NCBI GenBank assembly: GCA_947561715.1
Contig: OX387199.1
Span: 7,507,001 to 7,571,000 of the forward strand
Reading direction: 5' to 3'
DNA length: 64,000 nt
Source of the DNA: Ascidia mentula
Taxonomy: Eukaryota > Chordata > Ascidiacea > Phlebobranchia > Ascidiidae
Shown piece by piece: positions 1-64,000 of the stretch (positions are counted from its first letter, which is position 1; every line of letters begins with the position of its first letter). The notes under the pieces are model-generated. The model was not told the origin of the DNA. It did no database searches and worked only from the letters and a program-made list of their open reading frames with translations. The translations under genes were made by a program, and so were the position numbers.

Positions 1-589
1 GTTTGCTCGCTGCATTCTCATTCTTACTCCAAGAGTTTATATAGTCCATGATGTTCAGATAGTTTGTGCTACAGCAGTTATTGGAGCGGTCCTATATATG
101 TACGGTGATGTATATTCTTGGACCAATGTAACACAGTGGTTTAGTTAATGTAAGCCTCATATTTGTATTTCTATTGAACAAAAAATACATGGTGTTTACA
201 ATTATGAATGAAAGGATGAACTGCTAATCGTACAGTAATGTATTGTGGTTTTATGTAAGCTAAGGCCCATCTCTCCTCTAATTAACGGCCTTGAACTTAT
301 ATGCTGAATAATGTTGAAGCGGTACCCGGGGCTGTTCATGTTTTTGACTTCCTATTTGGAAATATTCTGTAATAATATCTTACATGCTTTTGTTGCATCA
401 TGGCACAAAAATTTTCGGCACGTTGAATGTTTTACATGCGTCAAGCAGACGGTGGATTTTGTGTGTATTGCACTATAATATATGATACAAACAAAAAATT
501 TCATTTAATGCAAACAGATTTCAACAGTTTCACTGAAAATTGGTAAACCTCCTTCTCGCTGATTATTTTTTATTGCAATATTTGCAAAA
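1..589. other. Alpha1 3' flank / unit-boundary spacer
   Basis: Non-coding spacer that begins each half-unit. The same sequence recurs at about 15826, 23270, 31060, 38216, 45730 and 60180, each opening with a TTCGCTTGCTGCATTC-like motif. It lies downstream (minus strand) of the decayed alpha1 tail. No coding potential recognised. Confidence 0.7.
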
Positions 590-3500
590 TCTTCTTACAT
601 CTTGAATAAATTCTTCCCTTCTCTGTCACTTAGTTCTTTTCTTGCTTCCTCCAGCAATGTATTAAGGATATTTATTTTTACACCTAGTACATAGATATCA
701 AGATCATCTTCCTCAAAATAGGCTTTTAAAGAATGCGAAAAGTCAATACTGTTTACTGCACGTAAGTTGTCATTTTTGCCGAAAAGGTGATTTTGTATCG
801 ACTCTTCCTGAGTTGCGTAAGGAAGCTGCGGAAGATTTCCAATTTTCCACGTCTAATTTGTTCATCGCCGTATTGGGTGTGGAGCAAAAGTGATATTTTT
901 GCTATCACATCTTGTTTGCTTCACAAAAATGCTCAAGTCAGTTGAATTTGGTGCTTCAAGCATGGAAATTTGCTTTTCATCACCTAAACAAAACACAATA
1001 AGAAAAATGTCAAAGTTTTCTCATTTGTTTAGTTGGAAGTTTACTTTTTCACTTTTTAGTTATTTTGAGACAGTCAAGGTGACATTTATTCATAAAGAAA
1101 TGCTTTTTGTAGGATTTTCTATGGGGGTAATTTGGAGGCCCAAATTGTGGTAATTTTGTTATTAGATATTATAGTAAAAGTTAAAATGATTCTCAGGAAG
1201 TTGTTGTTTTGTGAAAGATACTCATTATGTATGTGAGATTGGTTTAATTCCAGCTATTGCTTTTGGATACAGGTTTGTTTTTGGACACAGCAATAATGGG
1301 AAACAATGCAACTGGAGAGTTTTTCATTAAACCATGACAAAATTTTAAAAATAGTCAAAATAGCTATGAAGGAAATTAATTAGTTACCCGGTATTATTTC
1401 TTGACTTGAGATTTCAGTATTGCTTTGCTTACCAATTTGTTTTGGTGAAGATATTCTCCCTTTTGATACACCTGACAAATTTATGCACATGTATATGTCG
1501 AAATGCCTTTGTCAAAGAAATAGAAATATTACCTTTTATATTTGTGAAATCCAAGCTATATTTCATGTTTTTAATCTTCTGCGTGTCATTGGAGCATGGT
1601 TGCTAAAAACAGTTTAAACAACAAAAAATGACGAAACAACTTGACAAACTAACTTTATATCAAAACTAACTTGAAATATTGTTCGGTCTTCATTGCGTTC
1701 TTCCGACCTCAGCAAATTGTCATTTGATTGGGCTGCTAAAATTGGTGATGATTTTATTAAATATTCTTTTTTCTCCCCTTCGTTTAAGACTTACTTGTTC
1801 ATAATTCTCGGTACAAGCAGATGCATCTTAAACTTCTGAACAACTGTCTTGTCAGAAGATTTTCCTTTTTTCCGAAACAATCTCTTTTTGAATCATTTCA
1901 ACAGCTGTCCTATTTTTTGGGGCCTTTTGCCTGTTTAACCTTCTTCCTTGTCGGAAGTTCTGCAAATAAATATCTTTTAATTGAATACAACACAATCTCG
2001 CCCAAATCAAAATACACGACCTTTAAACAGACCTAGTAAAACATCTTCTGACAAATACTGTTAAATCTTTCAAACACCTAACTAATGATAACAGACTCTG
2101 GTATTTTAGTAAGGCCATTGCTAGGCCAAAAGAATATTCTTTTAATATTTCTTGGCGGCTTTGTGTAAATATATTGTCAACTGCACCTGCTGGAGTATAA
2201 GTGGGGCAAGATGGAACGCTTAAATTTCTTTCAATCACCTCATGTTCCTCCAGTTCGCACAATTCTTCTCGGTTTCAATTTGAAATCTTTAAAATTATTA
2301 AAACAAACTTGGTACATGAATTTGGGACATATTTAATGGGTAAAATTATTCTTTGACCTGTTTTCATTTTTTCAATATTTGTGCTCCCCCACAGCCTTTC
2401 CTTCTTTTTCGTTTAATTCTTTTCTCAATGAATCCAGCATTGTTTCAATGACAACTATTTTTACTGCATGGTCATTTTCTTAATTCTTCAAACTAGTTTT
2501 CGGAGAATGCAAAGACTCATTACTCTTAACACCCAATAGGCCACATTTTTCCAATTGTTTATTTTGTTTTGGTTCTTTGTAGGTTGCAAATGTAAGTTTG
2601 CAAAGAACTGGTGTAGATTTTGTGTTTTTCACGTCTACATTGATCAGCGTAGAGTTGGGTGTAGAGGGAAAATGAAATTCTGGTTCATCTTCCTTCGCTG
2701 TTCTCTCAATAGTGGCTGAGTCAATCGAGTCTGACACTTGGAGTAGGGGTTCAAGCAACTCAAGAAAATCCGAATAATTTGGTGATAATAACTTTGCAGA
2801 CAAATGGAAAGACGGTGCAGAGCTCATGTTCAAACAAGAAACACGTTGAGAGATTGAAAATAATGAGGCCTTTTCTGGGATAGACACATTCTTCGACTAC
2901 TTGGTCAAATATTAGTGTAAGCTTGAATTGTAATTTTGTCACAAATCTGTTATTTGACAGATTGAAAAGAAGAAATGTTTTTCCGAAAAAAATGTTTTTG
3001 TGTTGGAAAAATAAGTTCATATTTTATTTTCAATCCTTACTATAGCCTTCAGATCTGAGATTGGTCCATATATGATTTCATGCAAATAGAATAAATATTT
3101 TTTGTTTCTTTGGGCTCGGCTAAGAGATTTTTCAAAATGATTGTGTGAGCTTGAAAAACCTTATAAATTGTAAGTAATTAATCATTTACTTCAGTTCAGG
3201 ACTTGCAATTTCAGTACTGTTTTGCAAATTTTCACTGTGTTTGACTTTGATACACTTTATGGATGACCTCCCAATCAACAAACCTAGCAATATTCCACAC
3301 ATGTACGCCGAAAAAACATTTGTTAAACCGGCAATATTACCTCTTATATTTGTGAAATCCAGTCGGGACTTGACTTCTTTTTTTCTTCTGCATGTCACTG
3401 GTTTTCAGTTGCTTCAAACAGTTCAACAAATTATTATTATTTACAGTAGGTATACTAAGTCCACACAACGACTTACTTTAAATATTCTTATGTCCTTATC

Positions 3501-4870
3501 CTTTTTAACCTTCGACTGTAGCACATTGTCTTTTGTTTCGACTGCAGGTTTGGCCTGGTAACATAGTAGTATTGTTTGTTTGACACTTTCAACGCTTTAG
3601 TATTTACAAGGTGAATTAGACTTACTTTTCCCATATCCATGCTACTAGCAGATGTAAGATGATCTTCGTAATCAGCTGTGTTAGTGGCTCAGTCGAGTCT
3701 CACGCTTGGAGTAGCGGTTCAAGCAACTCGTGAAAATCCGAATAATTTGGTGATGATAAATTTGCCGAAGAATGGGAAGACGATGCTGAACTTATTTTCA
3801 AAAAAGATACACTTTAAAAGATTAAAAATATTGAGGACTTCGAGCATTGTTTCAATCACAACTATTTTTGCTTCCGAGTCATTTTGAAGATCTTGATTCT
3901 TCAAACTATCAATGAAGTCTGAATCTCGGAGTAGAGGTTCAAGCAACTCGTGAAAATCCGAATAATTTGGTGATGATAAATTTGCCGAAGAATGGGAAGA
4001 CGATGCTAAACTCATTTTCAAAAAAGATACACTTTGAAAGATTAAAAATATTGAGGACTTCGAGCATTGTTTCAATCACAACTATTTTTGCTTCCGAGTC
4101 ATTTTGAAGATCTTGATTCTTGTAACTATCAATGGAGTCTGAATCTCGGAGTAGAGGTTCAAGCAACTCGTGAAAATCCGAATAATTTGGTGATGATAAA
4201 TTTGCCGAAGAATGGGAAGACGATGCTGAACTCATTTTCAAAAAAGATACACTTTGAAAAATTAAAAATATTGAGGACTTCGAGCATTGTTTCAATCACA
4301 ACTATTTTTGCTTCCGAGTCATTTTGAAGATCTTGATTCTTGTAACTATCAATGGAGTAGCAACTCATGAAAATCCGAATAATTTGGTGATGATAAATTT
4401 GCCGAAGAATGGGAAGACGATGCTGAACTCATTTTCAAAAAAGATACACTTTGAAAGATTAAAAATATTGAGGACTTCGAGCATTGTTTCAATCACAACT
4501 ATTTTTGCTTCCGAGTCATTTTGAAGATCTTGATTCTTCAAACTATCATTGGAGTCTGAATCTCGGAGTAGAGGTTCGAGCAACTCCGAGCTTGTTTTAA
4601 AATAAGAAATACTTCTAGAGGTTGAAATTGATGAGTTTTCTGAAAACGACACATTCTTTAACTCCTTAGTCAAATTTTCGATGTTGCTTGAAGCCTGGTT
4701 GTTCAATGGTGCCAAGTCTATTCCTTTTGAGCCACAAAATCCTGAAATTTTATGAAATGATCAATTGTGTACAAAAGAAATATTTTTTTGTGCAATTCAG
4801 CACCCTTGCTAGCGATTACATTCGGTAATTTGACACCCTCAGAGACCATTGGCAAAGTTTACCTTTCATT
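590..4870 (-). pseudogene. Alpha1: kinase-less, decayed tail-module paralog
   Basis: This is a sister copy of the downstream half of the beta gene. Read on the minus strand, recognisable exon relics come in beta order. They are an exon-15-like piece (about 4866-4806), an exon-16-like piece with LEPLL and KNQDLQNDSE motifs (4754 downward, expanded into a 220-bp tandem array), relics of exons 18-20 (about 3655-3353), a second exon-16-like piece (about 2886-2365), an exon-17-like piece ending YTPAG (about 2292-2190), exon 18-20 relics (1955-1534), a GVSK-type exon (about 1476-1391) and a terminal DEKQI exon (about 980-600). No kinase exons are present. The exon-15 relic has a stop after four codons, the terminal exon is interrupted, the exon-20-like piece is frameshifted and the array is out of frame. 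Seen: decay of several exons. Inferred: a pseudogene, although a non-kinase transcript is possible. Confidence 0.7.
3709..4590 (-). repeat. Tandem array of ~220-bp exon-16-type units
   Basis: Successive copies start near 3709, 3929, 4149, 4355 and 4568, at spacings of 220, 220, about 206 and about 213 bp. Each contains the segment coding for ELLEPLL, KNQDLQNDSE and VIETML. A 220-bp step is not a multiple of three, so consecutive copies are in different frames and the array cannot encode a repeated peptide. Alpha4 has about two copies (49517-49760), and alpha2 and alpha3 one. Confidence 0.85.
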
Positions 4871-4878
4871 ATCTGAAC

Positions 4879-5320
4879 CAGTGGTTTCCAAAGTAGGCGC
4901 CAGCGCTCACCTAGGGGCGTTTGCAATCGTACGGGAGGCACTGGAGAATGAATTGGCGATTAGGGGGCGCTTGGTTACATGGCAAATTTTCTCTTATAGC
5001 GCAAGTCTGTGATTACCAACTGGTGGTAAGCGACCCCCCCTCCGTAATTTTCTTAACTCTTAGTTGGTGGAACGTGTGTTCAGCGCATTTACCACTCTTT
5101 TAGATTGAAAAAGAACTAGTCTTGATATTGACAATTACGGAGACTTACGATTGTTTTTGTCCAACATGAAACCCGATATTCAGAAAAAGCACCAAACTCC
5201 CCATCGCATTAATTGACAAGCAACAAATAAGTTTGTTGTGTTGTTTGTCGGTTCTGTTGGGTGTGGTTAAATGACTATGGTGTTTGGGGGGCGGTACAGA
5301 AAAACGTTTGAGAAACACTG
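4879..5320. mobile_element. hAT-type non-autonomous element (alpha1 copy)
   Basis: 442 bp. The ends are CAGTGGTTTCCAA and TTTGAGAAACACTG, imperfect inverted repeats of the hAT/Charlie type. The element is flanked by an 8-bp target duplication, ATCTGAAC at 4871-4878 and ATCTAAAC at 5321-5328. The matching beta sequence has the empty site. It holds no transposase. Orthologous copies lie in alpha2 and alpha4. Confidence 0.85.
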
Positions 5321-6660
5321 ATCTAAACAAATTAGCCAAAAAATTCACTTTTTGTTAAAGGGTTAAATAATATATATATATAGTGTTTCTGCTAATTTTG
5401 CGTTATGTTGCCCTATCTACCTTACGACAAAAACGATGTTGTTATACATGTTTGTTCAACCGTGACCGATCTGCAACGAAACACATTGAAGGTTCATTCC
5501 AGTGTTAAGTTATCTATGATGCAATTTAGGCCTTTTTCAGCGGGGTAAAACTGTAAGTTAATGTAACCACATGTATTGGTTGAAATTAAATTTATTCAGT
5601 GTTGTCCATAATCTTTTCAAATATGGGGGTGGTTTTAAATAGATCGCGCTATAATACACTTTTTTAATCGTGTGTTACAAGTCACCTTACTGACTGAAAA
5701 AAATGTTAATACCTTATGCCGTTAACCTCAAAGATGATGTAAGACATGTAATTATGTCATTCGGGTGATAACATAATATTTTAGATTTGCATATCTGCCT
5801 AAAAAGCAATCATGGAATTCAGAAACCTTATATTTAAACAAAACAGTCAGACCCTTTTTCAGTCATTATTGGTATTTGGGTGTGTATTAAAATGTTTCAT
5901 GCTTTTGTGTTTCTTCTCTTATTGTAAACACATGTTGGACAGATTGTGCAGTACTACTTGGAGTAGTTGTTGGCCCAAAATGTCAGATTGTAGCCTTTGG
6001 ATGTTAGATAGGATTGGGCAAAATTTTCCTCCTTTTTTCAAAAATTTTACTTACTTGGTTAACCATATTTAAATCTGGTCTTATTTTATCTTTTATGCAA
6101 ATATATTTAAATAGTAAATAAATGTTGGTAATTATCTAAATAAATTGCAATAATCACCTGAATTCTTGTGTCCTTTTTATCCATTGGTCCCGAGCAATTT
6201 ATACCATATATCCAAAGCCAATGTTATGTAAATTGCACCTGCCTCTGTTGTACCATTAATCTTCTTTATACATTTTTACCACACATCACTGAATTTTCTA
6301 TTGGTCTTCATGTAAATATTTTGGTTTTTTATTGGCATTTTGGTCCCAAAGTTTGGATTTAAGTGTTGATTATAGTCAAATATCCCTGAAAAGAAAACAG
6401 TTTGAATTTTTTTATTTTTGTTATGTACTAACTATTGCAAACATAAAAAAAGTATAATTTTTTACTCATATAATAACACTTGGTTAAATGCTCATGACAC
6501 AGTTGAAAATATGTAACATTTTGTTGCACTAAACATACTTGCCTTTTCTTTTAGCCAAATTGGACCTTAATATATTAAAAATAACCTTTTTCACTAGTAA
6601 TTTTTTTCTTTTTCGCAGATCAGTTACAAGTAAAACACAACAGAATGTGATGTAGATATG
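5321..6660 (-). other. Alpha1 upstream region homologous to beta promoter
   Basis: No gene. From about 5530 to 6650 it aligns with the region upstream of the beta kinase genes (14.70-15.78 kb), including a TTTTCAGCG..TAATGTAACCA block and the paired TGACGTAA/TTACGTCA sites, here mutated to TGATGTAA/TTATGTCA. The kinase and tail exons 1-14 that sit between these blocks in beta are absent, so a deletion of about 4.3 kb joined the tail to the upstream region. Confidence 0.7.
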
Positions 6661-7337
6661 CCTTTATTAAACTGCTTCTGAGCATATTCTGATGAAACAT
6701 ACCATGTTGAAGTAAAAGATGAAAGTTTTTGGAATTTGCTTGTAACCAAACACTTTTATGTGAAAATTTCTGTTCTTGCAAAATAAATATTTTCAAAACA
6801 CCTTATTACTGTATGTAGATATACTGCCCTAGTAAAAAAACATAGTAAGTGAAGTAGTTGATTTGACATATCAGACATAGTGGTTGATAATATTACTCGA
6901 TTTACTTGCACACAGCAAAAACGCGCAATTATTTGTTATGTTGACCCCAAAGGCAGTAGACAGCAAATCGCCGCAAAAAATGATGCAACTCAGTTTATTC
7001 AAAATCATCCACATATTTCTAAAGACGAGGTACCAAACTTCTTGTTTGTTAAAAAAAGTTTTAATTTTTGTTCTATTTAATAGGTTTTTAAATCCCCTAA
7101 ATAATAATACTAACGCCAAAATTACAACCCAATGCATTTTCCATTTCGCGTTCCAAGAGTTATCCATGCGTGACGACGCACTTTCTCTGGAGTTTCCATT
7201 TCATGTTTTTTTTAATTTCTATGATCTAACGCAACGTGGTCCAACTGCAGGTCCGATCTAATTTTAGATGGCCCGCGAATTGTTACCTGACTTGGAAACA
7301 CAACTTTTTAAGATAGTCTTCGCATGGCTTTCATTTT
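6661..7337. other. Alpha-specific spacer
   Basis: Sequence present in the alpha halves only (also about 21200-21800, 36600-37200, 57240-57800). It holds a 66-codon open frame (6880-7080, plus) with relatives in the other three alpha units, but the opposite strand is also open and no family is recognised. I do not call a gene. Confidence 0.5.
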
Positions 7338-7792
7338 TTTGCAGCCCATTTAGCTAAAATAATGACTGATCGGGAGCCAAAATGACCCCTAGGGGGTGCT
7401 TTAAGCAACTATCTTGCAACTAATTTTCACCTTACTGCGTAGCCAAGTGGCGTGCCCAACATAAAATCACAAATTAAGGTATACTTCTGTGATTAAATTT
7501 TGAGCTCCATCCCCTTGAACATTTTCATGGATTTTCAACTAAACTTTTCACAGCACCCTGCACCAAACGTCTGACTGACTGAGAAGAGCAAAAAATGCAC
7601 TAAAGATGCACCAAACACGCTGAAAATCGCCCTGGCTACACCACGTGACTTCTTGCTCATTCAACCAGAAAATTTACCCCAATGCATCACCGGTTGCCTT
7701 GTGACGAAACTGAGACTCTCTATGACAGGGGAGAACAAGACGGGCATTCCCCGCGGGCAAAACTATTTTAATAGAATTACTGATATGCGGTC
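7338..7792. mobile_element. Diverged, 5'-truncated relative of the GGCCGCATCTC MITE
   Basis: It aligns imperfectly with the 3' two thirds of the 831-bp element at 53995-54825: shared blocks around CAAAATGACCCC, AAAATCACAAATT, ACGCTGAAAATCGCCCTGGC and a right end TGATATGCGGTC versus GAGATGCGGCC. The left end is missing. It is older than the copies in alpha4. Confidence 0.6.
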
Positions 7793-8553
7793 TTAACGCA
7801 ACTTCTCAAAAACCAAAGATTTTGACATTGGTTTAGTTAATGTAAGCCACATATTTGTATTTTTATTGATCAAAGTTTTGCCGGCGGTGATGCATAGTAG
7901 ATACTTTTACGAATGAAAGGATGAAGTGCTAATCGTACAGTGATGAATTGTGGTTTTATGTAAGGCCATCTCTCCTCTACATGACACAAACTTGTATGAT
8001 GAACAATGTCCAAGCGATACCAGGGGCTGTTAATGTTTTTGACTTCTTATTTGGAAATCTTCTTCAATAACATCTGTAATGCATTTTTTGTTGCATCATA
8101 TCGCAAAAATTTTCCACACGTCGAAGGTTTTACCAGCGTCAAGCAGACGGTGGATTTTTTATGTATTGCGCAAAAATACACAATATAAATAAAAGTTTGC
8201 AACAAATGCAAATGTAGTTCAAGAGTTTAAATTTGAATTAATATTCCTCCAATACCCGCTGAGTATTTTTGATTGCAATATTTAAGAAATCTTCTTACAC
8301 CTTGAACACACGCAAGCATTTTTCTTATGTTTTGAGGTGGTATGCAAAATCGGTACAAATTGTCTTCACCACTTTCCGGGTTTTCTCACCGACAGTGGTA
8401 AAATGTCCTGAAACCAATGCTGGGGAATTTCTATAATGGCCGATGTTTGGCATCTCTTGTCTATACTTGTTGTTATGTTGCTTGTCTGTACTCGTATCGA
8501 CCTTGTTTGCTTCGTCAATACTTATTTTTGTTTTTTCTTCCCTTCTCTGTCAC
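7793..8553. other. Beta1 3' flank / unit boundary
   Basis: Boundary spacer plus the region downstream of the beta1 stop codon, probably its 3' UTR. An AATAAA hexamer on the minus strand lies near 7866-7861, but it is not conserved in the other beta copies. Relative to beta2-4 it has about 120 extra bases near 8220-8340. Confidence 0.5.
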
Positions 8554-11500
8554 TTATTTCATTTTTGCTTCTTCGAGCAATGTATTGAGAATATTTATTT
8601 TTACTCCTATTACGTATTTGTCGAGATCGTCTTCCCCCATATCGGTTTTTGAAGAACGTGAAAAGTCGGTACTTTTTACTTCAGGTAAGTTGTCTTTTTT
8701 GCCGATATCATGATTTTGTAATGGCTCTTTATCGGTAGCTATTGGAAGTTTGCCAAAAGCTTGCTTAGTTTTCCAATTTTCCACATCACCTTTCCTCACT
8801 ACAAAATTCGATGCTTCATCCTCAACAACAGCAAGAGGTGGAATTTGCTTTTCATCACCTGAACAAAACATATCAAGAAAAATGTCAAAGTTTTCCCATT
8901 TGTTTAGTTGGTTGTTTACATAGAAACTTAAAAGTAGAATAGGTTTCTCCGGAGACACAGCAATAATGGGTATCAATGCAATTTTCTGTTATATAATGAC
9001 GAAAGTTTTAAAACACCTGACAAATTTATGCACATGTGTATATCGAAAAGCCGACAAGAAATACAAATATTACCGTTTATATTTGTGGAATCCACTCGAT
9101 ATTTCATGTTCTTTGTCTTCTGGGTGTCATTGGAATACGGTTGCTAGAAAACAGTTAACACATTCAACAATTACGGAACAACTTGGCCTACTAATATATT
9201 ACAAAAACTAACATTAAATCTTGTTTGGTCATCATCGCGTTCCTCCAACCCCAGGAAGTTGTCATTTGAATGGGTTGCAGGATTTGATTGCTAAAATGGT
9301 GATGATTTTATTAAATATTGGTGAGTTTCGCCTTCGTTTAAGACGTACTTGTTCATATTTCTCAACACAAGATGCATCGAGAACTTCTAAAACAACAGTC
9401 TTGTCAGTGCATTCTCTTTTTTTCCGAGACCATCTCTTCTTAAACCACTTCAACAGCCCTCCTGTTTTTTTGGTTTTTGCCGGTTTATCCTTCTTTTTTA
9501 TCAGAAGTTCTGCAAAAAGAAATCTATGTTTAAATAAATCTCAATCTCGCTCAATTCAACTTTGACAATTTTTGTGTCAAAAGTGCAAAGCAAACATACC
9601 GTAGTTATAATAAATCAAATATATTGTCAACTGCACCTGCTGGAGTGTAAGAGCAAGATGGAAGACTTCCATTTCTTTTAACTACCTCATGTTTTTCCAG
9701 GGAGCAAAATTCCTCTTGGTTTTGATTTGCAATCTTTAAAATTATAAAAAATAATCTTGGTATATAAATTTAGGCATATATAGCTAGTGGGCAAAATTAA
9801 TCACTGACCAGTTTACTTTTCTTTACTCCTTGGTTTTTCTTTCCTTCCATTTCGCTCAATTCTCTCCTCAATGAATTGAGCATTGTTTCAATCACAAATA
9901 TTTTTGCTTCCGAGTCAAGATCTTGATTCTTCAAACTATCAATGGAGTATGAAGATAGGAGGAGAGGTTCAAGTAACTCGTGAAAATCCGAATAATTTGG
10001 CGATGATAAGTCTTCCGACGAATTGAATGACGATGCAGAGCTCATTTTAAAATAAGAAATACTTCGATAGGTTGAAAATGCTGAGTAATTTTCTGAAAAC
10101 GACATGTTCTTTGGCTGCTTAGTCACATTTTTGATGCTTGAAGAAGCCTCGTTGTGCAATTGTGCCAAGTCCATTTCTTTTGAGCCACAAGATCCTGGAA
10201 TTTGATGAAATGATTAAATATGTAAAATAAATTTTTATTGTTTGCAATTCAGTACCCTTGCTAGAGATTACATTTGGTACTTCGACATCATCAAAGACCG
10301 GTGGTAAAATTTGCTTTTCATCATCTAAACAAAACAGCAAAAATTGTTTTTAAATTATCGTTGAAAGATTAAATAACGTAATTTGTTTACTGACAACACG
10401 GTTTAATCTCGCATCGAAGTGGCCACACCGCACTTTAACACAATTAAGTTTCCTGATTTTAAGTAAAATCGTCGCAAAAATACGCTTGTTTTATTTGTAA
10501 AAAATTAACGTGAATGTAACATGCATCATGATTCTCCTGATTCGGGGTAAATGCCAGTTTTTACGAGACCATTGTACACGTAGGGGATATTCATCATGTT
10601 TTAGTAAATTACTTCAACAAGGAAGTTTGTTAGCACGTTGTGCATGCTCTTAGTAGTGTGGATTTGAAACGTAATTTTGTCGTAAATCTGTTATTCAACG
10701 TAACAAAAAAAATTTTTTTTTCCAAAAATGATGTTTCCTTTTGTGATATAGTCCGTATATGACTTCATGCAAAATGAATAAATAATTTATGTTGTTGTTT
10801 AGCTTAACACTGTTTAAGTTTGTTGCACTTTATCGATAATTTCCCGTTTAGCATAGCAATATTCCACACATGTAAACGTCAACAAATTATTTGGTACACC
10901 TGCAAAATTACCTCTTGAATTTGTGAAATTTGTTCGAGACTTTATGTCTTTTAGCTTCTGCTTGTCAGTATTCTTCAGTTGCTACAAACAGTTCAACAAA
11001 TAAATATTTACAGTTGGAATAAGTCCATACAACAAGTTACCTTAAATATTATTTCGTCTTGATCTTTTTCGTTCGTCGACTGTAGCACAGCATTCTCTTT
11101 TGTGTCGACTGCGGGTTTTGGCTGATAAAATAGTATAATATCGTTTGTTTCACACTTTTAACAACGCCTCAGTAATTACAAGGTGAATAAGACTTACCTT
11201 TCCATTATCCCCACTAGTAGATGTACCGGGAACTTCTGCGTCAGCAATTGCCCGGTCAGAAGATTTTTTTTTTTACCGAAAATTCTTTTCTTAAACCATT
11301 TCAACAAACCTCCAGTTTTTTTGTTGATCGGTTTTACTCTTTTGCGATTTAGGCGTTCTGGAGAAAATATTGGTTTACAGGATATCAGATTTAAACCTAA
11401 ATCTAGGTACACCACATAAACTGACCTGGGTGGACATACTCTGTTTGGTTAACACTTTCAAAACTTTTAATGGCCTCATTAATACAGACGGTTGCCGGTA

Positions 11501-14270
11501 TTTTTGTATGGCCGTTTTCGGGTCTTAAAAGAGTCTTTTCGAGCTTCAGATTCTTTAATTTGACGGCTTTTGAAGGCTTTGTGGTTTGTCCTGAAAGGGT
11601 GGCAGATTTTACGTGATTTAATAACAAACATTCGAGCAAATTGCCATAAAATTAATATTTAATGGCGGATATTTTACCTGGGAGTGTTTTTCTTATTATT
11701 TTCTCCGTCTTCTGCCTCTTTCCAAAATCGTCGACAATTTTCCGACTGCTTTCATATGGAATGAGGGAATCTTCTGTTTTCTTGAGATTCGGAGTAGGAG
11801 AAGTTTCTCGAGACAAGTCCGAAGAAGAAACGTTACCAGGTTTTTCTGGTGCACCACCTACAAAATGCAAAGTGGGCGGTTAAAGGAAATTAAACAACTA
11901 AATTATCCCATTCACCATTTGGAATGTATGCGGAACAAAATGGAAGTTTTTCAATTATTTCAGCCTTCTTGCATTTCTCCACTTCTCCAAATTGGTGTTG
12001 GTTTTGATCTGGAATCTTCGAAATAAAAACAAATATAAGTTTATGGTTCTGTGGTAAATTATTGAGTAAACTTTAATTACTGACCAGTTTGTGTTTCTTT
12101 ATTATTTCAGTATCCATTGTTATAACACTATTGTTATTCGCATCCACTACAAGTGGAATTGCAAGGACATCTTCGGGTGTTACACTGCATTCTCCAACAT
12201 GGGACAAATCCATACAGATGTCATCCTCATTTACTTTGGATGAAGAATTTGAATTGATGTTGTCAGGAAAACCAACAGCTCTAACCCACTCTTGCTCAGG
12301 GCGAGGAATATTAAAACTTAGTGGCCAGCTTTGGTTTGCGTCTAAATCAACTGTATTACATAGTTGTACGCATTTTTCGATGCTGGCTATTGGCGGCAAA
12401 TTATCATCTCGGATTTTTTGCCATACTTGTAAAAGAGGTAACTCGTCGAGGGTTTGCGTAACTTTCGGCATCCCAAGAGTTGCTTCTTCATCGCCACTTG
12501 CAAAGATCGGCGAAAAACCAAGTGAAGTATTTTCGTCGATCTCAATTTCTTTACAACCAACTTCCTTGGGATAGGTTGTAAAGCGCCATATCTCGTACAG
12601 ACTTGTACCATTTGTATCTTGACGAGGAAGGCGTATTTTAATACCAAACTCGTCAGCAGTGTGATGACCAGGGATTGCTTTGTTTTTAAAGAACACACGA
12701 CGCTCTTTAATCAGATCTCTTCTCTGGAGGAGATAGTTTGATACGTAATTCGATTGATATTTGTACACTGCAAACCAAAAGACAACATTACAATGTCTCC
12801 ATATTTTAATAACTTTGTAAAACTTACATGGATTTTCCTCAATTGCCTTCAGTTCACTGCGTAACAGTGGCTGAAAATGATACGGAGTTTAAATACATTA
12901 TATACGTTGATTGTGATAAACTGTTGACAAAGATACTTACATGTCTCGGAACACAGAAAGAAGTTAAATCCAAACCCATCATCCAGGGATGACGTAATAT
13001 TTTGCTAACATCAGGCCTTTGCCATGATTTAATATTCAGTAATTGATGAACCAAATCCTTGCACTCTGTATTCAAAAAAATACAGAATATTGTTTGTAAT
13101 GCGGAAGAATAAAGACTAACGAATGCAACCAACCAAGAGAAACGCATTCACGAAATGGAAGCTCTTTATTCTTTGAACTCTCATATTGGTCCAAAACCTC
13201 TTCCACGGTTTTCCCGGGAAACGGATAAAATCCATTAACCACAACAAAAAGTATAATTCCACTAAACGATAAGCTATAGTTCATGGACTGCAAAAAGTTA
13301 ATGTTATAAGACGACTTACATTGACCAAAGATCTGCAAAGATAGCGTTGTATCCGCGAATTTTCATTAATACCTCCGGAGCCATGTATGGTGCTGTACCA
13401 CATTGGTTAGTAGGCTCAGTTAACATGGCCAGGAGCTTTTTTTGAACATTTTTATTGCTGTTTGGATCCAACAATGGAATCTCAGTGGCGTAGCCAAAAT
13501 CTCCCAATTTTACCTCTTCGTCCTCCGATACAATAATGTTTTCTAGCTTCAAATCCCTTTGGAGTGAATGTTATTTTGTATTAAAAAATGTTTGATTATT
13601 TATTTGCAAATTTAAATCCTACCGATGAGCGATGTTGTTTTCGTGCAACTTCTGCACTCCACATATCAGTTTTTTAAAGTAAAATTTGGCAGTTGTTTCT
13701 GACAAATACGGCACACTTCTGTTCTTATGAGCCAAAGAATGCAAAACCTGCTTCAAATTGCCTTTTGCCGCATATTCCATGACCAGATAAATCCGCTTGT
13801 CAGAGACGAAAACATCCAGTAACATTATCTAAAAATAATTTATTAAAATACCACAGCAGTTTATCACTAACGACAAAAGATACGTACTATGTTGGGATGT
13901 CCAAACACTTTGTTCAAAACGCTGATTTCGTTGGGTACGCACTCGGCCAACTTACTCAGTCTTGCAGCACCAAGATCAGCATAAATAATCTTAATTGCAA
14001 CCTAGTACATTATTGAAATCATTAAAGAAAATGTCAATATTAATGAGCTAATATTGTACAACATATTTGTTTAACCTTTTGTTGCTTCCCAGTTTCACTG
14101 ATAGCTCTCAATTTTTCCTTGTTGGCAAGTGTGTCTGCCATTACATTTGCCGAGAATACCCGGCCAACTGCCCCACCACCAAGAAACTTGCTCTCTGCCA
14201 TGTCATAGCCCTTACTATGACACGCAGCTTTTTCCTTCTTCAACAATCGACTTTGGAAACGACGATCCAT
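8554..14270 (-). CDS. Beta1 Ser/Thr kinase with modular tail (one frameshift)
   Basis: Copy 1 of the CAMK/TSSK-like kinase gene described in full at beta2. Exons (minus): 14270-14076, 14001-13888, 13828-13623, 13556-13320, 13261-13152, 13065-12941, 12870-12828, 12767-12085, 12015-11916, 11857-11678, 11590-11426, 11396-11198, 11121-11041, 10957-10912, 10324-10256, 10194-9809, 9733-9637, 9509-9349, 9290-9213, 9119-9074, 8858-8554; all GT-AG. Total 3,626 nt, one short of a multiple of three. Exon 12 is 199 nt against 200 in beta2 and beta4 because an A-run (T-run near 11264-11275) is one base short. The frame is lost just after the GLLKWFKKRIFG segment and stops in exon 13. Kinase exons are intact, so a truncated active kinase is possible. 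A sequencing error in the homopolymer cannot be excluded. An upstream in-frame ATG at 14306 is an alternative start. Confidence 0.82.
10814..10957 (-). other. Alternative terminal exon (exon 14 read-through), beta1
   Basis: If the exon-14 donor (after 10912) is not used, the frame stays open for 96 more bases to TAA at 10816-10814, giving a short isoform without exons 15-21. Equivalent stops are at 26330-26328, 41386-41384 and 63242-63240 (TGA). A GT..AG pair only 12 bases apart follows exon 14 and is far too short to be an intron; keeping it leaves the frame unchanged. A minus-strand AATAAA lies at 10495-10490 and in the same place in beta2-4 (26005-26000, 41063-41058, 62919-62914). Confidence 0.45.
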
Positions 14271-14403
14271 TGTTTTCTGTTGTATACAGATGAGATTTTG
14301 CAACAATTTGTAATGTACAACCGCACACTAGAATGCAAAACGAGGGTGATAAATATATTTTTTCATACAGCAACCATCAACTTGGCTTCCCAAGATACGT
14401 TTC

Positions 14404-14411
14404 TGACGTCA
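14404..14411. promoter_or_regulatory. CRE palindrome TGACGTCA upstream of beta1
   Basis: A perfect cAMP-response element 134 bp upstream of the ATG. It is conserved in beta2 (29915-29922, 132 bp) and beta3 (44979-44986, 134 bp). A CCAAT box on the gene strand (GATTGG in plus orientation, near 14465-14471) lies about 60 bp further upstream in all three copies. Known: CREB/CREM/ATF factors bind this site, and CREM drives many post-meiotic genes. Inferred: it is the core of the kinase promoter. Confidence 0.55.
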
Positions 14412-14906
14412 TAATGCTATTGTTTCAAATTGCTTGAGGTTTTTTGCAATGGTTGGGTATATTTTGATTGGACATTCTTTGAAAACATTACATATTTATA
14501 ATGAGTGTGTATTTATGCAAGAAATGGTTGATTAAAATTAAAACAACACGCTTATACCTGTCAGTTTGAGTTTAAAGTTGTATTTTCTAATAAAACATGA
14601 CTAAACCTAACCAAAAAATACTAAAAACATAGAATATAAACTATTTTCGTGACGCATGAGTAGCACTTGGCGCAAAATCGAAAATGCATTGCCTTAAATA
14701 CAGTTTTGTCGTTTTTCAGCGAGGCTAAACTCTAACTTAATGTAACCATATGTATTGGTTTAAATGAAATGTAGGTAGTTTTGTCCATAATCTTTTTATA
14801 TATTGGGATGGTTTTAAATATATAGCGCTATAATATACTTTTTTACCGTGTGTTACAAGTCACCTTACTGACTGAAGTTAATACTTCATCGCGTCAACCT
14901 GAAAGA

Positions 14907-14931
14907 TGACGTAACATGTGTAATTACGTCA
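14907..14931. promoter_or_regulatory. Inverted pair of CRE-like half-sites (TGACGTAA..TTACGTCA)
   Basis: Two CRE/ATF-like octamers in inverted orientation 9 bp apart, about 640 bp upstream of the beta1 ATG. The pair is kept in beta2 (30406-30430) and alpha2 (20371-20395). In beta3 the second site is TTAAGTCA and in alpha1 both are mutated. Confidence 0.35.
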
Positions 14932-15825
14932 TTCCAATGATGACATAGTATTTTAGATTTGCATATGTGCATAAAAAGCAATCATGGGATTCATAACCCT
15001 AATATATGAAAAAAACGTTCAGACTCAGAGATGGCATGTTTGCATCATTATTGATGGGATTTGGGTATGTATTAAAATATTTCATACTTTTGTGTTACTC
15101 CTGTTATTGTAAAGACAAGTTGGGCAGATTGTGCAGTACTTGAAGTAGTTTTTGCCCAGATTGCCAAAAGCCAAATAGAATAGGGTAAAATTTTGGTGCT
15201 TTTTTGAAAAATTGAATTTACTTTTCCATGTTTAAGGCAAATATATATTAAATAGTAAATAAATGTTAGTAATTATTTGAAAAACTTGGTATGTGTCATT
15301 TTTTATATTTCTTTGGTTCTGATGATTCATGCCACATATGAGACAAAGCTCTGTGGATAGCACCTGCTTTTGTTGTAACAATTCTCCATACATTGTTCCC
15401 ACACATCACTGATTGGTTGCAAGTTGGCTTTTTGTTTAAAAGTTTGGCCTTAAGTGTGGATTACCGTAGTCCGATATCCCTGAAAAGATAATTTGAAGGA
15501 AATTATTTTTGTCTATTGCACACATAACAGAAGTATATTTTTTACTCTTATCATAACACTTGGTTAAATGCTTATGACACAGTTGAAAATATGTAATATT
15601 TTGTTGAACTAAACGCAATTGCCTTTTATTTAAGCCGAATTGGACCTTATTATATTAAAAATAATTTTTTTCACTAGTCATTTTTTTTTCACAGATTAGC
15701 AACAATTAAAACACAAGAGAAAGTCAAACATCTGCATAGAACATTACAAAAACATTTATTTTTCTCCAAATCGATATGTTTAATTCCAAATATATAATCT
15801 CCAAACATTTTTTGAACTAATGAGT
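14932..15825. other. Beta1 distal upstream region
   Basis: Intergenic sequence between beta1 and alpha2, homologous to 5.7-6.6 kb and 30.4-31.0 kb. Nothing coding recognised. Confidence 0.5.
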
Positions 15826-16619
15826 TCGTTTGCTGCATTCTCATTCTAAGTTTACATTTAGCCCAGTATGTTCAGATAGTTTGTGCCACAGCAGTTATTG
15901 GTGCGGTCCTATATATGTACGGTGATGTATATTCTTGAACCAATGCAACCCAGTGGTTTCCAACTATCACGAAGCGTCAACGCAACTCCTTAAAAACAAA
16001 GATTTTGATTGTGTATAAGCTGCAGCTGCACTGATGAGACATTTTAGGTCAAAACAGTGGCCATCTGTCTATAGCTTATACACAATTCATATTATTGGCT
16101 CCACATTGCTTATCAAAGATTTTGATGTTGGTTTAGTCAATGTAAGCCTCATGTTTTTATTTCTATTGAACAATGTTTTGCCGGCAGTGATGCATGGTGT
16201 TTACAATTATGAATGAAAGATGGTGTTTACAATTGTGAATGAATGATGGTGTTTACAATTATGAATGACCTGCTAATCGTACAATAATGAATTGTGGTTT
16301 TATGTAAGCTAAAGTCCATCGCTCCTCTAATTAACGGCCTTGAACTTATATGCTGAATAATGTCGAAGAGGCACTGGGGGTTCATGATTTTGACTTCTTA
16401 TTTGGAAATACTCTGTGATAACATCTTACCTGCTTTTTTTTCGGTTGCATCATGGCACAAAAATTTTTCTGCATGTTGAATGTTTTACCAGCGTCAAGCA
16501 CTATAGTATATGATACAAACAAAAATTTTCATTTAATGCAAACAGATTTCAACAGTTTCCCTGAGAATTAGTAAACCTCCTTCTCTCTGATTATTTTTGA
16601 TCGCAATATTTGAGAAATC
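15826..16619. other. Alpha2 3' flank / unit-boundary spacer
   Basis: Repeats the 1-589 spacer. It includes a short local triplication of GATGGTGTTTACAATT-type sequence near 16195-16265. No gene seen. Confidence 0.6.
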
Positions 16620-19535
16620 TTTTTACATCTTGATTAAATTCTTCCCTTCTCTGTCACTTAGGTCTTTTCTTGCTTCCTCCAGCAATGTATTAAGGATATT
16701 TATTTTTGCACCTAGTACATAGTTATCAAGATCATCTTCATCAAAATCGGCTTTTAAAGAATGCGAAGAGTCAATACTGTTTACTGCACATAAGTCAACT
16801 CTTTCTGAGTTGCGAAAGGAAGTTTGTCAAAAGCTGCAGAAGATTTTCCAATTTAATGTCTAATTTTTTCATTGCTGTATTGGGTGTTGAGCAAAGGTGA
16901 AATTTTTTCTATCACATCTTGTTTGCTTCTCCAAAATGCTCAAGTCAGTTGAGTTTGGCACTTCAAGCATGGAAATTTGCTTTTCATCACCTAAACAAAA
17001 CACAATAAGAAAAATATCAAAGGTTTCTCATTTGTTTAGTTGGAAGTTTACTTTTTCACTTTTTAGTTATTTTGAGACAGTCAAGGTGACATTTATTCTT
17101 AAAGAAATGCTTTTGTAGGATTTTCTATGGGGTAATTTTGAGGCCAAATCATGGTAATTTTGTTATTAGACATTATAGCAAAAGTAGAAATGATTCTCCA
17201 GAAAGTTGTTGTTTTGTGAAAGATACTCAATATGTATGTGAGATTGGTCCATTTATAACTTTAATGTCAGCTGTTGCTTTTGGATACAGCAATAATGTGA
17301 AATAATGCAACTGGGGATGAAATTTTAAAAACAATGCGAAAGTCAAATTAGCTGTGAAGGAAATTAATTAGTTACCTGGTATTATTTCTTGACTTGAGAT
17401 TTCAGCATTGCTTTGCTGAACAATTTGTTTTGGTGAAGATATTTTCACTTTTGATACACCTGACAAATTTATCCACATGTATATGTCGAAAAGCCTTAGA
17501 AATATTACCTTTTATATTTGTGAAATCCAGTCGGTATTTCATGTTTATTGTCTTCTGAGTGTCATTGGAATATGGTTGCTAAAAACAGTTTAAACTTCCA
17601 ACAATTACGGAACAACTAGGCCTACTAAATTTATATACAAACTAACTTCGTTCCACCGACCACAGCAAATTGTCATTTGATTGGGCTGCTAAAATTGGTG
17701 ATGATTTTATTAAAAATTCTTTTTTCTCCCCTTCGTTTAAGACTTACTTGTTCATAATTCTTGGTACAAGCAGATGCATCATGAACTTCTGAACAACTGT
17801 CTTGTCAGAAGATTTTCCTTTTTTCCGAAACAATCTCTTTTTGAATCATTTCAACAGCTGTCCTATTTTTTGGGGTCTTTTGCCGGTTTAACCTTCTTCC
17901 TTATCGGAAGTTCTGCAAAAAAATATCTTTTAATTGAATACATCACAATCTCGCCCAAATCACAATACACGACCTTTAAACAGACCTAGTAAAACATATA
18001 TACTTCTTCTGACAAATACTGTTAAATCTTTCTTACGCCTAACTAATGCTAACAGACTCTGGTATTTTTGTCAGGCCATTGCTAGGCCAAAAGAGAATCT
18101 TTTATTATTTCTTGGCGGTTTTGGGTAAATATATTGTCAACTGCACCTGCTGGAGTGTAAGTGGGGCAAGATGGAAGGCTTCCATTTCTTTCAACCACCT
18201 CATGTTCCTCCAGTTTGCACAATTCTTCTCGGTTTTGATTTGAAATCTTTAAAATTATTAAAACAAACTTGGTACATGAATTTGGGACATATTTAATGGG
18301 TAAAATTATTCTTTGACCTGTTTTAATTTTTTCAATATTTGTGCTTCCCCCACAATCTTTCCTTCTTTTTCGTTTATTTCTTTTCTCAATGAATCCAGCA
18401 TTGTTTCAATGACAACTATTTTTACTGCATGGTCATTTTCTTTCTTCAAACTAGCTTTCGGAGAATGCAAAGACTCATTACTCTTAACACCCAATAGGCC
18501 ACATTTTTCCAATTGTTTATTTTGTTTTGGTTCTTTGTAGGTTGCAAATGTAAGTTTGCAAAGAGCTGGTGTAGATTTTCAATAGTTTTTTCGCCCAATT
18601 CTTTTCTCAATGAATCTAGCATTGTTTCAATGATGAATATTTTTGTTTCCGAGTCATTTTGAAGATCTTGATTCTTCAAACTATCAATGGAGTCTGAAGC
18701 TTGAAGTAGGGGTTCAAGCAACTCGAGAAAATCTGAATAATTGGGTGATGTTAAATATGGGAAGACGTTGCAGAGCTCATATTCAAACAAGAAGCACTTT
18801 GAGAAATTAAAAATAATGAGGCCTTTCCTGAAATGAACACATTCTTTACTCCTTGGTCAAATATTGGATGCTTGTAACCTGGTTCCAAGTCCGTTACTTT
18901 TGAACCAAAAGATCCTGAAATTTAAATGTCAGTTTTTTATACATGTATATTCTTCATTTTTTAGGAAAATATTTTGCCAAGGAATTTTGTTGGCAATATG
19001 TGCATGCTATAAATAGTGTAGAATTAAAACCTAATTTTGTCCAAATCTGTTATTTGACGAATTGAAAAGAAGAAATGTTTTTTCAAAAAATTGTTTTTGT
19101 GTTGGAAAATAAATTTCATATTTTAATTTCAGTCCTTATTATAGCCTTTAGACCTTAGATTGGTCCATATATGATTTCATGCAAATTTCAAATTCTTCAA
19201 ACTATCAATGGAGTCTGAATCTCGGAGTAGAGGTTCAAGCAACTCGTGAAAATCCGAGCACATTTTGAAATAAGAAATACTTCTAGAGGTTGAAAATGAT
19301 GAGTTTCCTGAAAACGACATATTCTTTAACTCCTTAGTCAAATTTTCGATGCTTGAAGCCTGGTTGTTCAATGGTGCCAAGTCTATTCCTTTTGAGCCAC
19401 AAAATCCTGAAATTTTATGAAATGATCAATTGTGTACAAAAGAAATATTTTTTGTGCAATTCTGCACCCTTGCTAGCGATTACATTCGGTACTTTGACAC
19501 CCTCAGAGACCATTGGCAAAGTTTACCTTTCATCA
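16620..19535 (-). pseudogene. Alpha2: decayed tail-module paralog
   Basis: Same relic exons as alpha1 in the same minus-strand order: exon-16-like piece 19380-19190 with the KNMSFSGNSS and LEPLL segments, second exon-16-like piece 18790-18310, exon-17-like piece near 18245-18150, exon-18-like piece near 17915-17780, a GVSKVKISSPKQ exon (about 17470-17375) and the DEKQI terminal exon near 17000. Compared with alpha1 about 1.45 kb is missing at 19185, removing the tandem array and one set of exon 18-20 relics. No kinase exons. Confidence 0.65.
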
Positions 19536-19542
19536 TCTGAAC

Positions 19543-19984
19543 CAGTGGTTTCCAACGTAGGCGCCAGCACTCACCTAGGGGCGTTTGCAATCGTACGGGG
19601 GGGACTGGAGACTGAATTGGCGATTAGGGGGCGCTTGGTGACATGGCAAATTTTCTCTTGTAGCACAAGTCTGTGTTTCCCAACTGGTGGTAAGCGACCC
19701 CCCCTCCGTAATTTTCTTAACTCTTAGTTGGTGGAACGTGCGTTCAGCGCATTCACCACTCTTTTAGATTGAAAAAGAACTAGTCTTGATATTGACAATT
19801 ACGGAGACTTACGATTGTTTTTGTCCAACATGAAACCCAATATTCAGAAAAAGCACCAAACTCCCCATCGCATTAATTGACAAGCAACAAATAAGTTTGT
19901 TGTGTTGTTTGTCGTTTCTGTTGGGCGTGGTTAAATGACTATGGTGTTTGGGGGGCGGTACAAAAAAAAGTTTGAGAAACACTG
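19543..19984. mobile_element. hAT-type non-autonomous element (alpha2 copy)
   Basis: 442 bp, the same element and insertion point as 4879-5320, flanked by ATCTGAAC and ATCTAAAC. Its identical position shows it was copied with the unit and did not insert independently. Confidence 0.85.
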
Positions 19985-22100
19985 ATCTAAACAAATTAGC
20001 CAAAAAATTTATTCACTTTTTGTTAAAGGGTTAAATAATATATATAGTGTTTATACTAATTTTGCGTTATGTTGCCCTATCTACATGTTTGTTCAACAGT
20101 GACCGGTCTGCAACGAAACACATTGAAGGTTCAGTCCAGTCTTAAGTTGTCTATGATGCAATTTAGGCCTTTTTCAGCGGGGTCAAACTGTAAGTTAATG
20201 TAACCACATGTATTGGTTTAAATTAAATGATGCAGTGTTGTCCATAATCTTTTCAACCATGGGGGTGGTTTTAAATATATCGCGCTATAATACACTTTTT
20301 TATTCGTGTGTTACAAGTCACCTTACTGACTGAAAAAAATGTTAATACCTTATCACGTTAACCTCAAAGATGACGTAAGACATGTAATTACGTCATTCGA
20401 GTAATAATGTTATATTTTAGATTTGCATTTCTGCCTAAAAAGCAATCATAGAATTCAGAAACTTTATGTTTAAACAAAACAGTCAGACCTTTTTTCAGTC
20501 ATTATTGGTATTTGGGTATGTATTAAAATGTTTCATACTTTTGTGTTGCTCCTGTTATTGTAAAAACATGTTGGACAGATTGTGCAGTACTACTTGTAGT
20601 AGTTGTTGGCCCAAAATGTCAGATTGTAGCCTTTGGAAGTTAGATAAGATAGGGCCAAATTTTCCTCCTTTTTTCAAAAATTTTACTTACTTGGTTAACC
20701 ATATTTTTAAATCATTATGAGCAATTTATATGAGGTAATTATGAGCAATTTATACCACATATGAGCCAATCAAATGTGAATAGCACCTGCCTCTGTTGTA
20801 CCATTAATCTTCTTTTTTTACCCCACATCACTGAATTTTCTATTGGACTTCATGGTTGTATATTGTCATTTTGGTCCCAAAGTTTGGATTTAAGTGTTGA
20901 TTATAGTCCAATATCCCTGTAAAGAAAACAGTTTGAATTTTTGTCATTTTATTTTTATTATGTACTAACTATTGCAAACATAAAAGAAGTAGGGACTATA
21001 ATTTTTTACTCATATAATAACACTTGGTTAAATGCTCATGACACAGTTGAAAATATGTAATATTTTGTTGCACTAAACATAATTGCCTTTTCTTTTAGCC
21101 AAATTGGACCTTAATGTATTAAAAATAACCTTTTCACTAGTAATTTTTTTCTTTTTCGCAGATCAGTTACAAGTGAAACACAACAGAATGTGATGTAGAT
21201 ATGCCTTTATTAAACTGCTTCTGAGCATATTCCGATGAAACATACCATGTTGAAGGAAAAGATTAAACTTTACAGAATTTGCTTGTAACCAAACACTTTT
21301 ATGTGAAAATTCATGTTTTTGCAAAATAAATATTTTCAAAACACCTCACTACTGTATGCAGGAATATTGCCCTAGGAAAAAAACATAATTAGTGAAGTAA
21401 TTGATTTGACATGACAGGCATAGTGGTTGGTTATATTACTCGATTTACTTGCACACAGCAAAAGCGCGCAATTATTTGTTCCTATGTTGACCCCAAATGC
21501 AGCAGACAGCAAATCGCCGCAAAAAATGATGCAACTCAGTTTATTCAAAATCATTTACATATTTCAAAAGACGAGGTTCCAAACTTCTTGTTTGTTAAAA
21601 AAAGTTTTTATTTTTGTTCTATTTAATAGGTTTTTGAATCCCCTAAATAATAATAATAACGCCAAAATTACAACCCAATGCATTTTCCATTTCGCGTTCC
21701 AAGAGTTATTCATGCGTGACGACGCATTTTCTCCGGAGTTTCAATTTCATTTTTTTTATTTTCTATGATTTAACGTGGTCCAACTGCAGGTCCGATCTAA
21801 TTTTATATGGCCTGCGAATTGTGACCTGATTTGGAAACACAACTTTGTAAGATTGTCTTCGCATGGCTACAACCAAAATGTCTGTGGACACGGCCGCTTT
21901 CGGTAAAAAAGCAACTCGACCATAAATGTCGCATTAAATAAACAATATTTTGTGTTATTACACCAGCAAACAACAAGTTTGTATCCAATAAATTTCGTTC
22001 CGTAATTCTGTATATACGTGTAATCAAAATTTCTTATAGATAAACTAACGGTTTGTTATGGGCGGCAACAAAATTTAGTTGGGCCACAGCAATGTCTAAC
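19985..22100. other. Alpha2 upstream region and spacer
   Basis: Promoter-like block homologous to beta upstream sequence (about 20050-21340, with intact TGACGTAA/TTACGTCA at 20371-20395), then alpha-specific spacer. The stretch 20745-21560 is nearly identical to 56795-57610 in alpha4. No supported gene. Confidence 0.55.
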
Positions 22101-22498
22101 CATAGTATACTCTGTAATGCTCATCAGCTTGAACCACAGAGTTAAGAAGAACTCAATTTGTTCAAAGGAACTTACTTTCCATTAAAGGTTTAATTCATAT
22201 TCTCTTGTGAAGCAGGTTCGTTTGCCGCACAGTATAAGAAATATATTCGACAGATTAGTTAGGACAGCGTTTAGTCAATTTTGTTTTTCGGAAAATAATG
22301 TCAAGATCATATTCGTAAGCTTATTTGACCGAAACACGCGTATTTTACTAATTAGTGTAACTTTTCCTACGTTTACTGCACAACATTGGCATTAAACCAG
22401 CATACGCAGTAGTCGTTTTGGCGGTTCTGTGCCGAAGTGCTCATGCGTGACGGAGACAATGGAAAGTCGGAGTTGGACTACCATAAGAGTATACTATG
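22101..22498. mobile_element. TIR DNA transposon, non-autonomous, unique to alpha2
   Basis: 398 bp with perfect 13-bp inverted ends CATAGTATACTCT / AGAGTATACTATG, flanked by GTCTAAC (7 bp, or 8 bp depending on where the end is drawn). The empty site GCAATGTCTAACCATACAAA is seen in alpha4 (near 59262) and alpha3 (near 37492). Target length fits hAT-like elements; no transposase is present. Confidence 0.8.
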
Positions 22499-23269
22499 GT
22501 CTAACCATACAAACGGTGTCCATATGGTTCTCAAATGCGTTTTTCAACAGTTTACTAAGCCATATGTAGCAGAATATATGCTAACGTTAGCAATACAAAT
22601 TATGCGACACATAAAATTTATGGCGGCAAACTAGGGTTTCTACGCTACGGCTTTCATAATCCTGTTTACATTTTTGACTCGAGTGTTTTATTATTTAAGG
22701 ACTACCATATTTTCATCACTGAAAAGGAGGACACGTGTTGGACCGGGCGAGCTTCAATAACATAATAGTAGAAGGTTTTGAACGAGGTATTATCTTAAGT
22801 AGTCATAAAAATTCTAATTTAGTAATTGATTTGTCCTTTTCTGAAAATCTGAACTTTGGTGCGATATTACTACAGTCAGTAGTGATTTACCTTTTAACAT
22901 CCTCAATTTGTGTAAACACTTTTTTTAAATTTGGAAACCAGTTATATGATACCTGTATCATAATTTTGAACAAATTTGGACTTTATTTAGTTTTGTTAGC
23001 AAAAAGGATGATGTTTTGCAATAAATTTCCTGTGCAATAGTGACACAGTTTATGTTGGAATCAACGCAAAAACAATCCGTTGAATAATCGAAATGAAAAT
23101 CAGTTTACGACTTAACTGTTTGATGGAAATTATCACATGCTTTTTGTTTTATATCAAATATCTGCAAAGAACCTGATTAAAGCGCTTTTTTTTCTTTGGT
23201 TTCATTCCAAATACTCTCCATAGCGTAACCTGATACAAAATAAACGTTTTTCCAACCAATGACTTCGCT
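22499..23269. other. Alpha2-beta2 junction spacer
   Basis: Shared with 37.5-38.2 kb and 59.3-60.18 kb. No gene recognised. Confidence 0.5.
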
Positions 23270-24013
23270 TGCTGCATTCTCATTCTAACTCTAAGTTCAT
23301 ATTTAGCCAGTATGTTCAGAAAGTTTGCGTTCACAAAGCGTTGACGCAACTCCTTAAAAAACCAAAGATTTGACCTTGGTTTAGTTAATGTAAGCAGCAT
23401 ATTTGTAAATCTATTGAACAAAGTTTTGCCGTCGGTGATGCATAGTGGATACGTTTACGAATGAAAAGATGAAGTGCTAATCGTACAGTGATGAATTGTG
23501 GTTTTATGTAAGGCCCATATCTCCTATACATGACACAAACTTGTATGATGAATAATGTCCAAGCGACACCAGTGGCTGTTAATGTTTTTTACTTCTTATT
23601 TGGAAATCTTCTGCAATAACATATGTAATGCATTTTTGTTGTTGCATCATATCGCAAAAATTTTCCGCACGTTGAAAGTTTTACCAGCGTCAAACAAACG
23701 GTGGATTTTTTTTATGTATTGCGCTATAATACAAGATATAAATAAAATTTATAAAAAATAAAATAAAAAAGCATTTTTCTTGTGCTTTGGGGAGGTGTGC
23801 AAAATCGGTCCAAATTGTCTTCACCACTTTCCGGGTTTTCTTCATGACTTTTCACCGACAGTGGTAAAATGTCCTGGAACCAATGCTGGGGAATTTCTAT
23901 AATGGCCAATGTTTGGCATAACTTGTCTAAACTTGTTGTTATGTTGCTTGTCTGTACTCATATTGTTTGCTTCGTCAATACTTGATTTAGTTTTTTCTTC
24001 CTTTCTCTGTCAA
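23270..24013. other. Beta2 3' flank / unit boundary
   Basis: Boundary spacer followed by the presumed 3' UTR of beta2. An open frame just beyond the stop, in another frame (about 23940-23770, minus), is conserved in beta3 and beta4 but has no start or splice signal I can support. Confidence 0.5.
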
Positions 24014-27000
24014 TTATTTCATTCTTGCTTCTTCGAGCAATGTATTGAGAATATTTATTTTTACTCCTATTACGTATTTGTCGAGATCGTCTTCCCCCAT
24101 ATCGGTTTTTATAGAATGCGAAGATTCAACACTCTGTACTGCAGGTAAGTTGTCTTTTTTGCCGATATCATGATGTTGTAATGGCTCTTTATCGGTTGCT
24201 ATTGGAAGTTTGCCAAAAGCTTGCGTAGTTTTGCAATTTTCCACATCACCTTTCCTCACGACAAAATTCGATGCTTCATCCTCAACAACAGCAAGAGGTG
24301 GAATTTGCTTTTCATCACCTGAACAAAACACAATAAAAAAATGTCAAAGTTTTCCCATTTGTTTAGTTGGTTGTTTACATAGAAACTTAAAAGTAGAATA
24401 GGTTTCTCCGGAGACACAGCAATAATGGGTATCAATGCAATTTTCTGTTATATAATGACGGAAGTTTAAAAACACCTAACAAATTTATGCACATGTGTAT
24501 ATCGAAAAGCCGACAAGAAATACAAATATTACCGTTTATATTTGTGGAATCCACTCGATATTTCATGTTCTTTGTCTTCTGGGTGTCATTGGAATATGAT
24601 TGCTAGAAAACAGTTGAAACATTCAACAATTACGGAACAACTTGGCATACTAATATATTACAAAAACTAACTTTAAATCTTGTTTGGTCATCATCGCGTT
24701 CCTCCAACCCCAGGAAATTGTCATTTGAATGGGTTGCAGGATTTGATTGCTAAAATGGTGATGATTTTATTAAATATTGGTGAGTTTCGCCTTCGTTTAA
24801 GGCTTACTTGTTCATATTTCTCAACACAAGATGCATCGAGAACTTCTAAAACAACAGTCTTGTCAGTGCATTCTCTTTTTTTCCGAGACCATCTCTTCTT
24901 AAACCACTTCAACAGCCCTCCTGTTTTTTTGGTTTTTGCCGGTTTATCCTTTTTTATCAGAAGTTCTGCAAAAAGAAATCTATGTTTAAATAAATCTCAA
25001 TCTCGCTCAATTCAACTTTGACAATTTTTGTGTGTGCAAAGCAAATGTACCGTAGTTAATAAATCAAATATATTGTCAACTGCACCTGCTGGAGTGTAAG
25101 AGCAAGATGGAAGACTTCCATTTCTTTTAACTACGTCATGTTTTTCCAGGGAGCACAATTCCTCTTGGTTTCGATTTGCAATCTTCAAAATTATAAAAAA
25201 TAAACTTGGTTTATAAATTTAGGCATATATACTATACTGGGCAAAATTAATCACTGACCAGTTTACTTTTCTGTAATATTTCTGTTTCCCCCACAGCCTG
25301 GTTTTCATTCAACGATCTATGAATTGTATGTTGTTGGTTTTTCTTTCCTTCCATTTCGCTCAATTCTTTTCTCAATGTATCGAGAATTGTTTCAATAATG
25401 AATATTTTTGTTTCCGATTTATTTTGAAGATCTTGATTTTTGAAACTGTCAATGGAGTCTGAACCTTGGAGGAGAGGTTCAAGCAACTCTTGAAAATCCG
25501 AATACTTAGGCGATGATAATTCTTCCGACGAATTGAAAGACGATGCAGAGCTCATTTTGAAATAAGAGATGCTTCGAGAGATGGAAAAAGATGAGTCATT
25601 TTCTGATAACGAGATGTTCTTTGGCTCCTTAGTCACATTTTCGATGCTTAAAGAAGCCTCGTTGTGCAATGGTGACAAGTCCATTTCTTTTGAGCCACAA
25701 GATCCTGGAATTTAATGAAATGATTAAGTATGTAAAATAAATTTTTATTGTTTGCAATTCAGCACCGTTGCTAGAGATTACATTTGGTACTTCAACATCA
25801 TCAAAGACCGGTGGTAAAATTTGCTTTTCATCATCTAAACAAAACAGCAAAATTTGTTTTTAAATTATCGTTGAAAGATTAAATAATGTAATTTGTTTAC
25901 TGACAACACGGTTTAATCTCGCATCGAAGTGGCCACACCGCACTTTAAAACAATTAAGTTTCCTGATTTTAAGTAAAATCGTCGCAAAAATACGCTTGTT
26001 TTATTTGTAAAAAATTAACGTGAATGTAACATGCATCATGCTTCTCCTAACTCGGGGTAAATGCCAGTTTTTCCGAGACCATTGTAAACGTAGGGGATAT
26101 TCATCATGTTTTAGGAAATTACTTCACCAAGGAATTTTGTTAGCATGTTGTGCATGCTATATAAGTAGTGTGGATTTGAAACGTAATTTTGTCGTAAATC
26201 TGTTATTCAACGTAACTAAAAAAAACGTTTTTTCCAAAAATGTCGTTTCCTTTTGTGATATAGTCCGTGTATGATTTCATGCAAATTGATTAAATAATTT
26301 ATAATGTTGTTTAACTTAGCACTGTGTTTAAGTTTGTTGCACTTTATCGATGATTTCCCTTTTAGCATAGCAATATTCCACACATGTAAACGTCAACAAA
26401 TTATTTGGTACACCTGCAAAATTACCTCTAGTATTTGTGAAATTTGTTGGGGACTTTATATCTTTTATCTTCTGCTTGTCACTATTCTTCAGTTGCTACA
26501 AACATTTCAACAAATTAATATTTACAGTTGGATAATTAGGACCATATAACAAGTTACCTTAAACATTGTTTTGTTCTCTTTTTTTTCGTCTGTCGACTGT
26601 AGCACAGCAATCTCTTTTGTGTCGACTGCGGGTTTTGGCTGATAAAATAGTATAATATCGTTTGTTTCACACTTTCAACAACGCCTCAGTAATTACAAGG
26701 AGATTAAGACTTACCTTTCCATTATCCCCACTAGTAGGTGTACCGGGAACTTCTGCGTCAGCAGTAGCCCGGTCAGAAGATTTCTTTTTCTTACCGAAAA
26801 TTCTATTCTTAAACCATTTCAACAAACCTCCAGTTTTTTTGTTGATCGGTTTTACTCTTTTTGGCTTTAGGCGTTCTGGAGAAAACATTGGTTCACAAAA
26901 AATCAGATTCAAGCCTTAATCAAACTACACCACATAAACTGACCTGGGTGGACATACTCTGTTTGGTGAATACTTTCAAAACTTTCAATGGACTCATTAA

Positions 27001-29783
27001 TACAAACGGTTGCCGGTATTTTTGTATGGCCGTTTTCGGGCCTTAAAAGAGTCTTTTTGAGCTTCAGATTCTCTAATTTGACGGCTTTTAAAGGCTTTGT
27101 GGTTTGTCCTGAAAGGGTAGCAAATTTTACGTGATTTAATAACACACATTCGAGCAAATTGCCATAAAATTAATATTTAACGGCGGATATTTTACCTGGG
27201 AGTATTTTTCTCATTATTTTCTCCTTCTTCTGCCGCTTTCCATAATCGTCGACAATTTTCAGACTGCCTTCATATGGAATGAGGGAGTCTCCTGTTTTCT
27301 TGAGATTCGGAGTAGGAGAAGATGCTCGAGACAAATCCGAAGAAGAAATGTTACCAGGTTTTTCCGTTGCACCACCTACAAAATGCAAAGTGGGCGGTTA
27401 AAGGAAATTAAACAACTAAATTATCCCATTCACCATTTGGAATATATGCGGAACAAAATGGAAGCTTTTCAATTATTTCAGCCTTCTTGCATTTCTCCAC
27501 TTCTCCAAATTGGTGTTGGTTTTGATCTGGAATCTTCGAAATAAAAACAAACGTAAGTTTATGGTTCTGTGGTAAATTATTGAGTAAACTTTAATTACTG
27601 ACCAGTTTGTGTTTCTTTGTTATTTCATTATCCATTGTTATAACACTATTGTTATTCGCATCCACTTCAAGTGGAATTGCAAGGACATCTTCGGGTGCTA
27701 CACTGCATTTTCCAACATGGGACAAAACCATACAGATGTCATCCTCATTTACTTTGGATGTAGAATTTGAACTGATGTTGTCAGGAAAACCAACAGCTGT
27801 AACCCACTCCCGCTCAGGGCGAGGAATATTAAAACTTAATGGCCAGCTATCCTTTGCGTCTAAATCAACTGTATTACAAAGTTGTACGCATTTTTCGATG
27901 CTGGCTATTGGCGGCAAATTGTCATCTCGGATTTTTTGCCATACTTGTAAAAGAGGTAATTCGTCGAGGGTTTGTGTAACTTTCGGCATCCCAAGAGTTG
28001 CTTCTTCATCGTCACTTGCTAAGATCGGCGAAAAACCAAGTGAAGTATTTTCGTCGTTCTCAATTTCTTTACAACCAACTTCCTTGGGATTGGTTGTAAA
28101 GCGCCATATCTCGTACACACTTGTACCATTTGTATCTTGACGAGGAAGTCGTATTTGAATACCAAACTTGTCAGCAGTGTGATGACCCGGGATTGATTTC
28201 CTTTTCAAGAACACACGACGCTCTTTAATCAGATCTCTTCTCTGGAGGAGATAGTTTGAGACGTAATTCGATTGATATTTGTACACTGCGAACCAAAAAA
28301 CAACATTACAATGTCTCCATATTTTAATAACTTAGTGAAACTTACATGGATTTTCCCCAATTGCCTTCAGTTCACTGCGTAACAGTGGCTGAAAATGACA
28401 CGGAGTTTAAATACATTATATACGTTGATTGTGATAAACTGTTGACAAAGATACTTACATATCTCGGAACACAGAAAGAAGTTAAATCCAAACCCATCAT
28501 CCAGGGATGACGTAATATTGTGCTTACGTCAGGTCTTTGCCAGGGTTTAGAATTCAGTAATTGATGAACCAAATCCTTGCACTCTGTATACAGAAAATAC
28601 AGAATATTGTTTGCTGAAGAATAAAGACTAACGAATGTAACCAACCAAGAGAAACGCATTCACGAAATGGAAGCTCTTTATTCTTTCTCTCATATTGGTC
28701 CAGGACCTCTTCCACGGTTTTCCCGGGAAACGGATAAAATCCATTAACCACAACAAAAAGTATAATTCCACTAAACGATAAACTATAGTTAATGGTCTGC
28801 AAAAAGTTAATGTTATGAGACGACTTACATTGACCAAAGATCTGCAAAGATAGCGTTGTATCCCCGAATTTTCATTAGTACCTCCGGAGCCATGTATGGT
28901 GCTGTCCCACATTGGTTAGTAGGCTCAGTTAACATGGCCAGGAGCTTTTTTTGAACATTTTTATTGCTGTTTGGATCCAACATTGGAATCTCAGTGGCAT
29001 AGCCAAAGTCTCCCAATTTTACCTCTTCGTCCTCCGATACAAAAATGTTTTCTAGCTTCAAATCCCTTTGGAGTGAATGTTATTTTGCATTAAAATATGT
29101 TTGATTATTTGTTCGCAAATTTAAATCCTACCGATGAGCGATGTTGTTTTCGTGCAACTTCTGCACTCCACATATCAGTTTTTTAAAGTAAAATTTGACA
29201 GTTGTTTCTGACAAATACGGCACACTTCTGTTCTTATGAGCCAAAGAATGCAAAACCTGCTTCAAATTGCCTTTTGCGGCATATTCCGTGACCAGATAAA
29301 TCCGCTTGTCACAGACAAAAACATCCAGTAACATTATCTAAAAAAACATTCATTAAAATACCACAACAGTTTATCACTAACGACAAAAGATACGTACAAT
29401 GTTGGGATGTCCAAACACTTTGTTCAAAATGCTAATTTCGTTCGGTACGCACTCGGCCAACTTGCTCAGTCTTGCAGCACCAAGATCAGCATAAATAATC
29501 TTAATTGCAACCTAGTGCAATATTAAAAAGCATTAAAGAAAATGCCAATATTTATAAGCTAACATTGTACAACATATATTTGTTTAACCTTTAGTTGCTT
29601 CCCAGTTTCACTGATAGCTCTCATTTTCTCCTTGTTGGCAATTGTTTCTGCCATCACATCTGCCGAGAATACCCGGCCAACTGCCCCACCACCAAGAAAC
29701 TTGCTCTCTGCCATGTCATAGCCCTTACTATGACACGCAGCTTTTTCCTTCTTCAACAATCGACTTTGGAAACGACGATCCAT
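24014..29783 (-). CDS. Beta2 Ser/Thr kinase with modular tail (intact, 1226 aa)
   Basis: A CAMK/TSSK-like protein kinase. Exons (minus): 29783-29589, 29511-29398, 29337-29132, 29065-28829, 28770-28664, 28583-28459, 28388-28346, 28285-27603, 27533-27434, 27375-27196, 27108-26944, 26914-26715, 26638-26558, 26471-26426, 25834-25766, 25704-25259, 25182-25086, 24965-24808, 24749-24672, 24578-24533, 24318-24014; all GT-AG, sum 3,681 nt, open throughout. Kinase marks: glycine loop GGGAVG (31-36), VAIK Lys69, alpha-C Glu90, HRD Asp173 with Asn178, DFG 191-193, CGTAPYMAPE (224-233), Asp247, Arg303, domain end near 315. All catalytic residues are present; the activation loop is long. Residues 316-1226 match no family I know and consist of repeated modules: exon 8 (KKHKL end), KTGGLLKWFK segments in exons 12 and 18, Ser-rich exon 16, terminal DEKQI exon. 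Start chosen at MDRRF; ATG at 29819 is in frame. Substrate unknown. Confidence 0.85.
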
Positions 29784-29914
29784 TGTTTTCTGTTCCACAC
29801 AGATGAGATTTTGTAACAATTTGTAATGTACAACCGCACACTAGAATGCAAAACGAGGGTAATGTATTTTTTTTCACACAGCAACCATCAACTTGGCTTC
29901 CCAAGATACGTTTC

Positions 29915-29922
29915 TGACGTCA
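29915..29922. promoter_or_regulatory. CRE palindrome upstream of beta2
   Basis: TGACGTCA 132 bp upstream of the beta2 ATG, at the same place as in beta1 and beta3, with the CCAAT box (GATTGG, plus) near 29975. Confidence 0.55.
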
Positions 29923-31059
29923 TAATGCTATTGTTTCAATTTGCTTGAGGTTTTTTGCAATGGTTGGGTATATTTTGATTGGATATTCTTTAAAAACATT
30001 ACATATTTATCAGTGAGTGTGTATTTATGCAAGAAATGGTTTATTAAAATTAAAACAACACGATTATGTCTGTCAGTTTGAGTTTAAAGTTGTATTTTCT
30101 AATAACACATGAACATAACCAAAAAAGACTAAAAACATAGAATAGAAACTATTTTCGTGACGCATGAATATCTCTTGGCGCAAAATCAAAAGTTGTCGTT
30201 TTTCAGCGAGGCTAAACTCTAACTTAATGTAACCATATGTATTGGTTTAAATGAAATGTAGGTAGTTTTGTCAATAATCTTTATATATTTATATATTATA
30301 TATTGGGATGGTTTTAAAAATATCGCGCTATAATATACTTTTTGCCGTGTGTTACAAGTCACCTTACTGACTGAAGTTAATACTTCATCGCGTCAACCTG
30401 AAAGATGACGTAACATGTGTAATTACGTCATTCCAATGATGACATAGTATTTTAGATTTGCATATGTGCGTAAAAAGCAATCATGTGATTCATAAACCTA
30501 ATATATGAAAAAAACGTTCAGACTCCGAGATGACATGTTTGCATCATTATTGATGGGATTTGGGTATGTATTAAAATCTTTCATACTTTTGTGTTACTCC
30601 TGTTATTGTAAAGACAAGTTGGGCAGATTGTGCAGTACTTGAAGTAGTTTTTGCCCAGATTGCCAGAAGCCAAATAGAATAGGGTCAAATTTTGGTGCTT
30701 TTTTGAAAAATTGAATTTACTTTTCCATGTTTAAGGCAAATATATATTAAATAGTAAATAAATGTTAGTAATTATTTGAAAAACTTGGTATGTGTCATTT
30801 TTTATATTTCTTTGGTTCTGTTGATTCATGCCACATATGAGACAAAGCTCTGTGGATAGCACCTGCTTTTGTTGTAACAATATTATTCTCCATACATTGT
30901 TCCCACACATCACTGATTGGTTGCATGTTGGCTTTTTTGTTTAAAAGTTTGGCCTTAAGTGTGGATAGAACATGACAAAAACACTTAATTTTCTCCAAAT
31001 CGATATGTTTAATTCCAAATATATAATCTCCAAACATTTTTCCAACCAATGAGTTCGCT
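29923..31059. other. Beta2 upstream region
   Basis: Homologous to 14.41-15.8 kb, including the inverted CRE-like pair at 30406-30430. It lacks the segment equivalent to about 15480-15720. No gene seen. Confidence 0.5.
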
Positions 31060-31639
31060 TGCTGCATTCTCATTCTTACTCCAAGTTTATGTTTAGCCCA
31101 GTATGTTCAGATAGTTTGTGCCACAGCAGTTATTGGTGCGGTCCTATATATATACAGTGATGTATATTCTTGGACCTGCAACATAGTGGTTTCCAACTAT
31201 CATAAAGCGTCAACACAACTCCTTAAAAACAAAGATTTTGACGGTGGTTTAGTTAATGTAAGCCTCATATTTGTATTTCTATTGAACAAAGTTTTGCCGG
31301 CGGTGATGCAGGGTGTTTACAATTATGAATGAAAGGATGAACTGCTAATCGTACAGTCATGAATTGTGGTTTTATGTAAGCTAAGGTCCATCTCTCCTCT
31401 AATTATAATTAACGGCCTTGAACTTATATGCTGAATAATGTCGAAGCGGCACCCGGGGCTGTTCATGTTTTTGACTTCCTGTTTGGAAATATTCTGTAAT
31501 AATATCTACATGCTGTTTTTTCGGTTGCATCATGGCACAAAAATTTTCGGCACGTTGAATGTTTTACCAGCGTCAAGCAGACAGTGATTTTTTATGTATT
31601 GCGCTAATACATAATTTAAACAAAAATTTTCATTTAATG
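31060..31639. other. Alpha3 3' flank / unit-boundary spacer
   Basis: Repeats the 1-589 spacer. No coding signal. Confidence 0.6.
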
Positions 31640-34600
31640 CAAACAGATTTCAACAGTTAGTTCTTTTCTTGCTTCCTCCAGCAATGTATTAAGGATATTT
31701 ATTTTTACACCTGGTACATAGTTATCAAGATTATCTTCCTCAAAATAGTCTTTTAAAGAATTCGAAGAGTCAAAACTGTTTACTGCACATAAGTCTCTTT
31801 CTGAGTTGCGAAAGGAAGTTTGTCAAAAGCTGCAGAAGATTTTCCAATTTAATGTCTAATTTTTTCATTGCTGTATTGGGTGTTGAGCAAAAGTGAAATT
31901 TTTCGCTATCACATCTTGTTTGCTTCTCAGAAGTGCTCAAGTCAGTTGAGTTTGGGGCTTCAAGCATGGAAATTTGCTTTTCATCACCTAAACAATACAC
32001 AACAAGAAAAATGTCAAAAGTTTTCTCATTTGTTTAGTTAGGAGTTTACTTTTTCACTTTTTAGTTATTTTGAGACAGTCAAGGTGACATTTATTCTTAA
32101 AGAAATGCTTTTGTAGGATTTTCTATGGGGGTAATTTGGAGGCCCAAATCGTGGTAATTTTTTATTAGACATTATAGTAAAAGTAGAAATGATTCTCCGG
32201 AAAATTGTTGTTTTGTGAAAGATACTCATTATGTGTGTGAGATGGGTCCATTTATAACTTTAATTTCAGCTATTGCTTGTGGACACAGTTTTTTTTGGAT
32301 ACAGCAATAATGGGAAACAATGTAACTGGAGAGTTTTTCATTAAATGATGACGAAATTTTTGAAAACAGTACAAAAGACAATTCAGCTATGAAGGAAATT
32401 AATTAGTTACCTGGTATTATTTCTTGACCTGAGATTTCAGTATTGCTTTGCTTACCAATTTGTTTTGGTGAAGATATTTTCACTTTTGATACACCTGACA
32501 AATTTATGCACATGTATATGTTGAAAACCATTTTTCAAAGAAATAGAAATATTACCTTTTATATTTGTGAAATCCAGTCGGTATTTCATGTTTTTCATCT
32601 TCTGCTGTCATTGGAGCATGGTTGCTAAAAACAGTTTAAACAATCAAAAATGACAACTTGGCCTACTAAATTGATATCAAAACTAACTTGAAATATTGTT
32701 CAGTCTTTATCACGTTCTTCCGACCTCAGCAAATTGTCATTTGATTGGGGTGCTAAAATTGGTAATGATTTTATTAAATATTCTTTTTCTCCCCGTCGTT
32801 TAAGACTTACTTATTCATAATTCTCAGTACAAGCAGATGCATCTTAAACTTCTGAACAACTGTCTTGTCAGAAGATTATCCTTTTTTCCAAAACAATCTC
32901 TTTTTGAACCATTTCAACAGCCATCCTGTTTTTTTGCCTTTTGTCGGTTTAACCTTTTTTCTTGTCGGAAGTTCTTCAAATAAATATCTTTTAATTGAAT
33001 ACATCACAATCTCACATAAACCAAAATACACAACCTTTAAACAGACCTAGTAAAACATACTGCTGACAAATACTGTTAAATCTTTCAAACGCCTAACTAA
33101 TGCTATGAGGCTCTGGTATTTTAGTAAGGCCATTGCTAGGCCTCAAAGAGAATCTTTTTAAGTTTATATTCTTTGGTGGTTTTGGGTAATATACTGTAGT
33201 TAATATAGCAAATATATTGTCAACTGCACCCGCTGGAGTGTAAGTGGAGCAAGATGGAAGACTTAAATTTCTTTCAACCACCTCATGTTCCTTCAGTTCC
33301 CACAATTTTTCTCGGTTTTGATTTGAAATCTTTAAAAATATTAAAATAAAATTGGTGTATGAAGTTAGGCATATATAGTGGGCAAAATTAAATACTGGCC
33401 AGTTTACTTTTCTTTAATATTTCTGCTTCCCTTACAGCCTGGTTTTCATCCAATGATGTATAAATTGTAAAATGTGACGAAAGATTTTGATCGTTTTTTA
33501 TTGCTGTGCTACCAGGGCTGCTATTCTTGTCCACAGCCTGAAGAAACCGGAGGACATCTCTCGGTGTTTTGTTGCCCATCGAAGACAAAACTTGTTCAGA
33601 GCGGGAAATTTTGAAACTTATTGGATTGCTTTCGATAACATTCAAAGTGACACTGCCTGGAATCGGAGCTTGTTTTTCTATCGAGCGCAGTTGCTTCCTT
33701 TCTTCTACTCCTTGCTTTTCCACCGAATCCAGCATTGTTTCAATGACAATTATTTTTGCTTCCGAGTCGTTTTGAAGATCTTGATTCTTCAAACTATCAA
33801 TGGTGTATGAAGATAGGAGTAGAGGTTCAAGCAACTCGAGAAAATCCGAATAATTAGGCGATGAAAAATCTTCCGACGAATTGAAAGACGATGCAGAGCT
33901 CATTTTAAAATAAGAAATACTTTTGAGTCATTGAAAATGATAAGGACTTTTCTGAAAACCACATATTATTTGGAGTGTAAGTGGAGCAAGATGGAAGACT
34001 ACCCTTTCTTTCAATCACCTCATGTTTCTTCAGTTCGCACAATTCTTCTCTGTTTCAATTTGAAATCTTTAAAATTATAAAGCAAACTTGGTTTGTTGCG
34101 AATTTGGGACATATTTAATGGGTAAAATTATTCTTTGACCTGTTTTCATTTCTTCAATATTTGTGCTTCCCCCACAGCCTTTCCTTCTTTTTCGCTTAAT
34201 TCTTTTTTCAATGAATCCAGCATTGTTTCAATGACAACTATTTTTAGTGCATGGTCATTTTGAAGATCTTGATTCTTCAAACTAGCTTTCGGAGAATGCA
34301 AACACTCATTACTCTTAACACCCAATAGGCCACATTTTTCCAATTGTTGATTTTGTTTTGGTTCTTTGTACGATGCAAATGTAAGTTTGCAAAGAACTGG
34401 TGTAGATTTTCAATAGTTTTTCGCCCAATTCTTTTCTCAATGAATCGAGAATTGTTTCAATGATGAATATTCTTGCTTCCGAGTCATTTTGAAGATCTTG
34501 ATTCTTCAAACTATCAATGGAGTCTGAAGCTTGAAGTAGGGGTTCAAGCAACTCGAGAACATCCGAATAATTGGGTTATGTTAAATTTGCCGACATATGG

Positions 34601-35660
34601 GAAGACGTTGCAGAGCTCATATTCAAACAAGAAGCACTTTGAGAAATTAAAAATAATGAGGCCTTTCCTGAAATAGACACATTCTTTACTCCTTGGTCAA
34701 ATATTGGATGCTTGTAGACTGGTTCCAAGTCCGTTACTTTTGAACCACAAGATCCTGAAATTAAAATGTCAGTTTTTTTATACATGTATATTCTTCATTT
34801 TTTAGGAAAATATTTTGCCAAGGAATTTTGTTGGCAATATGTGCATGCTATAAATAGTGTAGAATTAAAACCTAATTTTGTCCAAATCTGTTATTTGAAG
34901 TATTGAAAAGAAGAAATGTTTTTTCAAAAAATTGTTTCTGTGTTCAAAAATTAATTTAATATTTTAATTTCAGTCCTTATTATAGCCTTTAGACCTTAGA
35001 TTGGTCCATATATGATTTCAAACAAAAATTTTTTGTTTCTTTGGGCTCGGCGAAGAGATTTTTCACAATGATTGTGTGAGCTTGAAAAACCTTACGAATT
35101 GTAAGTAATTAATCATTTACCTGGTACAGTTCAGGACTTACAATTTCAGTACCATTGTGCAAATTTTCACTGTGTTTGACTTTGATACACTTATGGATGA
35201 CTTCCCAATCAACCAACCTAGCAATATTCCACATATGTACGTCGAAAAAACATTTGTTAAAACCTGTAATATTACCTCTTATATTTGTGAAATCCGGTCG
35301 GGACTTTGTCTTTTAACTTCTGCATGTCACTCGAGAAAATACGAATAATTTGGTGATGATAAATTTGCTGAAGAAGTGTAAGGCTATGCAGAATTCATTT
35401 TCAAATAAGAAATACTTCGAGAGATTGAAAATGATGAGTAATTTTCTGATAACGACAAATTCTTTTGACTCCTTGGTCAAGTTTTTGATGTTTGAATCCT
35501 GGTTGTGCAATGGTGCCAAGTCTATTCCTTTTAAGCCACAAAATCCTGAAATTTTATGAAATGATCAATTGTGTACAAAAGAAATATTTTTTTGTGCAAT
35601 TCAGCACCCTTGCTAGCGATTACATTCGGTACTTTGACACCCTCAGAGACCATTGGCAAA
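31640..35660 (-). pseudogene. Alpha3: decayed tail paralog with an extra exon-8-like module
   Basis: Relic exons as in alpha1: exon-16-like pieces at 35519-35340 and 34785-34146, an exon-17-like piece near 34060-33960, GVSK-type exon near 32490-32415, DEKQI terminal exon 32000-31770. It uniquely carries one more exon-17/exon-16 pair (about 33330-33970). That extra exon (33903-33400) is open for 171 codons and longer than any beta exon 16. It keeps a segment with SIEK, SFKISRSEQ, TPRDVL and KKSKL that aligns with the end of exon 8 of the kinase gene. No kinase exons; other relics are interrupted. Confidence 0.65.
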
Positions 35661-35830
35661 GTTTTTTTTTGTGTGTTAAGAGTTGAGTTATCTACTTGTT
35701 AGCATGGGTTTGTTATATATGTTGATGCTTTATGTTTTGATTCAATTTGAATAAGGTCTAATATAATGTTATAAACTGTGCACATGTGTGCATTTGTTGG
35801 ATCTATTGACTTCAAGATTAAGATAAGTTT
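35661..35830. other. Alpha3 replacement segment
   Basis: In alpha3 the hAT element and roughly 850 bp of following upstream sequence are replaced by about 165 bp with no match elsewhere in the window, beginning after GGCAAAGTTTTTTTTT. It looks like a deletion with filler DNA. Nothing coding. Confidence 0.55.
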
Positions 35831-37101
35831 TCAATTGGTATTTGGGTATGTATTAAAATGTTTCATACTTTTATGTTGCAACTCTTTTTATACAGAAATA
35901 TGTTGGACAGATTGTGCAGTAGTAGTTTTTGGACCAAAATGTCAGATTGTAGCCTTTGTTAGTCAGATAGGATATCCTCCTTTTTTCAAAAATTGTACTT
36001 ATTGGTTAACCATATTTAAATCTGGTCTTGTTTTATCTTTTGAATATATATTTTAAATAAATGTTGGTAATATCTAAATAAATTGTCATAATCACCTGAA
36101 TTCATGTGTCTATTCCTTTGGTTCTGATCAATTCATACCAAATATGAGCCAATGCTATGTGAATAGCACCTGCCTCTGTTGTACCATTAATCTTCTTTAT
36201 ATACAATTTTCCCACACATCACTGAATTTCAATTGGACTTCATTGTAAATAGTTGGTTGTATATTGGCATTTTGGTCCCAAAGTTTGGCTTAAAGTGTTG
36301 ATTATAGTCCAATATCCCTGAGAAGAAAACAGTTTGAATTTAAAGGAAATTATTTTTGTGTTTTTATTTTTATTACTAACTATTGCACACATAACAGAAA
36401 TATATTTTTTTACTTATATCATAACACTTGGTTAAATGCTCATGACACAGTTGAAAATAAATAATATTTTGTTGAAGTAAACATAATTGCCTTTTCTTTT
36501 GGCCAAATTGGAAATTAATATATTTAAAAAAAAAAACATTTTTCACTGGTAATTTTTTTCTTCGCAGATCAGTTACAAGTGAAACACAACAAAATGTGAT
36601 GTACACATGTCTTAATTAAACTGCTTCTGAGCATATTCCGACGAAACTGAAGTAAAAGATGAAACTTTACAGAATTTCCTTGTAAGCAAACACTTTTATG
36701 TCAAAATTACTGTTTTTGCGAAATAAATATTTTCAAAACCATTTTCATGTGGTTGATCATATTACTCGATTTACTTGCACACAGCAGAAGGGCGCAATTA
36801 TTTGTTCCTATTTTAACCCCAAAGGCAGCAGACAGCAAATCGCCGCAAAAAATGATGCGACGACGTTTATTCAAACTCATTTACATATTTCAAAAGACGA
36901 GGGACCAAACTTCTTGTTTGTAAAAAAGTTTTCTTTTTTGTTCTATTTAATAGGTTTTACAATCCCCTAAATAATAATAATAATAATGCAAAAATTACAT
37001 CCTAATGCATTTTCCATTTCGCGTTCCAAGAGTTATTCATGCGTGACGACGCACTTTCTCCGGAGTTTCCATTTCATGTTTTAGTATTCTATAATCTAAC
37101 T
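35831..37101. other. Alpha3 upstream region and spacer
   Basis: Homologous to 5.87-7.2 kb. No supported gene. Confidence 0.5.
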
Positions 37102-37157
37102 CAGTGGTTCCCAAAGTGGGCGCGGGCGCTTTTATACTATGAGTATACTATGCTATG
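37102..37157. mobile_element. Short hAT remnant
   Basis: Starts CAGTGGTTCCCAAAGTGGGC, a typical hAT terminus, and lies between ATCTAACT (37094-37101) and ATCTAAGT (37158-37165), an 8-bp target duplication with one mismatch. Only about 56 bp remain. Absent from alpha1, alpha2 and alpha4. Confidence 0.6.
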
Positions 37158-38215
37158 ATCTAAGTAAACGTGGTACAACTACAGGTCCGATCTAATTTTC
37201 GATGGCCCGCGAATTGTTACCTGACTTGGAAACACAACTTTGTAAAAGACTGTCTTCGCATGATCACAACCAAAATGGTCGCGATCGCATACGTCAGAGA
37301 AGCATCTTAACCACAAATGTCAAAATAAATAAAGATTACTTTGTGTTATTGAACTAGCAAACAACAAGTTTGTATCCAATAAACTTCGTTCCGTAATTCC
37401 GTATAGGCTTTAGGCCACGTGTAATCTAAATTTCTTAGTTTATCCCGCAGACTAAAGGTTTGCTATGGCCCGCAACAAAATTTAGTTGGACCGCAATGTC
37501 TAACCATACAAATGGTGTCAATATGGATCTCAAGCGCGTTTTTCAACATAAAAAATATGTTGTAGAATATATGCCAATTTGCAGTACAACTTATGCGACA
37601 CATAGAATTTATGGGAGCAAACAGAGTTTCCACGCTAAGGCCTAAAAATCCTGTTTTCATATTTTACTAGAGTGTTAATCGGTTTAGGGCTACCATATTT
37701 TCGTCACTGAAATGCAGGTCACGTTTTGGGCCAGGCGAGCTTCAATAACATAATAGTAGAGGGTTTTGAACGGGGCATTACCTGGCGATGTCATCAAAGT
37801 TCTATTTTAGTAAAAATTTACGGGTCCTTTTCTAAAAATCTGAACTTTGTTGCGATATTACTACAGTCAGTAGTGACTTAATCTTTAACATTCTCAATTT
37901 TTGTAAACACTTTTTTTGATGCCTGTGTCATAATTGTGAACAAAGTTGGACTTTATCTAGTTTTGTTAGCAAAAAGGATGATGTTTTGCAATAAATATCC
38001 TGTGTAATAGTGACACAGTTTATGTTGGAATCAACGAAAAAACAATCCGTTGAATAATCGAAATTAAAATCAGTTTACGATTTATATGATTGATGAAAAT
38101 TATCACATGCTTTTTGTTTTAAAGCAAACATCTGCAAAGAACTTGATAAAATTCCAAATACTCTCCATAGCGTCACCTGTTACAAAATAAACGTTTTTCC
38201 ATCCAATGAGTTCGC
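37158..38215. other. Alpha3-beta3 junction spacer
   Basis: Homologous to 21.8-23.27 kb without the 398-bp element. No gene seen. Confidence 0.5.
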
Positions 38216-38959
38216 TTGCTGCATTCTCATTCTAACTCCAAGTTTATATTTAGCCAGTATGTTCAGAAAGTTTGCGTTCACAAAGCGTTGACGCAACTCC
38301 TTAAAAACAAAGATTTTGACGTTGGTTTAGTTAATGTAAGCCGCATATTTGTAAATCTATTGAACAAAGTTTTGCCGTCGGTGATGCATTGTGGATACGT
38401 TTACGAATGAAAAGATGAAGTGCTAATCGTACAGTGATGAATTGTGGTTTTATGTAAGGCCCATATCTCCTCTACATCACACAAACTTGTATGATGAATA
38501 ATGTCCAAGCGACACCAGTGGCTGTTAATGTTTATTACTTCCTATTTGGAATTCTTCTGCAATAACATCTGTAATGCATTTTTTTTGTTGCATCATATCG
38601 CAAAAATTTTCCGCACGTTGAAGGTTTTACCAGCGTCAAACAAACGGTGGATTTTTTTTATGTATTGCGCTATAATACAAGATATAAATAAAAGTTATAA
38701 AAAATAAAATAAAAAAGCATTTTTCTTGTGCTTTGGGGAGGTGTGCAAAATCGGTCCAAATTGTCTTCACCACTTTCCGGGTTTTCTTCATGACTTTTCA
38801 CCGACAGTGGTAAAATGTCCTGGAACCAATGCTGGGGAATTTCTATAATGGCCAATGTTTGGCATCTCTTGTCTAAACTTGTTGTTATGTTGCTTGTCTG
38901 TACTCATATTGTTTGCTTCGTCAATACTTGATTTAGTTTTTTCTTCCTTTCTCTGTCAC
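38216..38959. other. Beta3 3' flank / unit boundary
   Basis: Nearly identical to 23.27-24.01 kb and 60.18-60.94 kb. Presumed 3' UTR and spacer. Confidence 0.5.
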
Positions 38960-41900
38960 TTATTTCATTCTTGCTTCTTCGAGCAATGTATTGAGAATAT
39001 TTATTTTTACTCCTATTACGTATTTGTCGAGATCGTCGTCCTCCATATCGGCTTTTATAGAATGCGAAGATTCAACACTCTGTACTGCAGGTAAGTTGTC
39101 TTTTTTGCCGATATCATGATGTTGTAATGGCTCTTTATCGGTTGCTATTGGAAGTTTGCCAAAAGCTTGCGTAGTTTTGCAATTTTCCACATCACCTTTC
39201 CTCACGACAAAATTCGATGCTTCATCCTCAACAACAGCAAGAGGTGGAATTTGCTCTTCATCACCTGAACAAAACACAACAAGAAAAATGTCAAAGTTTT
39301 CCCATTTGTTTAGTTGGTTGTTTACATAGAAACTTAAAAGTAGAATAGGTTTCTCCGGAGACACAGCAATAATGGGTATCAATGCAATTTTCTGTTATAT
39401 AATGAAGTTTAAAAACACCTGACAAATTTATGCACATGTGTATATCGAAAAGCCGACAAGAAATAGAAATATTACCGTTTATATTTGTGGAATCCACTCG
39501 ATATTTCATGTTCTTTGTCTTCTGGGTGTCATTGGAATATGATTGCTAGAAAACAGTTTAAACATTCAACAATTACGGAACAACTTGGCATACTAATATA
39601 TTACAAAAACTAACTTTAAATCTTGTTTGGTCATCGTCGCGTTCCTCCAACCCCAGGAAATTCTCATTTGAATGGGTTGCAGGATTTGATTGCTAAAATG
39701 GTGAGGATTTTATTAAATATTGGTGAGTTTCGCCTTCGTTTAAGACTTACTTGTTCATATTTCTCAACACAAGATGCATCGAGAACTTCTAAAACAACAG
39801 TCTTGTCAGTGCATTCTCTTTTTTTCCGAGACCATCTCTTCTTAAACCACTTCAACAGCCCTCCTGTTTTTTGGTTTTTGCCGGTTTATCCTTCTTTTTT
39901 ATCAGAAGTTCTGCAAAAAGAAATCTATGTTTAAATAAATCTCAATCTCGCTCAATTCAACTTTGACAATGTTTTTGGATGTCGCACCACGAAAAGTGCA
40001 AAGCAAATATACCGTAGTTAATATAGCAAATATATTGTCAACTGCACCTGCTGGAGTGTAAGAGCAAGATGGAAGACTTCCATTTCTTTTAACTACCTCA
40101 TGTTTTTCCAGAGAGCACAATTCCTCTTGGTTTCGTTTTAAAATCTTCAAAAATTTTACAAAAATAAACTTAGTTTATCAATTCATGCATGTATAGTGGG
40201 CAAAATTAATCACTGACCAGTTTACTTTTCTTTAATATTTTTGTTTCCCCCGCAGCCTGGTTTTCATCCAACGATCCTTCCTCAGGAGGGGAAATTTTGA
40301 AACTTCTCGGACTGGCTTCGATGACATCCAAATCGACAGTGCCTGGAATTGGCGCTTGTTTTACTATCGAGCGCATTTTTTCCTCTACTCCTTGGTTTTT
40401 CTTTCCTTCTTTTTCGCTCAGTTCTTTTTTCAAGGAATCCAGCATTGTTTCAATGACAAATACTTTTGCTGCAGAGTCATTTTGAAGATCTTCATTTTTG
40501 AAACTATTAATGGAGTCTGAAGCTTGGAGTAGAGGTTCAAGCATGTCATGAAAATCCGAATAATTTGGAGATGATAAGTCTTCCGACGAATTGAATGACG
40601 ATGCAGAGCTCATTTTAAAATAAGAAAAACTTCGATAGGTTGAAAATGCTGAGTAATTTTCTGAAAACGACATGTCCTTTGGCTGCTTAGTCACATTTTC
40701 GATGCTTGAAGAAGCCTCGTTGTGCAATTGTGCCAAGTCCATTTCTTTTGAGACACAAGATCCTGGAATTTAATGAAATGATTAAATATGTGAAATAAAT
40801 TTTTATTTATTGCAATTCAGCACCGTTGCTAGAGATTACATTTGGTACTTCGACATGATCAAAGACCGGTGGTAAAGTTTGCTTTTCATGACCTAAACAA
40901 AACAGCAAAAATTGTTTTAAGTTTTTGTTGAAAGGTTGAATAATGTAATTTGTTTACTAATAATACGGTTCAATCTCGCATCGAAGTGGCCACGTCGCAC
41001 TTTAAAACAATTAGGTTTTCTGATTTTAAGTAAAATCGTCGCAAAAAATACGCTTGTTTTATTTGTAAAAAATAAACGTGAATGTAAGATGCATCATGCT
41101 TCTCCTAACTCGGGGTAAATGCCAGTTTTTCCGAGACCATTGTACACGTAGGGGATATTCATCATGTTTTGGGAAATTAATCCAGCAAGAAATTTTATTA
41201 GCACGTTGTGCATGCTACAAGCAGTGCGGATTCGAAACGTAATTTTGTCGTAAATCTGTTATTCAACGTAACTAAAAAAACGTTTTTTTCCAAAAATGTC
41301 GTTTCCTTTTGTGATATAGTCCGTATATGACTTCATGCAAATTGCATCAATAATTTATGTTGTTGTTTAACTTAGCACTGTGTTTAAGTTTGTTGCACTT
41401 TATCGATGATTTTCATTTTAGCATAGCAATATTCCACACATGTAAACGTCAACAAATTATTTGGTACAACTGCAAAATTACCTCTTGTATTTGTGAAATT
41501 TGTTCGGGACTTGACGTCTTTTAGCTTCTGCATGTCAGTATTCTTCAGTTGCTACAAACATTTCAACAAATTAATATTTACAGTTGGAAAATTAGGACCA
41601 TATAAAAAGTTACCTTAAATATTGTTTTGTTCTCTTTTTTTTCGTCCGTCGACTGTAGCACAGCATTCTCTTTTGTGTCGACTGCGGGTTTTGGCTGATA
41701 AAATAGTATAATATCGTTTGTTTCACACTTTCAACAACGCCTCAGTAATTACAAGGTGATTAAGACTTACCTTTCCATTATCCCTGCAACTAGTAGATGT
41801 ACCGGGAACTTCTGCGTCAGCAGTAGCCCGGTCAGAAGATTTCTTTTTCTTACCGAAAATTCTATTCTTAAACCATTTCAACAAACCTCCAGTTTTTTTG

Positions 41901-44845
41901 TTGATCGGTTTTACTCTTTTTCGATTTAGGCGTTCTGGAGAAAATACTGGTTTACAAAAAATCAGATTCATGCCTAAATCAAACTACACCACATAAACTG
42001 ACCTGGGTGGACATACTCTGTTTGGTTAGTACTTTCAATACTTTTGTTGGCCTCATTAATACAAACGGTTGCCGGTATTTTTGTATGGCCGTTGTCAGGC
42101 CTCAAAAGAGTCTTTTCGAGCTTCAGATTCTTTAATTTGACGGCTTTTGAAGGCTTTGTGTTTTGTCCTGAAAGGGTAGCAGATTTTACGTGATTTAATG
42201 CCAAACATTCGAGCAAATTGATAAAAAATAAATATTTAATGGCGGATATTTTACCTGGGAGTATTTTTCTTATTATTTTTTCCTTCTTCTGCCGCTTTCC
42301 AAAATTGTCGACAATTTTCCGACTGCTTTCATATTGAATGAGGGAGTCTCCTGTTTTCTTGAGATTCGGAGTAGGAGAAGATTCTCGAGACAAATCCGAA
42401 GAAGAAACGTTACCAGGTTTATCCGTTGCACCACCTACAAAATGCAAAGTGGCCGGTTAAAGGAAATTAAACAACTAAATTATCCCATTCACCATTTGGA
42501 ATGTATGCGGAACAAAATGGAAGTTTTTCAATTATTTCAGCCTTCTTGCATTTCTCCAGTTCTCCAAATTGGTGTTGGTTTTGATCTGAAATCTTCGATA
42601 TAAGAAACAAACATAAGTTTATGGTTCTGTGGTAAATTATTGAGTAAACTTAAATTACTGACCAGTTTGTGTTTCTTTATTATTTCAGTGTCCATTGTTA
42701 TAACACTATTGTTATTCGCATCCACTACAAGTGGAATTACAAGGACATCTTCTGGTGTTATACTGCATTTTCCAACATGGGACAAAACCATACAGATGTC
42801 ATCCTCATTTACTTTGGATGTGGAATTTGAACTGATGTTGTCAGGAAAACCAACAGCTCTAACCCACTCTTGCTCAGGGCGAGGAATATTAAAACTTAAT
42901 GGCCAGCTTTGGTTTGCGTCTAAATCAACTGTATTACAAAGTTGGACGCATTTTTCGATGCTGGCCATTGGCGGCAAATTGTCATCTCGGATTTTTTGCC
43001 ATACTTGTAACAGCGGTAATTCGTCGAGGGTTTGCGTAACTTTCGGCATCCCAAGAGTTGCTTCTTCATCGCCACTTGCTAAGATCGGCGAAAAACCAAG
43101 TGAAGTATTTTCGTCGATCTCAATTTCTTTACAACCAACTTCCTTGGGATAGGTTGTAAAGCGCCATATCTCGTACACACTTGTACCATTTGTATCTTGA
43201 CGAGGAAGGCGTATTTGAATACCAAACTCGTCAGCAGTGTGATGACCAGGGATTGCTTTGCTTTTCAAGACCACACGACGCTCTTTAATCAAATCTCTTC
43301 TCTGGAGGAGATAGTTTGAGACGTAATTCGGTTGATATTTGTACACTGCGAACCAAAAAACAACATTACAATGTCTCCATATTTTAATAACTTAGTGAAA
43401 CTTACATGGATTTTCCTCAATTGCCTTCAGTTCACTGCGTAACAGTGGCTGAAAATGATACGGGGTTTAAATACATTAAATAAGTTGATTGTGATAAGCT
43501 GTTGACAAAGATACTTACATATCTTGGAACACAGAAAGAAGTTAAATCCAAACCCATCATCCAGGGATGACGTAATATTGTGCTTACGTCAGGTCTTTGC
43601 CAGGGTTTAGAATCAAGTAATTGATGAACCAAATCCTTGCACTCTGTATACAGAAAATACAGAATATTGTTTGCTGAAGAATAAAGACTAACGAATGTAA
43701 CCAACCAAGAGAAACGCATTCATGAAATGGAAGCTCTTTATTCTTTGAACTCTCATATTGGTCCAGGACCTCTTCCACGGTTTTCCCGGGAAACGGATAA
43801 AATCCATTAACCACAACAAAAAGTAAAATTCCACTAAACGATAAACTATAGTTAATGGTCTGAAAAAAGTTTATATGTTATAAGACGACTTACATTGACC
43901 AAAGATCTGCAAAGATAGCGTTGTATCCGCGAATTTTCATTAATACCTCCGGAGCCATGTATGGTGCTGTCCCACATTGGTTTGTAGGCTCAGATAGCAG
44001 GGCCAGGAGATTTTCTTGAACATTTTTATTGCTGTTTGGATCCAACATTGGAATCTCAGTGGCATAGCCAAAGTCTCCCAATTTTACCTCTTCGTCCTCC
44101 GATACAAAAATGTTTTCCAGCTTCAAATCCCTTTGGAGTGAATGTTATTTTGTATTAAAAAATGTTTGATTATTTGTTCGCAAATTTAAATCCTACCGAT
44201 GAGCGATGTTGTTTTCGTGCAACTTCTGCACTCCACATATCAGTTTTTTAAAGTAAAATTTGGCAGTTGTTTCTGACAAATACGGCACACTTTTGTTCTT
44301 ATGAGCCAAAGAATGCAAAACCTGCTTCAAATTGCCTTTTGCGGCATATTCCGTGACCAGATAAATCCGCTTGTCAGAGACGAAAACATCCAGTAACATT
44401 ATCTAAAAATAATTTATTAAAATACCACAGCAGTTTATCACTAACGATAAAAGATACGTACAATGTTGGGATGTCCAAACACTTTGTTCAAAATGCTGAT
44501 TTCGTTGGGTACGCACTCGGCCAACTTACTCAGTCTTGCAGCACCAAGATCAGCATAAATAATCTTAATTGCAACCTAGTACAATATTGAAAAGCATTAA
44601 AGAAAATGCCAATATTAATAAGCTAATATTGTACAACATATTTGTTTAACCTTTAGTTGCTTCCCAGTTTCACTGATAGCTCTCAATTTTTCCTTGTTGG
44701 CAAGTGTGTCTGCCATCACATTTGCCGAGAATACCCGGCCAACTGCCCCACCACCAAGAAACTTGCTCTCTGCCATGTCATAGCCCTTACTATGACACGC
44801 AGCTTTTTCCTTCTTCAACAATCGACTTTGGAAACGACGATCCAT
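38960..44845 (-). CDS. Beta3 Ser/Thr kinase copy with damaged splice donor and frameshift
   Basis: Third copy of the beta gene. Exons (minus): 44845-44651, 44575-44462, 44402-44197, 44130-43894, 43833-43724, 43643-43519, 43448-43406, 43345-42663, 42592-42493, 42434-42255, 42167-42003, 41973-41771, 41694-41614, 41527-41482, 40892-40824, 40762-40218, 40144-40048, 39910-39751, 39692-39615, 39521-39476, 39264-38960. Two faults. The donor of exon 5, inside the kinase domain, is AT instead of GT (43723-43722), so normal splicing to exon 6 is doubtful. Exon 18 is 160 nt against 161 in beta1 and beta4, with an A-run one base short before the GGLLKWFKKR segment. Exon 16 is the longest of the beta copies (545 nt), retaining a segment (KQAPIPGTVDLDV) deleted in frame in the others. 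Catalytic motifs encoded are intact. Probably a recent or incipient pseudogene, or it uses another donor. Confidence 0.75.
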
Positions 44846-44978
44846 TGTTTTCTGTTCTACACAGATGAGATTTTGCAACAATTTGTAATGTACAACCGCA
44901 CACTAGAATGCAAAACGAGGGTAATATGTATATTTTTTCACACAGCAACCATCAACTTGGCTTCCCAAGATACGTTTC

Positions 44979-44986
44979 TGACGTCA
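44979..44986. promoter_or_regulatory. CRE palindrome upstream of beta3
   Basis: TGACGTCA 134 bp upstream of the beta3 ATG, with the conserved CCAAT box just beyond it. Confidence 0.5.
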
Positions 44987-46400
44987 TAATGCTATTGTTT
45001 TAATTTGGTTGCGGTTTTTTGCAATGGTTGGGTATATTTTGATTGGACATTCTTTATAAACATTACATATTTATAAGTGAGTGTGTATTTATGCAAGAAA
45101 TGGTTTATTAAAATTAAAACAACACGATTATATCTGTCAGTTTGAGTTTAAAGTTGTATTTTCTAATAACACATGAATAAACCTAACCAAAAAATACTAA
45201 AAACATAGAATGGAAACTATTTTCGTGACGCATGAATAGCACTTGGCGCAAAATCAAAAATGCATTGACTAAAATAATGTTTTGTCGCTTTTCAGCGAGG
45301 CGAAACTCTAACTTAATGTAACCACATTTATTGGTTTAAATGAAATGTAGGTAGTTTTGTCCATAATCTTTTTATATATTGGGATGGTTTTAAATATATC
45401 GCGCTATAATATACTTTTTTACCGTGTGTTACAAGTCACCTTACTGACTGAAGTTAATACTTCATCGCGTCAACCTGAAAGATGACGTAACATGTGTAAT
45501 TAAGTCATTCCAATGATGACATAGTATTTTAGATTTGCATAATCTTTTTCATAATCTTTTTCAAAAATAATCTTTTTCATCTGTCATTTTTTCTTCACAG
45601 ATCAGCAACAATTAAAACACAAGTGAAAGTCAAAAATCTGCATAGAACATGACAAAAACACTTAATTTTCTCCAAATCGATATGTTTAATTCCAAATATA
45701 TACTCTCCAAATATTTTTCCAACCAATGAGTTCGCTTGCTGCATTCTCATTCTTACTCCAAGTTTATGTTTAGCCCAGTATGTTCAGATAGTTTGTGCCA
45801 CAGCAGTTATTGGTGCGGTCCTATGTATATACAGTGATGTATATTCTTGGACCTGCAACACAGTGGTTTCCAACTATCATAAAGCGTCAACACTACTCCT
45901 TAAAAACAAAGATTTTGACGGTGGTTTAGTTAATGTAAGCCTCATATTTGTATTTCTATTGAACAAAGTTTTGCCGGTGGTGATGCAGGGTGTTAACAAT
46001 TATGAATGAAAGGATGAACTGCTAATTGTACAGTCATGAATTGTGTTTTTATGTAAGCTAAGGTCCATCTCTCCTCTAATTAACGGCCTTGAACTTATAT
46101 GTTGAATAATGTCGAAGCGGCACCCGGGGCTGTTCATGTTTTTGACTTCCTGTTTGGAAATATTCTGTAATAATATCTACATGCTGTTTTTTCGGTTGCA
46201 TCATGGCACAAAAATTTTCGGCATGTTGAATGTTTTACCAGCGTCAAGCAGACGGTGATTTTTTATGTATTGCGCTAATACATAATTTAAACAAAAATTT
46301 TCATTTAATGCAAACAGATTTCAACAGTTTCACTGAGAATTAGTAAACCTCCTTCTCGCTGATTATTTTTGATCGCAATATTTGCCAAATCTGTTTACAT
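44987..46400. other. Beta3 upstream region and alpha4 3' flank
   Basis: Beta3 upstream sequence is shortened: about 690 bp present in beta1 (14965-15660) is missing at 45541-45590, where a CATAATCTTTTT-type motif is repeated. The alpha4 boundary spacer begins near 45730. No gene seen. Confidence 0.5.
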
Positions 46401-49400
46401 CTTGATTAAAGTCTTGCCTTCTCTGTCACTTAGTTCTTTTCTTGCTTCCTCCAGCAATGTATTAAGAATATTTATTTTGACGCCTATTACGTATTTGTCA
46501 AGATCATCTTCCTCCATATCGGCTTGAGTCAAAACTGTTTACTGCACATAAGTCAACTCTTTCTGAGTTGCGAAAGGAAGTTTGTCAAAAGCTACAGTAT
46601 TTTCCAATTTAATGTCTAATTTTTTCATTGCTGTATTGGGTGTTGAGCAAAAGTGAAATTTTTTGCTATCACATCTTGTTTGCTTCACAAAAATGCTCAA
46701 GTCAGTTGAATTTGGCGCTTCAAGCATGGAAATTTGCTTTTCATCACCTAAACAAAACACAATAAGAAAAATGTCAAAGTTTTCTCATTTGTTTAGTTGG
46801 AAGTTTACTTTTTCACTTTTTAGTTATTTTGAGACAGTCAAGGTGACATTTATTCTTAAAGAAATGCTTTTGTAGGATTTTCTATGGGGTAATTTGGAGG
46901 CCCAAATCATGGTAATTTTGTTATTAGACATTATAGCAAAAGTTAAAATGATTCTCCGGAAAATTGTTATTTTGTGAAAGATACTCATTATGTATGTGAG
47001 ATTGGTCCATTTATTGCTTTTGGATACAGTTTTATTTTTGGACACAGCAATAATGGGAAACAATGCAACCGGAGAGTTTTTCATTAAATGATGACGAAAT
47101 TTAAAAACAGTACAAAAGACAATTCAGCTATGAAGGAAATTAATTAGTTACCCGGTATTATTTCTTGACCTGAGATTTCAGTATTGCTTTGCTTACCAAT
47201 TTGAAGATATTTTCACTTTTGATACACCTGACAAATTTATGCACATGTATATGTCGAAAAACCTTTGTCAAAGAAATAGAAATATTACCTTTTATATTTG
47301 TGAAATCCAGTCGGTATTTCAAGTTTTTAATCTTCTGCTGTCATTGGAGTACTGTTGCTAAAAACAGTTTAAACAATAAAAAATGACGAAACAACTTGAC
47401 AAACTAACTTGAAATATTGTTCAGTCTTTATCGCATTCCTCCGACCTCAGCAAATTGTCATTTGATTGGGCTGCTAAAATTGGTGATGATTTTATTAAAT
47501 ATTCTTTTTTCTCCCCTTCGTTTAAGACTTACTTGTTCATAATTCTTGGTACAAGCAGATGCATCATGAACTTCTGAACAACTGTCTTGTCAGAAGATTT
47601 TCCTTTTTTCCGAAACAATCTCTTTTTGAATCATTTCAACAGCTGTCCTATTTTTTTGGCCTTTTGCCGGTTTAACCTTCTTCCTTATCGGAAGTTCTGC
47701 AAATAAATATCTTTTAATTGAATACATCACAATCTCGCCCAAATCAAAATACACGACCTTTAAACAGACCTAGTAAAACATATATACTTCTTCTGACAAA
47801 TACTGTTAAATCTTTCTAACGCCTAACTAATGCTAACAGACTCTGGTATTTTAGTAAGGCCATTGCTAGGCCAAAAGAGAATCTTTTAATATTTCTTGGC
47901 GGTTTTGGGTAAATATATTGTCAACTGCACCTGCTGGAGTGTAAGTGGAGCAAGATGGAAGGCTTCCATTTCTTTCAACCACCTCATGTTCCTCCAGTTC
48001 GCACAATTCACACAATTCTTCTCGGTTTCGATTTGAAATCTTTAAAATTATTAAAACAAACTTGGTACATGAATTTGGGACATATTAAATGGGTAAAATT
48101 ATTCATTGACCTGTTTTCATTTTTTCAATATTTGTGCTTCCCCCACAGCCTTTTTCTTCTTTTTCGTTTATTTCTTTTCTCAATGAATCCAGCATTGTTT
48201 CAATGACAACTATTTTTACTGCATGGTCATTTTCTTGATTCTTCAAACTAGTTTTCGGAGAATGCAAAGACTCATTACTCGTAACACCCAATAGGCCACA
48301 TTTTTCCAATTGTTGATTTTTTTGGTTCTTTGTAGGTTGCAAATGTAAGTTTGCAAAGAGCTGGTGTAGATTTTCAATAGTTTTTCGCCCAATTCTTTTC
48401 TCAATGAATCTAGCATTGTTTCAATGATGAATATTTTTGTTTCCGATTCATTTTGAAGATCTTGATTCTTCAAACTATCAATGGAGTCTGAAGCTTGAAG
48501 TAGGGGTTCAAGCAACTCGAGAAAATCCGAATAATTGGGTGATGTTAAATATGGGAAGACGTTGCAGTGCTCATATTCAAACAAGAAGCACTTTGTGAAA
48601 TTAAAAATAATGAGGCCTTTCCTGAAATGAACACATTCTTTACCCCTTGGTCAAATATTGGATGCTTGTAACCTGGTTCCAAGTCCGTTACTTTTGAACC
48701 ACAAGATCCTGAAATTTAAATGTCAGTTTTTTATACATGTATATTCTTCAGTTTTTAGGAAAATATTTTGCCAAGGAATTCTGTTGGCAATATGTGCATG
48801 CTATAAATAGTGTAGAATTAAAACCTAATTTTGTCCAAATCTGTTATTTGACGAATTGAAAAGAAATGTTTTTTCAAAAAATTGTTTTTGTGTTGGAAAA
48901 TAAATTTCATATTTTAATTTCAGTCCTTATTATAGCCTTTAGACCTTAGATTGGTCCATATATGATTTCATGCAAATTGAATAAAAAAATTTTTGTTTCT
49001 GTGGGCTCGGCGAAGAGATTTTTCACAATGATTGTGTGAGCTTGAAAAACCTTACGAATTGTAAGTAATTAATCATTTACCCGGTACTTCAGTTCAGCAC
49101 TTGCAATTTCAGTACTGTTGTGCAAATTTTCACTGTGTTTGACTTTGATACACTTTATGGATGACTACCCAATCAACCAACCTAGCAATATTCCACACAT
49201 GTACGTCATAAAAACATTTGTTAAACCTGTAATATCACCTCTTATATTTGTGAAATCCGGTCGGGACTTGATGTCTTTTCACTTCTGCATGTCACTGGTT
49301 TTCAGTTGCTTCAAACAGTTCAACAAATTATTATTATTTACAGTAGGTATACTAAGTCCACACAACGACTTACTTTAAATATTCTTATGTCCTTATCCTT

Positions 49401-49868
49401 TTTGACCTTCGACTGTAGCACATTGTCTTTTGTTTCGACTGCAGGATTGGCCTGGTAACATAGTAGTATCGTTTGTTTGACACTTTCAACGCTTTAGTAT
49501 TTACAAGGTGAATTAGAGTAGCGGTTCAAGCAACTCGAGAAAATCCGAATAATTTGGTATTGATAAATTTGCCGAAGAATGGGAAGACGATGCTGAACTC
49601 ATTTTCAAAAAAGATACACTTTAAAAGATTAAAAATATTGAGGACTTCGAGCATTGTTTCAATGACAACTATTTTTGCTTCCGAGTCATTTTGAAGATCT
49701 TGATTCTTCAAACTATCAATGGAGTCTGAATCTCGGAGTAGAGGTTCAAGCAACTCGTGAAAATCCGAGCTCATTTTAAAATAAGAAATACTTCTAGAGG
49801 TTGAAAATGATGAGTTTTCTGAAAACGACACATTCTTTAACTCCTTAGTCAAATTTTCGATGCTTGAA
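46400..49868 (-). pseudogene. Alpha4: decayed tail-module paralog, interrupted by a transposon
   Basis: Relic exons as in alpha1: exon-16-like pieces 49915-49520 (two tandem units) and 48584-48103, exon-18 to -20 relics at 49510-49250, exon-17-like piece near 48045-47930, GVSK-type exon near 47228-47155, DEKQI terminal exon 46760-46540. The 5' end of the relic continues at 54826-55010 beyond the 4,957-bp insertion. An exon-20-like piece (about 49290-49240) carries an in-frame stop. No kinase exons. Confidence 0.65.
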
Positions 49869-50405
49869 GGCCGCATCTCACAATTAAATCCTAAAAATTG
49901 AGTTTTACAAGTCATTTGTCATTGTGCACCTGGTTACAGTTTCTCTTGTTTGCCAAAAACAATTGCCGGGTCTGATGACTCATGAAGGGGAACTACTATT
50001 GCTGAACAGAAAAAAAATTGATTGCAGCTGCATTAAGACAGCACATTGGGGGGTTTTGCAAAGGCTAACTGCCAAATTGTCAGTCCTAGGGGGTGTACAA
50101 ACAGCCCCGGTGGGGCCCCAAGACAATTACAAGACATCTAATTCTTAATGAATTGTGTAGAGGAGGGTTGGTGGCTTCACTTAATCGCAAATGGAGGGTA
50201 TTTTCTGTGATTAATTTTTTCACAAAACAAACCTACACTTTTTTCTGCTTTTTTGGCCAAAATAATGGCCAACAGAGGGTCAAAATGCCCCCGGGGGAGC
50301 AGTTAAAGTAGTTATTTCGATTATAAATTTGGTCACAATTCCTTGTCAAGGGTCGGCACTAACAGAAAATCACAAATTGAACATACTTTCTGTGATTCAT
50401 TTTTG
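49869..50405 (+). repeat. Left copy of 535-bp direct repeat
   Basis: Nearly identical, in the same orientation, to 53995-54527, starting with the terminal GGCCGCATCTC. The match ends at the T-run after TCTGTGATTCATTTTT; unique element sequence follows, starting with a short duplicated GCCTGTAGCCCTGCT motif. Confidence 0.85.
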
Positions 50406-51530
50406 CCTGTAGCCCTGCTCAAGCATGCCTGTAGCCCTGCTGACAGTGCAACTGACAGTCAAAAAGTGATATGGTGAACACCAAACACTGTTCAATTTGA
50501 AATAACAAGCTGCGGCATTGTTACCAATTAGCTTATGGTGGCACATGTGTTAATTAACTATTTGGAAAGCAATTAATTAATAAGGAAATTAATTAATAAA
50601 ATGCAATTAACAAAAAATGCTCATTTCTCTAAATTTCATTCAAAAAAATTAAAAGGCAGTAGAATTTTTAACATGAACACAGGCACTCCATACCCACAAT
50701 GCAACCATAAAATGAATTATGTAATGCTTGTGATCCATACCTGTTTTCTAAAAAGGAGCAATGGTTACAAATTTTATATTAGGTGTGTACTAGGCAGATA
50801 TGATTTATTTTGCATGCATGCATGCACAAACAGGCGTACAACAATCATTAATGTGTCAATGTGGGTGAGGCTGCAAAAAGGAGAAAAATGAATTCTTGGT
50901 AGGCTGGAAGTTTTAATAGCCATGCAGAGGTAAGTTACATTGTTTGCATGTACAAACACTAAAATAGCATGCACAACTAACCCAGTTTTGCACAGTGGAA
51001 AGGCAACATTGTCTTTTATATTTCCAACAGAGCGTGCATAATCCAGTTTTCACACCTCCTCTTGCTGCTGAATATTGACAATAAACAAATGGGTATATAT
51101 GCCCCCATAGCTGAGCACCAGGTCATCATGGTGAATCAACCTTCAGCATGGGTAGCAGAAAAAAACATTCGTTTGACAGTGGCAATGATGCCTGGAAACT
51201 GCGGCGTCCAAGTTGTGATGGTGAAGGAGAAGCCTCTTCCTCTAGCCCTGGATCCCCTGTGTGGCGCCGTCTTCCTGGTAAGTGACTTGGCTTTTTGGAA
51301 AACTACAAAAGCATTTCGTTTAATTAATTGACTGATTGGATAGTTAATTAATTAATTAATTTGTATGTACCGTATGTAGGTATGTATGTTTGTGTGTTTG
51401 TTGTTTATTTAATTTTTGTTTGTTCGTTTGTTTATTTATTTATTTACCTAATATCACAAAACTTGCCATATTTTGCTAATTGTATTGACAATAAAAAACA
51501 TGAACCCAAACCGGTGCTGATGTTTTTTAG
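50406..51530 (+). other. 5' internal part of the Mutator-like element
   Basis: AT-rich leader with TTAATTAA-type and TGTATGT microsatellites. A candidate first exon lies at about 51100-51270. Two frames are open there, one rich in Ser and Gly, ending at a consensus donor GTAAGT at 51271. I cannot decide the frame. A TTTTTTAG acceptor precedes the transposase at about 51530. Confidence 0.4.
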
Positions 51531-53298
51531 CCAATCAGATGAGGGCCATGAATGCGAAGTGCGGCCAATTGAAGAGCTACAAACAGAAAACAGTTCAATG
51601 CCCACGGGTAACCGAATAGTCAATCTGGGCATGTTAAATTGTTATATAGAGGACATTTGGCGTGAACACCGCACTTTCAACAGACAAGGATGCATGGGGA
51701 CCTGTTCAGGTACACCTGCCATTACTGAAGAGTGACAAATTGGTTGTGGTTTCACTGCAAGAGCTGCCTGTCCAAGATGCTTGTTTTCATCTGCCTTCAA
51801 GCCATTGTACAAGAAGTGTCAACACCCAGCTGACCTGAAACAAAGGGGCAGAAAGACTTGTGCTGTCAATGCCCAACTGGGCCTTGCAATATGTGCCACT
51901 GGTGTTAGTGTTAAAACTGCGCAGGCATTTCTAAGCTACCTAGACCTGCCCTCACCAAGTTCCAGTTTTATTGTGGAACTGACGCGCAAGGCTGCTGAAC
52001 ACTTTGAATTGGTCAACGAAAGTAACATGCAAGCCTTGAGAAACTCTTGTATCCGAAGTAATGAGCAACGTGAACTCTCTTCTGAGCATCCAGTGAATCT
52101 GCAGACAGACTGCCGGTACAATCTGCGCCAGGGCACAGGAAAAGCACACCTCGGTCAAGCAGCAAGCCAAATTGTGGGGCTTGCAGCAGAAAACAGCAGT
52201 CGCAGCAAGGATGTACTGGCTGTTTTCACCCTAACACGTGAATCCCGCAACCCTCAGTACACCAAGTCAAGACAACCACTATTTGAAGAACACCTGCCAA
52301 TTGGTAACAAAGAATGGGACATTGGGCAGGAGTTGGGGGCCTTTTTGTCCGGCCACAACTTGCAGGCAGGGGAAATTACCACTGACACCAACAGCAAGTT
52401 ATTTGATGGCATTTCAACTGCACTCCATCAAACAAACGAACCTGTCCAACGGCATTGCATCGTCCATAGAGCTAGATCTTTGTTCCGTGTTATTCGCAAG
52501 ATCAACTTCAAACAGCTCTTTCCAGAGAGTGATCATAAAGTGAAAGTAAAAAATTACCACACCAAGAGGCTTGCAGAAGAAACCCAAGCACGTCTAATGG
52601 CAGAATATGCTGGGTGTGTCATGCAGTTTAAGAGGGACTATGCTGACATCAGCAGAAAGATGAAAGCAACTGCAGCTGCTATTTTGAAATGCTTTCATGG
52701 TAATCACACTGGCTGCAAAATCCACTCTTACACTTGCAGAAGGAGAAATCGAAGCCGTGGTTTCTTTGCAAAGCACCGAGGATTAAAGATGACCATAGAA
52801 GACTGACTACAGTGGAAGAAAGAAGTTGCCAAGTTTTTCTCCACTGCAAATGTATCCCGAATTAGACCGGGGTTGGACACGAACAAGTGTGAAAGTTTCA
52901 ATTCTACTCTCAGTCAGGTTATGCCCAAGGGTCGCACATATTATTCAACCTGCAGTGGCAGAGCCCATGCAGCAGTCCTACGAAGGAACAATGGAATAGG
53001 CTCTGCATTCGCACTGGTCAGCGAATATGGCTGCTGTTCATTGGAGAAAGGTTCCCCTGCCTCACGAATGTTGGCATCCAAGCAAAACAACGGCACAGAA
53101 GTGCAGTGGCAGCCACTGAAGCATCACGAAAACATAGAAGTGGCAAAAGAATGCAGAGGTACAGGGTGTACGAGGAGGAAGCTCTACACATTGAGGAAAC
53201 ATATAAGCCTACATCAACCAGCACAAATTCTGAACACACCTAACCCTCCAGCAGAACACAATCCTCGTAACGACCATGGCCCTCACAAGACCGCTTAA
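51531..53298 (+). CDS. Mutator-type (metazoan MULE) transposase, two in-frame stops
   Basis: One reading frame runs from the acceptor near 51530 to 53298 and is broken by TGA at 51733 and 52804. In order it shows an NRIVNLGML segment with a CGFTARAACPRC zinc-knuckle-like pair (about 51600-51780), LQTDCRYNLRQGTGKAHLGQ with the first acidic residue (about 52100), EITTDTNSKLFDGI (second Asp, about 52375), a RHCIVHRARSLF helix, the CFHGNHTGCKIHSYTC Cys/His cluster (about 52690) and DTNKCESFNSTLSQVMPKGR with the catalytic Glu (about 52880). This layout matches the Mutator-type DDE transposases of animals. It is probably inactive as it stands. Alternative: another DDE superfamily with the same Cys/His insertion, such as Kolobok. 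Confidence 0.65.
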
Positions 53299-53722
53299 GT
53301 TGGCACCCCAGCCTCTGCATATTAATGGACCTTGGCTCTAGGCTGAGGTGGGCAGGGTTGATGCAAAGTTTGTTGCTGCAAATATGGCTCACATCCACTT
53401 TCACAGGTAGATTCTCTGTCACAGCCTTGATTTTAACCATATATGCAAGGCGGTGAGCAGAGAAACTTCGCCTGCGGAACCAGATGGAGCTATAGCCATT
53501 CCCTGCCTTCGCCCCTTTCCAAATCAGGCAACTTCCCTCCTGTACTGATCTTCTGGCGAGCTTTGCCTGGTCAAGAAGCTGCTGCTGCTGTTTTTGTTCT
53601 TGTTGCATGTTTTTTGTAATATATATATGTTTATATATAATTTGTCGCACTGTAATAAATATATTACCTGTACTTGTCACAGTAAAGAAAAGGAAAAACA
53701 GCACAGCATAGCATAGAACCAT
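53240..53722 (-). CDS. His-Me finger (I-PpoI-like) endonuclease in the transposon
   Basis: 160 codons open on the minus strand; the true start may be MQQEQKQQQQ (about 53606), after a low-complexity or intronic 5' part. The C-terminal 110 residues show GSCLIWKGAKAGNGY, SAHRLAY, VSHICSNKLCINPAHL, N.QR..C and a CEGHGRYEDC end. This is the beta-beta-alpha metal/His-Me fold with the zinc-binding loop of I-PpoI-type homing endonucleases: SH..C.N..C.NP.HL, then Cys-rich C-terminus. Expected activity is metal-dependent DNA cleavage. It is convergent with, and overlaps by 59 bases, the transposase 3' end. No stops interrupt the domain, in contrast to the transposase. Whether it helps transposition or is a passenger is unknown. 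Confidence 0.72.
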   Translation of the reverse strand: MVLCYAVLFFLFFTVTSTGNIFITVRQIIYKHIYITKNMQQEQKQQQQLLDQAKLARRSVQEGSCLIWKGAKAGNGYSSIWFRRRSFSAHRLAYMVKIKAVTENLPVKVDVSHICSNKLCINPAHLSLEPRSINMQRLGCQLKRSCEGHGRYEDCVLLEG

Positions 53723-53994
53723 GTCCTTTCAGTAATTATGCAACATCAAATTGCCATTAATAGCAGCTTATTTTTGTTAACTTACATCAATAATGTTATT
53801 GAATGCAATAGATTTGTCGCAATCAATGCCAAAATGCAGAATTTAAAAAAAAAGTAAAAATGGTCACTAGGTGGCGACAAGTGGTTGGAGCTGCCTAAAA
53901 ATCATTGTAAGTTTCTCACAATGCCCAAATTCCCTTATTTATGTGCAAATTTTATGTTTCTGGTCTTGTTTTAAAAATGCCAAATTTGCCTTGA
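53723..53994. other. Element sequence between nuclease gene and right repeat
   Basis: 272 bp of AT-rich sequence upstream of the nuclease gene; possibly its promoter. No clear motif. Confidence 0.35.
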
Positions 53995-54825
53995 GGCCGC
54001 ATCTCACAATTAAATCCTAAAAATCGAGTTTTACAAGTCATTTGTCATTGTGCACCTGGTTACAGTTTCTCTTGTTTGCCAAAAACAATTGCCGGGTCTG
54101 ATGACTCATGAAGGGGGACTACTATTGCTGAACAGAAAAAAATTGATTGCAGCTGCATTAAGACAGCACATTGGGGGGTTTTGCAAAGGCTAACTGCTAA
54201 ATTGTCAGTCCTAGGGGGTGTACAAACAGCCCCGGTGGGGCCCCAGGACAATTACAAGACATCTAATTCTTATTGAATTGTGTAGAGGAGGGTTGGTGGC
54301 TTCACTTAATCGCAAATGGAGGGTATTTTCTGTGATTAATTTTTTCACAAAACAAACCTACACTTTTTTCTGATTTTTTGGCCAAAATAATGGCCAACAG
54401 AGGGTCAAAATGCCCCCAGGGGAGCAGTTAAAGTAGTTATTTCGATTATAAATTTGGCCACAATTCCTTGCCAAGGGTCCGCACTGACAGAAAATCACAA
54501 ATTGAACATACTTTCTGTGATTCATTTTTTTCACAAAATCAACCTCAACATTTGGGTAGTTTTTCAGCTACATGTACAACAGCACCCTCTACCAATTTAC
54601 TGCATGACTAATAACCCTGAAAACCACAGAAAAACTGCCCCAAACACACTGAAAATCGCCCTGGCAACAGCCTGTTCATCTGCGCTCATTCAACCAAAAC
54701 ACTGGCGCCCATGCATGACCCATTGCATTGTTACACATAATTTTACTCTGTTACGCAGGACAGAGTTCGAGAAGGGCATTTCCCAACCGGGAAAGTCTTT
54801 TCCATAGAAATACAGAGATGCGGCC
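53995..54825. mobile_element. Complete 831-bp MITE forming the right end of the transposon
   Basis: It starts GGCCGCATCTC and ends GAGATGCGGCC, so on its own it is a full non-autonomous element. Its first 535 bp equal the element's left end and its last 300 bp match the MITE remains at 57908-59074 and 7338-7792. No coding capacity. Confidence 0.75.
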
Positions 54826-55015
54826 TGAAGCCTGGTTGTTCAATGGTGCCAAGTCTATTCCTTTTGAGCCACAAAATCCTGAAATTTTATGAAATGATCA
54901 ATTGTGTACAAAAGAAATATTTTTGTGTGCAATTCAGCACCCATGCTAGCGATTACATTCAGTACTTTGACACCATTAGAGACCATTGGCAAAGTATACC
55001 TTTCATCATCTGAAC
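54826..55015 (-). pseudogene. Alpha4 tail relic, 5' remainder
   Basis: Continues the exon-16-like and exon-15-like relics of alpha4 after the transposon, matching 4700-4870 in alpha1. Confidence 0.6.
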
Positions 55016-55426
55016 CAGTGGTTTCCAAAGTAGGCGCCAGCGCTCACCTAGGGGCGTTTGTAATCGTACGGGGGACACTGGAGACTGAATTGGCGATTAG
55101 GGGGCGCTTGGTGACATGGCAAATTTTCTCTTGTAGCGCAAGTCTGTGTTTCCTAACTGGTGGTAAGCGACCCCCCCTCCGTAATTTTCTTAACTCTTAG
55201 TTGGTGGAAGATTGAAAAAGAACTAGTCTTGATATTGACAATTACGGAGACTTACGATTGTTTTTGTCCAACATGAAACCCGATATTCAGAAAAAGCACC
55301 AAACTCCCCATCGCATTAATTGACAAGCAACAAATAAGTTTGTTGTGTTGTTTGTCGGTTTTGTTGGGCTTGGTTAAATGACTATGGTGTTTGGGGGGCG
55401 GTACAGAAAAAAATTGAGAAACACTG
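55016..55426. mobile_element. hAT-type non-autonomous element (alpha4 copy)
   Basis: Third copy of the element at 4879-5320, 411 bp because of small internal deletions, at the same insertion point. Confidence 0.8.
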
Positions 55427-55520
55427 ATCTAAACAAATTAGCCAAAAAATTTATTCACTTTTTGTTAAAGGGTTAAATAATATATATAGTGTTTATAGTA
55501 ATTTTGCGTTATGTTGCCCT

Positions 55521-56066
55521 CATGGGCGTATCCAGGGGGGGGGGTCCGGGGGGTCCGGACCCCCCCCTTTTGTAAATTATTTTGGTCTTTTTTGATAACT
55601 TAACAAACGCCACTGTATTTTTTGTCAAAATCCGCGTGAAAAACAGAAATTTTCTTTGACGTTGACCTAAAAACCGCATCGTGTTGCATTCGCCATTGTT
55701 TCCAAACAGGGAGCATTGTTACCGAACACTTGGCATTGTTACCAAACATGTTGCATTGTTACGAAACAAGTGTCCTTTTTCGTCAGTTCATGGACGTAAC
55801 GTCGTTTTTCAGTGGCCACGTTGTAATGACAAGCGGTTTATTTGCGTGATAGTCAATTAGTTTAGTTGTTAAACTTTCCATAGCGTTACACAATTGCGCA
55901 ATCCAGGCCAGAAAGCCACCGTTTATGTGACGATTGGCGCGAACACCGGCGTTCATATTTTGCGATTCTCGCCCACAATAGTTTATACTTACTTTGTACT
56001 TGAAAATCGGGGAATTCCCTAAAAAAATTTGGACCCCCCCTTTAAAAATTCCTGGATACGCCCCTG
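55521..56066. mobile_element. hAT MITE with 8-bp target duplication
   Basis: 546 bp with ends CATGGGCGTATCCAGG / CCTGGATACGCCCCTG, flanked by GTTGCCCT at 55513-55520 and 56067-56074. The empty site is visible in alpha1 (near 5409). G- and C-runs lie just inside the ends. The middle has three or four imperfect copies of GCATTGTTACCAAACA near 55690-55770. No transposase. Confidence 0.9.
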
Positions 56067-57907
56067 GTTGCCCTACCTACCTTACGACATATACGATGTT
56101 GTTATACATGTTTGTTCAACAGTGACTGGTCTGCAACGAAACACATTGAAGGTTCAGTCCATTGTTAAGTTGTCTATGATGCAATTTAGGCCTTTTTCAG
56201 CGGGGTAAAACTGTAAGTTAATGTAACCACATGTATTGGTTTAAATTAAATGATTCAGTGTTGTCCAAAATCTTTTCAAATATGGGGGTGGTTTTAAATA
56301 TATCGCGCTTTAATACACTTTTTTAATCGTGTGTTACAAGTCACCTTACTGACTGAAAAAAATGTTAATACCTTATGGCGTTAACCTCAAAGATGACGTA
56401 AGACATGTAATTACGTCATTCGGGTGATAACATAATATTTTAGATTTGCATACCTGCCTAAAAAGCAATCATGGAATTCAGAAACCTTATATTTAAACAA
56501 AACAGTCAGACCCTTTTTCAGTCATTATTGGTATTTGGGTATGTATTAAAATGTTTCATACTTTTGTGTTTCTTCTCTATTTTTGTGAAAATATGTTGGA
56601 CAGATTGTGCAGTATTACTTGACATAGTTGTTGGCCCAAAATGTCAGATTGTAGCCTTTGGAAGTTAGATAGGATTGGGCCAAATTTTCCTCCTTTTTTC
56701 AAAAATTTTACTTACTTGGTTAACCATATTTAAATCTGGTCTTATTTTATCTTTTATGCAAATATATTTAAATAGTAAATAAATGTTGGTAATTATGAGC
56801 AATTTATACCACATATGAGCCAATCAAATGTGAATAGCACCTGCCTCTGTTGTGCCATTAATCTTCTTTATACATTTTTACCCCACATCACTGAATTTTC
56901 TATTGGACTTCATGGTTGTATATTGTCATTTTGGTCCCAAAGTTTGGATTTAAGTGTTGATTATAGTCCAATATCCCTGTAAAGAAAACAGTTTGAATTT
57001 TTGTCATTTTATTTTTATTATGTACTAACTATTGCAAACATAAAAGAAGTAGGGACTATAATTTTTTACTCATATAATAACACTTGGTTAAATGCTCATG
57101 ACACAGTTGAAAATATGTAATATTTTGTTGCACTAAACATAATTGCCTTTTCTTTTAGCCAAATTGGACCTTAATGTATTAAAAATAACCTTTTCACTAG
57201 TAATTTTTTTCTTTTTCGCAGATCAGTTACAAGTGAAACACAACAGAATGTGATGTAGATATGCCTTTATTAAACTGCTTCTGAGCATATTCCGATGAAA
57301 CATACCATGTTGAAGGAAAAGATTAAACTTTACAGAATTTGCTTGTAACCAAACACTTTTATGTGAAAATTCCTGTTTTTGCAAAATAAATATTTTCAAA
57401 ACACCTCACTACTGTATGCAGGAATATTGCCCTAGGAAAAAAACATAATTAGTGAAGTAATTGATTTGACATGACAGGCATAGTGGTTGGTTATATTACT
57501 CGATTTACTTGCACACAGCAAAAGCGCGCAATTATTTGTTCCTATGTTGACCCCAAATGCAGCAGACAGCAAATCGCCGCAAAAAATGATGCAACTCAGT
57601 TTATTCAAAATCATCCACCTAATTCAAAGAACGAGGTAAATAATAATACTAACGCCAAAATTACAACCCAATGCATTTTCAATTTCGCGTTCCAAGAGTT
57701 ATTCGTGCGTGACGACGCACTTTCTCCGGAGTTTCCATTTCATGTTTTTTTTAATTTCTATGATCTAACTTAACGTGGTCCAACTGCAGGTCCGATGTAA
57801 CTTTAGATGGCCAGCGAATTGTAACCTGATTTGGAAACACAACTTTGTAAGATTGTCTTCGCATGGCTACAACCAAAATGTCTGTGGACACAGCCGCTTA
57901 CGTTAAA
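56067..57907. other. Alpha4 upstream region and spacer
   Basis: Homologous to 5.4-7.3 kb. The part 56795-57610 is almost identical to alpha2. An intact TGACGTAA/TTACGTCA pair lies near 56395-56420. No supported gene. Confidence 0.5.
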
Positions 57908-59074
57908 GGCCGTAACTCACAATTAAATCCTTAAAATTGAGTTTTAGAGGTTATTTGCCTTCGTGCACCTGGTAACAGTTTCTCTTGTTTGTCAAAAACA
58001 ATTTCCGGGTGATTCATTATTCCACAAAATCCACATCAATATTTTGGTAGTTTTTCAGCTACGTGTTCAACAGCACCCCCTACCAATTTACTGCCTGACT
58101 AATAACCCTGAAAACCATAGTAAAACTGCCCCAAACACGCTGAATATCGCCCTGGCGACAGCCTGTTCATTTGCGCTCATTCATCCAAACACTGGCACCC
58201 ATGCATGACCCATTGCATTGTAACATACAATTAACACTGTTAAGGCCCGTTTACACTACAGACGATTCAGTGTTTGTTTTATTGTGCGCGTGTGCTCAGT
58301 TGTGCTGGGATTGGATGTGCCGGTCTGTGCTAGGATGTGCTCGCTTTTGCTCGACGAGCATAAATTCGGGCACAGTTGGGCACATTTCGGCACACATTGA
58401 TGCGAAAGTGCAGCGCGACTGCCTAAACATGTAGGACATATACTATTTTAGTGGTGGTTGTGTGATGTGACCGCGTTTGACATGTGAGCGATTGTTTTGA
58501 GCGTATGAAATGGTGCCGTAGCTGCATTACAAAGCGGTATGTGGAATGGCGTCTCAGCGGGATGCTGCTGTGGAAAACCATTGTCCTGGTTCAATTATAC
58601 CATCTTTGTTTTCATAATGTGTGGTGTTTGGTTCAATAAACTGTAGTGTTACCTTGCGTCGTAAAAAATTATGTAAAACAGTACATGTCTTAACTATGTA
58701 AAACAGTACATGCTTTTTGTTGAAGAATATGTACAGCCAATAACAACAACTTTAGTTTGTATCTATAATATCGCTGGCGGGCCGAGAAATGCAAGGCAAG
58801 ACTGACAACCTTAAAAAATCAACGCAACTTGTCACTTGCACGTTTTTTTATCAACGCAACTTGTCACTTGCACTTGTCGGTTTCGTGTTCATTACAGGAA
58901 AATCCCTGTAGTCGTGCTCGATTATTCCAGTAGTGTAAACGCCGTGTGTGCCAGACTGTGCTGTGCCGTGCCAAACTGTGTTCGTGTGTAAACGGGCCTT
59001 TACGCAGGACAGAGTTCAAGAAGGGTATTTCCCAACCAAGAAACTCTTTTCCACAGAAATACAGAGTTGCGGCC
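57908..59074. mobile_element. GGCCGCATCTC-family MITE split by another element
   Basis: Ends GGCCGTAACTC / GAGTTGCGGCC, with AAA on both sides. About 407 bp belong to this MITE. They match the ends of the 831-bp element with several differences, so this is an older copy. A 757-bp element is inserted at 58243. Confidence 0.8.
58243..58999. mobile_element. Harbinger-like MITE nested in another MITE
   Basis: 757 bp with perfect 14-bp inverted ends AGGCCCGTTTACAC, flanked by TTA at 58240-58242 and 59000-59002. The undisturbed sequence CTGTTACGCAGGACAG is at about 54749. A 3-bp TTA target fits PIF/Harbinger. Two local duplications (near 58665-58710 and 58815-58875) lie inside. No transposase. Confidence 0.85.
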
Positions 59075-60179
59075 AAAAGAAGGAACTCGACCACAAATGT
59101 CGCATTAAATAAACAATATTTTGTGTTATTACACCAGCAAACAACAAGTTTGTATCCAAGTAAATTTCGTTCCGTAATTCCGTATATACGTTCAATCAAA
59201 ATTTCTTGTAGATAAACTAACAGTTTGTTATGGGCGGCAACAAAATTTAGTTGGACCGCAGCAATGTCTAACCATACAAACGGTGTCAATATGATTCTCA
59301 AATGCGCTTTTCAACAGTTTAGCTATATGTAGTAGAATATATGCCAACGTTAGCAATACAAATTATGCGACACATAGAATTTATGGCAGCAAACAGAGTT
59401 TCTACTCTACGGCTTTAATAATCCTCTTTACATTTTTGACTATGGTGTTATATTATTTTAGCTTAATAATCTGTTCTTCTGGCATATATAAAACGTAACT
59501 TTATTCACCGACGTTTCGACTGTTATTCAACAAGGCTTCCTCAAGGTAATGAGACAGGTACAGCACACAACTAACGCCAAAAAAACGTGCAGCAACAAAA
59601 ACATTACATATTATTTTAGGACTACCATATTTTCATCACTGAAAAGGAGGGCACGTGTCGGACCGGGCGAGCTTCAATAACATAATAGTAGAACGTTTTG
59701 AACGAGGTATTACATGACGTAGTCATTAAATTCTATTTTAGAAAAATTGACTTGTCCTTTTCTGAAAATCTGAACTTTGGTGTGATATTACTACAGTCAG
59801 TAGTGATTTACTCTTTAGAATTCTCATATTTTCTAAACACTTTTTTTAATCTGGAAACCAGTATTTTGATGCCTGCATCATAATTTTGACCAAATTTGGA
59901 CTTTATCAAGTTTCGTTAGGAAAAACAATGATGTTTTGCAATAAATATCCTGCGTAATAGTGACACAGTTTATGTTGGAACCAACGAAAAAACAATCCGT
60001 TGAATAATCGAAATTAAAATCAGTTTACGATTTACCTGTTTGATGAAAATTATCAAATGCTTTTGGATTTAAATTAAATATCTGCAAAGAACCTGATAAA
60101 ACCGCTTATTTTTCTTTGGTTTAATTCCAAATACTCTCCATAGCGTCACCTGATACAAAATAAACATTTTTCCAACCAA
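59075..60179. other. Alpha4-beta4 junction spacer
   Basis: Homologous to 21.9-23.27 kb, interrupted by the 146-bp retroelement fragment at 59462. No gene. Confidence 0.5.
59462..59607 (-). mobile_element. Short 3' fragment of a Penelope-like retroelement
   Basis: 146 bp flanked by a perfect 12-bp duplication ATATTATTTTAG (59450-59461 and 59608-59619). Read on the minus strand it contains GAGGAAGCC and GTCGAAACGTCGGTGAATAAA, the motif typical of Penelope-like 3' regions, and no poly(A). Found only in alpha4. A SINE with such a tail is the alternative. Confidence 0.6.
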
Positions 60180-60935
60180 TCAGTTCGCTTGCTGCATTCA
60201 CATTCTAACTCTAAGCTCATATTTAGTCAGTAGGCTACGTTCAGAAAGTTTACGTTCACAAACCGTTGACGCAACTCCTTAAAAACCAAAGATTTTGACG
60301 TTGGTTTAGTTAATGTAAGCAGCATATTTGTAAATCTATTGAACAAAGTTTTGCCGTCGGTGATGCATAGTGGATACGTTTACGAATGAAAAGATGAAGT
60401 GCTAATCGTACAGTGATGAATTGTGGTTTTATGTAAGGCCCATATCTCCTCTACATGACACAAACTTGTATGATGAATAATGTCCAAGCGACACCAGTGG
60501 CTGTTAATGTTTATTACTTCCTATTTGGAATTCTTCTGCAATAACATCTGTAATGCATTTTTTTGTTGCATCATATCGCAAAAATTTTCCGCACGTTGAA
60601 GGTTTTACCAGCGTCAAACAAACGGTGGATTTTTTATGTATTGCGGTATAATACAAGATATAAATAAAAGTTATAAAAAATAAAATAAAAAAGAATTTTT
60701 CTTGTGCTTTGGGGAGGTGTGCAAAATCGGTCCAAATTGTCTTCACCACTTTCCGGGTTTTCTTCATGACTTTTCACCGACAGTGGTAAAATGTCCTGGA
60801 ACCAATGCTGGGGAATTTCTATAATGGCCAATGTTTGGCATCTCTTGTCTAAACTTGTTGTTATGTTGCTTGTCTGTACTCATATTGTTTGCTTCGTCAA
60901 TACTTGATTTAGTTTTTTCTTCCTTTCTCTGTCAC
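60180..60935. other. Beta4 3' flank / unit boundary
   Basis: Nearly identical to 38.2-38.96 kb. Presumed 3' UTR and spacer. Confidence 0.5.
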
Positions 60936-63900
60936 TTATTTCATTCTTGCTTCTTCCAGCAATGTATTGAGAATATTTATTTTTACTCCTATTACGTATT
61001 TGTCGAGATCGTCTTCCCCCATATCGGTTTTTATAGAATGCGAAGATTCAACACTCTGTACTTCAGGTAAGTTGTCTTTTTTGCCGATATCATGATGTTG
61101 TAATGGCTCTTTATCGGTTGCTATTGGAAGTTTGCCAAAAGCTTGCGTAGTTTTCCAATTTTCCACATCACCTTTCCTCACGACAAAATTCGATGCTTCA
61201 TCCTCAACAACAGCAAGAGGTGGAATTTGCTCTTCATCACCTGAACAAAACACAATAAGAAAAATGTCAAAGTTTTCCCATTTGTTTAGTTGGTTGTTTA
61301 CATAGAAACTTTAAAGTAGAAAGTTTCTCCGGAGACACAGCAATAATGGGTATCAATGCAATTTTCTGTTATATAATGACGAAAGTTTAAAAACACCTGA
61401 CAAATTTATGCACATGTGTATATCGAAAAGCCGACAAGAAATACAAATATTACCGTTTATATTTGTGGAATCCACTCGGTATTTCATGTTCTTTGTCTTC
61501 TGGGTGTCATTGGAATACGGTTGCTAGAAAACAGTTTAAACATTCAACAATTACAGAACAACTTGGCCTACTAATATATTACAAAAACTAACTTTATATC
61601 TTGTTTGGTCATCATCGCGTTCCTCCAACCCCAGGAAATTGTCATTTGAATGGGTTGCAGGATTTGATTGCTAAAATGGTGATGATTTTGTTAAATATTG
61701 GCGTGTTTCGCCTTCGTTTAAGACTTACTTGTTCATATTTCTCAACACAAGCAGATCCATCGAGAACTTCTAAAACAACAGTCTTGTCAGTGCATTCTCT
61801 TTTTTTCCGAGACCATCTCTTCTTAAACCACTCCAACAGCCCTCCTGTTTTTTTTGTTTTTGCCGGTTTATCCTTTTTTATCAGAAGTTCTGCAAAAATA
61901 AATCTATGTTTAAATAAATCTCAATCTCGCTCAATTCAACTTTGACAATTTTTTTGGATGTCGCACCATGAAAAGTGCAAAGCAAATATACCGTAGTTAA
62001 AAAATCAAATATATTGTCAACTGCACCTGCTGGAGTGTAAGAGCAAGATGGAAGACTTCCATTTCTTTTAACTACGTCATGTTTTTCCAGGGAGCACAAT
62101 TCCTCTTGGTTTCGATTTGCAATCTTCAAAATTATAAAAAATAAACTTGGTATATAAATTTAGGCATATATACTATACTGGGCAAAATTAATCACTGACC
62201 AGTTTACTTTTCTGTAATATTTCTGTTTCCCCCACAGCCTGGTTTTCATTCAACGATCTATAAATTGTATGTTGTTGGTTTTTCTTTCCTTCCATTTCGC
62301 TCAATTCTTTCCTCAATGAATCGAGAATTGTTTCAATGATGAATATTTTTGTTTCCGAGTCATTTTGAAGATCTTGATTTTTGAAACTGTCAATGGAGTC
62401 TGAAGCTTCGAGTAGAGGTTCAAGCAACTCTTGAAATTCCGAATACTTAGGCGATGATAATTCTTCCGACGAATTGAAAGACGATGCAGAGCTCATTTTA
62501 AAATAAGGAATAGAGTCATTTTCTGATGACGAGATATTCTTTGACTCCTTAGTCACATTTTCGATGCTTGAAGAAGCCTCGTTGTGCAATTGTGCCAAGT
62601 CCATTTGTTTTGAGACACAAGATCCTGAAATTTAATGAAATGATTAAATATGTGAAATAAATTTTTATTTATTGCAATTCAGCACCGTTGCTAGAGATTA
62701 CATTTGGTACTTCGACATCATCAAAGACCGGTGGTAAAATTTGATCATCTAAACAAAACAGCAAAATTTGTTTTTAAATTATCGTTGAAAGATTAAAGAA
62801 CGTAATTTGTTTACTGAAAACACGGTTTAATCTCGCATCGAAGTGGCCACACCGCACTTTAAAACAATTAAGTTTCCTGATTTTAAGTAAAATCGTCGCA
62901 AAAATACGCTTGATTTATTTGTAAAAAATTAACGTGAATGTAACATGCATCATGCTTCTCCTAACTCGGGGTAAATGCCAGTTTTTCCGAGACCATTGTA
63001 CACGTAGGGGATATTCATCATGTTTTGGGAAATTACTTCACCAAGGAATTTTGTTAGCACGTTGTGCGTGTTATAAGTAGTGTGGATTTGAAACGTAATT
63101 TTGTCGTAAATCTGTTATGCAACGTAACTAAAAAAAACGTTTTTTTCCAAAAATGTCGTTTTTTTTGTGATATAGTCCATATATGATTTCATGCAAATTG
63201 CATCAATAATTTATGTTGTTGTTTAACTTAGCACTGTGTTCAAGTTTGTTGCACTTTATCGATGATTTCCCTTTTAGCATAGCAATATTCCACACATGTA
63301 AACGTCAACAAATTATTTGGTACACCTGCAAAATTACCTCTTGTATTTGTGAAATTTGTTCGGGACTTTATGTCTTTTAGCTTCTGCTTGTCAGTATTCT
63401 TCAGTTGCTACAAACAGTTCAACAAATTAATATTTACAGTTGGAAAATTAGGACCATATAACAAGTTACCTCAAATATTGCTTTGTTCTCTTTTTTTTCG
63501 TCCACCGACTGTAGCACAGCAATCTCTTTTGTGTCGACTGCGGGTTTTGGCTGATAAAATAGTATAATATCGTTTGTTTCACACTTTCAACAACGCCTTA
63601 GTAATTACAAGGTGATTAAGACTTACCTTTCCATTATCCCCACTAGAAGATGTACCGGGAACTTCTGCGTCAGCAGTAGCCCGGTCTGAAGATTTCTTTT
63701 TCTTACCGAAAATTCTATTCTTAAACCATTTCAACAAACCTCCAGTTTTTTTGTTGATCGGTTTTACTCTTTTGCGATTTAGGCGTTCTGGAGAAAATAT
63801 TGGTTTACAAAAAATCAGATTTAAACCTAAATCAAACTACACCACATAAACTGACCTGGGTGGACATACTCTGTTTGGTGAATACTTTCAAAACTTTCAT

Positions 63901-64000
63901 TGGACTCATTAATACAAACGGTTGCCGGTATTTTTGTATGGCCGTTTTCAAGCCTTAAATGAGTCTCTTCGAGCTTCAGATTCTCTAATTTGACGGCTTT
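60936..64000 (-). CDS. Beta4 kinase gene, 3' half only (cut by window end)
   Basis: Exons 21 to 11 of a fourth beta copy. Exons (minus): 61240-60936, 61499-61454, 61670-61593, 61889-61729, 62123-62027, 62624-62200, 62748-62686, 63383-63338, 63550-63470, 63826-63627, and exon 11 from 63856 off the right edge. Splice sites and phases match beta2. Exon 15 is 63 nt instead of 69 (in-frame loss of two codons) and exon 16 is 425 nt (in frame). Exon 12 is full length with the KKKKSSDRA segment that beta1 has lost. The visible part is intact. The kinase domain is expected just beyond the window. Confidence 0.8.

Follow-up and report, generated by a model that had tools for sequence, protein, structure and literature searches.

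A CAMK-like protein kinase family in the ascidian Ascidia mentula with a tail that probably grew through the copying of an exon cassette

The gene beta2 is encoded on the minus strand at positions 24014-29783 of the window, i.e., the 64,000-nucleotide stretch of the Ascidia mentula genome that was analyzed, and it appears to be a member of a functional-looking CAMK-like kinase family, in which a long tail behind the catalytic domain was enlarged by in-phase duplication of an exon block carrying a repeated, putative docking motif. As a whole, this explanation is the one that we consider probable, and its parts are held with different strength as described below.

Structure of beta2 and its gene family

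The independent model of beta2 comprises 21 exons with 3,720 nt encoding 1,239 amino acids, all introns are GT-AG introns and in phase, and the reading frame is complete. In an earlier sequence-only reading, 21 exons, the start at 29783, the stop at 24014 and the open frame were the same, but the length of 3,681 nt given there was too short. The exon limits and splice sites were refined by comparison with 16 paralogous loci. Thereby, exons 14 and 20 were trimmed so as to end at the donor sites GTAATT and GTAATA, which are conserved, and exons 15 and 16 of a 23-exon model (26128-26199 and 25939-25962) were removed, as they contain frame-breaking indels and splice sites that are absent in other copies.

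The kinase domain (28459..29783) is encoded by exons 1-6 (29589-29783, 29398-29511, 29132-29337, 28829-29065, 28646-28782, and 28459-28583), as defined by the Pkinase match and by the splice sites across the copies, and it is followed by a juxta-kinase region (27603..28388) composed of exon 7 (28346-28388) and exon 8 (27603-28285). Cassette A (25766..27533) contains exons 9-15 (27434-27533, 27196-27375, 26944-27108, 26715-26875, 26558-26638, 26426-26495, and 25766-25834), and exon 16 (25259..25704) forms a linker with a length of 386-545 nt in the ten array copies, varying by multiples of 3. Cassette B (24533..25182) contains exons 17-20 (25086-25182, 24808-24965, 24672-24749, and 24533-24602), and the terminal exon 21 (24014..24318) opens with the duplicated exon 15 module (DEKQI...) and ends with EEARMK and the stop codon, while in the C70 genes the open reading frame matching exon 21 extends beyond this end point. 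All these features are on the minus strand.

At least 16 family loci are present in the genome, ten of them in an array, one elsewhere on C52 and five on C70. That the genome is from an ascidian agrees with its mitochondrial genetic code. Complete reading frames were projected for six of the ten array copies and for two of the five C70 copies (L020 and L021); in this count the exon 10 donors were checked, and L012 was included after removal of four intron bases misaligned into exon 5. Frameshifts or deletions were found in four array copies, and among the C70 copies L022 was not counted as complete because of a frameshift, L023 because of a single stop, and L024 because of a GC donor and insertions. 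The model of L019 is not clean past exon 15, and this locus was left out of all statements on the cassettes. Besides beta2, the window contains on the minus strand the paralogues L014 (8435..14389; 93% DNA identity, a single frameshift in exon 12), L016 (38847..44964; 94-95% DNA identity in two pieces, a frameshift in exon 18), and L017 (60823..64000), which runs off the window end and has deletions in exons 5-6 beyond it. Each gene of the window is followed downstream by a tail-only block, i.e., one at 16640..19570 (minus strand) without kinase and further ones at 0.6-4.9, 31.7-35.7, and 46.4-55.0 kb, and all four contain in-frame stops.

Duplication of the exon cassette

Among 119 comparisons drawn from 16 tail exons or exon parts, the exon pairs 12/18, 9/17, 15/21, 14/20, and 13/19 rank 1, 2, 3, 5, and 7. 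Four of the five pairs proposed in the sequence-only reading (9/17, 12/18, 13/19, and 14/20) are found within the top seven (hypergeometric p 2e-5, with pairs taken as independent), whereas the fifth, 8/16, lies outside the top 18 at the protein level; the pair 15/21 was absent from that list and is added here. The likeness of exons 8 and 16 is limited to their 3' ends and to DNA, where it runs from the final ~24-31 nt through the intron into exons 9 and 17, both within beta2 (27508-27626 vs. 25157-25282, 69% DNA identity, E 6e-4) and between copies (42465-42693 vs. 25058-25289, 66%, E 3e-8), and no such mutual match was found for the bulk of the two exons. An in-phase copied cassette had been proposed with the limits 8-14 and 15-20; the copying stands, but the real limits are the 3' end of exon 8 with exons 9, 10, 11, 12, 13, 14, and 15 (unit A) and the 3' end of exon 16 with exons 17, 18, 19, 20, and the 5' part of exon 21 (unit B). 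The paired exons 9/17, 12/18, 13/19, 14/20, and 15/21 occur in the same order and with the same phases, and similarity extending into introns was found for one intron, the one between exons 8/9 and 16/17.

The second exons 10 and 11 (10' and 11') are absent in the array copies on C52 and are retained in L020 on C70, in which they are identical to the first ones in 57/74 and 43/54 positions (77-80%), so that exons 10-14 pair with exons 16-20 in this gene. In L020 and L021, which belong to the independent C70 cluster and have complete reading frames, the kinase is likewise followed by cassette A and then by cassette B. A tree of the A and B exons, built without L019 and without exons that contain stops or are not in frame, separates A from B with a support of 100/100, and C52 and C70 copies are found on each side; the array A copies do not form a single clade, with C70 A copies nested among them at weak support. 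Judged from these comparisons, a cassette duplication inside the gene is well supported and predates the split of C52 and C70. Growth of the tail in this manner had been called unusual, which holds for a kinase tail but not for the mechanism, as tandem exon duplication is a well-known process (reviewed in PMC9013439). Genes enlarged in this way share with beta2 that exons were duplicated in phase, in beta2 together with at least one intron; duplications of this kind are linked to mutually exclusive splicing (PMC9013439), while in beta2 a multi-exon block was copied and the frame permits both copies in one protein.

The motif KKTG[G/R]LLxWF is encoded in exon 12 of cassette A (26782..26841, minus strand) and recurs in exon 18 of cassette B (24871..24931, minus strand), with 80% identity at the DNA level. 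It is present in 29/29 exon sequences examined, i.e., exon 12 from 15/16 loci and exon 18 from 14/16, with out-of-frame or missing exons omitted. An amphipathic helix at this motif is not supported, as 299 of 300 shuffled tails reach the same hydrophobic moment somewhere.

The conserved exon 8 region and search for known domains

Exon 8 has 683 nt in 16/16 copies without any length change, shows a mean column identity of 93% and encodes a conserved juxta-kinase region of 227 amino acids. No match above cut-off was found for it in Pfam or NCBIfam; the kinase matches in NCBIfam were all well below cut-off, and a DUF of Pfam appeared on 4/16 exon 8 sequences (best E 0.011, its cut-off not being reported). 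The exon 8 profile returned from the PDB OXA-1 alone (E 0.55-0.64), regarded as a chance match, and the AlphaFold model has a pLDDT of 33.6, which is too low for use. NCBIfam and the PDB were searched with exon 8 and Pfam with the entire tail, which gave no match at cut-off (best sub-threshold E 0.11 and 0.012). This agrees with the earlier statement that the tail belongs to no recognized family, and the match to a known non-repeated domain that was to speak against it did not appear in Pfam.

The catalytic domain and its relatives

The catalytic domain of beta2 is matched by Pkinase of Pfam with 172 bits (cut-off 31.7, E 2.2e-50). As had been read from the sequence, all catalytic kinase residues are present, i.e., glycine loop, VAIK, αC Glu, HRDLKLEN, DFG, and APE, and the corresponding patterns are found in every copy with an in-frame exon (exon 1 15/15, exon 2 16/16, exon 3 16/16, exon 4 15/15), in a test that omitted the HRD Arg, whose codon straddles the exon 3/4 junction. 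By its sequence, the domain is CAMK-like and active-looking.

The beta kinases could also be ordinary TSSKs (testis-specific Ser/Thr kinases) with an ascidian tail that act in sperm maturation, an alternative that we regard as a minor yet serious one. The best genome match outside the family is the TSSK-like single-ORF gene L006 (34%, 86 bits), and a constrained tree of beta with TSSK equals the best tree (p-AU 0.5). TSSK up-regulation in fertile Botryllus (PMC4523013) and TSSK2 in sperm flagella of an ascidian (PMC4427456) fit such a role. A catalytic core placed in one moderately supported cluster is a further likeness, as are the P-R-E-I/L of the TSSK genes, which resembles PNEISIL of beta at the αC Glu, and the aligned KGY at the domain start. 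The ascidian with TSSK2 in its flagella is reportedly Ciona.

However, the best PDB matches of the beta kinase are MARK (MARK2, 4.8e-30), SIK3, PLK4, and CHK2, with TSSK6 ranking after these. The cluster of beta with TSSK also includes MARK and is moderately supported (80/93 in a tree with a very long beta branch of 2.55 and 85/84 in a second tree, with few taxa); the CHK2-like L003, which presumably also belongs to the CAMK group, is placed outside of it in the same setting of few taxa and a long branch. A tree constrained to beta with MARK has a lower score without being rejected (p-AU 0.106), and the unconstrained tree pairs TSSK with MARK at only 45/21. L006 and L008 are single ORFs, whereas the kinase domain of beta is spread over six exons, has a longer activation loop and is followed by a tail of ~890 residues. 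HRDLKCEN and GSAAYA(A/S)PE of L006, L008, and TSSK6 (GSAAYAAPE in L006 and L008) are replaced in beta by HRDLKLEN, with LEN for CEN, and GTAPYMAPE, although taking these motifs as TSSK-defining is an assumption and the test is weak, since an unclassified TSSK-like ORF beside L006 reads HRDIKIEN and GSLAYCAPE. In MARK kinases UBA and KA1 are found, and the Pfam search of the beta tail revealed neither of them.

Constraint on the tail

Omega, estimated without exons that contain stops or are out of frame, is within the array 0.26 for the kinase (exons 1-6), 0.43 for exons 7-8, 0.77 (0.52-1.17) for exons 9-14, 0.54 (0.42-0.72) for exons 16-21, and 0.62 (0.50-0.77) for exons 9-21; against C70 it is 0.88 (0.63-1.28) for exons 9-14 and 0.80 (0.62-1.07) for exons 9-21. 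Pooled counts exceed 1 for exons 1, 10, and 15 within the array and for exons 9, 11, and 20 against C70. The climb from the kinase to exons 9-14, the upper bounds above 1 and the differences between the clusters in exons 10', 11', and 16 would fit a tail that is coding yet little constrained, so that the duplicated exons are tolerated baggage and the kinase with exon 8 alone matters. We hold this to be possible but unlikely, since 15/19 indels in the array tail are multiples of three compared to 8/47 in introns (Fisher p 4e-6), omega of exons 16-21 stays at 0.54 and the motif is retained in all exon sequences examined. Across all 16 loci, only 24/64 indels within exons 16-21 have a length divisible by three, in a region in which the C70 alignment is poor.

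Transcript structure

Exons 1-21 are inferred from sequence to be joined in a single transcript. Two genes or isoforms would result if the kinase transcript were polyadenylated in intron 14 and cassette B were separate or optional, like the tail-only blocks, for which kinase-less examples lie downstream of every window gene. Intron 14 is with 591 nt far longer than every other beta2 intron and contains AATAAA in 8/10 array copies and 14/16 loci, while no AATAAA is found in the 1 kb following the beta2 stop (the next is at 22987). For this reason a shorter isoform ending in intron 14 is possible, but a division into two transcripts appears improbable to us: the sequence is AT-rich, AATAAA is missing from intron 14 of L011 and L018, two array genes with complete frames, the phases of exons 14-15-16 are compatible with splice sites conserved in the array, exons 16-21 stay in frame and under constraint there whereas the tail-only blocks carry stops, and L020 and L021 preserve the same order of kinase, A and B. 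A fortuitous succession of ORFs in place of a real 21-exon gene, or a pseudogenic array, is hardly credible: lesions or misfits in 4/10 array and 3/5 C70 copies would fit it, but frame, splice-site and omega evidence over the loci speaks against it.

Proposed origin and role

In the explanation that we favor, beta2 would be a functional-looking Ser/Thr protein kinase gene of an ascidian family of at least 16 loci, in which a CAMK-like catalytic domain is followed by the conserved exon 8 region and by a tail that is long and evolves fast. Before C52 and C70 separated, some seven exons, in a block beginning at the 3' end of exon 8 and ending with exon 15, were duplicated in phase within the gene, with at least the first intron of the block copied along; later loss is the simplest account for the missing exons 10' and 11' of the C52 copies, and the genes subsequently multiplied in tandem, with decayed tail-only remnants lying between them. 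These steps are read from the sequence. The tail is probably largely flexible, and each cassette may provide one short basic/aromatic motif, KKTG-x-LL-x-WF flanked by lysines, by which the kinase docks to a partner or a structure, and duplication would then create a bivalent tail with stronger targeting. We read it as a kinase specific to its lineage, with docking elements repeated along the tail; the tail function is a guess, as is the germ line as place of action, which is suggested only by the proximity of beta to the TSSK and MARK kinases. Quite improbable, though worth stating, is a new class of animal kinases in which a CAMK-like enzyme carries duplicable docking cassettes, the content of which varies between tandem genes to give graded valency or differing targets in a fast-evolving process such as gamete recognition or defense.

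The core of the sequence-only reading, a CAMK-like kinase with an unrecognized tail enlarged by cassette duplication, is borne out by the Pkinase match, the exon pairing and the negative Pfam result on the tail. The word "undescribed" used there is valid for the domain libraries and literature covered: by title, no such kinase was described among the matches listed for ascidian kinases, kinase expansion and tandem exon duplication, and tail peptide strings gave no literature match. Should the tail indeed serve in docking, it would represent a module for kinase targeting that has no homologue in the libraries covered. The family offers a clear case in which an enzyme appears to have acquired hundreds of tail residues through in-phase copying of an exon block, and a single genome displays several states, i.e., a full second cassette (C70), a reduced one (C52) and decayed tail-only remnants, so that usefulness versus tolerance of such tails can be tested in one animal.

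Gene model and exon cassettes of beta2

The kinase gene beta2 was modeled by dynamic programming and subsequently corrected against 16 homologous loci, resulting in 21 exons encoding 1,239 aa (3,720 nt) on the minus strand, with the start at 29783 and the stop at 24014 of the window (C52:7507001-7571000). All introns are of the GT-AG type and all phases are consistent. The sequence-only reading had placed both ends and the exon number correctly and came close to the length (3,681 nt). Exons 1-6 encode the kinase domain and exons 7-21 the tail, which contains cassette A (exons 9-15), the linker exon 16 and cassette B (exons 17-20 and the 5' part of exon 21).

In 119 comparisons among 16 tail exons or exon parts, the pair 12/18 ranked first (z 12.3), followed by 9/17 (second), 15/21 (third), 14/20 (fifth) and 13/19 (seventh). 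Four of the five pairs initially proposed, i.e., 9/17, 12/18, 13/19, and 14/20, are found in the top seven (p 2e-5); the proposed pair 8/16 is not among them. The edge of the duplicated block is set by the DNA similarity, which takes in the terminal ~24-31 nt of exon 8 or 16 and continues across the following intron and exon 9 or 17. In L020, a gene of the C70 cluster, the second cassette retains copies of exons 10 and 11 with 57/74 and 43/54 residues identical to the first, and exons 12-14 share 27/55, 11/26, and 9/23 identical residues with exons 18-20.

When exons 12-14 and 18-20 were placed in one tree (25 rows, excluding L019 and any row in which an exon was absent or damaged), A separated from B with 100/100 support. 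As copies from C52 and C70 are present on both sides of this split, the block duplication predates the separation of the two clusters. Within A, the C52 copies do not form one clade, at weak support.

Family copies in the genome

Kinase and tail queries were searched against the whole genome (196 Mb, 79 contigs) and only the best candidates were scored, making the counts lower bounds: at least ten genes at C52 7.43-7.60 Mb, at least one at C52 15.916 Mb and at least five at C70 12.03-12.08 Mb. Apart from these genes and the array's own tail-only blocks, tail matches at E 0.001 among the best candidates scored were confined to C52 8.63 Mb, where two exon-16-like fragments containing stops are located. 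Upon projection of the model, five of the ten array copies (L010, L011, L013, L015, and L018) are complete as aligned, with exon 10 donors checked, and L012 is the sixth after removal of four intron bases from exon 5. L009, L014, and L016 each carry a frameshift and L017 has deletions in exons 5-6. The curated L020 model comprises 22 exons and 1,430 aa and projects completely onto L021 (2/5 C70 copies complete); a frameshift is present in L022, a single stop in L023, and a GC donor plus insertions in L024.

The C-terminus of the C70 genes L020-L024 is longer than in the array genes, and a short C-terminal repeat, DNLDPFCTPPQSTxPTPSxxRKMLEFIQ with variants, is present as one copy in L020 and as two in each of L021-L024. 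In the lone divergent copy L019 (C52:15909000-15918400), cassette A is followed by extra exon 13/14-like and exon 15-like repeats, which may represent an independently gained cassette; the clean reading frame ends at exon 15 in its model.

Conservation of the tail

Exon 8 is single and the best conserved portion of the tail, with 227 aa in all 16 copies and a mean column identity of 93%. The tail, rich in Lys, Ser, Leu, Glu, and Asp, had been described as matching no recognized family, which was borne out by a Pfam search of the beta2 and L020 tails, yielding no family at its cut-off. Pfam applied to the 16 exon 8 sequences gave a DUF as sole match (4/16, best E 0.011); for exon 8, NCBIfam likewise gave no match above cut-off and the PDB only chance-level hits. 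Each cassette contains one KKTG[G/R]LLxWF motif with flanking lysines, kept in 29/29 listed exon sequences (15 of exon 12, 14 of exon 18), which might act as a docking element; a hydrophobic-moment test did not support a special amphipathic helix for this motif.

Within the array, tail indels are multiples of three in 5/6 cases in exons 9-15 and 10/13 in exons 16-21, compared to 8/47 in introns (pooled Fisher p 3.7e-6). In the kinase exons and exons 7-8 this holds for 1/5, and the four exceptions trace to L009, L017, and the misalignment of L012. Over all 16 loci the counts are 9/11 for exons 9-15, 25/124 for introns and only 24/64 for exons 16-21, where the C70 genes align poorly and the exon set differs after exon 14. 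With out-of-frame exons excluded, omega within the array was 0.26 (0.17-0.40) for kinase exons 1-6, 0.43 (0.26-0.74) for exons 7-8, 0.77 (0.52-1.17) for exons 9-14, 0.54 (0.42-0.72) for exons 16-21 and 0.62 (0.50-0.77) for exons 9-21. Between array and C70 it was 0.40, 0.44, 0.88 (0.63-1.28), 0.66 (0.44-1.08; 103 codon columns) and 0.80 (0.62-1.07), respectively. Per-exon values spread widely, some exceeding 1. Based on these indel and omega results, the tail as a whole is weakly constrained within the array, and cassette A taken alone cannot be told from neutrally evolving sequence.

Synonymous divergence between C52 and C70 is ~0.15 in the kinase exons and exons 7-8, 0.21-0.37 in tail exons 9-20 and 0.28 in introns; the lower value over exons 1-8 may reflect gene conversion across the 5' half. 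As AATAAA is present within intron 14 in 8/10 array copies (14/16 loci) and absent from the 1 kb downstream of the beta2 stop, a shorter isoform is conceivable.

Affinity of the kinase domain

The beta2 kinase domain matches Pkinase with 172 bits. In the PDB, MARK kinases rank first, followed by SIK3, PLK4, CIPK24, CHK2, ULK3, and SNRK, with TSSK6 at 7e-25. The best genomic matches outside the family, in a search that handicaps intron-split kinases, are the TSSK-like single-ORF genes L006 and L008 (L008 vs TSSK6: 3e-63). Small kinase trees cluster beta, TSSK, and MARK at 80/93 and 85/84, the order within not being fixed: p-AU is 0.5 for beta+TSSK and 0.106 for beta+MARK, and the free tree joins TSSK and MARK at 45/21. 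On these values, TSSK membership of the beta family is not claimed.

Tail-only blocks and further observations

Between the genes, tail-only blocks contain tail modules without a kinase match. In each of the four blocks of the window, the exon 18-like module is interrupted by an in-frame stop, at the identical place in three, for which reason they are read as decayed remnants; they were probably copied along with the array. In one tail-only block, a ~110-210-bp piece of an exon-16-like module is present about five times in tandem (3689-4586). A GC-richer stretch within a tail-only block encodes a Mutator-like transposase ORF (51736-52803, plus strand; PF20700, 1.7e-30) and, just downstream on the opposite strand, an ORF matching a homing-endonuclease zinc loop (53243-53728, minus strand; PF05551, 3.8e-12; HNH_3, 7.6e-6).

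Many kinase-domain ORFs, mostly ~290-430 aa, are clustered at C1 2.0-3.0 Mb, C2 0.8-3.3 Mb and elsewhere. In these ORFs, which constitute an expanded kinase or kinase-like family separate from the beta family, the Pkinase match begins only at ~position 44. The mitochondrial COX1 (C79) identifies the host as an ascidian: code 13 (ascidian) alone of codes 4, 5, 9, 13, and 14 reads AGR as glycine, the residue expected at these positions, giving the familiar COX1 sequence.
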